A stretch of 41,452 nucleotides of DNA, from the NCBI GenBank assembly GCA_025981645.1, contig JAICXH010000013.1, forward strand, positions 1 to 41,452. The letters run 5' to 3'. This document shows positions 1 through 41,452 of the stretch, piece after piece (position 1 is the first letter of the stretch; every line of letters begins with the position of its first letter). The notes below the pieces were generated by a model. It made no database searches. It saw only the letters and a program-made list of their open reading frames with translations, and was not told the DNA's origin. Made by a program: the position numbers and the translations under genes. This DNA comes from Burkholderiales bacterium. GTDB taxonomy: Bacteria; Pseudomonadota; Gammaproteobacteria; Burkholderiales; Casimicrobiaceae.

Positions 1-45
1 CAGAATCGCCACAATTTGCGATTCGGTGAACCGTGACTTCTTCAT
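1..45 (-). pseudogene. IS3-family transposase OrfA, N-terminal fragment cut by the window edge
   Basis: The minus strand from 45 down to 1 reads ATG plus 14 further codons, giving MKKSRFTESQIVAIL. This is the typical start of the helix-turn-helix OrfA protein of IS3-family elements, which binds the element ends. A strong ribosome binding site (GGAGGGAAG) lies just upstream on the minus strand, around 51-59. The rest of the gene, if present, lies outside the window to the left, so this may be the end of an intact element. Its outer end probably falls around 85-95, before the IstB-like remnant begins. The fragment is too short for ordinary gene callers. Whether the element is complete cannot be seen here. 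Confidence 0.72.
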
Positions 46-94
46 CGGACTTCCCTCCGGCACAAAATCCTGCCAGAAAAGTCCAGTCCGCGCT

Positions 95-481
95 GTCTAC
101 CGCGAGGGGAAGCTTACGACCCAGAGTGTGGCCAACGAGGCGCTGGTGCGGCAACTGCACCGCTGCGACTTCCAGGAGCAGGCGCAGAACGTGGTGCTGG
201 TGGGTGGCCCCGGCACCGGCAACACCCACCTGGCCAACGCCTCCGGCGTGCAGGCGCTCGAACCGCATCGCCGGCGGGTGAGCTTCTTTCCCTCCATCGA
301 GCAGGTGAATGCGCTGGAATTGGAGAAGACCTGCGGCAAGCAACGCCAGATCGCGCATCGCCTGGCCTACGCCGACCTGGTAATTCTCGACGAACTGGGT
401 TACCCGCCGTTCAGCCAAGCTGGCGGCGCATTGCTATTCCATTTTCCTTCGGGTCGCCGAATGCGGCGGCCTATTTGGTGA
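95..481 (+). pseudogene. IS21-type helper ATPase IstB, decayed internal fragment
   Basis: The translation of about 95-481 resembles the middle of IstB, the AAA+ helper ATPase of IS21-family transposition. Visible features are a Walker A-like GGPGTGNTHLA and a Walker B with sensor context, DLVILDELGYPPFSQAGGALLFH. The Walker A lysine is replaced by asparagine (GTGNT instead of GTGKT), which should abolish ATP binding. IstB proteins are about 250 residues; only about 125 remain, and the C-terminal third is missing because the reading leaves the family after the HFPS stretch. An open frame continues back to 26, but that part overlaps the opposite-strand IS3 fragment and is not IstB. No partner istA is present. 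This is a dead relic. Confidence 0.75.
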
Positions 482-518
482 AGCGATGATGTGGCAGTGA
501 TGCGTCAGGCGGTCGACA

Positions 519-1319
519 TCAGTTCGATTGCGTACGCACCTGAATCCCTGGCTTGGGCCGATGCGCGGCAAGCGACGTGGCCTTGGCAAAATACGGCATC
601 AGGCGGTCGGTCTCGGCCTTGACTACGGCATAGCACTCGCAGCTGCGTGCTTCGAGGCCGGCCCGATCGATGACAGTGATTTTCCCCCGCACGTAGCGAA
701 TCACGCCCGCATGCTGCAGCTTGCCCGTGGCTTCTGTCACACCCTCGCGTCGCACTCCAAGCATATTGGCGATCAGCTCCTGGGTCATCGCCAAGCTGTC
801 GCCTGCTAAACGGTCCAGCGACAACAGCAGCCAGCGACAAAGCTGTTGGTCCAGCGTGTGATGCCGGTTACAGACGGCAGTTTGCGCCATCTGCGTGATC
901 AGACATTGCGTGTATCGCAATATGACCGTGAGGAGTTCGCCGTGTCGATTGAATTCCTCCTTGAGCCGCACGCGCAACAGTCGGTAGGCACTGCCCGCGC
1001 TTTGCACGACGGCCCGGCTCGGCGTGCTTTCGCCCCCCAGAAACAGCGAAACACCAACGAGGCCCTCATTGCCCACAACAGAGATCTCGGCGGAGGCGCC
1101 GTTTTCCATTACATACAGCAGCGAAACGATCGAGTCCATGGGGAAGTACACATGGCTCATCGCGGCGCCGGACTCGTAGACCACCTGGCCCAAGGCGAAA
1201 GGCACGAGTTCAAGGTGCACAGCAAGCCGGCCCAGAACTTCAGGGGAAAGTGCATCCAGAATATGGTTCCGGCGTATTGCTTCGGTAATCGACACGGCTT
1301 CCCGAAAGTTGATTTCCAT
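519..1319 (-). CDS. Crp/Fnr-family transcriptional regulator
   Basis: A 266-residue protein with an N-terminal cyclic-nucleotide-binding-like beta-barrel (about 15-125), a long dimerisation helix (about 125-170) and a C-terminal winged helix-turn-helix (about 178-215, MTQELIANMLGVRREGVTEA). The conserved stretches VYFPMDSIVSLLYVMENG and AVCNRHHTLDQQLCRWLLLS mark a Crp/Fnr subgroup common in Betaproteobacteria. It has no N-terminal cysteine cluster of the FNR [4Fe-4S] type. The effector is unknown. I chose the ATG at 1319; the frame is open to 1490, but that upstream part is unlike the family. A better ribosome binding site (GGGAG) stands before an out-of-frame ATG at 1369. The last 20 or so residues are an unusual tail. 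The gene lies between two insertion-sequence remnants. Confidence 0.88.
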   Translation of the reverse strand: MEINFREAVSITEAIRRNHILDALSPEVLGRLAVHLELVPFALGQVVYESGAAMSHVYFPMDSIVSLLYVMENGASAEISVVGNEGLVGVSLFLGGESTPSRAVVQSAGSAYRLLRVRLKEEFNRHGELLTVILRYTQCLITQMAQTAVCNRHHTLDQQLCRWLLLSLDRLAGDSLAMTQELIANMLGVRREGVTEATGKLQHAGVIRYVRGKITVIDRAGLEARSCECYAVVKAETDRLMPYFAKATSLAAHRPKPGIQVRTQSN

Positions 1320-1574
1320 CTGAGCACCATAGAAAGGTGATTTATGTGGGTCTGTGCGGTAACGAACATAATAAACTCCCTTCAGGATCAACCGGGCGCG
1401 GCGACGTGAGCCGCTGTGGCGAAGCCGTTCTCGATGTATGCCAAAACTTCTTGCGGCAGGCTTCCGCGGCAACGACCGATCGGACAACACTTCGATCCGA
1501 AGAGATGCCGCTACCGGATTCGGCGAGCGAAGAGGTTGATTTGGCGCGCCCTTGGACTTGAGGCTGAACCCGAT

Positions 1575-2360
1575 TCAGTACCGATCGGAGGTGGAAATTT
1601 CCGGCTCCGTTGCGACCCACGATTGGGCTGAACGCTCCGCCTGGCGGGCGAATTCGGCAGGTGTCGTCCACCCCAGAGCAGAGTGGGGACGCGCCTGGTT
1701 ATAGTACTCGCGCCACGCCTTGATTTTGCGCTGCGCGTCGGCGAGCGACAAGAACCAATGCGCGTTCAGGCACTCGGCGCGGAATCGCCCGTTAAACGAT
1801 TCGACCTTGGCGTTATCGGTCGGCTTGCCGGGACGCGAGAAGTCGAGTTCGACGCCGTGTTCATACGCCCAGCGATCCATCGCCTTGGAGATGAACTCGC
1901 TGCCATTGCCGGTCTTGATCGTTCGTGGCTTGCCGCGTACGGCGACGATGCGCGCTACCAGCGGCCGCGCGTCGCGCGCCCGTGACCGGTAGCTGTACAC
2001 CGACCGGGAGATCCGCAGCACAGCGCACGCCTGGGTCTGACTTGCGCCATAGCGCTGCATCAAGTCCGCCACCATGCGGCGCCTGCGGGAAGGCTTTAGA
2101 GTTTTTTGCGAGCACGTCCTGCAGCATCGCCTTGTCGAGCGACAAATCGGCCACCAGGTGCTTCAACTTGCTGTTCTCTTCCTCGAGCTGTCGCAGCCGT
2201 CGCAACTCCGACGGACCCAAGCCGCCGTACTTCTTCCGCCAGTTGTAGAACGTGGCGTCGAAATGCCCATCTTGCGACACACCTCCTCGACCGGCGTGCC
2301 GACCTCGGCCTGCTTCAGCGCGAAGGCAATCTGCTCTTCGCTGTACTTGCTCCACTTCAC
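1575..2360 (-). pseudogene. IS3-family element, OrfA frameshifted and OrfB internally deleted
   Basis: OrfA starts at a GTG (2360) behind GGAAGGAGGG and reads VKWSKYSEEQIAFALKQAEV up to CRKMGIS. A one-base loss near 2258-2261 then shifts the frame, and the family sequence resumes as DATFYNWRKKYGGLG followed by the leucine-zipper-like region. OrfB (166 residues from an ATG at 2075) begins normally with its helix-turn-helix (QTQACAVLRISRSVYSYRSR) but jumps from PLVARI straight to VAVRGKPRTIKT. From family knowledge this removes roughly 100-120 residues, including the first catalytic aspartate of the DDE triad. The second aspartate is also gone: TGNGSEF stands where TDNGSEF is expected. The final glutamate region (NAKVESFNGR) and the HSALGWTTPAEF tail remain. 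The element cannot transpose by itself. Confidence 0.85.
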
Positions 2361-2893
2361 GGCACACCCTCCTTCCAGGGTCAAAATTGTGCCGGATCTT
2401 CTACTTCAAATCGGTACGAAATCCTGGGTTAGGGTCACGACCAGTAACGCGGTAACGGAACTCCGCGGGATGGGTCCGATGAGCCGTCGTCACGGGCAGT
2501 CACCTGCGCCAGTACCAGACGCGCTCGAGGAAGCCGCCTGTACATTTCTGGCTAGGTCGGACGGCCTTTGGACTCCTCTCTCGAGAACACTATTTTGACG
2601 AAAGCAATGTGTGACTGGTGATGAACGCGGATTCTGCCAAGTAGAACAGCGACTTATTGGGCTGCGGGCGCGGGACCGTGAATTGCGAAAATTCTTCGCA
2701 TATGGACATTTGTGCCGAAATTTGACTGGCGTCTGGCGTGCGGGCTTGAAGTCCGTCCGGGGGAGTGGCCCCCGGAGTGTCCGCCTATGCGACACGAATT
2801 GCCGAAGTCTTGGACCGCAATTTGACCTATGCCACAGCGCTCGCTGACGCGTCGCCTGCCGACGCGCCGCGGTGATTGCGCGTCAGAAAGCGC
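2361..2893. other. Intergenic stretch without a recognisable gene
   Basis: About 530 bases between the IS3-type remnant and the phosphoribosyltransferase gene. Short open frames exist on both strands (for example 2490-2795 minus and 2611-2847 plus), but none shows a family motif, a convincing ribosome binding site or the third-position G/C bias of the neighbours. The stretch from about 2560 to 2740 is visibly less GC-rich than the rest of the window. The left part holds the outer end of the insertion sequence (to about 2400). The right part holds a small hairpin near 2848-2866. It may be horizontally acquired or decayed DNA. Confidence 0.5.
2848..2866 (-). terminator. Weak hairpin after the phosphoribosyltransferase gene
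   Basis: CGCGTCG (2848-2854) pairs with CGACGCG (2860-2866) around a five-base loop. It lies about 30 bases beyond the stop codon of the minus-strand block. No T-run follows on the minus strand, so intrinsic termination is uncertain. Confidence 0.25.
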
Positions 2894-3406
2894 TCATGCA
2901 GTCGCGGCGAGCCGCTCCCGAAGTGTCGCCGGATCGAGGCTGTCGTAGATCTCGAACGGCTGGTGGATCCACGGGCTGTCGGCGAGGTAGTCGACGCAGT
3001 AATCGGGCTTGAACACCGAGCTCGCCTTCCACCACAGCACGGCCGTGCGCAGCTCGGTGATGTGCGGAAAGCGGTGCGGCAGTTCGGCGTGCACGGCGGC
3101 GAGCGTATGGCCTGAGTCCACCATGTCGTCGACGAGCAGCACGCGCTCGCCGAGACGCGGCCGCGTCATCGTCATGTGCTCGGCGATCACCAGCTCGCCG
3201 CGGATCGTCCCGCCCTCGGCGGCGTAGGAGTGCGTCGAGAGGATGGCGAGCGGCTGATCGAAGATCCGTGACAGCACGTCGCCGACGCGAAGGCCGCCGC
3301 GGGCGATGCAGATGATCTGGTCGAACCGGAAATTCGCGTCGTAGACGATGAGCGCGAGGCGTTCGACGAGACGATTGTACTGGTGCCAATCGACATGCAG
3401 ACTCAA
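2894..3406 (-). CDS. Purine-type phosphoribosyltransferase
   Basis: A 170-residue type I phosphoribosyltransferase. The PRPP-binding signature VLLVDDMVDSGHT is at about 89-101, and an earlier IICIARGGLRVGD loop at about 31-43 matches the hypoxanthine/guanine/xanthine phosphoribosyltransferase group. The C-terminal region (WWKASSVFKPDYCVDYLADSPWI) is the usual hood region. It probably salvages a purine base with PRPP, but the base cannot be decided from sequence. I start it at a TTG (3406) because GGAGG sits five bases before it and the protein then opens like its relatives (SLHVDWHQYNRLVERLAL). The frame is open further upstream to 3595, but that would overlap purA with family-unlike sequence. 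It follows purA by 26 bases and is probably cotranscribed with it. Confidence 0.88.
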   Translation of the reverse strand: MSLHVDWHQYNRLVERLALIVYDANFRFDQIICIARGGLRVGDVLSRIFDQPLAILSTHSYAAEGGTIRGELVIAEHMTMTRPRLGERVLLVDDMVDSGHTLAAVHAELPHRFPHITELRTAVLWWKASSVFKPDYCVDYLADSPWIHQPFEIYDSLDPATLRERLAATA

Positions 3407-3432
3407 GGGCGCCTCCGTGCGTGGCCTCGGGC

Positions 3433-4755
<1,323 letters not shown>

Positions 4756-5730
4756 TCAGGTGCCACCGATGAGACCGGTAAGCTGGCGTAGGTAGAGCGT
4801 GAAGCCGGTTGCGGGCCGCGAGCGCCCGAAGGCGCGACCGATGCCATCGTAGCGTCCACCGTTGCCGACGGGCGTCGGTGAGCCTGTTACATAGGACGAG
4901 AAGATCACGCCATTGTGGTAATGATAGCCGCGCAAATCGCCGAGATCGACGTGGATCTCGTGCACCTGCGCCGCCGCCGACGCGGCAAGGTCCTCGAGCG
5001 TCGCGAGCGCGTTGGCGACGGCCGGGATGTCGGGGAGCGTGCGCCGCGCAGCCGCCAGCACTTCGGCGGCGGGTCCGTAGAGCGTCGTCAGGGCGACCAT
5101 CGCATCACCCCACGCGCGCGGCAGGCGCGAGGTCAGCGCGGTCACCGCCGGCCGGTCCTTGAGTCGAAGCGCGTCGAAAACGTCTTCGCTCTCGCCGTTG
5201 CCGGCAAGGCCCGCCCCGGCTGCCAGCGCGCGATAGATGCCGACGTGGCCGAGATCGAGGTGAACCTGCTGCACGCCTGCGGCGCAGAGCGCCGACGCGA
5301 GCAGGGTGATCACCTCGCGGTCGGCTTCGATGCCTGGCTCGCCGAAGAGCTCGGCTCCGACCTGCATCACCTCGCGCGTCGCGCCTGGACCTCCGGAACT
5401 CGTGCGAAGCACGCTTCCCGCGTAACACAGGCGCGTCGGTCCCGTTTCGTTGAGGAGGTGGGCGTCGATTCGCGCGACCTGCGGCGTGATGTCGGCCCGC
5501 ACGCCGAGCAGGTGCCCCGACATCGGGTCGACGACCTTGAAAGTCTGCAGCTCGAGATCACGGCCGCTTCCGGTCAGCAGCGATTCGAGATGCTCGACGA
5601 GCGGCGGACGCACGAGCCGGTAGCCGGCACCGCCGAAGTGATCGAGCAGCACCCTGCGCAGACGCTCGACGACGATCGCCTCGTCGGGGAGGAGGTCGTC
5701 GATCGCATCGGGGAGGAGCCACTTATGCAT
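4756..5730 (-). CDS. hisZ: ATP phosphoribosyltransferase regulatory subunit (HisS-like)
   Basis: A 324-residue catalytically inactive relative of histidyl-tRNA synthetase. It partners the short form of HisG to catalyse and feedback-regulate the first step of histidine synthesis. Class II synthetase-like blocks are visible: the N-terminal KWLLPDAIDDLLPDEA, then TFKVVDPMSGHLLGVRADIT, RLCYAGSVLR and the C-terminal NGGRYDGIGRAFGRSRPATGF. Betaproteobacterial HisZ is usually about 380 residues. This one stops right after TLYLRQLTGLIGGT, lacking the last 55-60 residues. No frameshift is evident after the stop, since purA begins 27 bases later. hisG is not in the window. The gene overlaps the preceding DUF2065 gene by eight bases. 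Confidence 0.93.
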   Translation of the reverse strand: MHKWLLPDAIDDLLPDEAIVVERLRRVLLDHFGGAGYRLVRPPLVEHLESLLTGSGRDLELQTFKVVDPMSGHLLGVRADITPQVARIDAHLLNETGPTRLCYAGSVLRTSSGGPGATREVMQVGAELFGEPGIEADREVITLLASALCAAGVQQVHLDLGHVGIYRALAAGAGLAGNGESEDVFDALRLKDRPAVTALTSRLPRAWGDAMVALTTLYGPAAEVLAAARRTLPDIPAVANALATLEDLAASAAAQVHEIHVDLGDLRGYHYHNGVIFSSYVTGSPTPVGNGGRYDGIGRAFGRSRPATGFTLYLRQLTGLIGGT

Positions 5731-5914
5731 TGCCGGTGAGAAAGAGCCCGACGAGCCCGATGCCGATGGAGAGCACGCCGACGAAGCGAAGCTGGCCGTC
5801 GGTGAGCTCGGTGAGGCGCCTGAAGCTGTCGCGCCACAGCCGCGGCGCGACGAAGGGCAGCAGCCCCTCGAGGACCAGAACGAGCGCCAGCGCAGTCCAC
5901 AGCGTCTCAGACAC
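5723..5914 (-). CDS. DUF2065 family small membrane protein
   Basis: A 63-residue protein of the DUF2065 (YjeT-like) family. There are two hydrophobic segments: about 5-22 (LWTALALVLVLEGLLPFV) and about 43-60 (FVGVLSIGIGLVGLFL). The short linker between them carries the family's RLWRDSFRRLTELTDGQLR. It is probably an inner-membrane protein. Its role is unknown, but it regularly lies between hflC and hisZ or purA in Proteobacteria, as here. Its end overlaps the hisZ start by eight bases, suggesting translational coupling. Confidence 0.93.
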   Translation of the reverse strand: MSETLWTALALVLVLEGLLPFVAPRLWRDSFRRLTELTDGQLRFVGVLSIGIGLVGLFLTGNA

Positions 5915-5947
5915 GCGATTCCCCGTCCTTCGGCCCGCGGCGACAGC

Positions 5948-6844
5948 CTATCTGGCTTTGGCGCCCGCGGGCACCTTGGCGTTGCCGTCCTGCTTGAAAT
6001 AACGGAAGAACTGCGAGCTGGGATCGAGCACCATCAGGTCACGCCGCCCCTGGAACGCCGCTTTGTACGCGTCGAGGCTGCGATAGAACGCATAGAACTC
6101 GGGATTCTTGCCGTAGGCCTGCCCGTAGATCAGCGACGCCTTCGCGTCACCGTCGCCCTTGATCTTCTGCGCCTGTCGGTACGCGTCGGCGAGGATCACC
6201 TGGCGCTGACGGTCGGCGTCGGCACGGATCTGCTCGGATTCTGCCGCCCCCATCGAGCGAAGCTCGTTGGCGACACGGCGCCGCTCGGATTCCATCCTCT
6301 GGTAGACCGGACCCGTCACATCGGGAGGGAGCTCGACGCGCCGCAGCCGCACGTCGATCACCTCGACGCCGATCGATTTCGCGTCGGCATTCGCCTTCTG
6401 CTGCGTGACCGAAGTGATCTTGTCGCGCGCGGAGGAGATCGCCTCGTGGACGTCGTGCTTGTTGAATTCCTGCGCGAGGTTCGCGCGCACCGTCTGCGCA
6501 AGCCTCCGGCGGGCAGCTTCCTCGTCACCCTGCACCGACACGTAGTACTGGCGCACGTCGATGATCTTCCACAGCACGACGAAGTCGACGAGAAGAGGCT
6601 TCTTCTCGGACGTCGTCATGCGGTCGGGCTCGGGGTTGTCGAGCGTCAGGTTCACCTTGTCGTAGTACTTGACGTTCTGGATGAACGGCCACTTGAAGTA
6701 CAGCCCGGCATCCGACTTCGTCTCGATGATCTCGCCGAGCTGGAACTTGATCGCGTACTTGCGCTGGTCGACCGTGTAGATCGACTGCGACACGACGAAC
6801 AGCACTGCGACGACGACGGCGAGGGCGGGGAGCGTCAGTTTCAT
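5948..6844 (-). CDS. hflC: HflC, SPFH-domain modulator of FtsH protease
   Basis: A 298-residue protein with one N-terminal membrane anchor (about 4-22, LPALAVVVAVLFVVSQ) followed by a periplasmic SPFH/prohibitin domain. The domain begins YTVDQRKYAIKFQLGEIIE, and a long charged helix rich in A/E/R/Q follows (about 185-250). With HflK it forms the large cage that encloses and tunes the membrane protease FtsH. The ATG at 6844 gives the family start; the frame is open to 7012, but that part is antisense-like and arginine-rich. Only four bases separate it from hflK, so the two are cotranslated. Confidence 0.96.
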   Translation of the reverse strand: MKLTLPALAVVVAVLFVVSQSIYTVDQRKYAIKFQLGEIIETKSDAGLYFKWPFIQNVKYYDKVNLTLDNPEPDRMTTSEKKPLLVDFVVLWKIIDVRQYYVSVQGDEEAARRRLAQTVRANLAQEFNKHDVHEAISSARDKITSVTQQKANADAKSIGVEVIDVRLRRVELPPDVTGPVYQRMESERRRVANELRSMGAAESEQIRADADRQRQVILADAYRQAQKIKGDGDAKASLIYGQAYGKNPEFYAFYRSLDAYKAAFQGRRDLMVLDPSSQFFRYFKQDGNAKVPAGAKAR

Positions 6845-6848
6845 CGGG

Positions 6849-8075
6849 TCAGCGCCCCTCGCGGTTGCGCAGCGCGTCGCGCGAGCGCGACGGATCGTAG
6901 CCCGATGTGCCGTCGGACGAGCCCGCAGCGGATGCGCCCGCCTTGCCGGCGGAGGAGCCCGACCCTGAATCGGACGCGGCCGGCGGCGACTCGGGCGTGG
7001 CCGGCGACGCAACGGAACTCGCGTGGTCGATCAGCTTGTCGAGCGGGAGATAGAGCAGGTTACCTGCATTCTTCTGGTCGACGACGACTTTGCTCGTGTT
7101 CGCGAGTACCGATTGCATCGTGTCGAGGTAGAGGCGCTCACGCGTGACTTCTGGCGCCTTCTCGTACTGCGTGAGCACCTGGTCGAAGCGCTGCGTGTCC
7201 CCTTCGGCGCGCTGGACGACCTCCGACGTGTAGCCGTTTGCCTCTTCGAGGAGACGCGCCGCCATCCCGCGCGCCCGCGGCACGACGTTGTTGGCGTAGG
7301 CCTGGCCCTCGTTCTTCAGGCGCTCGCGGTCCTGGCCGGCCTTGACCGCGTCGTCGAACGCGGCCTGCACCTTGTCGGGCGGCTGCACGTTCTGCAGCGT
7401 CACCTGCTGCACGAACACGCCGGTGCGGTAGCGGTCGAGCATCTGCTGCATCAGCTGCTGGGCCTGATTCGCAATCTGCTCGCGGCCCTCGTAGAGCGCG
7501 AAGTCCATCTTGCTCTTGCCGACCACCTCACGGATGGCCGACTCGGCGACGTAGGCGACGATCTGGTCGGGCTGGCGGTTGTTGAATACGTAATCCGCAG
7601 CGCTCTTCAGGTTGTACTGGACCGCGAACTCGATGTCGATGATGTTCTCGTCCTCGGTCAGCATCACCGCCTCGGCGTCGATCTTGTTCTTCGGCGTGTT
7701 GCGATAGCCGATCTCGATCGTCTTGACCTGCGAGAAATCGACGAGCTGGACCGCCTCGACCGGCCACGGCAGGTGCCAGCGCGGACCGGGCAGCGTCGTC
7801 TCCGTATAGCGGCCGAAGCGCGTGACCACGCCGCGGCGCCCGGCATCGACGATGTAGAAGCCGCTCGCGACCCAGATCACGATGACGAGCGCGACCAGCC
7901 ACATTAGCCCGGCCACTGGCACGCCACCCGGAGGAGGACCGCCTTCGTGGGGCTCCTGCGGCGGCTTGCGCCCGAAGAGCTCGCTCATCCGGCGGTTGAC
8001 GTTGCGCCAGATCTCGTCGAGATCGGGTGGGCCGCCGCCACCGCGCTTTCCCCATTGCGGGTCGTTCAGCGACAC
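6849..8075 (-). CDS. hflK: HflK, SPFH-domain modulator of FtsH protease
   Basis: A 408-residue partner of HflC. A glycine/proline-rich cytoplasmic N-terminus opens MSLNDPQWGKRGGGGPPDLDE. A single membrane helix follows at about 53-73 (GLMWLVALVIVIWVASGFYIV), then the SPFH domain (DAGRRGVVTRFGRYTETTLPGPRWHLPWP onward). Next comes an alpha-helical coiled region with ERLKNEGQAYANNVVPRARG, and a low-complexity Ser/Gly/Ala tail from about 360. HflK and HflC form the FtsH-associated cage at the inner membrane. It follows hflX by 57 bases and precedes hflC by four. Confidence 0.96.
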   Translation of the reverse strand: MSLNDPQWGKRGGGGPPDLDEIWRNVNRRMSELFGRKPPQEPHEGGPPPGGVPVAGLMWLVALVIVIWVASGFYIVDAGRRGVVTRFGRYTETTLPGPRWHLPWPVEAVQLVDFSQVKTIEIGYRNTPKNKIDAEAVMLTEDENIIDIEFAVQYNLKSAADYVFNNRQPDQIVAYVAESAIREVVGKSKMDFALYEGREQIANQAQQLMQQMLDRYRTGVFVQQVTLQNVQPPDKVQAAFDDAVKAGQDRERLKNEGQAYANNVVPRARGMAARLLEEANGYTSEVVQRAEGDTQRFDQVLTQYEKAPEVTRERLYLDTMQSVLANTSKVVVDQKNAGNLLYLPLDKLIDHASSVASPATPESPPAASDSGSGSSAGKAGASAAGSSDGTSGYDPSRSRDALRNREGR

Positions 8076-8132
8076 GACGGGGCCATCGGGATGTTCGGCA
8101 TGGGCGGCGAAGACGAGTTGCGCGGGCCCCGG

Positions 8133-9263
8133 TCAGCCGGTTTGCGCAGTCGTGGACGTTGCGTGAACGTTGGAGTCGAGCGGAAAACGTTCGGCCAGAG
8201 CCGTGCGCAGGAGGTCGACCCCGGCGCCGGTCGCAGCACTGACGCGAACCGTGCCGATGTTACCACAGCCATCGCGCTCGATCCCGGCGTCGAGCCCGGC
8301 GAGGTCGCACTTGTTGAATACCCGGATCCGCGGCACGTCCGATGCGCCGATTTCCGCGAGCAGCCGCAGGACGGCAGCAACCTGCTCGTCTCGATCGTGC
8401 GCGCTCGCGTCGATCACGTGCAGCAGCAGATCGGCGTCACCGGCCTCGGCGAGCGTTGCGGCGAACGCCGCCACGAGGTCGTGCGGGAGGTCGTGGATGA
8501 AGCCGACGGTGTCGGAGAGCACGAGCGACCGTGCGCCGGGCGCATGCGCGCGGCGCAGCGTCGTGTCGAGCGTCGCGAACAGCTGGTCCGCCGCATAGAC
8601 GCGGGCGCCGGTCAGACGATTGAAGAGCGTCGACTTGCCGGCGTTCGTGTAGCCGATCAGCGCGACCGTGCGCAGATCGGCGCGGTGGCGCGCGCGGTTC
8701 TGCGTCGAGCGCCGTGTGGCGACGCGACGCAGCCGCTCGCGCAGCAGCTTGACGCGCTGCGTGATCAGGCGCCGGTCGGTTTCGAGCTGCGTCTCGCCGG
8801 GTCCGCGCAGGCCGATGCCTCCCTTCTGACGCTCGAGGTGGGTCCAGCCGCCGACGAGGCGCGTCGCCATGTGCGAGAGTTGCGCGAGCTCGACCTGCAA
8901 CTTGCCCTCGGCGCTGCGCGCTCGCTGCGCGAAGATGTCGAGGATCAGGCTCGTCCGGTCGACGACGCGGCACTCGAGCGCGCGCTCGAGGTTGCGCTGC
9001 TGGACGCCGGAAAGCGCGTGGTCGAAGATAACGACATCGGCCGCCGATTCGCGCCTGCGGTCGGCGATCTCCTCGACCTTGCCGCGACCGGCGAACAGCG
9101 CTGGGTCGGGGCGCGCGCGGTGCCCGCCGAGCTCGCCGACGACCGTCGCTCCGGCCGAGGCGGCGAGCGCAGCGATCTCCTCGCGCCGCCCTGTGCGACG
9201 CTCGCCGTCGACGTCGAGGGCGACGACGAGCGCCCTGTCACGGCCTGCCGGACGCTCGAACAA
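8133..9263 (-). CDS. hflX: HflX, ribosome-associated GTPase
   Basis: A 376-residue HflX. The N-terminal nucleotide-binding domain contains RPDPALFAGRGKVEEIA and FDHALSGVQQRNLERAL. A helical linker with GGIGLRGPGETQLETDRR follows, and then the TRAFAC GTPase domain. GTPase motifs: G1 IGYTNAGKSTLFN, G3 DTVGFI, G4 NKCD and a G5-like VSAATGAG. In other bacteria HflX binds the 50S subunit and splits stalled or stressed ribosomes. It lies 45 bases downstream of hfq and upstream of hflK, the classic hfq-hflX-hflK-hflC order. Confidence 0.96.
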   Translation of the reverse strand: MFERPAGRDRALVVALDVDGERRTGRREEIAALAASAGATVVGELGGHRARPDPALFAGRGKVEEIADRRRESAADVVIFDHALSGVQQRNLERALECRVVDRTSLILDIFAQRARSAEGKLQVELAQLSHMATRLVGGWTHLERQKGGIGLRGPGETQLETDRRLITQRVKLLRERLRRVATRRSTQNRARHRADLRTVALIGYTNAGKSTLFNRLTGARVYAADQLFATLDTTLRRAHAPGARSLVLSDTVGFIHDLPHDLVAAFAATLAEAGDADLLLHVIDASAHDRDEQVAAVLRLLAEIGASDVPRIRVFNKCDLAGLDAGIERDGCGNIGTVRVSAATGAGVDLLRTALAERFPLDSNVHATSTTAQTG

Positions 9264-9308
9264 GCTCAGGCGCCCGCGGGCGTGCCGGCAGCGACCCGCC
9301 CGCGCAAA

Positions 9309-9557
9309 TCAGGGCTCGGCCTCGTGGCCGTGATTCGGGTGCGGCATCGCGACCGGCCGCGATGGCACCACCGTGGAGATCGCGTGCTTGTAGACCATCT
9401 GCGTGACAGTGTTCTTGAGCAGCACGACGTACTGGTCGAACGACTCGATCTGACCCTGCAGTTTGATCCCGTTCACCAGGTAGATCGAAACCTGCACGTG
9501 CTCCTTGCGCAGGGTGTTGAGGAACGGGTCTTGTAGCATTTGCCCTTTGTTGCTCAT
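9309..9557 (-). CDS. hfq: Hfq RNA chaperone
   Basis: An 82-residue Sm-like protein that forms a hexameric ring and pairs small RNAs with mRNAs. The sequence opens [19 protein letters not shown], then the Sm1 motif ([20 protein letters not shown]) and Sm2 ([13 protein letters not shown]), with the distal- and proximal-face residues of the family in place. The C-terminal tail is short ([15 protein letters not shown]) compared with enterobacterial Hfq. The ATG at 9557 has GGAG seven bases upstream. The frame is open to 9596, but the extra 13 residues are not family-like. Confidence 0.98.
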
Positions 9558-9657
9558 CGATCGGCTCCGCGTCTCGATTGGTCCCGCGTCGTGCACCCGG
9601 TCCGCGCGGCGCGGCCGGCGAACCTGCGCGACTCCCCACCCTGTGGCACGGGTCGCG

Positions 9658-11028
9658 CTAGCGGCGTGCGGTAGTGTCCGCCCAGGGGTTGGCGCCCGTC
9701 TTGAATTCTATCCTAAGCGGGGTGCCGCGCAGTTTGAACGCGTCGGCGAAGAAATGTTCCAGATAGCGCCGGTACGCGGCCGGCACGTGGCGCAGCGCAG
9801 ATCCGTGGATCACGACGATCGGCGGATTCATGCCTCCCTGATGGGCGTAGCGCAGCTTCGGGCGCACCATGCCCGCGCGCGGGGGCTGCTGGCGCAGCAC
9901 GGCCTGCTGCAGCGCGCGCGTAAGACGCGGCGTCGGCAGACGCGCCATCGCCGCGGCGTAGGCGGCGTCGACGCCTTCGAGCAGCGCGGACAGGCCGTGC
10001 CGCTGGCGTGCCGAAATCGGCTGCTGCTGCGCGAAGTCCGTGAAGGCGAGCTTGCGCTCGATGTCGCGCCGCACGGCCTCGCGCTGTTCGTGCGTCGCGG
10101 CATCCCACTTGTTGATCGCGACGACGAGCGCGCGACCCTCTTCGAGCACGTGCCCGGCGAGGTGCGCGTCCTGCTCGCTGATCCCCTCGACGGCGTCGAG
10201 CAGCAGTACGACGACGTGCGCGTCGGCGATCGACTGTAGCGTCTTGATCACCGAGAATTTCTCGATCGTGCCGTCGACCTTCGCGCGACGGCGTACGCCC
10301 GCGGTGTCGATCAGCGTGTAGCGACGTCCGCGCTGCTCGAAGTCGAGGCGGATCGAATCGCGCGTCGTGCCGGGCTCGTCGAACGCGATCACTCGCTCCT
10401 CGCCGAGGAGCGCGTTGACGAGCGTCGACTTGCCGACGTTGGGCCGGCCGACGATCGCGACGACGATGCGCCCGGCGGAAGCGGCGTCCTCGCCGCTTTC
10501 GCCGTCGTCCGCGGACGCCGCCGCCTCGGCCGGCGCGGCGCAGCGATCGAGCGCGATCTCGACGAGGTCGCGGACGTTCTCGCCGTGCGCCGCCGAGATC
10601 GGATACGGCTCGCCGAGCGCCAACTCGTGAAAATCGGCCGTCGCGCGCTCGCCCGGCATCCCCTCGGCCTTGTTGACGGCGACGATCACCGGGCGCCCCG
10701 AGCGGCGCAGCAGCTCGCCGATCTCGCGATCCTGCGGCGCCACCCCGGAGCGCGCGTCGACGACGAACACCACGGCGTCGCATTCGGCGATCGCCGTACG
10801 CGCCTGCTTCGCCATCTCGTACAGGAGTCCCGCGGTCGCGACGGGCTCGAAGCCGCCGGTGTCGACGACGATGTAGTCGCGCTCGCCTGCGCGCGCGCGA
10901 CCGTAATGACGATCGCGCGTCAGGCCCGGAATGTCCGCGACGAGCGCGTTGCGGCTCTTCGTCAGGCGGTTGAACAGAGTCGACTTGCCGACGTTGGGAC
11001 GGCCGACGAGGGCGATGGTTGGCAACAT
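9658..11028 (-). CDS. der: Ribosome assembly GTPase Der (EngA)
   Basis: A 456-residue protein with two consecutive GTPase domains and a C-terminal KH-like domain, the diagnostic Der layout. The first P-loop is GRPNVGKST (residues 9-17). The second copy of GRPNVGKST lies at about 190, after an acidic linker ([17 protein letters not shown]). The G3 motifs are DTGGF and DTAGV, and the G4 motifs NKAE and NKWD. The KH region ends [13 protein letters not shown]. It acts in 50S subunit maturation. Start ATG at 11028; upstream in-frame sequence to 11172 overlaps bamB and is not family-like. It follows bamB with about 50 bases between. Confidence 0.97.
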
Positions 11029-11077
11029 CGTTGTCGTGGTCCGCGACCGGCCTCGGGCCGGCGGCGCGGCTGCGCGG

Positions 11078-12271
11078 TCACCTCGCGGTGACCGCGTAGA
11101 GATCGCCCTTCTGCGATTGCCACAGGATGCCGTTGCCGAACCGGGCCGGCTGTGCCGTCGCCGCGCTGCCATCGGTGGCGAGGCGGCCGATGTAACGGCC
11201 GTCGGCGCGCGCCACGAGGTGCAGGTAGCCCTGGACGTCGATCACCGCGACGTCGTCGCCGATGACCTGCGGCCCGCCGATCCTGCGCTTGGCGAGCACG
11301 TCCTGCTTCCACACCGATGCGCCGTTCGTGCGGTCGAGTGCCTGGATGCTGCCATCGGCTGCAACGACGTAGAGGCGCGACGTGTCTCCGGTGATGCCGG
11401 CGAGGCTCGAAATGTCGCGCGTCCACAGCAGCGTGCCACGCACGACGTCGAAGCACGCAACGCGCCCCTGATAGGCTGCGGCGCAGACCTCGTTCTCGTC
11501 GACGAACGGCAGGCTGGTGACGTCGACGATCCGGTCGAGCTCGGTCGATCCTTTCGGTACCGCCACCGTTCCCTCCCAGCCGATGGCCCCGGTCTCGGTG
11601 GCGATGGCGAGGAGGCTCCCGCCGGCCATGCCGACGAACACCGCGCCGCGCGTCTCGACGCCCCCGGCATTGTTGCGGATCGTCAGCGACGGCAGCGTTC
11701 GCGGGTCGACCCACTGCGTTTTGCCGGTGTCCGCGGCGAGTCCGTAGATTCTTCCATCGCCTGACTGGACGACGACGATGTTGCCAACGACGATCGGTGG
11801 CGAGATCACCTCGCTCGAAACCTGGCCGGTCCAGCGCGCTTTGCCGTCGGCGCCGAACGCGAGCACCTTGCCCTGATCGGTGCCTACCACGACGAGCGCC
11901 GTACCGGCGCCGGGCCCCGCCTCGAGCTTCTGCCCGGCGCTGATCCGCCACACGCTGCGCCCGGTCGCCGGATCGAAGCGCATCAGCGTGCCGTCCTGTG
12001 CAGCAGCATAGACCGCCTCGGGCGTGATCGCCGGGGCGAAGCCCGGACCCGCCTTGCCGATCTCGGCGCGCCAGATCACGCTCGCTGTTGCCCTGGCGGT
12101 CAGCGCAGGGAGCGGACCGGGCTTGTTCGAACCCCCGGTCAGCCAGTCGAACGAAGGTGGCGGAATCGTCGGCAGTGTCAGCGAGTCCGACGACAGGCTC
12201 TTGCAGCCGGCGACGAGCGCGGCCGCTGCGAGCGCGACAGCGAGACTCGGGAGCGCGCCGCGCAGCGTCAT
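11078..12271 (-). CDS. bamB: Outer-membrane assembly lipoprotein BamB
   Basis: A 397-residue lipoprotein of the BAM complex that helps insert beta-barrel proteins into the outer membrane. The signal peptide [15 protein letters not shown] ends in a lipobox (LVAGC, cysteine about 22). The rest is a PQQ-like eight-bladed beta-propeller, with repeated blades such as [37 protein letters not shown] and [15 protein letters not shown]. The start overlaps the stop of the upstream yfgM-like gene by four bases (ATGA, 12268-12271), indicating coupling. The order yfgM-bamB-der is conserved in Proteobacteria. Confidence 0.96.
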
Positions 12272-13014
12272 GGCTTGACCGGCGCGGTTGCCGTAGCCGC
12301 AGCCGCAGCCGATCCGGCAACTGCCGCCGAAGCGGTACCCGCCACCGACACGTTGGTGCCGCCCTGCGCGGCAGCCTGCGCCCGGACGGGCAGCGAATCG
12401 AGCTTGAGCTGCACGTAATTGCGGTACGGCGACTTCGCGTCGAGCTTGGCGAGCGCGGTCTGATACGCCTTGCGCGCGTCGGCATTGCGGCCGGCCGCGG
12501 CGAGTGCGTCGCCGCGAAGGTCCGCGAACATGCCGTCGAAGCTCGGCGGGTGCGCGGCGTCGAGCGCGGCAAGCGCGGCGTCGTATTGCCCGTCGTCGAT
12601 GTGAATCTGCGCGATCCGGTAACGCGCGATCGCCTTCAGCGCGTCTTCCGACGTGTGCTCAACGGCCCCGTCGAGCTGCGCCAGCGCGGCCTTGTGGTCG
12701 CCCGCGTCGTAGAGCATCTTCGCGTAGACGAGCTCCGCGCGCGCGGCGTAGCCGGTGCGGGCGTAGCGATCGGTGAGGTCTGCAACGGCGTCCTTCGCCT
12801 TCGCCATGTCCTTGCTGCCCGAGGCGGCGTCGACCGCGGCGTAGAGCGCCGACGCTTCGAGCGCATGCCGCGCGCTCCACCAGCGCCATCCCTGGTAGCC
12901 GACGACGACGACGGCGGCGGCGACGACGACGGCGGTGATCGGGGTGCCCCAGCGCACCCACCATGCCTTGAGCTCTTCGATCTGGTCCTGCTCTTCGTGG
13001 TCATACGCCGGCAT
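12268..13014 (-). CDS. YfgM-like tetratricopeptide membrane protein
   Basis: A 248-residue protein with a short acidic N-terminus ([19 protein letters not shown]), one membrane helix at about 27-45 ([18 protein letters not shown]) and a periplasmic TPR-like domain of helical repeats (for example [24 protein letters not shown]). It ends in an Ala-rich tail. YfgM-family proteins associate with the Sec translocon and periplasmic chaperones. Start ATG at 13014, which overlaps the end of hisS by 14 bases; the stop overlaps bamB. Placement between hisS and bamB is the standard one. Confidence 0.92.
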
Positions 13015-14341
13015 CGCCGCCCCCTGTTCCACTGGTTCGTTCGCGCAGCCACGCTGCGACTGCCGCCGCGGGCACCTCTGCCTGCGGGGCATCGGTGCGC
13101 AGCGGTTTGACTGCGATGGCTCCCGCCGCAGCCTCGTTGTCGCCGACGATCAGCGCGAACTCGGCGCCGCTCGCGTCGGCACGCTTCATCTGCGCCTTGA
13201 AACTTCCGCCGCCGGCGTGCGTAACGACAGCCAGACCGGCGTCGCGCAATGCCTCGGCGGTGCGCCGGGCGAGCGTGCCGGCGCGTTCGCCGGCGTGAAC
13301 GACGTAAGCGACGGGCGCTGCCACGACGGCCTTGCGAGCATCCTCCAGCAGCAGGACCATCCGCTCGATGCCCATGCCGAAGCCGCACGCGGGCGTCGGT
13401 TTGCCGCCGAGCTGCTCGAAAAGCCCGTCGTAGCGCCCGCCGCCGGCAACGGTACCCTGGGCGCCGAGCCGGTCGGTGACGAACTCGAACACCGTTCGAT
13501 TGTAGTAGTCGAGGCCGCGGACGAGCCGCGGGTTGATGGTGAACCCGAGACCTTCCTCGGCAAGCAGCGTCTGCAGCGCTTCGAAATGCAGGCGCGAGGC
13601 GTCGGACAGTCGATCGACGAGCCTCGGCGCGCGGTCGACGAGCTCGCGCAGCGATGGATTCTTGCTGTCGAGGATGCGCAACGGGTTCGTGTGGAGCCTT
13701 CGTTTCGAGTCCTCATCGAGGAGCGCGACGTTCGCCTCGAAGTGGGCGACGAGCGCAGCGCGGTGCGCCTTGCGCTCGGCGGCGTCGCCGATCGAGTTGA
13801 TCTCGAGCCGTATGCTGCCGGCGACGCCGAGCTCGCGCCACAGCCGCGCCAGCATCACCATCTGTTCGGCGTCGACGTCGGGCCCCGCGAAGCCGAGCGC
13901 CTCGACGTCGAACTGGTGGAACTGCCGGTAGCGGCCCTTCTGCGGGCGCTCGTGCCTGAACATCGGGCCGGCCGTCCACACACGCAGCGGCCGCTCGTGA
14001 ATCAGGCTGTGCTCGATCGCCGCACGCACGATACCCGCCGTCGCCTCGGGACGCAGCGTCAGGCTCTCGCCGCTCAGCCGGTCGGCGAAGCTGTACATCT
14101 CCTTCTCGACGACGTCGGTCACCGCGCCGATCGCGCGCACGAACAGCGGCGTCGGCTCGACGACCGGTGTGCGCAGGTTGCGGTAGCCGTACCGGCGGAA
14201 CACGTCGCGCGTCGTATCCTCGAAGAACTCCCATAGCGGCGCCTCGACGGGGAGCAGGTCATTCATTCCGCGAACCGCCTGCAGCGTCGAAGGCCGCGTC
14301 GCCGTCGTCGTGCTCATGGACGTGCTCGTCGTCGCGCTCAT
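13001..14341 (-). CDS. hisS: Histidyl-tRNA synthetase
   Basis: A 446-residue class II synthetase that charges tRNA-His. Visible motifs: [16 protein letters not shown] near the N-terminus, motif 2 ([21 protein letters not shown]), the histidine-specific [16 protein letters not shown], and motif 3 ([14 protein letters not shown]), then the anticodon-binding domain. The ATG at 14341 overlaps the ispG stop (ATGA). This gives a Ser/Thr-rich extension before the family start, so a second in-frame ATG eight codons later is an alternative. The last 14 bases overlap the next gene. The window also has the paralogue hisZ about 8 kb downstream. Confidence 0.97.
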
Positions 14342-15636
14342 CGTGGCGGCGCCTGCACTGCGGTGCCCGCGCCGCGCTGCGCCACCAGGTTCGTCGTCGC
14401 AGGCTTGCCGCCCCAGGTCGTCTCGACGTATTCGGTGACGATCGCCTCGAACTCCTCGGCGATGCGCTCGCCGCGCAACGTGACGGTCTTGCGGCCGTCG
14501 ACGTACACGGGCGCGACCGGCGTCTCGCCGGTGCCGGGCAGCGAGATGCCGACGTTGGCGAGCCTCGATTCGCCCGGCCCGTTGACGACGCAACCCATGA
14601 CGGCGACGTGCATCGTCTCGACCCCGGGGTAACGCGCTCGCCATGCTGGCATCGATTGGCGTAGGAACGCCTGAATGCGCGCGGCGAGGTCCTGGAAGGT
14701 CGTGCTGGTGGTGCGTCCGCAGCCCGGGCACGCGCTCACCATCGGTGCGAACGAGCGCAGGCCCATCACCTGCAGCAACTCCTGCGCGACGATCACTTCG
14801 CGCGTGCGGTCGCCGTCAGGCTCGGGGGTGAGCGACACGCGGATGGTGTCGCCGATGCCCTGCTGCAGCAGCACGGCCATCGCGGCAGACGAGGCGACGA
14901 TGCCCTTGCTTCCCATCCCTGCCTCGGTGAGACCGAGATGCAGCGGGTAATCGCAACGTCGCGCGAGCTCGCCGTAGACGGCGATCAGGTCCTCGACGCT
15001 GCTCACCTTGCACGACAGGACGATGCGGTCGCTGGCAAGGCCGAGTGATTCGGCGGCGTGTGCGCTGTCGAGCGCCGACGCGACCAGTGCCTCGCGCAGC
15101 ACCGCGTCTGCCGCGGCTGGCGCTGCCGCGTTGGCGTTCGCATCCATCATCCGTGCGAGGAGCTCGGCGTCGAGGCTTCCCCAGTTCACACCGATGCGCA
15201 CCGGCTTCGCGTAGCGGATCGCGAGCTCGATCAGCGTCGCGAACTGCGCGTCGCGCTTGCTGCCGCGCCCGACGTTGCCGGGATTGATCCGGTACTTGGC
15301 GAGCGCCTGCGCGCACTCCGGCGACTGCGCGAGCAGGCGATGCCCGTTGAAATGAAAGTCGCCGACGAGGGGAACGCGGCAACCGAGGTCGTCGAGACGG
15401 CGCCGGATCTCCGGCACCGCCGCGGCCGCCGCGGCCGTGTTGACGGTGACGCGCACAAGCTCGGAGCCGGCGGCGGCGAGCGCTGCGACCTGCGTGACCG
15501 TCGCGGCGACGTCGGCGGTATCGGTGTTGGTCATCGACTGCACGACGATCGGCGCACCGCCGCCGACCGCAACGCCGCCGATCTCGACACGCCGGCTGGC
15601 GCGACGGACGATGCGCGGCAGTTCGATGGCGTTCAT
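14338..15636 (-). CDS. ispG: 4-hydroxy-3-methylbut-2-en-1-yl diphosphate synthase
   Basis: A 432-residue enzyme of the MEP isoprenoid pathway. It reductively opens the cyclic diphosphate MEcPP to HMBPP with a [4Fe-4S] cluster. The TIM-barrel part starts with [17 protein letters not shown] and includes [11 protein letters not shown] and [11 protein letters not shown]. The C-terminal iron-sulfur part carries the cysteines in [10 protein letters not shown] and [11 protein letters not shown]. The length fits the longer proteobacterial form. Start ATG at 15636, 20 bases after the rodZ stop; the stop overlaps hisS (ATGA). Confidence 0.97.
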
Positions 15637-15656
15637 CGCTTCGCCCCCGTGGAGGG

Positions 15657-16673
15657 TCACTCGAGCGTGACGCGCGCGACGTCGCCGCGCGTGTAGGGCC
15701 CGAGGTCGCGCGGCTGACCGCGGAAGGTGACGGCGACCTTCGGGGCGTCGCCGATCGTGAGCTGGAACGGTGCGGTGCCGTCGACGCTGCGCGTCGTGCC
15801 CGCCGCTTCGGTGGCCTTGAGAATCACCCGCCCGCTGGCGTCGCGTACCTCGACCCACGACGGACCGTTGAACTTCAGCACGAGCGGCGAAGCGCCGCTG
15901 CTCGCAGGCGTCGCAACGCTGATGCTGCCCGTCGTGCCTGCCGTCGCTGCGTCGGCGCGCGGAGCGGGGGATACCGGAGGGACCGGCGGTGCGATATCGG
16001 CGGAAGCGGGCGCCACCGCGGGTTGGGAGGCCGCGGCAGGCGCTGCCCCGGCAGGTCCTTGCGCGGCCGCACCGGGCTCCGCCGCCGGCTCGTGCGCGGC
16101 CAGCGGATTGGGAAGACTCGCGAGCTCGGCCGCCGGCGCCGCACTGCTTCCGGTCGGCGTACTGCCTCCGGCCGTCGCGCCGGCCGTCACGGCGGCGACA
16201 CGCTCGGCGATCGGGTGCAGCATGCCGTGCTGGCGCAGATACTCGTAATAGGCGGCGACGCCGACGATCACGACGAGAACGAGCGGGAACGACCAGCGTA
16301 GCGGGGAGCGGCGCGGCGCGCGGTCCATCGGCAGTTCGCCCATCGGACGCCGCACGGGCCCGAAGCCCGGCCGCTCGAGCGCGGGCGCGGCGTCGGCGTT
16401 CGGAAGCAGCGCAACGACGGCGTCGGGATCGAGGTGGACGAAGCGCGCGTAATTGCGGGCGAACCCGCGCACGAATGTGCGTCCGGGAAGGTGTCCGTAG
16501 TCGTCGTTCTCGAGCGCCTTCACCTGACGCGGTGCGAGCTTCAACTGTTGCGCCACCGCCTCGATCGTCAGCGTTTGCGCCTCGCGTGCGGCCTTGAGCT
16601 TCGCGCCTGCGCTCGCGCGCGACGCGGAGGCCGCCGTGCCTGCGCCGGCGCCGCCCTCGGTCGCGCCGGTCAC
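15657..16673 (-). CDS. rodZ: RodZ-like cell-shape protein
   Basis: A 338-residue protein with the RodZ layout. A cytoplasmic helix-turn-helix (about 25-90, [30 protein letters not shown]) is followed by a membrane helix at about 127-143 ([17 protein letters not shown]). A Pro/Ala-rich periplasmic linker comes next (about 165-250), then a C-terminal DUF4115 domain ([22 protein letters not shown]). RodZ links MreB filaments to the elongation machinery. The only plausible start is a GTG at 16673 that overlaps the pilW stop in a GTGA junction; no in-frame ATG lies before the conserved region. The gene is translationally coupled to pilW. Confidence 0.93.
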
Positions 16674-17515
16674 GGGCAGGCCCCGGAGCCGGTGTTGGCC
16701 GCCTCGGCGGAATGCGGATAGCGGTTGGCGAGCTGCGACTGGTACGACTGCGCAGCATCGGTGTCGCCGTGCTTGCGCGCGATGCACATGCCGAGGTGCA
16801 GTACTTCGGGCGGAGGCGAAGCCTCGCGCACCGCCGGCCGCATCCAGGCGAGCGCCTCGCCGTAGCGTCCGCCTCGGTAGGCGAGGAGCGCGAGGTTGTA
16901 CGCCGCGACCGGATTGCCGGGCGAAACCGTCATCGCGCGGCGCAGGTAGTCCTCGGCCTTCGCAGTGTCGCCCAGCACCGCCGTGCACTTGCCGAGATTG
17001 ATGAGCGCGATCTCGGGCTTCTTGAACAGCGGATCGGCGAGCACGCGCTCGAACTCGGGGATCGATTCCTTGGGGTGCCCGGTCCCGCAAAGGAACGCGC
17101 CCCAGTTCTCGCGGATCTCCGAATCGGTCGGCGCAATCGACAACGCGTGCTGGAAATTGTCGCGCGCCTTCTGCTCCTCGCCGAGCATTGCGTAGACGAG
17201 GCCGTAGATGTCGTAGATCTTCGGGTTGGAAGGATCGAACGAGCGCGCGGTCGCGAGCTCCTGCAGCGCGATGTCCATCTGCCCGCGCTGGTAGTAACCT
17301 GCGGCGAGCTCGCGGTGGATCTCGGCGCGCTGCTGCGGAGTCGCCTGCTGTTCCTTGACCGGCGTGTTGTCGGGTTGCGGCGGCAGTTGCGGCGCGGCAG
17401 GCTTGTTGGTCGCACACCCGGCGACGGCGAGCGCCGTCACGACACCCCCGGCAGCGAGCCATGCCCGCAGCCGCAGTCCGCAATGTTTCCAGCCCGTCAG
17501 GCGAGTCGCTGTCAT
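16670..17515 (-). CDS. pilW: Type IV pilus biogenesis/stability lipoprotein PilW (PilF)
   Basis: A 281-residue TPR lipoprotein. The signal peptide ends LAVAGCATN, with the lipidated cysteine at about 32. At least four TPR motifs follow (for example [25 protein letters not shown], then [27 protein letters not shown]). Known relatives pilot the secretin PilQ to the outer membrane in type IV pilus assembly. Start ATG at 17515; the frame is open to 17800, but that part overlaps rlmN and is arginine-rich noise. It lies eight bases downstream of the rlmN stop, and its own stop overlaps rodZ. Confidence 0.93.
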
Positions 17516-17523
17516 CGTTTCGC

Positions 17524-18633
17524 TCAGTGTGCCACCGCCGGGGCGTTCCGCGCAGCGAGTCGGTGGCGCGTGCGATCGCGCACCTGACCGGCGAGTTGCC
17601 CGCAGGCCGCGTCGATGTCGCTGCCACGCGTCTTCCGGATCGTCGCGACAATGTCTGCATCCTGCAGCCGCCTTGCGAAGTCGCGAATGCGTTCGCGAGG
17701 CGAAACGCGGAACTCGGTGCCGGGAAACGCATTGAACGGAATCAGGTTGAGCTTGCAGGGCACGTCGCGGACGAGCTCGATCAGCGCCTGCGCATGCCAC
17801 GGCTGATCGTTGACGCCATCGAGCATCACGTACTCGAAGGTGACGAAATCGCGCGGCGCATGCTCGAGGTAGCGCCTACATGCCGCCATCAGCTCGGACA
17901 GCGGATGCCTGCGATTGATCGGGACCAGCCGGTTGCGAAGCTCGTCGTCCGGGGCGTGCAGCGAGACGGCGAGCGCGACCGGACACTCGACGGCGAGCCG
18001 GTCGATCCACGGCACCAGCCCCGACGTCGACAGCGTCACGCGCCTTCGCGATAGGCCATACGCATGGTCGTCGACGAACAGCCGCAGCGCCGGGACGACG
18101 CGATCGAAATTGGCGAGCGGCTCACCCATGCCCATCATCACCACGTTGGTGATCGGCGCGCGGCCGGCGTCAACCCACGGCGCGCGGACGCCGTCGGCGA
18201 GGAGCGCGCGGTTCGCGAGCCAGAGCTGGCCGACGATCTCGCCGGTCTCGAGATTGCGATTGAAGCCCTGACGGCCGGTCGCACAGAACGCACAGTCGAG
18301 CGCGCAACCAGCCTGCGACGAGATGCACAGCGTCCCGCGGTCGTCCTCGGGGATGTACACCGCCTCGACGGCATTGCCATTGCCGGCGTCGAGCAGCCAC
18401 TTGCGCGTGCCGTCGGCGGCGGTCGTGTCGCGCAGCACCTGCGGCGCGCGGATCAGCGCCTCCGCCGCGAGTGCAGCGCGCAGCGGCCGCGCGAGGTCGG
18501 ACATCGCCTCGACGTCGTCGACGAGCCGCTGGTGCAGCCAGCGCGACACCTGCCGCGCGCGAAATGGCTTCTCGCCGCGACCGGCGAAGAATTGCGCGAG
18601 CGCAGCCGGTTCGAGGTCGAGCAGGTTGATCAT
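17524..18633 (-). CDS. rlmN: Dual-specificity 23S rRNA/tRNA adenine-C2 methyltransferase
   Basis: A 369-residue radical-SAM enzyme that methylates C2 of A2503 in 23S rRNA and A37 in some tRNAs. The cluster-binding CX3CX2C is at residues 110-117 (CALDCAFC). The SAM-contacting [15 protein letters not shown] and the C-terminal segment [18 protein letters not shown], with the methyl-carrying cysteine, are present. The C-terminal tail continues for about 20 residues. It lies 16 bases after ndk and eight before pilW, in the conserved ndk-rlmN-pilW-rodZ order. Confidence 0.97.
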
Positions 18634-18649
18634 CTGCGGCGGCGCCGCG

Positions 18650-19090
18650 TCATGCCCCGCGTTCGTGGCGGGCGTAGACGTTGCGCGCAGGGAAGAAGTA
18701 GGCGATCTCGGCGATGGCCGTTGCCGGACTGTCCGAGCCGTGCACGGCGTTGGCGTCGATCGATTGCGCGAAATCGGCGCGGATCGTTCCGCGGTCGGCT
18801 TTCTTCGGGTCGGTCGCCCCCATCAGCTCGCGGTTTCTGGCGATCGCGTTCTCGCCTTCCAGAACCTGGACGAGCACCGGCCCGGTCGTCATGAAGTCGA
18901 CCAGATCGCGGAAGAAGGGACGTTCGCGATGAACTGCGTAGAACCCCTCGGCATCGGCGCGCGACAGCCACACCATCTTCGCGGCGGCAATGCGGAGCCC
19001 GGCGCGCTCGAAGCGGCTGATGATCTCGCCGATGACGTTCTTCGCCACCGCGTCGGGTTTGATGATGGAAAGCGTGCGTTCGACCGCCAT
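18650..19090 (-). CDS. ndk: Nucleoside diphosphate kinase
   Basis: A 146-residue enzyme that equalises nucleoside triphosphate pools by ping-pong phosphate transfer. The start [14 protein letters not shown], the Kpn-loop region and the active-site NAVHGSDS with its phosphorylated histidine are all present. The ending [15 protein letters not shown] is slightly extended. The ATG at 19090 is the family start; the frame is open upstream into tilS, but that is not coding in this frame. It is preceded by its own likely promoter, in the 3' end of tilS. Confidence 0.97.
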
Positions 19091-19127
19091 GCCCGGGCTC
19101 CGCTGGATGATCCTGAATAAACAGCGG

Positions 19128-19154
19128 ATTTTAGCATGGCGAGCCGTCGAGCAA
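19128..19154 (-). promoter_or_regulatory. Extended -10 promoter for ndk in the end of tilS
   Basis: On the minus strand TGCTAAAAT (19136-19128) forms an extended -10 element, with a TTGCTC -35-like hexamer at 19154-19149 and a 15-base spacer. The -10 hexamer overlaps the tilS stop codon. Transcription would begin near 19121, giving a leader of about 30 bases before ndk. This would free the ndk-to-phosphoribosyltransferase block from accA-tilS transcription. Confidence 0.6.
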
Positions 19155-20510
19155 CGGCCGCCATTCGAGGCGGTATCCGGACTCGCTGCCGGTGGCCGCG
19201 AAGCGTGCGTCGACGCCGATCCCGGCCACCGCGACGAGCACGTCGTCGCAGCAGACGCGCGGCAGGCCCGTTCGTTCCCATGGAGGTACGCCCGCCTCGC
19301 GCAGGAGGTCGGCGACGGGGCGGCGCGGCCGGCCGGCGAGGCCAAGCCGCTCGCCGGGGGAGCCCGGCCGGATGATCACGCGTCCTGCTCCGAGCCTCCC
19401 CGCTGCGATGCCGGCAGCCTCGACCCGAAGCAAACGTAGCGTCCCGTGGGGCAGCTCGACCGTTTCCGCACCGCTCCACGGCTGTGCCCACCAAAGCGGC
19501 TGGGGCCGGTGCACGAAGATCCGGCCGCGATGAATGCCGAGCGCGCGACCCGCATGGACGAGCTTGACCTGCGCGTCGTCGCCGGCATTCGCGAGCTGTC
19601 GCAGCATCTCGGCGAGGCGCACCGAAGACGGCGCCGGCAGACCGTGCTCGCGCAGGAACCAGCGCAGCAGGTTCGCCGCGCGCCGCGGACCGAGGGCGCG
19701 AAGCGGTTCGCGCGCGAGCGAAGCGCCGTCGTATGCCGAGCGCGCGTCGATCGCGGCGAGATCGTCGAGGAGCGCGCCGGCGTCGGCCTGCAGGCGCGCC
19801 GCGCGCACGACGGTCAGCGGGTAACCCGGAGCGAGGGCGCGAAGCGCCGGCACCACGCGTGCGCGCAGCGCGTTGCGGCGATAACGCGGATCGGCGTTGC
19901 TCTCGTCGTCGACGTAGCCGAGCCCGCGCACCGCGACGTAGGCATCGATCGCCTCGCGCGGCACCCCGATGAACGGACGCAGCCAGCGGACGCCGCGATC
20001 GACGGCGTCCGCCGGCATGGCGGCAAGGCCCTGCGGCCCCGAGCCGCGAACGAGCTGCAGAAGCACGGTCTCGGCCTGGTCGTCGGCGTGGTGGGCGAGG
20101 AGCACGGCGCCGGCACCCTGCGCGAGGGCGAGCCCGGCCAGTGCAGCGTAGCGCGCGTCGCGCGCAGTGGCCTCGATACTCGTGCGCGGCCGGCGCGAGA
20201 CCTCGACCCGGCGAATCGCGAGCGGCACGCCGAGCGCGGCGCAGCGGTCACGGCAGACCTCGACCCAGCGGTCGGCGTGCGGCGAGAGGCCGTGATGAAC
20301 GTGGAGCGCAACGAGCGCGACGCGCAGGTCGTCGCGGACAGACGCCGCGGCATCGACGAGCGCAATCGAGTCGCGCCCCCCCGAGAGCGCCACGGCGACG
20401 CGCGAGCCTTCGAGCCCGGCATCGCGCAGTGCTGCCGCGACGGCGGTGCGCAGCGTGGCGGTTCCCGGCAGCGTCGAGTCAGCCGGCCGGGATCTCCTTG
20501 TAGCGTCCAT
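19131..20510 (-). CDS. tilS: tRNA(Ile)-lysidine synthase
   Basis: A 459-residue enzyme that converts the wobble C34 of the CAU-anticodon isoleucine tRNA to lysidine, an essential step for decoding AUA. The ATP pyrophosphatase P-loop [13 protein letters not shown] is near residues 39-51, and [12 protein letters not shown] and [15 protein letters not shown] follow. The C-terminal substrate-binding domain ends with [19 protein letters not shown]. The ATG at 20510 overlaps the 3' end of accA by 32 bases. A later start cannot be excluded, because the first 20 residues are poorly conserved in the family. Confidence 0.95.
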
Positions 20511-21447
20511 AAGCGAGGATCCGGTCCTCGCGCGCTTCGAGCAGTGACTCGATCGACTGTTCCTGGAGATTGCGCAGCGCTTCGGTCAGCGCCTTCTTCA
20601 GTGTGACCATGATCGCCGCATGATCGCGGTGCGCGCCGCCGAGCGGCTCGTTCACCACTCGATCGACGAGGCCGAGCTGCTTCAATCGCGCTGCGGTGAT
20701 GCCGAGCGTCTCGGCGGCGTCGGCCGCATGCTCGGCGGACTTCCACAGGATCGACGCGCAACCCTCGGGCGAAATCACCGAATAGGTCGCGTACTGGAGC
20801 ATCAGCGTGACGTCGCCGACCGCGATCGCGAGCGCGCCGCCCGAGCCGCCTTCGCCGATCACCGTGACGACGATCGGGATGCGCAGCGCGGCCATCTCGT
20901 AGAGGTTGCGCCCGATCGCCTCCGACTGTCCGCGCTCCTCGGCGCCGATGCCGGGATAGGCGCCGGGCGTATCGACGAAGGTGAAGAGCGGCAGGCCGAA
21001 TCGCTCGGCGAGCTTCATCAGTCTGAGCGCCTTGCGGTATCCCTCGGGGCGCGGCATACCGAAATTGCGGTGGATCTTCTCCTTCGTGTCGCGCCCCTTC
21101 TGCTGGCCGATCACCATGCACGGTGCACCGTTGAAGCGCGCGAGGCCGCCGACGATCGCCGGGTCGTCGGCATATGCGCGGTCACCGTGGAGCTCGTGGA
21201 AGTCGGCGAAAAGCCCGTTCACGTAGTCGAGCGTGTACGGCCGCTGCGGGTGCCGCGCGACCTGCGCGATCTGCCAGGCCGAGAGCTTGCTGTAGATGTC
21301 CTTCGTGAGCTGCTGGCTCTTCTTGGTCAGGCGCGAGATTTCGTCCGAGATGTCGACGGCCGAGTCCTCGTGGACGTAGCGGAGCTCGTCGATCTTGGTC
21401 TGCAGCTCGGAAATCGGTAGCTCGAAGTCGAGGAAGGTCTGCTTCAT
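20479..21447 (-). CDS. accA: Acetyl-CoA carboxylase carboxyltransferase subunit alpha
   Basis: A 322-residue subunit that, with AccD, transfers the carboxyl group from biotin carrier protein to acetyl-CoA to make malonyl-CoA. Typical segments: the coiled N-terminus ([19 protein letters not shown]), [46 protein letters not shown], the oxyanion-region [15 protein letters not shown] and [13 protein letters not shown]. It heads the minus-strand block and overlaps tilS. It faces the divergent dehydrogenase gene across a 144-base promoter region. Confidence 0.98.
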
Positions 21448-21483
21448 CGTCGGAACTCGCGGGCTGGCACGAGCGTCGCGCGC

Positions 21484-21489
21484 ATCATA
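21484..21489 (-). promoter_or_regulatory. Putative -10 box of the accA promoter
   Basis: TATGAT on the minus strand, about 37 bases before the accA start. No clear -35 hexamer is visible at 16-18 bases upstream, so the call rests on the -10 element and the divergent context. Confidence 0.35.
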
Positions 21490-21535
21490 GCGCAGCCACA
21501 GGCGTCGTCGCGCGACGCCGCCCGGTCGCCGCGTC

Positions 21536-21541
21536 TATAAT
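21536..21541 (+). promoter_or_regulatory. Perfect -10 box upstream of the tartrate/malate-type dehydrogenase
   Basis: TATAAT on the plus strand, 50 bases before the ATG at 21592. It stands out in this GC-rich intergenic stretch. The sequence at the expected -35 position (CGACGC region) matches poorly, so an activator may be needed. Confidence 0.5.
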
Positions 21542-21591
21542 CGGATCCGGTCAGGGGGTCGTCGTGGATCGACTCCCGAAACGGAGTCTCG

Positions 21592-22656
21592 ATGGCAGCG
21601 CATCGGATCGCCGTCATTCCCGGCGATGGCATCGGCAAGGAAACGGTTCCGGAGGGGTTGCGCGTGCTCGAAGCCGCGGCGGCGCGCTTCGGTATCGCGC
21701 TCGAGTTCGTACACTTCGACTGGAACTGCGACCGCTACCTGCGCACCGGCAGCATGATGCCGGACGACTGGTTCGAGACGCTGTCGCAGTTCGAGGCGAT
21801 CTTCTACGGCGCGGTCGGCTGGCCGGCGAAGGTTCCCGATCACGTCTCGCTGTGGGGCTCGCTGATCCAGTTCCGCCGCCGCTTCGACCAGTACGTCAAC
21901 CTGCGTCCGTGCAGGCTGATGCCGGGCATCGCGTCGCCGCTCGCGGGCCGGCGTCCGGGCGAGATCGATTTCGTCGTCGTGCGCGAGAACACCGAGGGCG
22001 AGTATTCGTCGATCGGCGGGCGCCTGTTCGAGGGGACCGAGCGCGAGATCGTCGTGCAGGAGTCGGTGTTCACGCGGTGCGGCGTCGATCGTGTCATCAA
22101 GTACGCGTTCGAACTCGCGAAGACCCGCACTTCGCGGCACGTCACGTCGGCGACCAAATCGAACGGCATCGCGATCACGCTGCCGTATTGGGACGAGCGC
22201 TTCAAGGCGATGGCGGCGCAGTATCCGGAGATCCGCACCGACCAGTTCCACATCGACATTCTCGTTGCACATTTTGTCCGCTATCCGGATCGCTTCGACG
22301 TCGTCGTCGGCTCGAACCTGTTCGGCGACATCCTCTCGGACCTCGGCCCTGCAGTGTGCGGGACGATCGGCATCGCGCCGTCGGCGAACCTCAATCCGGA
22401 GCGCGATCACCCGTCGCTGTTCGAGCCGGTGCACGGATCGGCCCCCGACATCGCCGGGCAGGGCATCGCGAACCCGATCGGGCAGATCTGGTCAGCTGCA
22501 CTGATGCTCGACTTTCTCGGTCACCCCGACGCCGCCAGCGCGGTGGTCGCCGCGATCGAGCGCGCGCTCGCCGATCCGGCGGCTCCGCGCACCCCCGATC
22601 TCGGCGGTCGTGCGCGCACCGCGGAGGTCGGCCGCGCGATCGCAGCGCTGTTTTGA
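21592..22656 (+). CDS. Tartrate/D-malate dehydrogenase-type isocitrate/isopropylmalate dehydrogenase family enzyme
   Basis: A 354-residue metal-dependent decarboxylating dehydrogenase of the beta-hydroxyacid family. It opens with [38 protein letters not shown] and [14 protein letters not shown] are characteristic of the tartrate/D-malate dehydrogenase branch (TtuC/DmlA), as opposed to LeuB or Icd. [20 protein letters not shown], the metal-binding [20 protein letters not shown] and the cofactor region [19 protein letters not shown] follow. It probably oxidises D-malate or tartrate with NAD+. The true substrate is not decided by sequence. It is divergent from accA and lies about 130 bases before the transhydrogenase genes. 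Confidence 0.85.
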
Positions 22657-22789
22657 CCCGCGTCGGGTTCGCGCAATGGCGCGCGCGACGCCCGTCCGCG
22701 CAGCGCGAGTTGTGGCACGATAGCGGCTGCCTGCGCGCGGCGGCGGTCCCGGTTGCGGTCCCGCGTCGAGCGCAACAGGGGATCACACC

Positions 22790-23914
22790 ATGTTGATCGG
22801 CATTCCCCGCGAAACGCGGCCGGGAGAAACACGGGTCGCCGCGACGCCGGAGACCGTGAAGAAACTCGCGGCGAGCGGGAAGCACGAGATCGTCGTCGAG
22901 GCCGCGGCCGGCGATGCGAGCAGCCTTCGCGATGCGGACTATGCGGCGGCAGGCGCGCGTATCGGTTCGGCCGCCGAAGCGCTCGGCGCCGCACTCGTGC
23001 TGAAGGTGCGCGCGCCCGCCGGCGACGAGCTCGCGCGCCTCGCTGCGGGGAGCGCGCTCGTCGGCATGCTCGACCCGTTCGACGCCGGCGGCATGCGAGC
23101 GCTCGCTGCCACCGGAGTCACCGGCTTCGCGCTCGAGCGGCTGCCGCGCATCACGCGCGCCCAGTCGATGGACGTGCTCTCGTCGCAGGCGAACATCGCC
23201 GGCTACAAGGCGGTGATCCTCGCCGCGAACGAGTACCGGCGCTTCATGCCGATGCTGATGACTGCGGCCGGTACCGTGAAAGCGGCGCGCGTGCTTGTGC
23301 TCGGAGTCGGTGTCGCCGGGCTGCAGGCGATCGCCACCGCGAAGCGTCTCGGCGCGGTGATCGAGGCCTCGGATGTGCGGCCGTCGGTCAAGGATCAGGT
23401 CGAGTCGCTCGGCGGCAAGTGGGTCGACGTCCCCTACGACACCGACGAGGAGCGCGAGATCGCCGAAGGCACCGGCGGCTACGCGCGACCGATGCCGGCC
23501 GCGTGGATGGCGCGGCAGGCGGCGATCATCGCCGAGCGCTGCCGGCAGATGGACATCGTGATCACGACGGCGCTGATCCCGGGTCGCCCGGCACCGAAGC
23601 TCGTGCGCGCCGACACCGTCGCCGCGATGAAGCCCGGCGCGGTCGTCGTCGACCTCGCCGTCGAGCAGGGCGGCAACGTTGAGGGCTCCGAGGCCGGCAA
23701 GGTCGTCGCCCAGGGCGGCGTGACGATCATCGGGCTGCCGAACCTCGCCACCCTCGTTCCGGCCGACGCGTCCGCCCTCTATTCGCGCAACGTGCTCAAC
23801 TTCGTCGCGCTGTCGCTCGACGTCAAGACCGGCGACTATGCGCTGGCCCGCGACGACGAGATCGTGAAGGCGACGCTGGTGTGCGAGAACGGTCAGCCGG
23901 TGGCAGGAAAATGA
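22790..23914 (+). CDS. pntAA: NAD(P) transhydrogenase subunit alpha part 1 (NAD(H)-binding dI)
   Basis: A 374-residue soluble dI domain of the proton-translocating transhydrogenase in its split form. It starts MLIGIPRETRPGETRVAATP. The sequence has QSMDVLSSQANIAGYKAVI, the dinucleotide-binding VLVLGVGVAGLQAIATAKRLGA, SDVRPSVKDQVESLGGKWVDV and MKPGAVVVDLAVEQGGNVEGS. It binds NAD(H) and passes hydride to NADP(H) on the beta subunit. A separate alpha-2 subunit follows 59 bases later, so the enzyme is the three-polypeptide type known from Rhodospirillum and many Betaproteobacteria. Confidence 0.96.
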   Translation: MLIGIPRETRPGETRVAATPETVKKLAASGKHEIVVEAAAGDASSLRDADYAAAGARIGSAAEALGAALVLKVRAPAGDELARLAAGSALVGMLDPFDAGGMRALAATGVTGFALERLPRITRAQSMDVLSSQANIAGYKAVILAANEYRRFMPMLMTAAGTVKAARVLVLGVGVAGLQAIATAKRLGAVIEASDVRPSVKDQVESLGGKWVDVPYDTDEEREIAEGTGGYARPMPAAWMARQAAIIAERCRQMDIVITTALIPGRPAPKLVRADTVAAMKPGAVVVDLAVEQGGNVEGSEAGKVVAQGGVTIIGLPNLATLVPADASALYSRNVLNFVALSLDVKTGDYALARDDEIVKATLVCENGQPVAGK

Positions 23915-23973
23915 TGCGGTCCGCCGCGGCATTGGCGTCGCACCGATTGTAATCGTGATTCGGAGACAACTCG

Positions 23974-24285
23974 ATGGTTGACCATATCGTCTATTACTTG
24001 ATCATCTTCGTGCTGGCGATCTTCGTCGGCTACCACGTCGTCTGGAGCGTGACGCCGGCGCTGCACACGCCGCTGATGTCGGTGACGAACGCGATCTCGG
24101 CGATCGTGCTCGTCGGCGCGATGCTCGCCGCCGGGCCGGCGGCGTTCGACTGGGGCGGCTGGGTCGGCGTCGCCGCCGTGGTGCTCGCATCGATCAATGC
24201 GGTCGGCGGGTTCCTCGTCACGCAGCGAATGCTCGAAATGTTCAAGCGCAAGGAGCCGGCGGCGAAGCGCGCCGGCGGGCACTGA
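23974..24285 (+). CDS. pntAB: NAD(P) transhydrogenase subunit alpha part 2 (membrane segment)
   Basis: A 103-residue membrane subunit with three or four hydrophobic helices (about 4-22, 32-52 and 58-82). The family stretches [30 protein letters not shown] and [20 protein letters not shown] are near-diagnostic; the last appears here as [13 protein letters not shown]. With the pntB membrane part it forms the proton channel. It lies between pntAA and pntB and has a ribosome-binding GGAGA before the ATG. Confidence 0.95.
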
Positions 24286-24351
24286 GGCCGGGGGCGTGCC
24301 GATGAACGCGAGCGCAGGTGACCGCCGGGCCGGGCGGGGAAGTGCCGGCCG

Positions 24352-25746
24352 ATGAGCGCGAACCAGGTCGCCCTGTGGTATCTGGTCGCGTCGATCTGCT
24401 TCATCCTGGCGCTGAAGGGCCTGTCGCACCCGTCGACGGCGCGACGCGGAAACCTGTTTGGCATCGCCGGGATGGTGATCGCTGTCGTCGTCACGCTGGC
24501 GCTCGTCTACTCGCACACGAAGAACGTGGGAATGATCCTCGCCGGGATCGTCGTCGGCGGGGCGATCGGCGTCGTCGTCGCGCGCCGCGTGCAGATGACG
24601 CAGATGCCCGAGCTCGTCGCCGCGTTCCATTCGCTGGTCGGCATGGCGGCGGTGCTGATCGCGATCTCGGCGATCCACGACCCCGGTGCGTTCGGGCTTC
24701 CCGTTCCGTTGCCGAGCGGCAACCGCCTCGAGCTCTTCATCGGCACGTTCATCGGCGCGATCACCTTCTCGGGCTCGGTGATCGCCTTCGGCAAGCTGTC
24801 GGGGAGGATCCGCAGCGCGCCGGTCGTGTTCGCCGGCCAGCACTGGCTGAACCTGATCCTCGCGCTGGTGATGATCGGCTTCGGCATCGCGTTCTTCCTC
24901 GCCGGCGACGCGTCGAAGTGGCCTCCGTACATCGTGATGACGGCAATCGCCTTCGTCCTCGGCGTCTTGATCATCATCCCGATCGGCGGCGCCGACATGC
25001 CGGTGGTGATCTCGATGCTGAACAGCTACTCGGGCTGGGCGGCGGCGGGCATCGGCTTCTCGCTCAACAATCCGATGCTGATCATCGCCGGATCGCTCGT
25101 CGGGTCATCGGGTGCGATCCTCTCGTACATCATGTGCAAGGCGATGAACCGCTCGTTCGTCAACGTGATCCTCGGTGGCTTCGGCGCTGAGCCGGGATCC
25201 GTTGCGGCAGGCGGCGAGCAAAAGACGGTGAAGTCGGGATCGGCCGACGACGCTGCGTTCGTGATGGGCAACGCCGAGAGCGTGATCATCGTCCCCGGCT
25301 ACGGTCTCGCGGTAGCGCGCGCGCAGCACGCGGTGAAGGAGATGGCGACGAAGCTCCGCGCGAAGGGCGTCAACGTCCGTTACGCGATCCACCCTGTCGC
25401 GGGACGGATGCCGGGGCACATGAACGTACTCCTCGCCGAGGCCGAGGTGCCCTACGACCAGGTGTTCGAGATGGACGACATCAACGGCGAGTTCGGCACC
25501 ACCGACGTCGCGCTGATCCTCGGCGCCAACGACGTCGTCAATCCGCTCGCCGAGCAGAAGGGAAGTCCGATCTACGGCATGCCGATCCTCGAGGCCTACA
25601 AGGCTCGCACGGTGATCGTCAACAAGCGCTCGATGGCCGCCGGCTACGCCGGTCTCGACAACCCGCTCTTCTACATGGACAAGACGATGATGGTGTTCGG
25701 CGACGCGAAGAAGGTTGTCGAGGACATCGTCAAGGCGTTGGACTGA
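24352..25746 (+). CDS. pntB: NAD(P) transhydrogenase subunit beta
   Basis: A 464-residue subunit. The N-terminal half is a bundle of about nine membrane helices that builds the proton path, with GHRVQ-like loops such as VVARRVQMTQMPELVAAFHSLVGMAA. The C-terminal soluble dIII domain (about 285-464) binds NADP(H): VIIVPGYGLAVARAQHAV, YAIHPVAGRMPGHMNVLLAEA and LILGANDVVNPLAEQ. The enzyme uses the proton gradient to make NADPH from NADH. The CPBP-protein gene starts 18 bases after its stop. Confidence 0.97.
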   Translation: MSANQVALWYLVASICFILALKGLSHPSTARRGNLFGIAGMVIAVVVTLALVYSHTKNVGMILAGIVVGGAIGVVVARRVQMTQMPELVAAFHSLVGMAAVLIAISAIHDPGAFGLPVPLPSGNRLELFIGTFIGAITFSGSVIAFGKLSGRIRSAPVVFAGQHWLNLILALVMIGFGIAFFLAGDASKWPPYIVMTAIAFVLGVLIIIPIGGADMPVVISMLNSYSGWAAAGIGFSLNNPMLIIAGSLVGSSGAILSYIMCKAMNRSFVNVILGGFGAEPGSVAAGGEQKTVKSGSADDAAFVMGNAESVIIVPGYGLAVARAQHAVKEMATKLRAKGVNVRYAIHPVAGRMPGHMNVLLAEAEVPYDQVFEMDDINGEFGTTDVALILGANDVVNPLAEQKGSPIYGMPILEAYKARTVIVNKRSMAAGYAGLDNPLFYMDKTMMVFGDAKKVVEDIVKALD

Positions 25747-25764
25747 TCGTCTGGGTCTCGCGAC

Positions 25765-28700
25765 ATGACGCGCAGGCCCGCGTTCTGGGTGATCTATGCC
25801 TTGGCGTCGCTAGTCGCGCTGGTCGTCGCGCTCGAGCTCTTTCCGCGCGCCATCCCGATCGTCAACCTGCACATCACGCTGTCACGCGACGAAGCGCTCG
25901 TCCGCGCCCGCGCGATCGCTGCGAAGGAGTCGCTGGCCCCGGCCGACGCGCGCGCGGCAGTGCGCTTCGCGCATGACTCGACGACGCAGGACTACGTCGA
26001 GCTCGAGGGCGGCGGCAAGGCGGCCTTCGCGAAGCTGACGCGCGGCGACGTGTATGCGTCGTACTGGTGGGAGGTGCGCCTGTTCACCCTCGGCGCGATC
26101 GACGAGACGGTGATCCGCCTGGCGCCCGACGGGCGGGTCGACGGCTTCGTGCGCCGGGTACCCGAGACCTGGGTTCGCGACCCGGCGGCGAAGGCGCTCG
26201 ATGAAGTGCAGGCGCGCGCCATCGCCGAGGCCGCCGCGACGCGCGACTGGGGCGTCGACCTCGCGCGTTACCGCTTCCTCGAGCATTCGCAGCAGACCGA
26301 GCCCGGCGGACGCGTCGATCACCACTTCACCTACGAGCGACCGGAGCCGCTCGGCGAGGCGCGTGTGCGGCTGCGACTCACCGTCGCAGGGGATACGCTC
26401 GTCGGCGTCACGCCGTTCGTGCACGTGCCGGAGTCGTTCGCGCGGCGCTACGCGGAGCTGCGTAGCGCCAACGACCTCATCGCCCAACTCGCCGACATCG
26501 CCGCCGGACTGCTGTACGGGATCGGCGGGTGTGTGCTGGGCGTGCTTTGGCTCGCCCGCCGACGCGCGCTGGTGATCCGGCCGGCGCTCGTCGCCGGGCT
26601 CTGCGTCGGTGCGCTGCTCGCCGGATCGTCGCTTGCAGCAGCGCCGGTCGCGTGGTTCAGCGCCGACACGACGCAGACGCTGGCGAGCTTCTGGACGCGC
26701 CAGGCAGCGACCGCACTGGTGATCGCGATCGGCGGCGGAATCGGCTACGCGCTCGCGTTCCTCGCCGCGGAGAGCCTGTCGCGGTCGGCGTTCGCGCAGC
26801 AGCCGCAACTCTGGCGGTTGTGGTCGCGCGGCGCTGCCGCGACCCCGGAGGTCCTCGGACGAACGCTCGGCGGATATTTGTTCGTGCCGATCGAGCTCGC
26901 CCTGATCGCAGCGTTCTACTACGCGACCAACCGCTGGCTCGGCTGGTGGCAGCCCTCGGAGGTGCTCACCGATCCCAACATCCTCGGCTCGGCGGTGCCC
27001 GCCGCAGCGCCGATCGCGATCTCGCTGCAGGCGGGTTTCATGGAGGAGTGCGTGTTCCGCGCAATTCCTCTCTCGCTCGGTGCGCTGATCGGCGCGCGCT
27101 TCGGGCGCCGCGGCCTGGGCATCGCGATCGCCGTCGTGCTGCAGGCGCTGATTTTCGGTTCGGCGCACGCGAACTATCCGGGATTTCCTGCGTGGTCGCG
27201 GCCGGTCGAGCTGTTCGGACCGGCAATCGTCTGGGCACTGATCTTCCTGCGCTTCGGCCTCTTGCCGACGATCGTGCTCCATGCGTGCTTCGACCTCTCG
27301 CTGTTCTCGATCCCGCTGTTCCTCTTCAGCGGCCGCGGCGCGCATGTGCAGCAGGCGCTGGTCATCGCGGCGGCCGCGGTGCCGCTCGCCGTCGTGTTGT
27401 GGCGAAGGTTCGAGGCTGGCGCTTGGCGGCCGCTTTCGGCTGCGCTTCGCAACGGCGGCTGGCGCGCGCCGCTGCCGGCGGCCGAGGCGGCGGCGCCTGC
27501 GCAGCCTCCGGCTGCGGCCGGAGCCCTCGCTACGCGCTTCCAGCGTGCGCTTCCATTGCTCGGCGTCGCAGGGCTCATCGGCTGGGTGCTTGCGACGCCG
27601 TTTCGCGCCGATGTCGCACCGCTGACGATCGATCGCGCGGAGGCGATCAGGGCGGCCGACGCGGCCCTCGCGGCACGCGGCGTGACGCTGTCGCCGGACT
27701 GGCATCGCTTCGCCGGCGAGAAGCTCGCAAATTCCGACCCGCAGCAATGGGCGTGGCACCGCTTCGTCTGGGACGAAGCGGGCCCGAAGTCGTACCGCGG
27801 GCTCGTCGGCGGCATCCTCGCACCACCCGTCTGGGAGGTGCGCTACGCGCGCTTCGACGGCGACGTCTCGGCGCGCGCCGAGGAATGGCACGTCGGCATC
27901 GACAACGACGGCGCCGTACGAAGCTTCGTGCACGTGCTTCCCGAAGGGCGCCCCGGCGCGAGCCTCTCGCGGGATGCCGCGCGCTCGCTGGCTGCGAAGC
28001 GGCTTGCGGCCGAGTTCGGCGTCGATGCCGATAAGCTCAAGGAGGTCGCAGCCGACGAGCAGCGGCGACCGGGGCGCGTCGACTGGTCGTTCGTCTGGGC
28101 GGACCCGAAGCAGGACGTCGGCAACGGCGCCGAAGCGCGCTACGTGATCGGCATCGGCGGCGACCGGCCGGTCGCGGCGGGACGCTTCGTGCATCTGCCG
28201 GAGACGTGGCTGCGCCAGCAGCAAATGCGCGACAACTGGCTGCAGATCCTCGAACTCGCCGCCGTCGCGGTGTTTGCCGCTGCCGCGCTCGCCGCCCTGA
28301 TCGTCGGCATCCGGAGCTGGATCGGACGGCGCGTCGACGGCCGCGCGCTGAAGGCTGTCGCCGGAATCACGTTCACGCTCGTCGTCCTTGCGGCGGCGAA
28401 CGGCTGGCCGCAGACGGCGATGGGGCTGTCGACGACCGAGCCGGTGCCGGCGCAGATCACGATCAAGGTCCTCGCCGTGCTGGCGTCGGCGCTCGTCGCC
28501 GCGCTGGTCGTCGGCCTGTGCGCGGGAGTCGGCGGCTTCGGCGCGCGCACGGACGCGTCGGCCAGGCTCGCGGGCCGCCTCCCGCCGATCGCCGCTGCCG
28601 TCGCGGCCGGTGCCTTCGTCGTCGGACTGCAGGCGATCCTCGCCGCGCTCGGTACGCGCGACGTACCGCTGTGGCCGGATCTCGCGTGGCGTGCGGCGTA

Positions 28701-29151
28701 TTCGCCATGGCTCGCCGCTGCGCTTTCCGGAGCCGCGTTCGTCGTCGTCGCCTGCGTCGATCTCTTCGTCGTTCACGCCGCGTCGCTGTTGACGCGCGGC
28801 TGGACCCGCAGCGTGTGGCTTGCCGTCGTCATCGTCGTCGCGCTCGAGTGCGCTGCCGCACTCGCGCACGGGCGCAGCGCACCGGTCGCGTCGCTCGCCG
28901 CCGGGCTCGCCGCGGGCCTCGCAGCGTCCGCGGTGGTGATCCTGTTCCTGCGCTACGACTTGCGCCTGGTGCCCGCATTCGCGGCGACGGTCGCGCTGCT
29001 CGACGGGTTCGCACAGGCGCGCCGCGCCGACGCGCTCGCGTGGTTCGTCGTCGACGCCGCGGTGACGCTCGTCGTCGCGTGGCGCATGACGGTGTGGCTG
29101 CGCACGGAGCCGCCGGCGCCCTCAGCGATCTCCGCGACTCTTCCCGGGTGA
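25765..29151 (+). CDS. Giant membrane protein with CPBP (Abi/CAAX-type) protease core and duplicated PepSY-like modules
   Basis: A 1128-residue protein, far longer than the usual 200-300 residue CPBP protease. Order: one membrane helix (about 8-25); a soluble module (about 36-240) with WEVRLFTLGAIDETVIRLAPDG and FVHVPESF; and membrane helices (about 245-550) holding the CPBP motifs EECVFR (E427, E428, R432), FGSAH (H468) and HACFD (H506, D510). A Pro/Ala linker (about 570-588) and a helix (about 595-612) follow. A second soluble module (about 617-828) has WEVRYARFDGDV and FVHLPETW, and a second membrane part (about 829-1115) lacks the protease motifs. The two soluble modules look like tandem copies, each with two PepSY-like alpha/beta repeats. 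The core suggests an intramembrane glutamic-type endopeptidase at the inner membrane. The substrate is unknown. The stop overlaps the hrpA start. Confidence 0.8.
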   Translation: MTRRPAFWVIYALASLVALVVALELFPRAIPIVNLHITLSRDEALVRARAIAAKESLAPADARAAVRFAHDSTTQDYVELEGGGKAAFAKLTRGDVYASYWWEVRLFTLGAIDETVIRLAPDGRVDGFVRRVPETWVRDPAAKALDEVQARAIAEAAATRDWGVDLARYRFLEHSQQTEPGGRVDHHFTYERPEPLGEARVRLRLTVAGDTLVGVTPFVHVPESFARRYAELRSANDLIAQLADIAAGLLYGIGGCVLGVLWLARRRALVIRPALVAGLCVGALLAGSSLAAAPVAWFSADTTQTLASFWTRQAATALVIAIGGGIGYALAFLAAESLSRSAFAQQPQLWRLWSRGAAATPEVLGRTLGGYLFVPIELALIAAFYYATNRWLGWWQPSEVLTDPNILGSAVPAAAPIAISLQAGFMEECVFRAIPLSLGALIGARFGRRGLGIAIAVVLQALIFGSAHANYPGFPAWSRPVELFGPAIVWALIFLRFGLLPTIVLHACFDLSLFSIPLFLFSGRGAHVQQALVIAAAAVPLAVVLWRRFEAGAWRPLSAALRNGGWRAPLPAAEAAAPAQPPAAAGALATRFQRALPLLGVAGLIGWVLATPFRADVAPLTIDRAEAIRAADAALAARGVTLSPDWHRFAGEKLANSDPQQWAWHRFVWDEAGPKSYRGLVGGILAPPVWEVRYARFDGDVSARAEEWHVGIDNDGAVRSFVHVLPEGRPGASLSRDAARSLAAKRLAAEFGVDADKLKEVAADEQRRPGRVDWSFVWADPKQDVGNGAEARYVIGIGGDRPVAAGRFVHLPETWLRQQQMRDNWLQILELAAVAVFAAAALAALIVGIRSWIGRRVDGRALKAVAGITFTLVVLAAANGWPQTAMGLSTTEPVPAQITIKVLAVLASALVAALVVGLCAGVGGFGARTDASARLAGRLPPIAAAVAAGAFVVGLQAILAALGTRDVPLWPDLAWRAAYSPWLAAALSGAAFVVVACVDLFVVHAASLLTRGWTRSVWLAVVIVVALECAAALAHGRSAPVASLAAGLAAGLAASAVVILFLRYDLRLVPAFAATVALLDGFAQARRADALAWFVVDAAVTLVVAWRMTVWLRTEPPAPSAISATLPG

Positions 29152-32100
29152 CCGACGCGCGACCCGTCGCCGACAGGGCCGCGCCGCCCGCGTTCGGCGC
29201 GCTGCGTGCTGCCCTCGGCGACATCATGGCGGCGGACGTGGCGCGCCTTCGCGCACGCATCGATCGCAGCGAGCGTGAGGGGGCCGGCGCTTCGCTGCGC
29301 GCGAAGATCGCCGCCGAGATCGATCGTTCGCGCGGCATCCGGCGCGCGCGCGCCGAGGCCAAACCCGCGTTCGATCTCCCGCCCGAGCTGCCGGTGTCGC
29401 CGCGAGCCGACGAGATCGCCGCGGCGATTCGCGCGTATCCGGTGGTCATCGTCGCCGGCGAAACCGGGTCGGGCAAGACGACTCAGCTCCCCAAGATCTG
29501 CCTCACCGCCGGCCGCGGGGAGCGCGGCCAGATCGCGCACACGCAGCCGCGCCGGCTTGCCGCACGCTCGGTCGCAGCGCGTCTCGCGCGCGAGCTGCAC
29601 ACCGAGCTCGGCGACGCGGTCGGCTATCGCGTGCGCTTTGCCGAGCGCGCGAGGCGCGAAGGCTATGTGACGCTGATGACCGACGGCATTCTGCTCGCCG
29701 AGACCGAGCGCGATCGCGACCTCGTCCGCTACGACACGATCATCATCGACGAGGCGCACGAGCGCAGTCTCAACATCGACTTCCTGCTGGGTTATCTGCG
29801 CCAGCTCGTCGTCAGGCGCAGCGATCTTCGCGTCGTGATCACGTCGGCCACGCTCGACACCGATCGCTTCGCGCGACATTTCGCGGGGCCGGACGGTCCG
29901 GCGCCGGTGATCCGCGTATCGGGGCGCGGCTACCCTGTCGAGATCCGCTACCGCCCGCTCGTCGCAACGACGAGCGAGCCCGACGACGAGCAAGCGCTCG
30001 AAGACGCGGTGGCCGCCGCCGCCGACGAGCTGTGGCGAGACGGGCCCGGCGACATCCTCGCGTTTCTGCCCGGCGAGCGCGAGATCCGCGAAACCGCCGA
30101 CGTGCTGCGCCGGGCCTTCGCCGCGCGTCCGTGGGCCGCCGCGGTCGAGGTGCTCCCGCTCTATGCGCGGCTCGCATTCGACGCGCAGCAGCGAGTGTTC
30201 GCGCCGTCGCGCGGCCGGCGCATCGTGCTCGCGACCAACGTCGCCGAGACCTCGCTCACCGTGCCCGGCATCCGCTGCGTCGTCGACAGCGGGCAGGCGC
30301 GCATCAAGCGCTACTCGCCGCGCAATCGGACCACGCAGCTTGCGATCGAGAAGGTCTCGCGCGCGTCGGCGGACCAGCGCGCCGGGCGCTGCGGCAGGCT
30401 CGGCCCCGGCGTCTGCGTGCGCCTCTATGCCGAGGATGACTACGCCGCACGTCCAGAGCACACCGACCCCGAGATCCAGCGCAGCTCGCTCGCCGGCGTG
30501 ATCCTGCGGATGGCTGCGCTCGAGCTCGGCGACCCTGCGGCCTTTCCGTTCGTCGACCCGCCGCCGCCGCGCGCGATTGCCGACGGCCGGAGGCAGCTCG
30601 AGGAGCTCGGCGCGCTCGACGCCGCCGCCGGCCTGACCGCAGGCGGGCGCGAACTCGCGAGGCTGCCGCTCGATCCGCGCGTCGCACGCATCGTGCAGGC
30701 AGCGCGCGAGCGCGGCTGCCTCGCCGAAGCGCTCGTCGTCGCCAGCGCGCTCGCGGTACCCGATCCACGCGAGCGTCCGCACGAGCGGGCGCAGTCGGCC
30801 GATCAGGCGCAGCTTCGATTCCGCGATGCGCGAAGCGATTTTCTCTCGCTGATCGCGCTGTGGGAGTTCTTCGACGACGCGTTGCGCGAGCGCCAGTCGC
30901 ACCGGCACCGCGTCGAGGCGTGCCGCGAGCATTACGTGTCGTTCCTGCGCCTCTGCGAATGGCGCGACGTGCACATGCAGCTTCGCCGGGCGCTGGTCGA
31001 AGCGGGCTGGCGCGTCGATACGACATTGCCGCCGAAGATCGATGCGCTGCGCTACGAGGCGCTGCATCGCTCGCTCCTCGCGGGACTCCTCGGCAACATC
31101 GGCACGCGCGCGACGACTGCGGGTGCCGCACCGGGACAGTACGACGGCGCGCGCGGGCTCGCTTTCCATCTGCATCCCGGCTCGGGCATCGCGAAGAAGC
31201 CGCCGCGCTGGGTCGTTGCCGCCGAGCTCACGCAGACGACGCGCCTCTATGCGCGCTGCGTCGCGCTGGTCGAGCCGGCGTGGATCGAGGCCGAGGCGGG
31301 GTCACGCGCCGAGCGCGAATACTTCGAACCGCACTGGGACCGCGAGCGCGGCGAGGTGGTGGCGAGCGAGCGGGTCAGGCTCTACGGCCTGACGCTGTGC
31401 GCGAAGCGGCCGGTTTCGTTCGGCGCGATCGATCCGCCGCGCGCGCGCGACGTGTTCCTCCGCGAGGCGCTTGTCGGCGCCGAGCTCGGCGTCGCCGCGC
31501 CGTTCCTCGACCGCAACCGCGCGCTGATCGACGAGGTGATCGAGCTCGAGCACAAGGCGCGAAGGCAGGACGTGCTCATCGACGAGGCCGCACTCGCCGC
31601 GCTCTATGCCGTTCGGGTCCCCGATGGCATCGCGACGCGCGCCGGCTTCGAGCATTGGCGAAGGCGCGCCGAGAGGTCCGATCCCGATTGCCTCGCGTTC
31701 ACGCGCGACGAGCTGATGCGCCACGCGGCGGCGCAGGTGACCGAGGAGCTCTTTCCCGCGACGCTGCGGATCGCCGGAACGGATCTGCCCCTTCGCTACC
31801 GCTTCGCCCCGGGCGATCCGCGCGACGGCGTCACCGTTGTGGTGCCGCTCGCGCTCTTGAACCAGGTCGATGCGGCCGCGCTCGATTGGCTGGCGCCCGG
31901 GATGATCCGCGACAAGGCGACCCACCACCTGAAAGGGCTGCCGAAGGCGTGGCGGCAGCGGGTCGTGCCGATCGCGGAGACGGTGACGGCGTTTCTCGTC
32001 GACGAGCCCGACCGCAGCCTGCCCGTGACTGCGGCGCTCGCGGCGTTCCTCGGGCGCCGTCTCGGCGAGACGCCGCCGAACGCGTGCTTCGACACCGACG

Positions 32101-33107
32101 CCGTTCCGACGCAGTGGCAGATGAACATCGAAGTGGTCGACGCCGAAGGCGCCGAGCTCGATTCCGGCCGCGATCTCGACGCGTTGCGCGTGCGGCTCGC
32201 CGAGGCGCTGCGACTCTCGCTCGCGGAATCGACGCCGGAGTTCGAGCGGCGCGGACTCGTCGGCTGGGATTTCGGGACGCTGCCCGAGTCGCTCGCCATC
32301 GAGACGGCCGCGGGGCGGATCGTCGCCTGGCCGGCGATCGTCGACGAAGGCGAGACCGTAGCGCTCACGCTCGAAGATCGGCGCGAGGGGGCGGCCGCCC
32401 TGTCACGTCGCGGCGTCGCGCGCCTCGTTGCGATCGCCATCGGAGCATCGCTGCGTCAGCGCCTCGCTCCGCCGGCAAGCTGGACGGGAACCGCGCTGAA
32501 GCTTCGCGAGGCGATGACGCCCGAGCGCCTGCACGAAGATCTGTCGGCGGCGATCATCGATCGCGCCTTCGTCGGCGACGACGCGCTCCCGCGCGATGCC
32601 GCCGCGTTCGCGACCCTCGTCGCGCGGGCCCGCGCGCGCCGGCCCGCGGTCATCGACTCGGCCCTGGCGCTGGTGTCGTCGGTGGCCTCCGCGTACCAGC
32701 CGCTGTCGCGGCAGATCGACGCGCTTGCGCCGGGTCAGCGCGCGCTCGCCCGCGACGCGCGGGCGCAACTCGACGCGCTCGTGTACCCGGGATTCCTCGC
32801 GGCGACGCCGTGGGAGCGTCTGCAGCACCTGCCGCGCTACCTCCGCGCGCTCGAGCGCCGCCTGCAGCGTGCGCGCGAGCATCCCGAGCGCGAGGCGCGG
32901 CACGCCGCCGAGGTCGCGCTCTGGTGGGCACGCTACCTCGATCGCGCGGCCGGCGCGCGCCGAAGCGGCGGTCCGCCACCCGAGCTCGAGGCGTTCCGCT
33001 GGATGATCGAGGAATTGCGGGTGTCACTGTTCGCCCAGGAGCTGCGCACACCGGCGCCTGTGTCATTCAAGCGAATCGAGCGCGCCTGGGCCGCGCTTTC
33101 GCGCTGA
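29148..33107 (+). CDS. hrpA: ATP-dependent RNA helicase HrpA (DEAH box)
   Basis: About 1319 residues, the usual HrpA length. Walker A is GETGSGKT (104-111), motif Ia HTQPRRLAAR, motif II DEAH (201-204), motif III SAT (233-235), and motif VI is in SADQRAGRCGRLGPG. Helicase-associated, OB-fold and DUF3418 C-terminal regions follow (for example RYRFAPGDPRDGVTVVVPLALLNQV). In other bacteria HrpA acts on mRNA and rescues collided ribosomes. I start it at a GTG (29148) that overlaps the CPBP-protein stop as GTGA; an in-frame ATG at 29226 is the alternative and would drop 26 residues. Neither has a strong ribosome binding site. Confidence 0.94.
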   Translation: MTDARPVADRAAPPAFGALRAALGDIMAADVARLRARIDRSEREGAGASLRAKIAAEIDRSRGIRRARAEAKPAFDLPPELPVSPRADEIAAAIRAYPVVIVAGETGSGKTTQLPKICLTAGRGERGQIAHTQPRRLAARSVAARLARELHTELGDAVGYRVRFAERARREGYVTLMTDGILLAETERDRDLVRYDTIIIDEAHERSLNIDFLLGYLRQLVVRRSDLRVVITSATLDTDRFARHFAGPDGPAPVIRVSGRGYPVEIRYRPLVATTSEPDDEQALEDAVAAAADELWRDGPGDILAFLPGEREIRETADVLRRAFAARPWAAAVEVLPLYARLAFDAQQRVFAPSRGRRIVLATNVAETSLTVPGIRCVVDSGQARIKRYSPRNRTTQLAIEKVSRASADQRAGRCGRLGPGVCVRLYAEDDYAARPEHTDPEIQRSSLAGVILRMAALELGDPAAFPFVDPPPPRAIADGRRQLEELGALDAAAGLTAGGRELARLPLDPRVARIVQAARERGCLAEALVVASALAVPDPRERPHERAQSADQAQLRFRDARSDFLSLIALWEFFDDALRERQSHRHRVEACREHYVSFLRLCEWRDVHMQLRRALVEAGWRVDTTLPPKIDALRYEALHRSLLAGLLGNIGTRATTAGAAPGQYDGARGLAFHLHPGSGIAKKPPRWVVAAELTQTTRLYARCVALVEPAWIEAEAGSRAEREYFEPHWDRERGEVVASERVRLYGLTLCAKRPVSFGAIDPPRARDVFLREALVGAELGVAAPFLDRNRALIDEVIELEHKARRQDVLIDEAALAALYAVRVPDGIATRAGFEHWRRRAERSDPDCLAFTRDELMRHAAAQVTEELFPATLRIAGTDLPLRYRFAPGDPRDGVTVVVPLALLNQVDAAALDWLAPGMIRDKATHHLKGLPKAWRQRVVPIAETVTAFLVDEPDRSLPVTAALAAFLGRRLGETPPNACFDTDAVPTQWQMNIEVVDAEGAELDSGRDLDALRVRLAEALRLSLAESTPEFERRGLVGWDFGTLPESLAIETAAGRIVAWPAIVDEGETVALTLEDRREGAAALSRRGVARLVAIAIGASLRQRLAPPASWTGTALKLREAMTPERLHEDLSAAIIDRAFVGDDALPRDAAAFATLVARARARRPAVIDSALALVSSVASAYQPLSRQIDALAPGQRALARDARAQLDALVYPGFLAATPWERLQHLPRYLRALERRLQRAREHPEREARHAAEVALWWARYLDRAAGARRSGGPPPELEAFRWMIEELRVSLFAQELRTPAPVSFKRIERAWAALSR

Positions 33108-33123
33108 TCGGCCCCGACCAGCA

Positions 33124-33153
33124 TTGGCACGGCGTCGGCCCCCATGCTAGAGT
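33124..33153 (+). promoter_or_regulatory. Promoter upstream of the DUF1631 gene
   Basis: TTGGCA (33124-33129), an 18-base spacer and TAGAGT (33148-33153), preceded by TG one base earlier (TGCTAGAGT), so an extended -10. It lies in the 131-base gap between hrpA and the DUF1631 gene, about 85 bases before the chosen start. Confidence 0.5.
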
Positions 33154-33238
33154 CGATGCACTCGCACACGCGCCAACCTCCCGAACCGGCTGGGTTCGCC
33201 TCCACCACGATGCCCATTGCGCAGCCGCCCCGGAATAC

Positions 33239-35518
33239 GTGAACGCGACGACCAGCGCGGTGCCGGCGCGCCGCCCGATTCCCAGGGAATTCGCGCGCAT
33301 CCTGTCCGATTGCCGGGATCTCGCCGTTCACCGGCTGCTGCTCACGCTGACGTCGCTCCAGGATCGCGTCGGCGACATGCTGCTCGAACGCGCGGGCAAG
33401 TCCTACGTTCGCGACGAGCAGCAGCTCTTCCTGGAGGCGCGACAGACGCTCAAGGTCGAACGTCCGGCGCTGATGGCGGCGTTCGAGAAGTTCCTGCGTG
33501 CCGGCATCGAGGCGCGCATCGCGAGCGAGCCTGACTCGAAAGCCGACTTCTCGAAGCTCGACGCCGATGAGCTTTCGCTCGTCGACCTCACGACGCTCAA
33601 CCAGTCGGTGATCGTCGGCAACATCGTGCGCAGCGTCGAGAACCTCTGCCACGACGAGCTGCAGACGCTCAATCGCGGCGTCGGTCACCTGCTCGCCCGA
33701 CCCGAGCTCGAATCGCACGACAATCCGCTTGGCCCGGCGACGGTGATCGACGCCTACGCGCGCGCCATCGATGGTCTCGAAGTCGAGTCGAAGGTCAAGT
33801 TCCAGATTCTCAAGGAGCTGAACCTCGCGCCGCTTGCCGAGATCGGCGCGATCTACGCCGACGTCAACCGCCATCTCGCGAACCTCCACATCGTGCCGCC
33901 GCGCAGCGGGCGCCGGCGGGCCGATCGCACGCCGCCGCAGCGACGCCCCGCGAGGCAGCCCGAGCCGACCCCGCCGCCACCGTCCGAGATGGACATCATG
34001 GCGATGTTTCGCCAGATCGCCTCGCAGGGAAATTCCCCACTCGCCGGACATCCCGCGCCGCCGCCGCCGGCATCGATGGTGCTGCCGCCGATGCCGCCGA
34101 CGCCGTCGGGTTACATCCCCGGCCCGCCGATTCTCGCGAGCAGCGCGCTGCACGAAGGCCTGACGCGCCTGCAGGCCGGCCAGACCGGCTTCGACATCGA
34201 AGGCCAGACGATCACCTTCGCCGGTATTCCGATCGGCACGCACAACGTCCTGCGCGATCTGCAGGAATCGCCGCTCGGCCAGCGCGCGAACCAGCTCGAA
34301 GCGATGACCATCGAGATGGTCGCGATGCTGTTCGACTTCGTGTTCGAGACGCGCGATCTGCCGGACGGCATCAAGGCGTTGCTCGCCCGGCTGCAGATTC
34401 CGGTGCTGAAGGTCGCGATGCTCGACGGCGCGTTCTTCGCGAAGAAGGCGCATCCGGCACGATTGCTCGTCAACGCGCTCGCGGCAGCCGGGCTCGGCTG
34501 GGCACCGGAGATGGGCCAGGACGACCCGCTCTACCGGATCATCGATCGCATCGTCCACCGGATCATCGACGGCTTCGCCGAGGACCTCGCGATCTTCGAC
34601 CAGCTTCGCGGCGAGCTCGACGCGTTCCTCTCGGCCGAGGAGCAGGCAGCCGAGGCGACCTTTGCACCGTCCACCGAGGCGATCAACGAGAGCGATCGGC
34701 GCGACCTTGCGGCGGCGATCGCGCGCGCCGAAGTCGAGCGGCGTGTCGAGAGCTACCCGATCCCGCAGTTCCTCGCCGAATTCCTGCGCCGGCACTGGCA
34801 GCAGGCGCTCGAGAACGCCTATCTGCGCGACGGGCAGGACAGCGACGCCTGGTCGTCGAGCGTCGCGACGCTCGAGGACCTCGTCTGGAGCGTCCAGCCG
34901 AAGAAGGCGACCGAGGATCGGCGCCACCTCGTCGCGCTGCTGCCGTCGCTCTTGAAGCGCATGAACGCGAACGTCCCGGCGGCGCAATGGGCGCCGGGCG
35001 AGCGCGACACGTTCATGTCGCACCTCGTCGAGGCGCACGCCGCGGCGGTCAAGCCGTCGCTCGCGTCGACGCCTTCGCCGACAGCGGCGATGGCCGATGC
35101 CGCGCGCGCCGACGCGGCGGCAGCCGCCGCGTCGGGCGACGCTGCCGCGGCCGCGCGCGCCGAGGCCCTCGCCGCCGCGATGGCGCCGGCAGAGCGCGCC
35201 GAGGAGGCCGCCGCGGTGCTCGACGACGAGTACCTCGAAATCGCATCGAGCCTCGAGCGAGGGCAGTGGGTCGAATTCGAAAACGAGGACGGCCAGATTT
35301 CGTTCGCCAAGCTTGCCTGGGTGAGCCCGTTGCGCGGCACGTACCTCTTCACGAATCGACAGGGACAGAAGGCGGTGTCGATGACGGCGGAGGAGCTCGC
35401 TGGCCAGTTCCGCGAGAATCGCGCACGGCTCGTCGAGGCCGAGCCGCTGATCGATCGCGCGTTCACGAGCGTCATCAGCGAGCTCTCGGGTCGCTACGAG
35501 CTCGCCGCCGCCGGCTGA
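33239..35518 (+). CDS. DUF1631 family protein
   Basis: A 759-residue protein of the DUF1631 family, common in Beta- and Gammaproteobacteria and of uncertain function. It is soluble and mostly helical. It opens RRPIPREFARILSDCRDLAVHRL and has a Pro/Arg-rich low-complexity stretch (about 220-300, PPPPSEMDIM). A large central helical part with QLEAMTIEMVAMLFDFVFETRDLPDGIKALLARLQIPVLKVAMLD-like blocks (the family hallmark) follows, then an Ala-rich helix (about 615-655). It ends in a small beta-rich domain (GQWVEFENEDGQISFAKLAW, then YLFTNRQGQKAVSMT) that resembles PilZ-type folds. There is no in-frame ATG near the N-terminus, so a GTG at 33239 is chosen. Length matches relatives. Confidence 0.85.
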   Translation: MNATTSAVPARRPIPREFARILSDCRDLAVHRLLLTLTSLQDRVGDMLLERAGKSYVRDEQQLFLEARQTLKVERPALMAAFEKFLRAGIEARIASEPDSKADFSKLDADELSLVDLTTLNQSVIVGNIVRSVENLCHDELQTLNRGVGHLLARPELESHDNPLGPATVIDAYARAIDGLEVESKVKFQILKELNLAPLAEIGAIYADVNRHLANLHIVPPRSGRRRADRTPPQRRPARQPEPTPPPPSEMDIMAMFRQIASQGNSPLAGHPAPPPPASMVLPPMPPTPSGYIPGPPILASSALHEGLTRLQAGQTGFDIEGQTITFAGIPIGTHNVLRDLQESPLGQRANQLEAMTIEMVAMLFDFVFETRDLPDGIKALLARLQIPVLKVAMLDGAFFAKKAHPARLLVNALAAAGLGWAPEMGQDDPLYRIIDRIVHRIIDGFAEDLAIFDQLRGELDAFLSAEEQAAEATFAPSTEAINESDRRDLAAAIARAEVERRVESYPIPQFLAEFLRRHWQQALENAYLRDGQDSDAWSSSVATLEDLVWSVQPKKATEDRRHLVALLPSLLKRMNANVPAAQWAPGERDTFMSHLVEAHAAAVKPSLASTPSPTAAMADAARADAAAAAASGDAAAAARAEALAAAMAPAERAEEAAAVLDDEYLEIASSLERGQWVEFENEDGQISFAKLAWVSPLRGTYLFTNRQGQKAVSMTAEELAGQFRENRARLVEAEPLIDRAFTSVISELSGRYELAAAG

Positions 35519-35533
35519 CGTCGCGCGCGCCGG

Positions 35534-35980
35534 ATGAACGGCCTCACCGGAAGCGGGAAGCGCTTCGACGAAGTGCGCATCGGCGACCGCTTCGAGAGCG
35601 CGATCACCGTCACCGAGACGCATCTCGTGCTGGGAGCCGGTCTGATCGGAGACTTCAACCCGCACCACGTGAATGCCGAGTATGCGAAAGGCACCCGCTT
35701 TGGCACGCCGATCCTGCACGGGATGATGACGTCGGCGATCATGGGAGCCGCGGTCGGCATGTACTTTCACGGCACGGCGATCGCCTACCTCGAACACCGC
35801 GTGCGGTTCACGGCGCCGGTCCGCGCCGGCGACACGCTGACGGCGCGCTGGCAGGTGACCGGTCTCGAGCCGAAGCCGAAGCACGGCGGTGGCATCGTCG
35901 TTCTCGCCGGGCGGGCGTCGATCCAGGACGGCAGCGAGGTCGCCGAGGCGGAGGCGAAGATCCTGGTCGGCGGGCACTGA
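35534..35980 (+). CDS. MaoC-like hot-dog dehydratase
   Basis: A 148-residue single hot-dog domain of the MaoC/(R)-specific enoyl-CoA hydratase group. The hydratase-2 motif is visible as LIGDFNPHHVNAEYAKGT, with D40, N42 and H45 in the expected catalytic positions, followed by GTPILHGMMTSAIMG. The C-terminal half (YLEHRVRFTAPVRAGDTL) is the usual substrate-tunnel strand region. It probably hydrates or dehydrates a small acyl-CoA; the substrate is unknown. It starts 15 bases after the DUF1631 stop. A transporter gene set follows after 159 bases, so a shared catabolic role is possible but unproven. Confidence 0.88.
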   Translation: MNGLTGSGKRFDEVRIGDRFESAITVTETHLVLGAGLIGDFNPHHVNAEYAKGTRFGTPILHGMMTSAIMGAAVGMYFHGTAIAYLEHRVRFTAPVRAGDTLTARWQVTGLEPKPKHGGGIVVLAGRASIQDGSEVAEAEAKILVGGH

Positions 35981-36031
35981 CGCCGCGAGGGATCCTGCGG
36001 GACCCCCTCATGTCGGCGCCCGAACATGTCG

Positions 36032-36040
36032 TGCTACGAT
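36032..36040 (+). promoter_or_regulatory. Extended -10 element upstream of the transporter operon
   Basis: TGCTACGAT gives a TG-extended -10 (TACGAT at 36035-36040), 100 bases before the binding-protein start. No good -35 is visible. It is the only promoter-like element I see in the 159-base gap after the MaoC-like gene. Confidence 0.4.
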
Positions 36041-36139
36041 GATTGGGGCGGCAGGAACCTCGACCGGTTGGTCGCGGTCTGACCCGCGAAGCCGACGCCA
36101 GTCACGGCCTCGGGCGAAACAACATTGAGGAGGAGAGTC

Positions 36140-37384
36140 ATGGATGAGTTCACCCGGCGCAGGGCGCTCAAGGCCGGTCTCGCACTGGGCGCCGCGCCGC
36201 TCGTCGCCCACCCGATCCTGACCTACGGGCAGGGGGAATCGCCGATCAAGATCGGCATGCACGATCCGCTGACCGGAACCTACGCCGCCGAGGGCGAGAG
36301 CGAGGTCCGCGGCGCGAAGATGGCGCTCGAGGAGGTGAACGCGAAAGGCGGCATCCTCGGACGCAAGGTCGAGCTCATCGTCGAGGACGACAACGCGAAT
36401 GCGGGGCTCGCGGCGCAGAAGGCGCACAAGCTGATCGAGAAGGACGGCTGCTCGATGATCATGGGCGCTGTCTCATCGGCAACCGCGCTGTCGGTGAATC
36501 AGGTCGCGGCGCAGAAGGGCGTCCCCTACATGGTCACCGGGGGCCACACCGATCCGGTCACCGGAAAGGAGTGCCACTGGACGACGTTTCGCATCTGCAC
36601 GACGACCTACATGCTGGCGGCAGGGCTCGTCAACACGCTGGCGTCGAAGTTCGGCAAGAAGTGGTACTTCATCACGCCCGATTACGCGTTCGGGCACACG
36701 TTCCAGGCCGCGTACGCGAAGATCCTGCAGGGAATGGGCGGGACCGTGCTCGGCAATTCGCTGTCGCCGCTCGGCACGACCGACTTCTCGTCGTATCTGA
36801 TCAAGGCGCAATCGACGAATCCGAGCGTGCTGATCCTGCTCGTCGACGGCCAGGACCTCGTCAACTGCATGAAGCAGGCTGTGCAGTTCGGCCTGCAGAA
36901 GAAGATCCCGATCGGTGGTGGGCTGTCCGAGCTCGAGGTGCTGAGGGCGCTGCCGACGGATGCGCGCCTCGGCTGGTGGACGCTCGAATGGTACTGGAGC
37001 CAGCCGGGTGTTCCGCACGTCAAGGAGTGGGTCGAGAAGTACAAGAAGACTTACCCGGACGGGAGCTACCCGAGCGCGCGGACGTGGTTCGGCTACGCCG
37101 GGCTGCACGCGCTGGCGCTCGGCGCTGCGCACGCGAAGAGCATCGAGCCGGCCAAGCTCGCGCACGCGCTCGAAGGGATGGAGCTGCCGCCCGAGGTGAA
37201 GCTGCAGCCGCACAAGGTGTACTTCCGCAAGGAGGACCACCAGCTGATGGCGGGCGAGTTCCCCGGTGAGATCAAGCACGACGGCAAATATCCGGACCTG
37301 TTCAAGGTCGCGGAGGTGGTTCCGGGCGACAAGACCGCGCTGCCGGCTTCCGAGACCGGCTGCAAGCTCGACTATCCGGCGTGA
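36140..37384 (+). CDS. Branched-chain-amino-acid-type ABC transporter substrate-binding protein (Tat-exported)
   Basis: A 414-residue periplasmic binding protein of the LivK/Peripla_BP_6 type. The N-terminus (TRRRALKAGLALGAAPLVAH) is a twin-arginine signal, so it probably folds before export through Tat. The mature start PIKIGMHDPLTGTYAAEGES, then GAKMALEEVNAKGGILGRKVELIVEDD and the central GAVSSATALSVNQVAAQKGVPYM are family-typical. The ligand is not decided; relatives bind amino acids, amides, urea or aromatic acids. A strong ribosome binding site (GAGGAGGAGAG) precedes the ATG at 36140. A hairpin terminator follows its stop, so this gene is likely expressed well above the permeases. Confidence 0.92.
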   Translation: MDEFTRRRALKAGLALGAAPLVAHPILTYGQGESPIKIGMHDPLTGTYAAEGESEVRGAKMALEEVNAKGGILGRKVELIVEDDNANAGLAAQKAHKLIEKDGCSMIMGAVSSATALSVNQVAAQKGVPYMVTGGHTDPVTGKECHWTTFRICTTTYMLAAGLVNTLASKFGKKWYFITPDYAFGHTFQAAYAKILQGMGGTVLGNSLSPLGTTDFSSYLIKAQSTNPSVLILLVDGQDLVNCMKQAVQFGLQKKIPIGGGLSELEVLRALPTDARLGWWTLEWYWSQPGVPHVKEWVEKYKKTYPDGSYPSARTWFGYAGLHALALGAAHAKSIEPAKLAHALEGMELPPEVKLQPHKVYFRKEDHQLMAGEFPGEIKHDGKYPDLFKVAEVVPGDKTALPASETGCKLDYPA

Positions 37385-37419
37385 CCCGGCGCCGGCTGCG
37401 GCCGGCGTGTGGCATGATG

Positions 37420-37454
37420 CCCGGCGGCGGACGGCCATCCGCCGCCGGGTTTTT
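37420..37454 (+). terminator. Strong intrinsic terminator/attenuator between binding protein and permeases
   Basis: A perfect 12-base stem, CCCGGCGGCGGA (37420-37431) with TCCGCCGCCGGG (37438-37449), around a six-base loop and followed directly by five T (37450-37454). It sits 36 bases after the binding-protein stop and 28 bases before the permease start. Partial read-through would give the usual excess of binding protein over membrane parts. Confidence 0.88.
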
Positions 37455-37481
37455 GTTGCATCCAGGCGACGAGGGGGGCGC

Positions 37482-38351
37482 ATGCAGCTTCTGTTGTTCA
37501 ACGCGTTCAACGGGCTGATCCAGGGAGTCTTCTACGCGCTGATGGCGCTCGGGCTCGCGCTGATCCTGTCGCTCAATTCGGTGATCAACATGGCGCACGG
37601 GGGCTTCCTCGTCATCGGCGCCTACCTCGCCTACACGCTCGCGCCGTACCTCGGATTCTGGGGGGCGCTCGTCGCAGGGCCGCTCGGCGCGGCGGTGATC
37701 GGGCTCATCGTCGAGCGCTTCCTCGTGCGGCCGCTCTACAAGCGCCCTGATCCGCTCTACACGCTGCTGCTCACCTTCGGGCTCGCTCTTATCATCGAAG
37801 ACATGACGCGCACGATCTGGGGCGCGCAGGGCCTGCCGTTCCAGATTCCCGACATCCTCAACTCGTCGGTGAGCTCGGTGCTGTTCTTCATCACCGGTTA
37901 CCGCGTGCTGGTCGTCGGCATCACGCTCCTCGTCGTGCTCGGCCTGTGGCTGATGCTGCGCTACACGCGCCTCGGCATCCGCATTCGCGCCGGCACGCTC
38001 GATCTCGAAACGGTATCGTCGCTCGGCGTCAACATCTACCTCCTTCGCGCGCTCAACTTCGCGCTCGGATGCCTGCTCGCGGGCCTCGCCGGCGTGCTGG
38101 CCGCGGGCATTCTCGGGTTGACGCCGCCGATGGGCAGCAGCCTCATCATGCCGAGCTTCGTCGCGATCATCGTCGGCGGGGTCGGCAGCCTCGTCGGCGC
38201 CGTCTTCGGGGGCCTCATCATCGGTGTCGCAGCCGGAATCACGACCACCTACTTTCCGGCGGCGAGCGATGCCGTCATCTACCTGATCATGCTGGTCGTT
38301 CTCGTGCTGCGGCCGCGCGGCCTGTTCGGCCAGGAAGGCTTGTTCGAATGA
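37482..38351 (+). CDS. Branched-chain-amino-acid-type ABC transporter permease (LivH-like)
   Basis: A 289-residue inner-membrane permease with about eight hydrophobic helices. Family-typical parts are FNGLIQGVFYALMALGLALILSLNSVINMAHGGFLVIGAY at the start and AGVLAAGILGLTPPMGSSLIMPSFVAIIVGGVGSLVGAVFGGL near the end. It pairs with the LivM-like permease to form the channel. The ATG at 37482 follows GAGGGGGG; the frame is open further upstream, but through the terminator. Its stop overlaps the livM-like start (ATGA). Confidence 0.94.
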   Translation: MQLLLFNAFNGLIQGVFYALMALGLALILSLNSVINMAHGGFLVIGAYLAYTLAPYLGFWGALVAGPLGAAVIGLIVERFLVRPLYKRPDPLYTLLLTFGLALIIEDMTRTIWGAQGLPFQIPDILNSSVSSVLFFITGYRVLVVGITLLVVLGLWLMLRYTRLGIRIRAGTLDLETVSSLGVNIYLLRALNFALGCLLAGLAGVLAAGILGLTPPMGSSLIMPSFVAIIVGGVGSLVGAVFGGLIIGVAAGITTTYFPAASDAVIYLIMLVVLVLRPRGLFGQEGLFE

Positions 38352-39376
38352 ACGCGTCGATGACCGGTTCCGACGCCGCCGTGGCCGGGGAGCGCAGCCG
38401 CGCTGCATCGCCGACCGCAGCACCGCGGCGCAACCTGCGCGCCGCCGGTGCCGTGGTGTTCTGGCTCGCGCTCGTCACACTGCCGCTGTGGCTGACCCAC
38501 GTCGGCGGTTACACGGCGCTCGGAACGAAGATCCTCGTCTACGGGATCGCGGCGCTCGCGCTCAACCTCTTGCTCGGCTTCACCGGCGGGCTGTCGTTCG
38601 GGCACGCCGCGTGGTTCGGTCTCGGCGCCTACGGCGCGGGCATGACCCTCAAGTACCTGGCGCCGTCGACGCCGCTCGCGATCCTCGTCGGGACCGTCGT
38701 CGGCGGCATTGCGGCGACGGTGCTCGGGCCGCTCGTGATGCGCCGGCGCGGCATCTACTTCGCGATGATTACGATCGCGATCGGGCAGCTGTTCTACTTC
38801 ATCGCCGTGCGCTGGAACAACGTGACCGGCGGCGAGGACGGGCTCGCCGGCTTCGAGCGCGCACCGATTCACATCGGACCCTGGGTCTACGACGTCCAAA
38901 ACGAGACGAAGTACTACTACCTCGTACTCGTCTGCTTCGCCGTCGCCGTCGTGATCATGAAGCTGCTCCTCGCCTCGCCGCTCGGGCACACGTGGGTCGC
39001 CATCCGCGAGAACCGGCGTCGCCTGCAGTTTCTCGGCGTGCGCATCGACCTCTACATCTGGGCGGCATTCGCGATCTCGGGGACGCTGACCGCGCTCGCC
39101 GGAACGCTGAACGCGATGCTGTTCAACTTCACGTCGCCGCAGGATCTGCACTGGATTTTGTCCGGGAATTTCGTGATCATGTGCGTGCTGGGCGGCATGC
39201 GGAAGTTCTGGGGGCCGTTGATCGGCGTTGCCATATTCGTCGTCGCGCAGGACTACCTGTCGAGCGTGACCGACAACTGGATGACCGCGATCGGGATGCT
39301 GTTCGTTCTCATCGTGCTGCTGTTCCCGAAGGGGTTGCTGGGGATGCTCGGCAGGCGCGGCAAGGAGGCAGCGTGA
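38348..39376 (+). CDS. Branched-chain-amino-acid-type ABC transporter permease (LivM-like)
   Basis: A 342-residue permease. A polar N-terminus of about 30 residues is followed by some nine hydrophobic helices. ALNLLLGFTGGLSFGHAAWFGLGAYGAG, MRRRGIYFAMITIAIGQLFYF and WVAIRENRRRLQFLGVRID, with its coupling loop to the ATPase, are typical of LivM. The C-terminus has GGMRKFWGPLIGVAIFVVAQDYL. The start at 38348 overlaps the LivH-like stop and its stop overlaps the next GTG start, so the four transporter genes are tightly coupled. Confidence 0.94.
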   Translation: MNASMTGSDAAVAGERSRAASPTAAPRRNLRAAGAVVFWLALVTLPLWLTHVGGYTALGTKILVYGIAALALNLLLGFTGGLSFGHAAWFGLGAYGAGMTLKYLAPSTPLAILVGTVVGGIAATVLGPLVMRRRGIYFAMITIAIGQLFYFIAVRWNNVTGGEDGLAGFERAPIHIGPWVYDVQNETKYYYLVLVCFAVAVVIMKLLLASPLGHTWVAIRENRRRLQFLGVRIDLYIWAAFAISGTLTALAGTLNAMLFNFTSPQDLHWILSGNFVIMCVLGGMRKFWGPLIGVAIFVVAQDYLSSVTDNWMTAIGMLFVLIVLLFPKGLLGMLGRRGKEAA

Positions 39377-40170
39377 CCGCGGGCGCCGCGACGCCCGGCG
39401 CCGCGTCTGGCGGGGGACGCGACGGACTGCTGCGCCTCGACGGCGTGTGCCGCCATTTCGGCCGGTTGCAGGCGGTCCAGGACGTGTCGTTCGGGATGCG
39501 TGAAGGGGAGCTACGCGCAGTCATCGGTCCGAACGGCGCTGGCAAGACGACGTTCTTCAACCTGATCACCGGCTTCGTTCCGCCGACCGCGGGCGACATC
39601 TGGTTCGGCGGCGAGAACATCCGCGACGAGTCGGTGGTACGGCGCGTCCGACGCGGTATCGTGCGGACCTTCCAGATCACCGAGATCTTTCCCGACCTCT
39701 CCGTCTACGAGAACACACGGGTCGCCGTCGAGACTGCCGCCGGGCTCAATGGCCGCGCGTGGCTCACCTCGGCGCGCCGGCGCGAGGTGGCCGAGCGCGT
39801 CGACGAGCTGCTCGTCACCGTCGCACTCGCCGACAAGGCACACCGCCTGGTGGGCGAGCTCGCGCACGGAGATCAGCGCGTCGTCGAGATCGCCCTTGCG
39901 CTGGCGATGAATCCGCGCCTGCTGCTCCTCGACGAGCCTACCGCGGGCATGGGCGATCGCGAAACTGAGCACATGGTCGAGCTGGTGCGAAGGCTTCACG
40001 CGGAGCGCGGGCTGTCGATCCTCTTCATCGAACACGACATGGGCATCGTCTTCGGCATCGCGCAGCGGATCATGGTCCTCGATCAGGGCCGCTTCCTCGC
40101 CGAGGGAACGCCGGACGAGATCTCGGCGAACGAGAAGGTGCGAGCGGCCTATCTCGGAGAGGCCGCATGA
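39373..40170 (+). CDS. Branched-chain-amino-acid-type ABC transporter ATPase (LivG-like)
   Basis: A 265-residue ATPase. Walker A is GPNGAGKTTFFN (about 56-67) and Walker B LLLLDEPTAGM, followed by a switch histidine in FIEHDMGIVFGIA. The ABC signature is non-canonical (LAHGDQRVVEIALAL where LSYGQQR is common in LivG), a variant I associate with amide or urea-type branches of the family. The GTG start at 39373 overlaps the LivM-like stop as GTGA and has AAGGAGG before it. About 17 Gly/Ala-rich residues precede the domain. Confidence 0.93.
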   Translation: MTAGAATPGAASGGGRDGLLRLDGVCRHFGRLQAVQDVSFGMREGELRAVIGPNGAGKTTFFNLITGFVPPTAGDIWFGGENIRDESVVRRVRRGIVRTFQITEIFPDLSVYENTRVAVETAAGLNGRAWLTSARRREVAERVDELLVTVALADKAHRLVGELAHGDQRVVEIALALAMNPRLLLLDEPTAGMGDRETEHMVELVRRLHAERGLSILFIEHDMGIVFGIAQRIMVLDQGRFLAEGTPDEISANEKVRAAYLGEAA

Positions 40171-40877
40171 GCACTGTGCTCGAAGCGAAAGGCGTCGAAG
40201 CCTTCTACGGCAAGAGCCACATCCTGCACGGCGTGTCGCTGACGCTCGCCGAGCGTGAGATCGTTACCGTGCTCGGACGCAACGGCGCCGGCAAGACCAC
40301 GACGATGCGTGCGCTGATGGGCCTGACTCCGGCGCGCGGCGGCAGCGTGACGATGCTCGGCAACGATGTCACCCGCTGGCCCGCGTACCGGATCGCGCGC
40401 CTCGGTGTCGGCTACGTCCCCGAGGGGCGCAAGATCTTCGGCCACCTCACCGTGCTCGAGAACCTGATGGTGTCGCAGGCGAGTCCGGGGAAGTGGAACC
40501 TCGACCGCGTGTTCGAGCTCTTTCCGCGCCTCGGTGAGCGCAAGGGACAGCTCGGCCGGCAGCTCTCGGGCGGCGAGCAGGAGATGCTCGCGATTGCGCG
40601 GCCGCTGCTGCTCAACCCGCGGATCATGCTTCTCGACGAGCCGTCGCAGGGGCTCGCGCCGCTGATCGTCCAGGAAGTGATGCAGGTGGTGCGCACGATG
40701 CGCGACGAAGGGCTCTCGGTGCTGCTGGTCGAGCAGAACGTGCCGCTGTCGCTCGGTGTTGCCGACCGTGCCTACATTCTCGACGACGGCAAGGTCGTCT
40801 ATTCGGGGACCGCGGCCGAGCTCTCGGCGAACGAGGAACTCGTCGAGCGCCTCGCCGGAGCAACCGCGCAGCACTGA
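40167..40877 (+). CDS. Branched-chain-amino-acid-type ABC transporter ATPase (LivF-like)
   Basis: A 236-residue ATPase of LivF length. Walker A is LGRNGAGKTTTMRALMG, the signature is LSGGEQEMLAIARPLL and Walker B is IMLLDEPSQGLAPL, with the switch histidine position occupied in VLLVEQNVPLSLGVA (Q-N variant, usual in LivF). It pairs with the LivG-like subunit. The ATG overlaps the livG-like stop (ATGA). It is the last gene of the operon and converges on pyrD with a 43-base gap. Confidence 0.94.
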   Translation: MSTVLEAKGVEAFYGKSHILHGVSLTLAEREIVTVLGRNGAGKTTTMRALMGLTPARGGSVTMLGNDVTRWPAYRIARLGVGYVPEGRKIFGHLTVLENLMVSQASPGKWNLDRVFELFPRLGERKGQLGRQLSGGEQEMLAIARPLLLNPRIMLLDEPSQGLAPLIVQEVMQVVRTMRDEGLSVLLVEQNVPLSLGVADRAYILDDGKVVYSGTAAELSANEELVERLAGATAQH

Positions 40878-40898
40878 ACCGGGCAACTCCGCTTCCAC

Positions 40899-40917
40899 AC
40901 CGGGCGCGACGCCCGGT
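40899..40917. terminator. Hairpin between convergent transporter operon and pyrD
   Basis: ACCGGGCG (40899-40906) pairs with CGCCCGGT (40910-40917) around a three-base loop. It lies in the 43-base gap between two convergent genes, where a two-way terminator is expected, but no T-run follows on either strand. Confidence 0.4.
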
Positions 40918-40920
40918 CCA

Positions 40921-41452
40921 TCAGCGGGACGTCGCGCGTACGCACTCGGCGACGAGGTCGGGGCCGCGGTAGACGAGGCCGGTATAGAGCTGGATCAGCG
41001 CGGCGCCGGCGGCGATCCGTTCGCGCGCATCCTCACCCGACATGATGCCGCCGACGCCGATCACCGGGACGGCGCCGTCGAGTGCCTTCGCGAGCACCGA
41101 GACTGCGGCGAGCGCGCGTAGGCGAAGCGGCGCGCCCGACAGTCCCCCGGCTTCCGATGCGTGGCGCACGCCACGGACGTCGTCGCGGGCGATCGTCGTG
41201 TTGGTGGCGATCACCGCGTCGACACGCGCGCGGACGACGAGCGCAGCGATCGCGCGAAGCGCGTCGTCGTCGAGGTCCGGCGCCACCTTGAGTGCGAGCG
41301 GAAGGCGTTTGCCGAGCCGGTCGGCGAGCCGGTCGCGCTCGGCGACGACGCGCGCGAGCAGCGCGGCAAGGGCCTCCTCGGCCTGCAGCTCGCGCAGGCC
41401 GCGGGTGTTCGGCGACGAGACGTTGATCGTCACATACGACGCGCAAGCCGCG
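40921..41452 (-). CDS. pyrD: Dihydroorotate dehydrogenase (quinone), C-terminal part
   Basis: The last 176 residues of a class 2 dihydroorotate dehydrogenase, the pyrimidine-pathway enzyme that oxidises dihydroorotate to orotate with FMN and membrane quinone. The frame runs off the right edge, so the start and N-terminal half are missing; the first readable residues are AACASYVTINVSSPNTRGLREL. Visible parts are the SSPNTRGLR substrate/FMN segment, LALKVAPDLDDDAL, VIATNTTIARD, GGLSGAPLR, PVIGVGGIMSGEDARERI and LIQLYTGLVYRGPDLV. These are typical of the family and apparently intact. Confidence 0.95.
   Translation of the reverse strand, partial: AACASYVTINVSSPNTRGLRELQAEEALAALLARVVAERDRLADRLGKRLPLALKVAPDLDDDALRAIAALVVRARVDAVIATNTTIARDDVRGVRHASEAGGLSGAPLRLRALAAVSVLAKALDGAVPVIGVGGIMSGEDARERIAAGAALIQLYTGLVYRGPDLVAECVRATSR

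Follow-up and report, generated by a model that had tools for sequence, protein, structure and literature searches.

The window, the whole stretch of 41,452 nucleotides analysed here from a bacterium of the Burkholderiales, carries on its forward strand a gene (25765..29151) with an ATG start that encodes a two-unit PepSY-CPBP protein of 1128 amino acids, as read from the list of open reading frames and the translation. In the AlphaFold2 model of the whole protein (pLDDT 89.4, pTM 0.85), each half starts with one membrane helix, followed by a PepSY-like soluble pair and then a CPBP (Rce1-type) membrane part of nine helices. There are 20 predicted membrane helices, and both the N and C termini are predicted to be cytoplasmic. 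The predicted topology is based on the lysine and arginine content of the short loops, 21 out of 135 residues on the inside against 5 out of 108 on the outside, the membrane helices for this count being assigned manually from the model's DSSP elements.

In the first unit, a membrane helix (residues 5-29; 25777..25851) in the model precedes the soluble part (residues 36-222; 25870..26430), which is predicted to be periplasmic and to consist of two helix-plus-four-strand PepSY-like repeats, based on the model and VIA-align 2. The membrane part that follows (residues 223-551; 26431..27417) is a catalytic CPBP (Rce1-like) domain by PF02517 and the model. A linker, cytoplasmic in the predicted topology (residues 552-586; 27418..27522), leads into the second unit; it is modelled with low confidence (pLDDT below 50 at residues 569-578) and is fast evolving, with a mean pairwise identity of 0.29 and a dN/dS of 0.34 against the relative L007. 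The second unit repeats the order: a membrane helix (residues 587-610; 27523..27594) in the model, a second PepSY-like pair (residues 612-812; 27598..28200) recognized by hhalign and the models, and a membrane part (residues 813-1113; 28201..29103) which, from the model, profiles and residue counts, has a CPBP-derived fold without catalytic residues. The pTM of the full model (0.85) is close to that of the C-terminal half alone (0.87), suggesting that the halves are held in a defined arrangement. All of these features lie on the forward strand. A 995 amino acid antisense reading frame (25882-28869, reverse strand) was also considered and is taken to be a mirror frame of GC-rich DNA. Likewise, an assembly artefact was rejected because distinct records encode the same protein at 1105-1145 amino acids.

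The preliminary description of this DNA, made from the sequence alone, had proposed two copies of a soluble-plus-membrane unit, with a block pattern shared by the soluble stretches. These blocks are readable in both stretches of the translation, including WEVR (residues 102-105 and 690-693), RVD (183-185 and 771-773), and the closing FVHVPESF (218-225) and FVHLPETW (808-815). Aligning the soluble stretches and folding the whole protein, as had been suggested there, supports homology: hhalign matches residues 34-245 to 612-835 at 99.5 % (E 4e-23) and one whole half to the other at 99.7 % (E 5e-27, 395 columns), and in the AlphaFold2 model the fold repeats element by element, the helices of unit 2 corresponding one by one to those of unit 1. 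With the first, narrower profiles the membrane parts alone matched weakly (65 %, E 6e-5, hhalign); with 38 sequences per side, comparison of their profiles gives 99.4 % (E 4e-21, 297 columns). PntB, an unrelated membrane protein used as a control (14 rows), reaches at most 0.9 % against each of ten profiles. The protein therefore consists of two homologous halves, the repeat being far above chance.

Each soluble part has two PepSY-like repeats in its predicted structure, as had been proposed; this stands by predicted fold but not by sequence, since the repeats within a soluble part are not detected by hhalign (S1a/S1b 1 %, S2a/S2b 18 %). For the soluble pair of unit 1 (residues 37-234), VIA-align 2 matched the C-terminal domain of YpeB (5boi; Z 12.6, 148 residues aligned, rmsd 7.8), and the next row reached only Z 5.4. 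For the soluble part of unit 2 the matches are weak, to 4k90 (Z 6.1) and 3nqz (Z 5.8); both are metalloprotease entries, and we take the matched parts to be their propeptides. PF03413 and PF14620 have no match up to E 10 in either soluble fragment of the window, and no Pfam family matched the unit 1 fragment. Across 22 units scanned against Pfam, PF03413 and PF14620 had a single match each (E 0.015 and E 0.28, respectively), while DUF4901 matched 8 units, at E 3e-4 or worse. Sequence searches of the solved structures with the first soluble and first unit profiles gave no match up to E 1. The soluble pairs are equally conserved, with mean column identities of 0.62 for unit 2 and 0.63 for unit 1. 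PepSY domains have been linked to the binding of metals or the inhibition of proteases, and DbfQ, a PepSY protein, is reported to bind the sensory domain of DbfS (PMC12714742). YpeB is described as likely dimeric through both its N- and C-terminal domains (PMC6660665).

The CPBP assignment of the first half is supported by PF02517, which matches the fragment 26890-27330 at E 2e-12 (47.7 bits; cut-off 22.4) and another first-half fragment at 44.3 bits, also above the cut-off. Scans with the whole protein gave no CPBP match in Pfam or NCBIfam, the Pfam miss presumably being due to HMMER's filters. Alignments of homologues place the first motif, EECVFR (E427, E428, R432), at 27043..27060, the second, H468, at 27166..27168, and the third, H506-x3-D510, at 27280..27294. 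These six residues are invariant in all 25 full-length sequences aligned, among them that of the window protein. In two wider counts the catalytic set, of which the window protein has the HxxxD form, is present in 38/38 and 32/33 first halves and in none of the second halves (0/38 and 0/33). The placing of the full CPBP motif set in the first half only, noted in the preliminary description, thus holds well beyond this sequence. The count of 38 combines 14 of the 25 two-unit proteins in the first alignment with 24 from further searches. The counts leave out L071 and L073, whose starts are missing and whose single CPBP set lies in the first half in each case, as well as the fragments L074, L075, L099, L106 and L107, and L171, which has no unit match at the cut-off. 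Two proteins with broken frames (L241 and L262) were omitted from the count of 33. In L247, a two-unit relative, the first half is also without the catalytic set (QERNNN), therefore protease activity is not required in every two-unit protein.

Given these motifs, we presume the first half to be an intramembrane glutamic peptidase. The second half, where PF02517 does not match residues 833-1128 at any E up to 10, shares descent and fold with the first but not its catalytic residues and is a conserved pseudoprotease. Foldseek comparison of the full model and of the C-half model with the PDB gave no match at E 0.001, and no Rce1 chain is among the VIA matches listed, which does not count against the fold.

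The C-terminal half is under purifying selection in comparison with L007, with a dN/dS of 0.16 for the soluble part and 0.19 for the membrane part; against two more distant relatives the values for this half are 0.44-0.58. The pseudo membrane parts have a mean pairwise identity of 0.31, against 0.58 for the catalytic ones. Homologue searches recovered full-length two-unit relatives from several phyla, so the architecture is not confined to this genome. The preliminary description had called it unusual in view of the normal CPBP length; the myxosortase MrtX, for comparison, has 239 residues (PMC11980579). The two-unit form with its putative protease occurs in the phyla Acidobacteriota, Calditrichota, Planctomycetota and Dependentiae and in one betaproteobacterial family, and it is retained in genomes of the Dependentiae of 0.7-2.4 Mb. 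The gene order pntB-gene-hrpA recurs in betaproteobacterial relatives, with other genes intervening in several, and across the loci examined no neighbouring gene is common to the distant phyla. For these reasons a functional tie to the transhydrogenase or the helicase was rejected.

Among relatives, including 35 of the listed loci with weaker matches, the unit behaves as a module: catalytic units are found alone or as a first half, and non-catalytic units as a second half or fused to enzymes. Single-unit relatives are catalytic in 8/8 cases, with PF02517 over its cut-off in all eight scanned. None of the 34 units fused to SpoIIE/PP2C phosphatases and none of the 12 fused to Ser/Thr kinases is catalytic. 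These fusions are mainly in the Acidobacteriota and Calditrichota, with a few of the kinases in the phylum Planctomycetota. The kinases sit at the N-terminal end of the pseudo units and the phosphatases at the C-terminal end; if the topology of the window protein is kept, both would be cytoplasmic. The VALK, HRD and DFG motifs are present in all 11 kinases examined for the three, and the DxxGKG pattern in only 20/34 of the fused phosphatases, therefore activity cannot be assumed for all of the latter. It has been reported that PPM phosphatases are switched by dimerizing linkers beneath diverse sensors (PMC12143880). No CPBP-fold sensor for such kinases or phosphatases appears among the titles and opening lines of abstracts listed in the literature search.

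The inactive unit is probably the signal-receiving part, or receptor, of these fusions and, because its relatives are joined to kinases and phosphatases, the second half of the window protein probably receives signals as well. A regulatory role for the second half had been put forward in the preliminary description; with the same kind of non-catalytic unit joined to signalling enzymes, this is plausible. There is about an even chance that the non-catalytic PepSY-CPBP unit represents an undescribed class of transmembrane receptor, common to kinases, phosphatases and, in cis, a protease, which in the window protein would control proteolysis. Slightly better than even is our confidence in the fuller reading, in which the protein has two units of PepSY pair and CPBP fold, the first copy a putative protease and the second a pseudoprotease. 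Elsewhere the pseudo form would supply Ser/Thr kinases and SpoIIE/PP2C phosphatases with their transmembrane input part, and here the output partner would instead be the active protease unit. In the most probable mechanism, the two units would pack side by side as a pseudo-dimer, with the four periplasmic PepSY-like repeats sensing a cue from the envelope, such as a misfolded substrate, a peptide or a metal. By a change in packing the pseudo unit would then relay this cue and so switch the first unit between cleaving and not cleaving a substrate anchored in the membrane.

How the two units came together was investigated with three trees, using 74 of 91, 97 of 130 and 47 of 130 units; the first tree kept the catalytic columns, and the other two were built without them. 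In all three, the N-terminal units form one clade and the C-terminal units lie on one side of a branch, therefore the pairing probably has a single origin. Because other units are placed between the N- and C-terminal ones, a non-catalytic lineage that predates the pairing may have given rise to the second half. Duplication followed by loss of catalysis, as first proposed, may also be the origin, since a constraint uniting the N- and C-terminal units is not rejected (p-AU 0.281, 47-row tree). Fusion of older lineages, in which the C-terminal half was already a non-catalytic receptor before joining, is compatible with the reading favoured above and is given a little less than an even chance. It draws support from the 97-row tree, where a branch with SH-aLRT 91 separates the N-terminal and single catalytic units from the non-catalytic ones, and from the 47-row tree, in which one change of catalytic state is enough when the weak forks are left open. 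Those trees disagree, however, on whether all catalytic units group, six phosphatase units lie among the catalytic ones in the 47-row tree, and the pseudo units are long branches that attract each other; the constraint result also stands against fusion.

Three other explanations concern function. It is rather unlikely that the protein is a sorting or processing protease, with the first half cutting C-terminal or signal-peptide-like membrane anchors and the pseudo half docking the substrate without being a sensor. MrtX, a prokaryotic CPBP protease of known role, is a sorting enzyme (PMC11980579), and the PepSY-like repeats, which are similar to the propeptides of proteases, could bind peptide; however, MrtX is far smaller, and pseudo units are found on kinases and phosphatases, where docking of a protease substrate makes little sense. 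The whole protein also has no NCBIfam sorting match up to E 1, which is a weak argument because the equivalent Pfam scan missed the CPBP domain too. Less probable still is that the first half is no peptidase and its CPBP site performs another reaction, such as acyl transfer. LnsB of staphylococci is a CPBP member with this activity. CPBP is named often in a study of a lipoprotein N-acyl transferase system with two components (PMC7387801). Against this, the EExxxR, H and HxxxD set is present in all but one of the counted first halves, and no partner gene is common across the phyla. It is very improbable that the second half is a functionless remnant in decay. Apart from the linker, no domain is less conserved than the pseudo membrane part, but the 25, 38 and 33 proteins of the three counts, from several phyla, all have a second half of full length, its dN/dS against L007 is 0.16-0.19, and its PepSY part equals that of the first half in conservation.

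If the receptor reading is correct, one shared receptor would tie intramembrane proteolysis to Ser/Thr phosphorylation signalling. The window protein resembles the CPBP/Rce1-like peptidases (PF02517; MmRce1, MrtX) in its EExxxR, H and HxxxD/N motifs and in the Pfam score of its first half, and differs from them in its length (1128 residues, compared to 239 for MrtX), its predicted periplasmic PepSY-like domains, its non-catalytic second unit and the joining of related pseudo units to signalling enzymes. Prokaryotic members of the CPBP family are described as largely unexplored (PMC11980579). With YpeB and other PepSY proteins (5boi; PF03413, DUF4901) it shares the predicted fold of the first soluble pair and the side-by-side repeats, but its pairs belong to polytopic protease or pseudoprotease units, with four repeats in total. 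The fused RsbU/SpoIIE-type PPM phosphatases and PknB-like kinases have relatives of the pseudo unit as their membrane part, whereas the window protein has neither kinase nor phosphatase. For annotators the unit is one to look for: the whole-protein Pfam and NCBIfam scans missed it in the window protein, and NCBIfam also missed it in two further two-unit proteins. The ABC permease/CPBP fusion NF041647, likewise a CPBP domain joined to other membrane helices, has to our knowledge no PepSY pair; it is the sole NCBIfam match of the single-unit relative L091, over the CPBP part, at 18.7 bits against a cut-off of 435.

The frame at 25765-29151 (+) codes for 1128 residues. A Pfam scan with the whole protein gave no hit and automatic annotation can therefore miss it; the fragment 26890-27330 gave an Rce1-like match at 47.7 bits (cut-off 22.4). 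PntB (PF02233) ends 18 bases upstream, and the downstream neighbour, which carries DUF3418 and helicase domains, is presumably HrpA. At 29148-29151, GTGA overlaps the stop codon of the gene with a possible GTG start of this helicase.

In the preliminary description, the protein was proposed to be two copies of a unit, each with PepSY-like soluble and CPBP membrane parts, of which only the first is catalytic. Profile comparisons support the two copies, matching the soluble stretches of both halves at 99.5 % (E 4e-23) and the whole halves at 99.7 % (E 5e-27, 395 columns). The membrane parts alone reached only 65 % in a first, narrower sampling and 99.4 % (E 4e-21, 297 columns) after wider sampling with 38 sequences per side; the unrelated membrane protein PntB, used as a control with a 14-row profile, gave at most 0.9 % against each of ten domain profiles. 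The AlphaFold2 models (whole protein, pLDDT 89.4, pTM 0.85; C half alone, pLDDT 91.6, pTM 0.87) predict helices and strands that match between the halves and go on matching across the membrane part, as in 223-265 with 813-853, 414-427 with 981-990, 499-514 with 1066-1087, and 526-551 with 1091-1113. Based on lysine and arginine in the loops (21 per 135 inside residues, 5 per 108 outside), both soluble pairs are placed outside and both protein ends inside.

Residues 37-234 resemble the C-terminal domain of YpeB (5boi; Z 12.6, 148 residues, rmsd 7.8), the next row being at Z 5.4. The second soluble pair has weak structural matches only, metalloproteases among them (4k90, Z 6.1; 3nqz, Z 5.8). Since the Pfam PepSY models do not match the soluble fragments of this protein, and DUF4901 matches in 8 of 22 units are each at E 3e-4 or worse, the label PepSY-like is one of predicted fold rather than of sequence. 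Each soluble part had also been read as two repeats; hhalign detected no internal repeat within one soluble part. Column identity of the PepSY pair is 0.62 in the pseudo unit (the non-catalytic copy) versus 0.63 in the catalytic unit.

A scan of genome contigs found relatives at 25 distinct loci, fragments among them. Twenty-five full-length two-unit sequences, including the one studied here, were aligned over 1180 columns, the others being 31-85 % identical to it; they come from close genomes and from MAG records titled, for example, Burkholderiales, Betaproteobacteria, Calditrichaceae, Thermoanaerobaculales, Planctomycetota, and Candidatus Dependentiae. One MAG record titled Bordetella parapertussis (L010), a title that is probably wrong, has a protein 54-56 % identical. 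All 25 have the same six CPBP residues in the first half (E427, E428, R432, H468, H506, and D510). A joint alignment of 130 units shows the complete set in all first halves (38/38) and single units (8/8), and in none of the second halves (0/38), phosphatase-fused units (0/34), or kinase-fused units (0/12). In 33 further two-unit proteins of the Dependentiae phylum, 32 first halves and no second half have the set; in the one exception, L247 (219-3671), it is absent from both halves, the first reading QERNNN. All five classes of unit are homologous by profile comparison in membrane and soluble parts (lowest class pair, 95.9 %).

Matches were found in 22 of 61 close genomes, the window's own included, all of them in the same family: 16 of 22 genomes of the genus and 6 of 15 others, one of these six matches covering residues 1-184 only. 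Other families of the order had none (0/24). Comparison with the relative at L007 gives dN/dS of 0.21 and 0.09 for the N soluble and membrane parts and 0.16 and 0.19 for those of the C half; for the C half against two more distant relatives it is 0.44-0.58. In the Dependentiae phylum, about a third of species have a two-unit protein (33 open frames fetched plus that of the Candidatus Dependentiae record, out of 101 genomes), in small genomes of 0.7-2.4 Mb.

The unit also occurs outside two-unit proteins. The two-unit profile matched 9 of 40 genomes in the Caldithrix record's phylum. Four of them have a two-unit protein, in one case a fragment, and the other five have second-half-like frames of 814-872 aa, of which the three scanned with Pfam all end in a SpoIIE phosphatase domain. 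In Acidobacteriota (NCBI ranks), the phylum of the Thermoanaerobaculales-titled record, 39 of 297 genomes matched, including two-unit proteins (mostly 1118-1203 aa), single units (558-683 aa), and, at L105, a Ser/Thr kinase N-terminal to one unit. A profile built from 22 units of all kinds matched 77/297 genomes in Acidobacteriota, 21/40 in the Caldithrix phylum, 42/101 in the Dependentiae phylum, and 11/246 in the phylum of the Planctomycetota record, some matches in each being short and local only. Among 398 genomes of the window's own phylum, this profile matched only the window's genome, to which the earlier two-unit profile added two short CPBP matches.

Of 35 further places fetched, 34 have the unit, with SpoIIE C-terminal to it in 28 proteins at 23 loci and a kinase N-terminal to it in 11; Pfam confirmed ten of these fusions. 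The Planctomycetota search added two kinase fusions (L260 and L261) and two single units (L258 and L259). The fused enzymes mostly look active by sequence. VALK, HRD, and DFG motifs are present in all 11 kinases examined for the three, and L105 has HRD; among 34 phosphatases, GGD is found in 33, T/SDG in 33, the DD pattern in 30, and DxxGKG in only 20, four of the proteins (L063-L065 and L144) being incomplete because the retrieved sequence ends within them. At L168, the kinase-unit frame is 1602 aa, with the kinase at 770-1010 and a long extra N-terminal stretch.

Related pseudo units are fused to cytoplasmic signalling enzymes at one end or the other, as the topology requires. With the PepSY pair kept, the active site lost, and these fusions fitting the topology, the pseudo unit looks like a receptor module. 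The PepSY protein DbfQ is reported to bind the kinase DbfS at its sensory domain (PMC12714742), YpeB is described as likely dimeric with both N- and C-terminal domains contributing (PMC6660665), and PPM phosphatases as activated by dimerising linkers beneath varied sensors (PMC12143880). On these grounds it is proposed that the units work as pairs; in this protein a single chain would supply both members, one receptor and one protease, and we infer that sensing, gating, and proteolysis may be combined in it. Tandem same-strand pairs of genes, each for a pseudo unit fused to SpoIIE, at 5 of the 23 phosphatase loci (L149, L152, L154, L159, and L161) fit such pairing; in four, one partner's phosphatase is much less like the SpoIIE domain of L062.

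Among the literature matches listed, which take in little of the subscription literature, no title or abstract opening describes such an architecture. PMC10434189, on iron deficiency in Bacteroidetes, is the sole paper among these matches in which both PepSY and CPBP occur. The main text of a bacterial PP2C survey (PMC12088040) does not contain the terms CAAX, Rce1, or PepSY.

In all three trees the N units form one clade and a branch sets the C units apart (SH-aLRT 98/97, 88/79, and 97/73), therefore the N-C pairing probably arose once. Its source could be either tandem duplication or fusion of two older lineages. In a tree built without the catalytic columns, a branch (91) separates the catalytic units from the non-catalytic ones; in a smaller tree, which has long branches, six phosphatase units fall among the catalytic ones. 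A tree constrained to unite N and C units is worse by 9.4 log units, but the test does not reject it (p-AU 0.281). The two-unit frame at L079 is 2066 aa, with a long extra N-terminal stretch. In one genome, a 5.1-Mb contig has the N- and C-terminal parts of a two-unit protein (L106 and L107) at two sites separated by about 0.65 Mb, which looks like a gene broken by a rearrangement.
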